Positions 1 through 13,555 of a stretch of DNA of 13,555 nt are shown here, piece after piece. Positions within the stretch are counted from its first letter, which is position 1. Each line of letters begins with the position of its first letter. Origin of the DNA: Sphingobacteriales bacterium. Lineage in GTDB: Bacteria; Bacteroidota; Bacteroidia; Chitinophagales; Chitinophagaceae. A program made the position numbers and the translations under genes. The stretch spans positions 1 through 13,555 of the forward strand of contig JAHEZF010000021.1 in the NCBI GenBank assembly GCA_023251215.1, in the 5' to 3' direction. A model generated the notes under the pieces. The model was not told where the DNA came from, did not search any database, and was given only the letters and a program-made list of their open reading frames with translations.

Positions 1-1130
1 GCTATATCAATTACATCTTCCGCCATTTTCCGGTAAGTGGTCCATTTACCTCCGGTAATGGTTATTATTCCGGAATCAGAAATTGTTATTAAATGTTCCC
101 GGGACAAAGCTGCTGTTTTTTTACTCTTGACTTTTACCAATGGTCGCAGACCAGCGAACATACTTTTTACATCACTTAATTGAGGGTCTTTGCTGAGATA
201 GCGGCCAATATGGTTTAAAATAAATTCGATTTCCTTTTTTAAAGGAACCGGTTCTATTGATATTTTATCAACAGCCGTATCCGTGGTTCCCAGTAGAATT
301 TTGTCATGCCAGGGTACGGCAAACAAAACTCTGCCATCATCGGTTCTCGGGATCATTATGGCCGTACCGCCAGGTAAAAATTCTTTGTTTACCACCAGGT
401 GAATTCCCTGGCTTGGACTGATGATGCTCTCATGCCCGGGATCATCCATAGCCATGATTGCATCTGCAAATACACCTGTGGCATTAATGACTGTTTTGCT
501 TTGTACTTCATATTCTTTTCCGGAAAAAAAGTCTTTCACCTGGGCACCACAAACATTATTATTTACTTTCAGCAAACCGGTTACAGGAAAATAATTGAGC
601 AAAACAGCGCCATGTTCGGCCGCTGTCTGGGCAATATTGATAGCTAATCTTGCATCATCAAACTGTCCGTCATGATAAACGACTCCGCCTTTTAATCCTT
701 CAGCGTCAAGGGTGGGGGCTAATTGTAATATTTCTTCTTTTGATAAAAATTGGGAAGTCCCCAATCCTAATTTACCGGCCATCTGGTCGTAGATCTTCAG
801 GCCGATACCATAAAATGGTTTTTCCCACCATTTATAATTTGGCACAACGAATTTTTGGTTGTGTACAAGATGAGGGGCATTCTTTAATAACAAGCCTCTT
901 TCTTTCAATGCCTCCATCACAAGTTTTATATTGCCCTGCTGTAAGTAACGGACACCTCCATGTACTAACTTAGTTGACCTCGATGAAGTGCCTTTGGCAA
1001 AATCATGTTGTTCAAATAAAATAGTTTTCAAACCTCTTGTTGCAGCATCTACTGCAGTTCCTAATCCCGTGGCGCCACCTCCAATGATACAAACATCCCA
1101 ACCAGGAGTAGATTCAAGTTGTTGTATCAT
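1..1130 (-). CDS. glpD: Aerobic glycerol-3-phosphate dehydrogenase (FAD-dependent), 3' end missing
   Basis: This enzyme oxidises sn-glycerol-3-phosphate to dihydroxyacetone phosphate at the inner membrane and passes electrons through FAD to quinone. I translated 376 residues from the ATG at 1130; the frame stays open to the left edge, so the C-terminal part lies outside (the family is usually about 500-560 residues). The N-terminus carries a dinucleotide-binding GGGATG at residues 17-22 within a hydrophobic beta strand, an acidic residue (E40) where FAD ribose is normally bound, and the family signature GTSSRSTKLVHGGVRYL at residues 47-63. Near the edge lies ITGGKWTTYRKMAED, typical of the FAD domain end in this family. 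It follows glpK on the same strand with a 139-bp gap, which supports a shared role in glycerol use. The gap contains a complex inverted repeat. Only a weak purine-rich stretch precedes the ATG, which is common in Bacteroidota. Confidence 0.95.
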   Translation of the reverse strand, partial: MIQQLESTPGWDVCIIGGGATGLGTAVDAATRGLKTILFEQHDFAKGTSSRSTKLVHGGVRYLQQGNIKLVMEALKERGLLLKNAPHLVHNQKFVVPNYKWWEKPFYGIGLKIYDQMAGKLGLGTSQFLSKEEILQLAPTLDAEGLKGGVVYHDGQFDDARLAINIAQTAAEHGAVLLNYFPVTGLLKVNNNVCGAQVKDFFSGKEYEVQSKTVINATGVFADAIMAMDDPGHESIISPSQGIHLVVNKEFLPGGTAIMIPRTDDGRVLFAVPWHDKILLGTTDTAVDKISIEPVPLKKEIEFILNHIGRYLSKDPQLSDVKSMFAGLRPLVKVKSKKTAALSREHLITISDSGIITITGGKWTTYRKMAEDVIDI

Positions 1131-1172
1131 TTCTTTTCTATTCAATCAGCCTTTTATTTATAAGGTAACAGA

Positions 1173-1267
1173 AATATTCAATGTTCAACACTCAATAATC
1201 AATGCTCAATTTTGCAGACTTTCTAAAAATTGAATATTGAACATTGAATATTGATTATTGAGTGTTG
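1173..1267. repeat. Compound inverted repeat between glpK and glpD
   Basis: Three pairs of perfect inverted arms are packed here: 1173-1188 with 1237-1252 (16 bp), 1186-1203 with 1250-1267 (18 bp), and 1206-1213 with 1226-1233 (8 bp). The outer two pairs are not nested, so they cannot both form in one simple hairpin. The sequence is AT-rich and built from variants of TTGAATATTGAACATTGA, a type of intergenic palindrome I associate with Bacteroidota genomes. It ends 2 bp before the glpK stop codon and could act as a processing or attenuation element between the two genes. Confidence 0.8.
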
Positions 1268-1269
1268 TT

Positions 1270-2778
1270 TTACTCTGTCCATGCAATGCTTGCCATCACC
1301 GCCCTCTGCCATCCATTCAGTAATTCCTTTCTTTTTTTATCATCCATTTGCGGGGAAAAAGATTTGTCAATCTGCCACTGTTGTTGAATGTCCTCCACAT
1401 TTTCCCAGTAACCAACAGCAAGGCCGGCTAAATATGCTGCACCCAAAGCAGTTGTTTCAGTAATTCTGGAGCGAACCACGTTGCAATTCAAAATATCGCT
1501 TTGAAATTGCATCAAGTGATTATTGACAGTAGCGCCGCCATCCACTCTCAGTTCTTTGATCTTTATTCCGGCATCTGCTTCCATCGCTTTCAATACATCA
1601 TAGGTTTGATAAGCAATGCTGTCTGTTGCTGCTCTTGCAATATGTGCATTGCTGCTGCCTCTCGTTAATCCGAAAATAGTTCCTCTTGCATGCTGGTTCC
1701 AGTGTGGTGCACCCAGGCCAGCAAAAGCGGGAACGATATAAACTCCATCCGTATCATTTACCTGTTGTGCTAACTTTTCTACTTCTGCAGATGTTCTGAT
1801 GATCTTTAATTCATCTCTCAGCCATTGAACTATTGCACCGGCAATGAAAACGCTTCCTTCCAAAGCATATTCGGTTTTACCCTCAATCTGCCAGGCAATG
1901 GTAGTAAGTAAATTATTTTTTGAGGCAATAGCTTTTTCTCCTGTATTCATCAACATAAAACAACCGGTACCATAAGTATTTTTTACCATGCCCGGTTGCG
2001 TACACATTTGGCCAAACAACGCAGCCTGTTGGTCGCCGGCAATACCTGCAACAGGAATTGCTATATCTGTAATATTATTACCGGTATTTCCATAGATATT
2101 GCTGCTGGATTTTACTTCAGGTAAAACAGATGCAGGAATGTTGAACAGTTTCAATAATTCTTCGTCCCATTGCAGCGTATGAATATTGAAAAGCATCGTT
2201 CTTGATGCATTGGAAACATCAGTGACATGCACTTCACCATTGGTGAGTTTCCAGGTGAGCCATGTATCAATAGTGCCAAAAGCCAGTTCTCCGTTTTCTG
2301 CTTTTGTTCTTGCACCGGATACATTATCCAGGATCCATTTCAATTTAGTAGCTGAGAAGTATGCATCAATGATCAATCCTGTTTTTTGCTGGATTATGAC
2401 AGGTAGAGACACAGAATCCTGTGTCTCTACCTTTAAATCATCACAATAAGCGGCGGTTCTTCTGTCCTGCCATACAATGGCATTGTAAATAGGGTTACCA
2501 GTTTTTCGTTCCCACACAACTGTTGTTTCCCGTTGGTTGGTAATGCCTATACCTGCCACTTGATTCATATTGATATTAGCTTTGGCAACTGCTTCTCTCA
2601 TCGTACCCAATTGTGAACTCCATATTTCATCTGCATCATGTTCTACCCAACCGGGTTGTGGAAAAATTTGTTTGAATTCTTTTTGAGCAACGCTGATAAT
2701 GTTTCCCCTTTTGTCAAAGAGCATACTGCGGCTGCTGGTAGTACCCTGGTCAAGAGAGAGAATGTATTGAGAAGGCAT
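1270..2778 (-). CDS. glpK: Glycerol kinase
   Basis: This cytoplasmic FGGY-family kinase phosphorylates glycerol with ATP to sn-glycerol-3-phosphate, the substrate of the adjacent GlpD. The 502-residue product is full length. Visible landmarks are the ATP-binding [11 protein letters not shown] at residues 7-17, WVEHD at 44-48, the glycerol-contacting R83-E84 in TNQRETT, Y140 in DAYFSATK, the catalytic aspartate in [14 protein letters not shown], and the second FGGY region with [18 protein letters not shown]83-E84 matches the E. coli numbering, whereas the tyrosine that is 135 in E. coli is at 140 here. The net five extra residues fall in the stretch [12 protein letters not shown], which is encoded by a perfect 32-bp palindrome at 2401-2432. 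The start ATG fits the family N-terminus exactly. The gene lies 63 bp downstream of the DUF5686 gene on the same strand, so its own promoter or read-through are both possible. No glpF is visible here. Confidence 0.97.
2401..2432. repeat. Perfect palindrome inside the glpK reading frame
   Basis: Two 14-bp arms, AGGTAGAGACACAG (2401-2414) and its exact reverse complement (2419-2432), flank a 4-base loop AATC. On the glpK strand the element is read in frame and encodes the segment around [10 protein letters not shown]. It resembles the GTAGAGAC-type dispersed palindromes I recall from intergenic regions of Bacteroidota, but here it sits in a coding sequence and keeps the frame open. Confidence 0.9.
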
Positions 2779-2841
2779 AATAAATAGTTTTCGTCTTGAA
2801 GGTAAGTAAACATTGTTTGACGAAACAGTGGAGAAGAAAAT

Positions 2842-5328
2842 TTAAAAGCTCAATCTGAAGCTTCCGAAAACACCGAAGTTTTTATCGCTGGTTTTGGGAA
2901 GTGTAGAGGGCAATACCCGCCAGATAAAATCAAGCCGGAATACATGAAATATATTGTCAACTCCGGTCCCAAGTTCCAAGTAGGTTTTGCCATCCAGCGA
3001 TTGGAAGGAATTGCCCTGTTTAAAGTTGAGAGTCCTGTTTGACGGAGATATACTTCCCCACAACGCCTTAGCGGTCCAGAACTGACGGAACTTTAGTTTG
3101 GGAAAAAAACGAAAGAGGCCATTACCAATATTATGCTCAATGTTGACGCCTGCATATTTATCATGAATAAATTCATACTTGTTCATCATATTAAATGCAT
3201 ACTTATTGTAATAATGCAGTTCATTACCGGGAGCAAAATCCAGCAGCATATAAGGCAGTGTGCCAAATGTTTTACCACCAAAAATATAATAGGAGAAATT
3301 TCCATATGGAGGAATAGTAATGTAATCGGAAATACTGGCAGAGATCTTGGTATAATTATAACCACTATTAAATATTCCTGCAATTCCCCTGGAAAAATAA
3401 ATTTCACCAATAGGATAAGGGCTGCCGAGACTGGAACGGAAGAAATTTGTTTCTAAAAATTTTTCCAGGTAAGCAAAGCGTAATCTTAATGATATTTCAA
3501 AACTGGTAAAGAGATTTCCATCGTTGGCAACACTGAATGAATCTTTGGGCAAAAGGTTTTTCAGCGGCAAATAAGCTTTATGTGTTACTGCAAGATGTTT
3601 GGAGAAGCCGGACCGGGATTCATGAAAAAACTCAAAACGCTTCTCATTTACTTTTAAATATTTTAACGGGATATTAGGTTTGCGGATGGCCAGTGCAAAA
3701 ATATTATCCGAGGTTACTTCTCCATAATAGTTCTGCCCGAAATCAAGATCGTTGGTAAATGAGCCATATAAATACAGGCGGGGATGTTTTTTAGGTAGAA
3801 AAAATAATTCACCTTTTCCTTTCAGCTTTTTATCCTTAAAACCGTAAGCCAGGTATGTATGCCACCACCATTTTTTATCGAAATGATGATTAGTGCCCAG
3901 GTCAAATCTTATCCTGAGCCCTTCCCATGAATTAGAAGTGATCCAGTTGTACCATGGCCCAATCTGGTAATTGCCAATATTCTTATACCCGGTTCCGATA
4001 AAATTAAGTGTATTGGTGAATTTCTGAAACACCGGCGCCTTCGTTAATGTGTCAATCATTTTAATGATGCCACTTTCGGTTTTGCTCAATTTTTCATGAC
4101 GGGAAGCCTTCCAGAAGTCTTTATTTTTTTCGTCAGCTCCATTAACAGTGATTACTTCTTCGAGTAGTTTGTTTTTATTTAATTCCTGTACAACGGAAGA
4201 ATCATTGACAACTACATTCCGGTAAGTTGTTGTTTTACGGCCAATAAAACCCGGCCTGTCCTTGCCAAGCGGGGAAACATCTGCCACAAATTTGTCTTTT
4301 GCCAAAAACCAGGTAGAATCATTGATCAGGCTGTATTCCTGTATCAGGCTCAGGGTTTCCAAAAAGTTCACATTGGCGTCTTTGCCAAGCCGGAGATTCA
4401 TTTTTTGAATGGCGAAAGTTCCTACATGTACCCAGCAATCGCCTTCAAATGTATCGCTGCCTTTGCGGCGCGGTGTAAATACAAGATGGTAGTATTTGTT
4501 TTTATTGATAACCTGGGTATCCACTACCCGGTAATTATAATAGTAATCGCCATTATCACTGATGGGGCTTACAAACTTCCGGTCAAAAACGTTAATGAAA
4601 TTATTGTACACATTCACCACCTGGTCCATACCCCCCAACAATTTTATCATACTTTCATTTTTTACACCATTGGTATTGGCGGCTTTGATGATCTCCCGGC
4701 GTTTCTTGGGATTTTTCTGGTAATAATAATCTGAGAGAGCTTCGGTAAGATAAGCGGGCAGGTATTTCAGCCCTTCGGAAGTATCAATATTTTGATTGAT
4801 GAGGTCACTGATCGGCTTCAGGGGTTTAAATTTGCTGAACTTTTCAAAATCGATATTCTTCAGGTCAAGCTCCAGTTTATTGTACAGTTCATAGGAAAAA
4901 TTATCAAAGCGATAACGGTCATTCTCCGGTTTATGCTGAACGATCTTTCGCCATACCAATAATCCCTTATTCACTTTTATTTTAAGTTTCACGCCTTCAT
5001 TAAACGTACCTCTTTCCATAATGACATTGATAAGGACGGAGTCTTTGGCTTTATTGATTGCATATTTGAAAGGCTGGTAACCTACACAGGTTATCTCGAG
5101 AGTGTCAGATGGCCAGTTATTCAAATAAAAGACAAAGGAACCCGAAGAATCAGAAAGTTTGCCAACCGTGGAATTTTTAAAACTCACAGAAGCAAAGGGA
5201 ATTCTTTCATCGCTGTGTGAATCTTTTATGATGCCCCCGATGATTTTTTGCTGGGCATGCCCGATTGCAGCGGCAAGAACACCGGGCATTAAGAGAAACA
5301 GGAATCTGTAAGGTTTTAACAGGCTCAT
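2842..5328 (-). CDS. DUF5686 outer-membrane protein with carboxypeptidase-regulatory-like domain
   Basis: The 828-residue product begins with a signal peptide (KPYRFLFLLMPGVLAAAIG, followed by HAQQ, likely cleaved near residues 25-27). Residues about 28-110 form a carboxypeptidase-regulatory-like beta-sandwich (GGIIKDSHSDERIPFASVSF, then a GKLSDSSGSFVF strand and a CVGYQPF strand), the domain found at the N-terminus of many Bacteroidota TonB-linked proteins. The remainder matches the DUF5686 family as I know it: an aromatic-rich, beta-strand-rich region with repeated YYY/YNY patches. The protein ends in phenylalanine (FGSFRLSF), the usual C-terminal residue of outer-membrane barrels. No TonB-dependent receptor plug is seen, so it is not a SusC protein. 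The function of DUF5686 is unknown; an outer-membrane location is inferred. The gene is divergent from the membrane-protein cluster at 5423 and shares a 94-bp intergenic region with it. glpK follows 63 bp downstream, so they could be co-transcribed, though no functional link is evident. Confidence 0.85.
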   Translation of the reverse strand: MSLLKPYRFLFLLMPGVLAAAIGHAQQKIIGGIIKDSHSDERIPFASVSFKNSTVGKLSDSSGSFVFYLNNWPSDTLEITCVGYQPFKYAINKAKDSVLINVIMERGTFNEGVKLKIKVNKGLLVWRKIVQHKPENDRYRFDNFSYELYNKLELDLKNIDFEKFSKFKPLKPISDLINQNIDTSEGLKYLPAYLTEALSDYYYQKNPKKRREIIKAANTNGVKNESMIKLLGGMDQVVNVYNNFINVFDRKFVSPISDNGDYYYNYRVVDTQVINKNKYYHLVFTPRRKGSDTFEGDCWVHVGTFAIQKMNLRLGKDANVNFLETLSLIQEYSLINDSTWFLAKDKFVADVSPLGKDRPGFIGRKTTTYRNVVVNDSSVVQELNKNKLLEEVITVNGADEKNKDFWKASRHEKLSKTESGIIKMIDTLTKAPVFQKFTNTLNFIGTGYKNIGNYQIGPWYNWITSNSWEGLRIRFDLGTNHHFDKKWWWHTYLAYGFKDKKLKGKGELFFLPKKHPRLYLYGSFTNDLDFGQNYYGEVTSDNIFALAIRKPNIPLKYLKVNEKRFEFFHESRSGFSKHLAVTHKAYLPLKNLLPKDSFSVANDGNLFTSFEISLRLRFAYLEKFLETNFFRSSLGSPYPIGEIYFSRGIAGIFNSGYNYTKISASISDYITIPPYGNFSYYIFGGKTFGTLPYMLLDFAPGNELHYYNKYAFNMMNKYEFIHDKYAGVNIEHNIGNGLFRFFPKLKFRQFWTAKALWGSISPSNRTLNFKQGNSFQSLDGKTYLELGTGVDNIFHVFRLDFIWRVLPSTLPKTSDKNFGVFGSFRLSF

Positions 5329-5372
5329 TAACCGGTAAATTTACTAAAGATGTCCCGTACAGATAAAATGAA

Positions 5373-5404
5373 TTTGGAAATGTGAAATCACTCCATTTAC
5401 TTTG
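5373..5404 (+). promoter_or_regulatory. Candidate Bacteroidota-type promoter for the CreD cluster
   Basis: A TTTG at 5373-5376 lies 20 bases before TTACTTTG at 5397-5404. This resembles the phylum's -33 (TTTG) and -7 (TAnnTTTG) elements, with one mismatch in the -7 box. The ATG of the first gene follows 18 bp later, giving a short leader. The -7 box overlaps the left arm of the palindrome at 5398-5416, as would be expected for a repressible promoter. This is a sequence match only. Confidence 0.45.
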
Positions 5405-5420
5405 CAATACAAAGTACTTT
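5398..5420. promoter_or_regulatory. Operator-like inverted repeat upstream of the membrane cluster
   Basis: TACTTTG at 5398-5404 and CAAAGTA at 5410-5416 form a perfect 7-bp inverted repeat around a 5-base spacer. The right arm continues into a second perfect palindrome, AAAGTACTTT, at 5411-5420. The site lies over the predicted -7 box and ends 2 bp before the start codon at 5423. Its dyad symmetry and position suggest a dimeric DNA-binding protein, and the winged-helix protein encoded at 6150 is the nearest candidate. Binding is inferred. Confidence 0.6.
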
Positions 5421-5422
5421 TT

Positions 5423-6061
5423 ATGGAAGATAAAAATCAACAACCTCTTGAGACATTACAGGATATTAAACAAATAATGGAACGAAGCAGCCGGTTCATC
5501 AGTTTGAGTGGATTGAGCGGAATTGCAGCCGGTATATGTGCTTTAACCGGTGTTTTTTTAGTAACGCAAAAGATTGATTGCTGGAAGATCGGCAATTGTT
5601 TATTAAACCGGCTTGCAAGTGAAGAAGGACTTGATCTAAAACGGGAATTATACCTCATTGCTGCCGGAACTTTTACAGCAGCTTTTATCCTGGCTTTCTT
5701 TTTTACATGGTTACGCAGCAGAAAGAACAATGTTCCCATTTGGGGGCATGTGGCAAGACGACTCATGTGGAGTGTAGCTATTCCACTTATTGCTGGTGGC
5801 TTTTTTCTTTACCAGATGATTGAATTGAAGCAATATGAATTAATTGCTCCGGGTTGTTTGATATTTTATGGTTTAGCGTTGGTAAATGCTTCCAGACATA
5901 CGTTAAGCGAGGTCCGGTACCTGGGATATTTAGAAATACTACTCGGTTTGATCAATTGCCGGATGATTGGTTATGGCCTTTATTTCTGGGCAATTGGTTT
6001 TGGTGTGTTTCATATCATTTATGGTTCAATTATGTGGTGGAAGTATGAGAGAAATAGTTAA
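5423..6061 (+). CDS. Polytopic membrane protein, first gene of CreD-associated cluster
   Basis: The 212-residue protein has a short charged N-terminus (MEDKNQQPLETLQDIKQIM) followed by a conserved-looking ERSSRFISLSGLSGIAAG entry into the first helix. About six hydrophobic segments follow, near residues 22-43, 74-95, 110-128, 138-153, 166-182 and 185-203 (estimated by eye). Two features stand out: basic stretches between helices (WLRSRKNN, ARR), consistent with cytoplasmic loops, and the motif FYGLALVNASRHTL. I recognise it as a conserved Bacteroidota protein of unknown function often encoded beside a winged-helix regulator, but I cannot name a family. I chose the ATG at 5423 over an upstream in-frame TTG at 5402 because the TTG lies inside the promoter palindrome. 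It heads a run of six plus-strand genes. The 88 bp before the regulator gene contain a possible hairpin. Confidence 0.8.
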   Translation: MEDKNQQPLETLQDIKQIMERSSRFISLSGLSGIAAGICALTGVFLVTQKIDCWKIGNCLLNRLASEEGLDLKRELYLIAAGTFTAAFILAFFFTWLRSRKNNVPIWGHVARRLMWSVAIPLIAGGFFLYQMIELKQYELIAPGCLIFYGLALVNASRHTLSEVRYLGYLEILLGLINCRMIGYGLYFWAIGFGVFHIIYGSIMWWKYERNS

Positions 6062-6123
6062 TTAGTTGATAAGTTGACTGCTGTAATTATATAAAGAGTC
6101 ACTTAACTAAAATGAAATTTAAT

Positions 6124-6148
6124 AACTCTCCTATAGGGGATGGGAGTT
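6124..6148 (+). promoter_or_regulatory. Hairpin just before the regulator start codon
   Basis: AACTCTC at 6124-6130 can pair with GGGAGTT at 6142-6148 (six Watson-Crick pairs and one G-T pair) around an 11-base loop containing CTATAGGGG. The stem ends one base before the ATG at 6150 and includes the only purine-rich, ribosome-binding-like sequence there. In RNA it could limit translation of the regulator; as DNA it might instead be a binding site. Confidence 0.35.
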
Positions 6149-6149
6149 T

Positions 6150-6449
6150 ATGAAAAATCCGATCAACGGTTTAAATAAAAATTTTGAAAGCCGCATCCGC
6201 CTCGGGGTTATGAGTATCCTGATGGTGAATGAGGAGATCAGTTTCAACGACCTGAAACAAGTGTTGGAGGTAACGGATGGAAACCTGGCCACACATTTGA
6301 TAAATCTTGAAGAAAATGGTTTTTTAAAAGTGCATAAAGGATTTATCGGGCGAAAAACCAATACTACATATTCTATTACACGACCCGGTGAAAAGGCATT
6401 TAACGATCATATTGCTGTATTGGAGAACATGATCAAAGGGATAAAATAA
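6150..6449 (+). CDS. Winged-helix transcriptional regulator (HTH_34-like)
   Basis: This 99-residue, single-domain protein looks like the short winged-helix DNA-binding proteins of the HTH_34 type, related to MarR/ArsR folds. Residues about 10-27 (NKNFESRIRLGVMSILMV) form the first helix and residues 30-41 (ISFNDLKQVLEV) the second. The recognition helix is 42-57 (TDGNLATHLINLEENG). The wing runs from KVHKGFIGRKTNTTY to SITRPGEKAF (60-84), and a C-terminal helix probably supports dimerisation. There is no ligand domain and no metal-binding cysteine cluster, so what it senses cannot be read from the sequence. Its position as second gene in a run of membrane-protein genes ending in creD suggests it controls the cluster, perhaps through the palindrome at 5398-5420. 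The start is clear: MKNPINGLNKNF fits the family N-terminus. Confidence 0.9.
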   Translation: MKNPINGLNKNFESRIRLGVMSILMVNEEISFNDLKQVLEVTDGNLATHLINLEENGFLKVHKGFIGRKTNTTYSITRPGEKAFNDHIAVLENMIKGIK

Positions 6450-6544
6450 GAAGACTATGAAAAAAGCATTGCGTTGACAGCAGGGAGAAAAACTTAAAAT
6501 AAATAGAACGAACAATATGTTTTTTCACTATTAAAATAATACTC

Positions 6545-6949
6545 ATGCATAACAAAAAATTAATCCTTTCGCTTAAATATGCTGCTGTTGCCGGCAATAC
6601 CATTTTTTTATTATGGATTTTGTACAATGGAGGTATCGAAGAAGGATTTAGGGGTACAATTTATCAAAAGATTTCTACCATTGGACTAATAGGACTTTTA
6701 GCAGTCAACATCTTTCTTATTCTTAGTAGACAACAAAAACCTTTGCAACAACTAATCTTTTTGCTTAGGTATGCTGCTATTTGTGGTAATGTGGTTTTTA
6801 TATTATGGATTTTATTCAATGGTATCAATGAAGGGTTTAAGGCCACATTGGTAGAAAAATTTCGTTACTTAGGAATGATTCTGCTTTTGGCTATCAACAG
6901 CATTCTTCTTATTGTTAGCAGGACAAAGCAAACAGCACAACACACTTAG
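6545..6949 (+). CDS. Small membrane protein made of two duplicated two-helix units
   Basis: The 134-residue protein consists of two similar halves, residues about 6-62 and 70-126. Each half has a helix with the pattern YAA..GN..F.LWIL.NG, a short loop (I.EGF..T....K), and a second helix (G.I.LLA.N..L) ending in SR. About half of the aligned residues are identical, and the DNA of the two halves is visibly similar as well, for example around the shared TATTATGGATTTT. Four transmembrane helices are predicted overall. I recall single-unit proteins of about 70 residues with the same NG..EGF core in related bacteria, so this looks like a tandem duplication and fusion of such a gene. No function is known to me. 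It lies 95 bp after the regulator gene on the same strand, and a 138-bp gap follows. Confidence 0.75.
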   Translation: MHNKKLILSLKYAAVAGNTIFLLWILYNGGIEEGFRGTIYQKISTIGLIGLLAVNIFLILSRQQKPLQQLIFLLRYAAICGNVVFILWILFNGINEGFKATLVEKFRYLGMILLLAINSILLIVSRTKQTAQHT

Positions 6950-7087
6950 TAAACAAAAAGAGACCCATAATTATGCAGAAAATGGAGGTGGAGAGGCCCC
7001 ATACATGGATGGAAGTGGAATGAGATACTGAATGAGCAAACCTGACAGCTAAGAAATAAAATATATTGTCACACTTAAAACAATTTT

Positions 7088-7477
7088 ATGGAAACAACTA
7101 CTTCCCGCTACAAATGGCTCAACACTGTTGCCTTGCTGCTGGTTTTACCTACAGCTTATTTTATTATTATTTCCATCCTGAAATACAGCCTGGGGATTGA
7201 CGGTCCCTTTGATGCAATAGCTCCCTGGCTGGAGCGAATGGGTATCAAAGAAACATTGGGCTGGAATATCAACCTGCTTATATTATTGGGCCCGGTAACA
7301 GCATTGCTGATAACCATCATTCAGGTGATCAACATTCAGGGGCAATTCACAAAGGACCTAATTCAGATTCGACTGACTATCCGCAAAAAATGGTTTCCTG
7401 TAGCAATTGCTATTTTCAGCGGATTGTTACTTGCCACTTTGTTCATTTATTTGTTGGGAGAAAATTGTAATTGTTAA
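7088..7477 (+). CDS. Three-helix membrane protein of unknown function
   Basis: The 129-residue protein has three hydrophobic segments, at about residues 10-31, 56-79 and 100-123 (estimated by eye). Between the first two lies a polar loop with YSLGIDGPFDAIAPWLERMG, which would face one side of the inner membrane. Between the second and third is a basic segment (QIRLTIRKKW) likely to be cytoplasmic. The protein ends in GENCNC, a closely spaced cysteine pair that could bind metal or be oxidised, though this is speculation. I recognise the overall pattern from similar Bacteroidota loci but know no family name. The next gene starts 32 bp downstream, so co-transcription with the genes up to creD is likely. 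Start choice rests on METTTSRYKW preceding the first helix; no clear Shine-Dalgarno sequence is present. Confidence 0.75.
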   Translation: METTTSRYKWLNTVALLLVLPTAYFIIISILKYSLGIDGPFDAIAPWLERMGIKETLGWNINLLILLGPVTALLITIIQVINIQGQFTKDLIQIRLTIRKKWFPVAIAIFSGLLLATLFIYLLGENCNC

Positions 7478-7509
7478 TCATCTTTTTATTAATTAAAAAC
7501 TGACAAATC

Positions 7510-7728
7510 ATGAAACAAATTTGGTTTAAAAAAACCGGCTGGGTGTATATACCTGTTCATGTCATGGGTTTAGTGATCACTTTGCTTGCTATCATTTTTA
7601 TGGTGCCTGTTTGTATGGCTGTCGTACGCAATGGTCACTCCGTTACCGATGACCTCTACGAAATTTTTGTATATGGCACCTGCACTGCCTTCTGGTGGAA
7701 ATGGGTAGCTGAAAAAACATCTGTATAA
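7510..7728 (+). CDS. Small membrane protein of unknown function
   Basis: The 72-residue product has one strong hydrophobic helix (residues about 14-40, VYIPVHVMGLVITLLAIIFM onwards) followed by a polar stretch RNGHSVTDDLYEIF and a weaker hydrophobic stretch rich in aromatic residues (YGTCTAFWWKWVAE). The N-terminus is basic (MKQIWFKKTGW). The RN.HSV.D.LY core and the GW.Y.PV start match small proteins I recall from similar CreD-type loci, which supports a real gene despite its length. The gene sits 32 bp after its upstream neighbour and 17 bp before creD, so it is almost certainly translated from the same transcript. No biochemical role can be assigned. Confidence 0.75.
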   Translation: MKQIWFKKTGWVYIPVHVMGLVITLLAIIFMVPVCMAVVRNGHSVTDDLYEIFVYGTCTAFWWKWVAEKTSV

Positions 7729-7745
7729 ACTTAAATCCTCAAAAA

Positions 7746-9059
7746 ATGGAATCTGCTGAAGCAATTAACCAACCGTCTTCCCTATGGGATAAGGGAAAAC
7801 TTTTTCTGAAAGGCATTATCATTTTTGTAATGGCTTTGGGATTGTGGCTGCCAACTTATTTTATCATGAACGTGGTAAAAGAAAGAAAAGGTCGCCAGAA
7901 AGAAGCTATTGCTGATATAAGCAATAAATGGGCAGGCCGCCAAACAGTAACCTGCCCCCTGCTCATGATACCATATAATGAAACAGAAAAAGACGATAAA
8001 GCTAATATGGTGACATTAAAAAAGAATGCGTATTTCATGCCGGACAAGCTGGATATACAATCAACTGTTTTTCCTGAAAAACGCCACAGGGGAATTTACC
8101 AGGTGGCTGTATATCGAAGCGATATTAACCTGAATATAAAATTCAATGCGCTGCAATGGCAGCAACTTAAAATTCCTTCAGAAAATATTTTATGGAATGA
8201 AGCCATGCTTATTTTAAGGGTAACCGATAATCTCAAGGGTATCAATGAAGACATTTTTGTAAAATGGGGTGACAGCAATATTGTTTTTACTCCTCAGCCT
8301 TCGGGCTTAACAAATTTGAATGATGCTTTTGTAGCAAATATTCCATTAACCACAGAAGAAATTGCAAAAGAACATTCTTGTTCCATAAAATTTTCCCTGA
8401 ATGGATCGGAACAATTATTATTTACTGCATCTGGCCGGGAAAATAAATTAGAGATGCATTCTGAATGGCCTAATCCCAGTTTCACAGGTGTAAAACTTCC
8501 GGATACAAGGGAAATTAAAAAAACCGGTTTTGTAGCTGACTGGAAATACATGAATCGTTCCGTGCCTCAAGTATGGAAAAATACATTTTATGATCTTTCA
8601 GCTTCTGTACTGGGTGCTGATCTGATGATACCTGTTGACAGCTATGATAAAACAGAACGTTCTGTTAAATATGCTTTGTTGTGTATCATTCTCACTTTTG
8701 CCGCTTTTTTCCTGGTTGAAACAATTTACAAAAGACCGCTGCACCTTGTTCAGTATGGATTAGCAGGTCTTGCGCTGGTATTGTTTTATACATTGCTTTT
8801 ATCCATATCGGAATATACCGGCTTTAACCTCGCTTACCTTTTAGCGGGTGCAGCTACTATTAGTTTGGTAACCTGGTATGTTGGCAGTGTGATGCGGTCA
8901 TCCAAACTTGCTTTGTTCATCGGTTTTGTACTTGCTATAGTGTACAGTTATATTTTTATCATTATCCAATTACAGGATTATGCTTTGCTGATGGGCAGCA
9001 TTGGTTTATTCATTGCACTGGCGATAATTATGTATTTCTCAAGGAAACTGCAATGGTAA
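7746..9059 (+). CDS. creD: CreD-family inner-membrane protein
   Basis: The 437-residue protein matches the CreD family (about 450 residues in E. coli), an inner-membrane protein linked to envelope integrity and colicin or beta-lactam responses; its biochemical activity is unknown. One N-terminal helix (residues about 20-42) is followed by a large extracytoplasmic domain with family landmarks: KRHRGIYQVAVYRSDINL, WPNPSFTGVKLPDTREIKKTGF, then ADWKYMNRSVPQVW. The C-terminal part has about five helices starting near residue 307, in the typical order: KYALLCIILTFAAFFLVE, HLVQYGLAGLALVLFYTLL, then SISEYTGFNLAYLLAG. In enterobacteria creD belongs to the CreBC two-component regulon. Here the context is instead a winged-helix regulator and four other membrane proteins, with no histidine kinase visible. 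It is the last long gene of the run and lies 17 bp after the 72-residue protein gene. Confidence 0.93.
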   Translation: MESAEAINQPSSLWDKGKLFLKGIIIFVMALGLWLPTYFIMNVVKERKGRQKEAIADISNKWAGRQTVTCPLLMIPYNETEKDDKANMVTLKKNAYFMPDKLDIQSTVFPEKRHRGIYQVAVYRSDINLNIKFNALQWQQLKIPSENILWNEAMLILRVTDNLKGINEDIFVKWGDSNIVFTPQPSGLTNLNDAFVANIPLTTEEIAKEHSCSIKFSLNGSEQLLFTASGRENKLEMHSEWPNPSFTGVKLPDTREIKKTGFVADWKYMNRSVPQVWKNTFYDLSASVLGADLMIPVDSYDKTERSVKYALLCIILTFAAFFLVETIYKRPLHLVQYGLAGLALVLFYTLLLSISEYTGFNLAYLLAGAATISLVTWYVGSVMRSSKLALFIGFVLAIVYSYIFIIIQLQDYALLMGSIGLFIALAIIMYFSRKLQW

Positions 9060-9122
9060 AACTCGGTTGATGTTGGTTTTGTAAGGATAGGAGAAATAAT
9101 TAATACGGCAATTGAAAAGATA

Positions 9123-9251
9123 ATGGACATTATTTCCGAAGAACAACTGCTTGAAATCAGGATCATTAAAGATATGTGTGCTTCTGCTGTATTGATCGCA
9201 GCCATTGCTGCTTTGGTTACAGGTTGTATTGTATTTATTCCAAAATTGTAG
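9123..9251 (+). CDS. Possible 42-residue single-helix membrane peptide
   Basis: An ATG at 9123 opens a 42-codon frame ending in TAG at 9249-9251. The product has an acidic-basic N-terminus (MDIISEEQLLEIRIIKDM) and one clear hydrophobic helix (ASAVLIAAIAALVTGCIVFI), ending in PKL. The charge pattern and helix length fit a small inner-membrane protein. It lies 63 bp after the creD stop, in the same reading frame, and a purine-rich GAAAAG precedes the ATG. I do not recognise it. Support is modest: the frame is short and homologues could not be checked. Confidence 0.45.
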   Translation: MDIISEEQLLEIRIIKDMCASAVLIAAIAALVTGCIVFIPKL

Positions 9252-9274
9252 AAATGATTTCAATAAAAAATATT

Positions 9275-9335
9275 TCACTCAGAGTCCGCTGAGAACGCAG
9301 GGAAGTTTTTTAAATCTCATTGATCTCAGCGTGCA
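9275..9335. repeat. Degenerate dispersed repeat in convergent gene end region, possible terminator
   Basis: The text CTCAGAGTCCGCTGAGAACG resembles the CGCAGAG/CGCTGAGAACGCAGAGAAG intergenic repeats I know from Bacteroidota genomes. CGCTGAGA at 9287-9294 is repeated in inverse orientation as TCTCAGCG at 9324-9331, with a run of six T (9306-9311) between. It lies between convergent genes and could serve as a bidirectional terminator, but the stem is weak. Confidence 0.4.
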
Positions 9336-9358
9336 ATTAGCAAAACCATTTTAATCAT

Positions 9359-9381
9359 CATCCTGAGCATGCTGAAGGATC
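9359..9381. repeat. ATCCTGAG...AAGGAT-type palindromic repeat
   Basis: ATCCT at 9360-9364 and AGGAT at 9376-9380 form inverted ends around a central AGCATGCT palindrome (9366-9373). It looks like the TCATCCTGAGC-GAAGGATC element that I recall as a widespread intergenic repeat. It ends 5 bp before the stop codon of the minus-strand gene and could help end transcription from either side. Confidence 0.45.
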
Positions 9382-9386
9382 ACCTG

Positions 9387-12300
9387 TTAAAAATCCAGGC
9401 CCATCGCAAAATACCATTGGGGTTTTCCCTGGAAAAAACTATTCATTTCCCAGGCTGCATCTACACGAAGGAAATAACCCAGTAAAGTGCTGCGGGCGCC
9501 AAATCCATAACCACCTGCAAAGGGACCAATACCACCAGCCCTCACTTTTACACTGATTGGAGGAGCTCCATATACTACTCCCGGCCTTTCCAGTTTATCA
9601 TAAGCTCCATTCCATGCTGTACCCAGGTCAAAGAATTGTACCAGCTGGAAATTGCGCAGGAAAGCATTGTTGATCGGTTTATTAATGAATGAAGCGAACA
9701 CCGGGGCTCTTACTTCACTGTTTATTATAAGGGCATTATTTCCATTGGCTACATTTTGTTTAAACCCTCTAAGGTTTACTGCCAGCGACTGGAAAGCATA
9801 ATCATTATCCGGATCAGGTTTATTGGCCGGGTTGAAATACCTGAACGTTCCATCTGCCCGTTCGTTCTGGCCAAACATCAGCCAGTTATCAACGCCGCCT
9901 AAATAGTAAATGAATTTTTCTTTGCCCCAGGAAAAATCACCGGCGCCACGAACCGCCCAGATGATATTACGGTAAATAGGCAAATAATGCCTTGCATCAA
10001 AACCAAAATTAAAAGTATAAGGATGATCGCCCTTGCCCACGGTATTGCTCTTACTGATCCTTGCATTCCAGTCCATATACACTTTCCATCGCAGGCCATT
10101 CCAGATATTCATGGCGGGTGAAATAACATCATCATGCACAAACTCCACATGCACCAGGCTATATGTCCGTTTACTGTCAGGCACCTTTAACGATTGCGGG
10201 TAAATATCATTTGACAATATCACATACTTATCTCTTCGTAACGCTACATTGAACCGGAGACTTCTTATACGGTTGAAAGGATATGTAATTGTGGCCTGGT
10301 ACAGGTTGCTGTATTCTTTTACATCATAAAAAATCGTATCATCATAGAGCGGCGGGTTTTTAACAGAATTGCGATAATAAGTAAAGCCGTAATCAATTCT
10401 TTTTTTCAGGTATTGAGTTGACAGCACATATTCATTATTATTCAAATCAGGGCTGATGCGGAAACCACCGGCAAATTTCCAGTCTTCAAACAGGTCAGAA
10501 GTTCCAACACGAAGAATACCATTGAATGGATCGTTATTACTCAGTTGAATTGGGCCATTGCCGCCCTGGTAGGGTTGAAAACGGCTTACCAGTACATTAT
10601 TATTAAACCCACTCACTAAATAATCATTAAAGAATTTGGGAGGACGGTATTCAAATACTCTTGCTTTTCTTAATACAGTCTCTTTGGTTATTTCATGAGC
10701 TTCCACCACTTTACCCAGTTTAGTGCTGTCTGTTTTTTCATCTTTAAATTCACTGCTGAAAAAATCCTTTTCTTTTTGAGTAAGTGTATCCTTTTTTTCA
10801 GGTTGATAAGTGGTGGTTTTCCCAATGGCTTTTTTCTCCTCATCTATTCTTTTCTTCATGTATTCAGTAGGCCTTGCCGTAACATTGCGGCGATGCAATA
10901 CGTTTTCATCTACTTTTAGCCGGTACAATAATTTTACATCTCCCAGTTTCACCACCTCACTCACCTGCTGGTTGTCGCCGGCAGTTCTTGTTTCCAGCAT
11001 ACTGCTCTGGTAATTTGTCAGCGGAAATACATAAGAGGAATCGTTGGTGATGGAAACAAAACCAACTGAATCAATATCTGTTTTATTCCATTCTTTCAGC
11101 AGGCTGTCCACATCTTTTTGCGGGGGATTGCGTAGCACCTCATCGCCAATGAACACCAAAGTATCCAAACCGGCCCGTTCAGTTCTGAAAAAACCTGCAT
11201 AGCGGTTGTTGATCCCATTTTCATCACTCACAAAGGTGAAGTGAGATTGATTGTACTGCGAAGGAAACCTTGCATTACCGAATTTAAGATCAGTAAGCCG
11301 GGATATTTGTTTGAAATCAGATTTGTTCCAGTTATCCACCAAAAAAATATTAAGACGCTTACCGGGCAGCGAATCATCGCTGCTTAAGGCAGTGGTTGAA
11401 GGACGGTTGCTGGAAAAAATAATTCCGGTTTTATTGGGGAAAGCTACAAACGAAGGATCAAGATCATCATATACATCGTTGGTAATCTGCTCTGCGGTCT
11501 GCTTATCTATTTTATAAACAAAAATATCCGTCTGCCCGCTTTTTACTGCACTTAATAAAAGTGTATTGGCATCCAGCATATATTTCATGTCTTGCACCTG
11601 GTCAAACATCTTTATTTCCTGGTTCACCGTTTTAATACGGTTGACTACATCATACACAAACAGTTTTGTTTTTCCTTCTTCATTATACAAAACGGCCAGC
11701 CGGGTTCCCTTTCCATCCCATGCCAGTACCGGGTAATTAGGATGTTTTTCTAAATCTCCGGAACGTACTCCCAGTTTCAGCAATATTTTCCGGTTCACAA
11801 AATTTTCCATCAGCACAACCTTGTACTGTCCCTGTCTGAATTCAACTACAGCATACGTAAAGCTTCTGGGCACCGGGCTGGCATTAAAGCGGATGAAATC
11901 TTTTTTACCGGTCACTTCACTAACGGATAATTGTCCTTTGGGAACATTGCGGCGGCCGCGGATATCTTTAAAATATTGCTGTGGCACTTCAACCATAAAA
12001 TCCTGCAGCAATTTTTTAAATTTCATTTTGGTTATTTTCAGCGAAGCATTATTCAGGTTGCGGTAAATGCGGGCCAGGTATAAAAAATAAGTGGTTTTCC
12101 TTGTGCCATATTTATCCGCTACATATTTCCAGAAGGAGTGACCGGCCAGCACTGGTTTTTCAAAAGCAAACTGGTAAAAATTACTGTAGCTGCCCGATAG
12201 CATGGCTCCCCGCAGGTCATCGTCAAGAGAAGGGCTCCAGTTTTCAGCAGCATATTCAATATAGCCATCCGTCAGCCATTTCGGAAGATCAAGCAATGCC

Positions 12301-12785
12301 TGGTTGGTGGCAAACTCACCCAGGTCATCGCCAAATAAAACATTATCCACTAATATTTTGGCAATGCCCTGCCTTACCTGGCGGCGCAGGTTATCATGAT
12401 TGCCATCGAAGTAAACGATCATTTTATTGTTCACCAGTTTGGTAACACCGCCGGTGTTTTGCCAGTCAATACCCAATCCGATATTAGACTGCTGCATCTC
12501 ATCAAAATTGTTGTAAATAACAATATTGGCACGGCGTTGCAATCCATACTCTACAAATTCTTCAATTCCCGGCAGTTCCGCTTCGGCAATTTGTGCCACA
12601 TATTTACCAAGGCCAAGGCCATCCTGGCTGAAGTAGGAGTTGAAATTTTCTGTCTGGTAATATTTCCATTTGAATTTCTGGAACTGGAGCCGGTTTTTTC
12701 CGAATTCAACAGTATTCACCTGTGCCGATGTTTCCACTATCATGAAAACAGAAAGGCAAGCTATCAGACCTGATACTTTCTTCAT
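9387..12785 (-). CDS. Secreted TolB-propeller protein with Omp85-like C-terminal barrel
   Basis: The 1132-residue product starts with a signal peptide (MKKVSGLIACLSVFMIVETS, AQ). Residues up to about 270 resemble a gluzincin-type (peptidase MA-like) region: LRRQVRQGIAKILVDNVLFG followed by LPKWLTDGYIEYAAE near 172. However, the zinc motif HExxH is absent where expected, so it is probably catalytically dead. Residues about 280-480 hold TolB/PD40-like propeller blades, such as TRLAVLYNEEGKTKLFVYDV and DLDPSF with IIFSSNRP near 458. A charged lysine/glutamate-rich linker around residues 640-700 follows. From about 710 the chain is rich in aromatic beta strands. Near 1007 it contains LRGF, then SEVRAPVF and FFDLGTAWNG, as in surface-antigen (Omp85-type) barrels, and it ends in WYFAMGLDF with a C-terminal phenylalanine. 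It is likely exported and anchored in the outer membrane; the role is unknown. The ATG at 12785 is preferred over one at 12812 because it begins directly with the signal peptide. Confidence 0.8.
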   Translation of the reverse strand: MKKVSGLIACLSVFMIVETSAQVNTVEFGKNRLQFQKFKWKYYQTENFNSYFSQDGLGLGKYVAQIAEAELPGIEEFVEYGLQRRANIVIYNNFDEMQQSNIGLGIDWQNTGGVTKLVNNKMIVYFDGNHDNLRRQVRQGIAKILVDNVLFGDDLGEFATNQALLDLPKWLTDGYIEYAAENWSPSLDDDLRGAMLSGSYSNFYQFAFEKPVLAGHSFWKYVADKYGTRKTTYFLYLARIYRNLNNASLKITKMKFKKLLQDFMVEVPQQYFKDIRGRRNVPKGQLSVSEVTGKKDFIRFNASPVPRSFTYAVVEFRQGQYKVVLMENFVNRKILLKLGVRSGDLEKHPNYPVLAWDGKGTRLAVLYNEEGKTKLFVYDVVNRIKTVNQEIKMFDQVQDMKYMLDANTLLLSAVKSGQTDIFVYKIDKQTAEQITNDVYDDLDPSFVAFPNKTGIIFSSNRPSTTALSSDDSLPGKRLNIFLVDNWNKSDFKQISRLTDLKFGNARFPSQYNQSHFTFVSDENGINNRYAGFFRTERAGLDTLVFIGDEVLRNPPQKDVDSLLKEWNKTDIDSVGFVSITNDSSYVFPLTNYQSSMLETRTAGDNQQVSEVVKLGDVKLLYRLKVDENVLHRRNVTARPTEYMKKRIDEEKKAIGKTTTYQPEKKDTLTQKEKDFFSSEFKDEKTDSTKLGKVVEAHEITKETVLRKARVFEYRPPKFFNDYLVSGFNNNVLVSRFQPYQGGNGPIQLSNNDPFNGILRVGTSDLFEDWKFAGGFRISPDLNNNEYVLSTQYLKKRIDYGFTYYRNSVKNPPLYDDTIFYDVKEYSNLYQATITYPFNRIRSLRFNVALRRDKYVILSNDIYPQSLKVPDSKRTYSLVHVEFVHDDVISPAMNIWNGLRWKVYMDWNARISKSNTVGKGDHPYTFNFGFDARHYLPIYRNIIWAVRGAGDFSWGKEKFIYYLGGVDNWLMFGQNERADGTFRYFNPANKPDPDNDYAFQSLAVNLRGFKQNVANGNNALIINSEVRAPVFASFINKPINNAFLRNFQLVQFFDLGTAWNGAYDKLERPGVVYGAPPISVKVRAGGIGPFAGGYGFGARSTLLGYFLRVDAAWEMNSFFQGKPQWYFAMGLDF

Positions 12786-12843
12786 AGAATCTTTACAATT
12801 TCGTATAGTCAATCATTCCGTCCATTTAATTTTCAATCCCCGG

Positions 12844-12886
12844 ACACATCAACCAAATAGACCATTACGTATTTTTGGTTTTGTGT
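12844..12886. other. Imperfect stem-loop in the divergent region
   Basis: AACCAAA at 12851-12857 is the exact inverse of TTTGGTT at 12874-12880, with a 16-base loop. Outside it ACACA and TGTGT continue the pairing with bulges. It lies between the divergent genes starting at 12785 and 12944 and may be part of a regulatory site or an old repeat. No firm promoter was found with it. Confidence 0.35.
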
Positions 12887-12895
12887 GTTGATAAG

Positions 12896-12912
12896 CCCCT
12901 CCACCGGAGGGG
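12896..12912. repeat. GC-rich hairpin CCCCTCC-ACC-GGAGGGG
   Basis: Perfect 7-bp arms (12896-12902 and 12906-12912) surround a 3-base loop, followed by TTGGGGAGG. It stands out in an AT-rich intergenic region and resembles the GCCCCTCC...GGAGGGG dispersed palindromes common between Bacteroidota genes. It lies in the leader of the plus-strand MBL gene and upstream of the divergent minus-strand gene, so a role as terminator for either full gene is unlikely. Confidence 0.6.
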
Positions 12913-12943
12913 TTGGGGAGGCCTAAAGTACGAAAAACCATTT

Positions 12944-13555
12944 ATGTTAAGCGTTAAGTCATTTACTTTTAACCCGGTTGAGGAGAATACCTATGTTTTG
13001 TATAGCCAAAACAAAAGATGCTGCATTATTGACCCCGGATGCTATTTTCAAAAAGAGAGGGACGGATTAAAAACGTTCCTTGATGAGACAGGCCTTACAC
13101 CCATTCTGCTGCTCAATACCCACTGCCACCTGGATCATGTATTCGGCAATAAATTCGTGTATGATACATGGAAACTGCCCCTGCATCTTCACGAAAAAGA
13201 AAAGCCAATGCTTGATCTTGCTCCTGCCTCTGGCCAAATGTGGCAACTGCCCTTTGACCATTACGATGGGCCATTGGTTTATTTGAAGGAGGGTTCAACT
13301 ATAAAAATAGATGATGATGAAACCGATAGCCATCGGTTGGAGATACGGTTCACGCCGGGCCACTCACCGGGCAGTGTTTGCTTTTATAATGAAGCCGGAG
13401 GATTTGTGATAGGGGGTGATGTACTCTTTAATGGCAGCATTGGCCGAACCGACTTGCCGGGCGGCGATTATGATACCTTAATTAATAGTATTCAAACCCA
13501 GCTATTCACTTTGTCGGATGAAACTAAAGTATATCCCGGCCATGGGCCAATGACA
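12944..13555 (+). CDS. MBL-fold metallohydrolase (glyoxalase II/YcbL-like), 3' end missing
   Basis: The frame opens at ATG 12944 and gives 204 residues to the right edge; the family is about 210-215 residues, so only the last few are missing. All expected metal ligands are present: H60, H62, D64 and H65 in THCHLDH, H140 in TPGHSPGS, D159 in GGDVLF, and H200 in YPGHGP. The segment NGSIGRTDLPGGD (163-175) is typical of the short glyoxalase II-like/YcbL subgroup, which binds two metal ions and hydrolyses thioesters or related substrates in the cytoplasm. The long C-terminal substrate domain of true glyoxalase II cannot fit if the protein ends soon after the edge, so a YcbL-like enzyme of uncertain substrate is the best call. 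It is divergent from the TolB-propeller gene across 158 bp containing a GC hairpin. Confidence 0.92.
   Translation, partial: MLSVKSFTFNPVEENTYVLYSQNKRCCIIDPGCYFQKERDGLKTFLDETGLTPILLLNTHCHLDHVFGNKFVYDTWKLPLHLHEKEKPMLDLAPASGQMWQLPFDHYDGPLVYLKEGSTIKIDDDETDSHRLEIRFTPGHSPGSVCFYNEAGGFVIGGDVLFNGSIGRTDLPGGDYDTLINSIQTQLFTLSDETKVYPGHGPMT

Follow-up and report, generated by a model that had tools for sequence, protein, structure and literature searches.

The window, that is, the whole stretch of 13,555 nucleotides that was analysed (contig C204 of genome G000), belongs to a 72%-complete draft genome that comprises 345 contigs and 2,021,486 bases. On its reverse strand, positions 1270–2778 carry glpK, which encodes a glycerol kinase of 502 residues. 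The product matches solved GlpK structures and scores 755.8 bits against the NCBIfam model TIGR01311, above the cut-off of 590. The active-site residues R83, E84, Y140, and D249 are all present, in agreement with an earlier note on this DNA, which placed R83 and E84 in E. coli numbering and the tyrosine at position 140. Codons 117–126 (positions 2401–2430, same strand) encode a 10-residue peptide, with a net gain of five residues relative to relatives. Just 3' of glpK, positions 1173–1267 hold AT-rich inverted repeats of the ATTGAATATTGA type.

The DNA of this peptide forms a perfect palindrome (2401–2432, reverse strand), in which the arms at 2401–2414 and 2419–2432 are complementary in 14 of 14 nucleotides (100%) around a loop of 4 nucleotides (2415–2418), and the reading frame is kept, as the earlier note had described. 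This is the longest hairpin in the window when loops of up to 10 nucleotides are considered, and 60 dinucleotide shuffles of its sequence produced no arm of 14 bp (maximum 11, mean 8.7). The corresponding RNA hairpin has a calculated energy of -24 kcal/mol. Within the palindrome lies a 28-bp core, GTAGAGAC-N12-GTCTCTAC (2403–2430, reverse strand), which has GTAG at each 5' end and whose pattern occurs in the same genome and in relatives. The GTAG is paired with CTAC, so that the element has the form of a double-foot REP, with 5' GT[AG]G and 3' C[TC]AC ends in one long hairpin.

The insert was absent from all 29 glpK genes of relatives with which the gene was aligned. The aligned segment of these genes is five to six residues shorter, rather than of the same length with unrelated codons, which bears out the proposed gain of about five residues. 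In a wider set of 146 glpK loci, taken from named genomes and relatives with the present locus included and some genes present twice, 130 were parsed and 16 were not. Among the parsed loci, the segment has 14 residues in 124 and 13 in three, and a longer segment was seen only in the present gene (19 residues), G060 (31), and G167 (15). Insert-bearing glpK was observed as DNA only in the present genome and in G060, whose copy has decayed. In one relative (L147, the glpK of G404), the segment at the insertion site is six residues shorter and reshuffled (VWQDRRTSTAVSTAQSIQQKTGL); this is possibly the scar of a lost insert.

A structure model built from a more diverse alignment (mean pLDDT 92.8) places residues 117–126 in a turn between the predicted helices 106–117 and 125–133, with two-residue strands predicted at 119–120 and 123–124 within the insert. 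A model from a shallow alignment was poor (mean pLDDT 54) and was set aside. The loop position that had been proposed from the sequence thus has a counterpart in the model, whose fold agrees with those of solved GlpKs. In addition, R83, E84, Y140, and D249 are invariant in the 41 GlpKs compared, 27 of which have a longer segment. Because of this invariance and the match of the modelled fold with solved GlpKs, the enzyme is likely to have retained its activity despite the insert.

The earlier note had associated the palindrome with intergenic dispersed repeats, and in the main this reading is supported. The exact 28-mer itself occurs once in the 2.02-Mb, 72%-complete genome even when three mismatches are allowed. 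The outer arms, however, do recur: the pattern GTAGAGAC-gap-GTCTCTAC is found in this genome as two exact copies and one copy with one mismatch, the controls giving none. The alternative outcome, that the arm occurs nowhere else in the genome, is therefore true of the exact arm only. The number of copies in this genome is small for a REP family. The second exact copy of the outer arms (contig C228) differs in its interior, which forms another near-perfect palindrome, and its GTAG provides the TAG stop codon of a neighbouring open reading frame. The copy with one mismatch (C268) has an imperfect interior and is intergenic, beside a tRNA-Gly gene and within no long open reading frame. Across relatives, the family pattern was found in 16 of 99 genomes including the present one (15 of 98 relatives), with no occurrence of the reversed control pattern. 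A narrower pattern that covers the GlpK variants described below was found in 21 of 394 genomes of a draw from the family, again with the present genome included and with a control of zero, and the genome of the best GlpK match (G112) holds 15 copies of the GlpK-like sub-family. A different palindrome, CCGATAGCTATCGG, was seen in a sigma-54-type regulator reading frame and an intergenic stretch of the same genome (L004 2301–2314 and L343 ~88–105), with a one-mismatch copy in the window at 13323–13336.

The surroundings of 125 distinct REP copies were retrieved; these are the listed copies and do not represent a random sample. A spanning open reading frame with at least 60 residues on each side was found for 12 of them: seven are RAYT-like, one encodes an NAD-dependent DNA ligase, one a sortilin/BNR-repeat protein, one is the present GlpK, and two are doubtful short frames. 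DNA for VETRHALSLx or VETGHALSLx lies in frame in five of the RAYT-like frames (L207, L209, L255, L270, and L272) and also in the sortilin/BNR protein (L302), and other interiors of the same palindrome lie in frame in the RAYT-like frames L246 and L250 and in ligA (L249). The interiors within genes include AAGGCATGCCTT in the RAYT of G027 and AGGGCATGCCCT in that of G124. For 21 of the 125 copies, the flanks lengthen the palindrome by at least 5 bp (0.12 expected with equal bases), so that each of these copies is precisely centred in a longer inverted repeat (e.g., L229 1593, L240 1510, and L200 534), some of which look terminator-like by eye. These REPs thus often form the tip of a more extended inverted repeat, which may hint at how targets are chosen or at flanks being copied afterwards.

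The REP family is linked to RAYT-like genes in the relatives. The RAYT-like frame of L270, used as a query, matched 17 of 99 genomes at 1e-10, the REP is present in 16 of 99, and both are present in 10 of 99 (Fisher p = 6.3e-6, with kinship ignored). In G060, G027, G094, G077, G047, and G009, REPs are located either within the RAYT-like matches or at most 150 bp away, and the seven in-frame REPs within RAYT-like genes all come from relatives. The L270 frame, the one frame scanned, is read as RAYT-like from a Pfam Y1_Tnp score of 22.2 bits, just below the cut-off of 23; L255 and L272 are so read from their sequences by eye, and G027, G060, G077, and G094 from similarity search, the match in G094 containing a stop codon. 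The motifs of TnpA_REP subclass 2.4 (NHxH, WQ, and YIxNNP) were read by eye, and the placement of these RAYTs in that subclass is tentative. No RAYT was found in the present genome at its 72% completeness, and at 1e-10 the RAYT-like query had no match in six of the 16 genomes that carry the REP. Loci of high-scoring PF01797 genes were dropped as a proof of linkage: the palindrome was present at none of 30 such loci (one per genome, flanks of up to 1.5 kb, subclass unsorted), and the linked group was found only when a REP-bearing RAYT-like frame served as the query. At L206 1576–3819 (G047:C173), two identical REPs flank a different type of TnpA, with a YIKNQEEHH motif like that of subclass 1.2, and a small open reading frame.

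Related inserts occur at the same place in other GlpKs. A first protein search returned a longer segment in 16 of the best 120 of 7879 matches, the present protein included; this search favours insert-bearing matches because the query itself bears the insert. A second, region-directed search (best 120 of 3085) brought the combined set to 205 proteins, of which 203 were parsed. A longer segment was present in 29 of the 203 (28 of the 204 others retrieved, in a set biased towards inserts), including the doubtful inserts of P0128, P0130, and P0140, and the other 174 are insert-free; P0023 and P0126, which the script did not parse, have no element by eye. The inserts comprise VETQDFASLP, VETRHALSLP, and VETGHALSLP, tandem and partial copies, and varied flanking residues, and exact repeats that translate into VETRHALSL and VETGHALSL were observed elsewhere as DNA. 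When the 29 inserts were back-translated to a 28-nucleotide palindrome, 14 reached 14 of 14 pairs, 13 reached 13 of 14, and two reached 11, as compared with none at 14 and 16 at 13 among 600 length-matched control stretches of the same proteins. In a looser scan (28 or 30 nucleotides), full pairing was reached in one of 300 controls. About 25 of the 28 longer segments resemble variants of the element; their junctions differ in some cases, and they are spread over several parts of the gene tree.

These variants could descend from one ancestral insertion into GlpK, followed by loss or by recombinational transfer between lineages. The gene tree, computed with the segment removed, comprised 96 rows, 30 of them with inserts; of the 174 retrieved proteins that lack an insert it included 45, and of the 23 proteins chosen from loci 22, L147 being left out because its segment could not be masked. 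On this tree, the presence of the insert changes at least 20 times, or 19 times without P0128, P0130, and P0140, whereas 200 shufflings of the labels gave a mean of 26.0 changes and a range of 19–30. With 20 close to the minimum of the shuffled values, the inserts cluster by ancestry to some degree, yet the changes are many. The clustering speaks for a common origin, as does the junction L[KR]-VET...SLP-xx-IQQ shared by many of the variants with five additional residues, and 48 of the 91 inner branches are open, which inflates the count of changes; recombination would also scatter the trait. Even so, the changes number at least 20, and insert-free proteins that are 97–98% identical to insert-bearing ones have kept the normal segment (e.g., P0021 is 97.9% identical to the insert-free P0038). 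P0004 and P0007 differ from each other within the segment alone, and the junctions vary, as in SVF|VETGHALSLQ|, TKSN|VETGHALSLP|ISEM, A|VETGHALSLR|, and SKSMPV|VETGQALSLQ|SL. A single insertion is less likely than not, and the related inserts at this spot probably stem from more than one.

The K directly before the insert is replaced by R in 15 of the 29 insert rows and in 10 of the 174 others, and the element may therefore bring one or two more bases. Elsewhere in 200 aligned GlpKs, inserts of four or more residues recur at one other place, reference residue 235 (in 11 proteins), and a single one lies at residue 142. With such places outside the turn, tolerance alone would appear insufficient to confine the element to it, although the choice of proteins had in part favoured this site. 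The inserts near residue 235 (LPSGALAQEG, LSSGASAKEG, LPSVASAKEG, and similar) were seen in 11 of the 205 retrieved proteins (P0074, P0079, P0096, P0113, P0125, P0127, P0130, P0135, P0136, P0153, and P0163) and in the glpK genes of L037, L146, and L130, where the DNA is weakly palindromic; they may represent another repeat family. In six insert-free glpK genes, the native target had a short motif common to four and weak folds, and neither a hairpin nor a CATGC-type core is claimed as a target rule.

When the ligA of G058 was used as the query of a region-directed search, 333 proteins matched, and 119 of the best 120 were parsed. VET-x3-[AS]SL inserts were found at one LigA site in five of the 119, the query's own record included, and their junctions differ. 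GlpK is thus not alone as a target. Because both samples were drawn with insert-bearing queries, the counts for GlpK and LigA are not prevalences. We consider it slightly short of an even chance that double-foot REPs insert again and again into the same few codons of GlpK, in the turn between helices 106–117 and 125–133, and of LigA, between the OB fold and the zinc finger, through site recognition by a RAYT or because the turn is both attracting and tolerant. If so, members of this bacterial family would be running a natural, recurrent experiment in in-frame peptide insertion, in which a metabolic gene harbours a hotspot for REPs.

The reading that best accounts for the locus, to which we give a probability of roughly 0.88, is that a double-foot REP of about 28–30 bp (GTAGAGAC...GTCTCTAC), of the kind associated with RAYT TnpA_REP subclass 2.4, inserted into glpK and survived in frame. 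A RAYT of subclass 2.4, present or former, would have moved the element through single-stranded DNA, as would be expected from its family. About 13–15 nucleotides of the target would have been lost during or after the insertion; this loss must be assumed because a 28-bp insertion alone does not give +15 nucleotides. The insertion would have survived because it is in frame (net +15 nucleotides) and adds a 10-residue peptide to an inter-helix turn. Frame- or fold-breaking insertions would have been removed by selection, and those in the GlpK turn would have stayed.

It is improbable that the insert is kept for a function, as an mRNA hairpin that tunes glpK or as a peptide that alters the behaviour of the enzyme, which would be true domestication. 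The RNA hairpin of -24 kcal/mol is stable, both arms are still perfect though they lie within codons, and the site recurs in GlpK, with one site in LigA. However, a recent insertion predicts perfect arms equally well, the interiors and junctions vary among relatives, and 174 of the 203 parsed GlpKs do without the insert. The term "domesticated" used in the earlier note is accordingly dropped here: the insert has the look of a tolerated one, gained and lost among close relatives.

A local origin in which the hairpin served as the template for copying one arm (quasi-palindrome mutation), without a mobile element, is very unlikely. The net gain of 15 nucleotides is about the length of one arm, and the tandem and half copies in P0007, P0008, P0115, and P0127 point to template switching at the hairpin once the element was in place, but the same outer arms occur at unrelated loci and in other genomes with reversed-pattern controls of zero, and also inside RAYT-like genes, ligA, and the sortilin gene, a dispersed family that contradicts such an origin. 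An assembly chimera or sequencing artefact of the metagenome bin, which a 72%-complete draft in 345 contigs might invite, is hardly credible given the preserved frame, the coherent genes of the 13.5-kb contig, and the related inserts at the same spot in separately sequenced GlpKs.

The insertion of a double-foot REP into glpK can be set beside known repeat families. The earlier note had likened the element to the palindromic elements of Rickettsia, which, in the accessible part of Di Nocera et al. (2013; PMC3733652), appear as the RPE-4/RPE-6 type with a CGTC tag, in a group unassociated with transposase genes. Both are palindromes in frame in genes that still look functional. Membership in the RPE or CGTC repeats was nevertheless rejected, as the ends here are GTAG/CTAC and the sequence family is different; the family is that of a GTAG...CTAC double-foot REP linked to RAYT genes. 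The same part of PMC3733652 describes short GTAG palindromes that are mostly intergenic, sometimes lie in genes, including one for DNA ligase, and supply TAG stops to neighbouring genes; it places them in Proteobacteria, Cyanobacteria, Chloroflexi, and the PVC group, and there lists Bacteroidetes under CGTC repeats only. The glpK element resembles these REPs as a short palindrome that starts with GTAG, is mostly intergenic, provides TAG stops, and has a DNA ligase case. In the REPs of PMC3733652, as far as the accessible text describes them, the GTAG tag is unpaired and at one end, whereas in the glpK element it is paired with CTAC, which places it outside the 2013 definition.

A closer likeness is given by PMC6006769, the accessible part of which describes "double foot" REPs of TnpA_REP subclass 2.4 that insert in frame into their own transposase gene. 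The glpK element matches these REPs (subclass 2.4, RAYT group 4) in its ends and its hairpin, and its family does so in its association with RAYT-like genes in relatives. Compared with the cases in that part of PMC6006769, the target here is a metabolic gene, variants lie at one spot in many related proteins, and no RAYT was found in the 72%-complete host genome. Judged by title, none of the open-licence papers listed reports recurrent insertion at one GlpK spot, and those listed for the bare 9-mer (20 of 143) and for the peptide HALSLP are unrelated. The double-foot REP and its in-frame insertion are thus already known, and the recurrent in-frame target in GlpK is newly seen. The glpK case connects a palindromic insertion in a gene of core metabolism with a REP/RAYT group that can be identified. 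Together with the related in-frame inserts at one spot each of GlpK and LigA, it offers a countable natural system for the target choice of REPs and for the frequency with which mobile DNA adds peptides to proteins.
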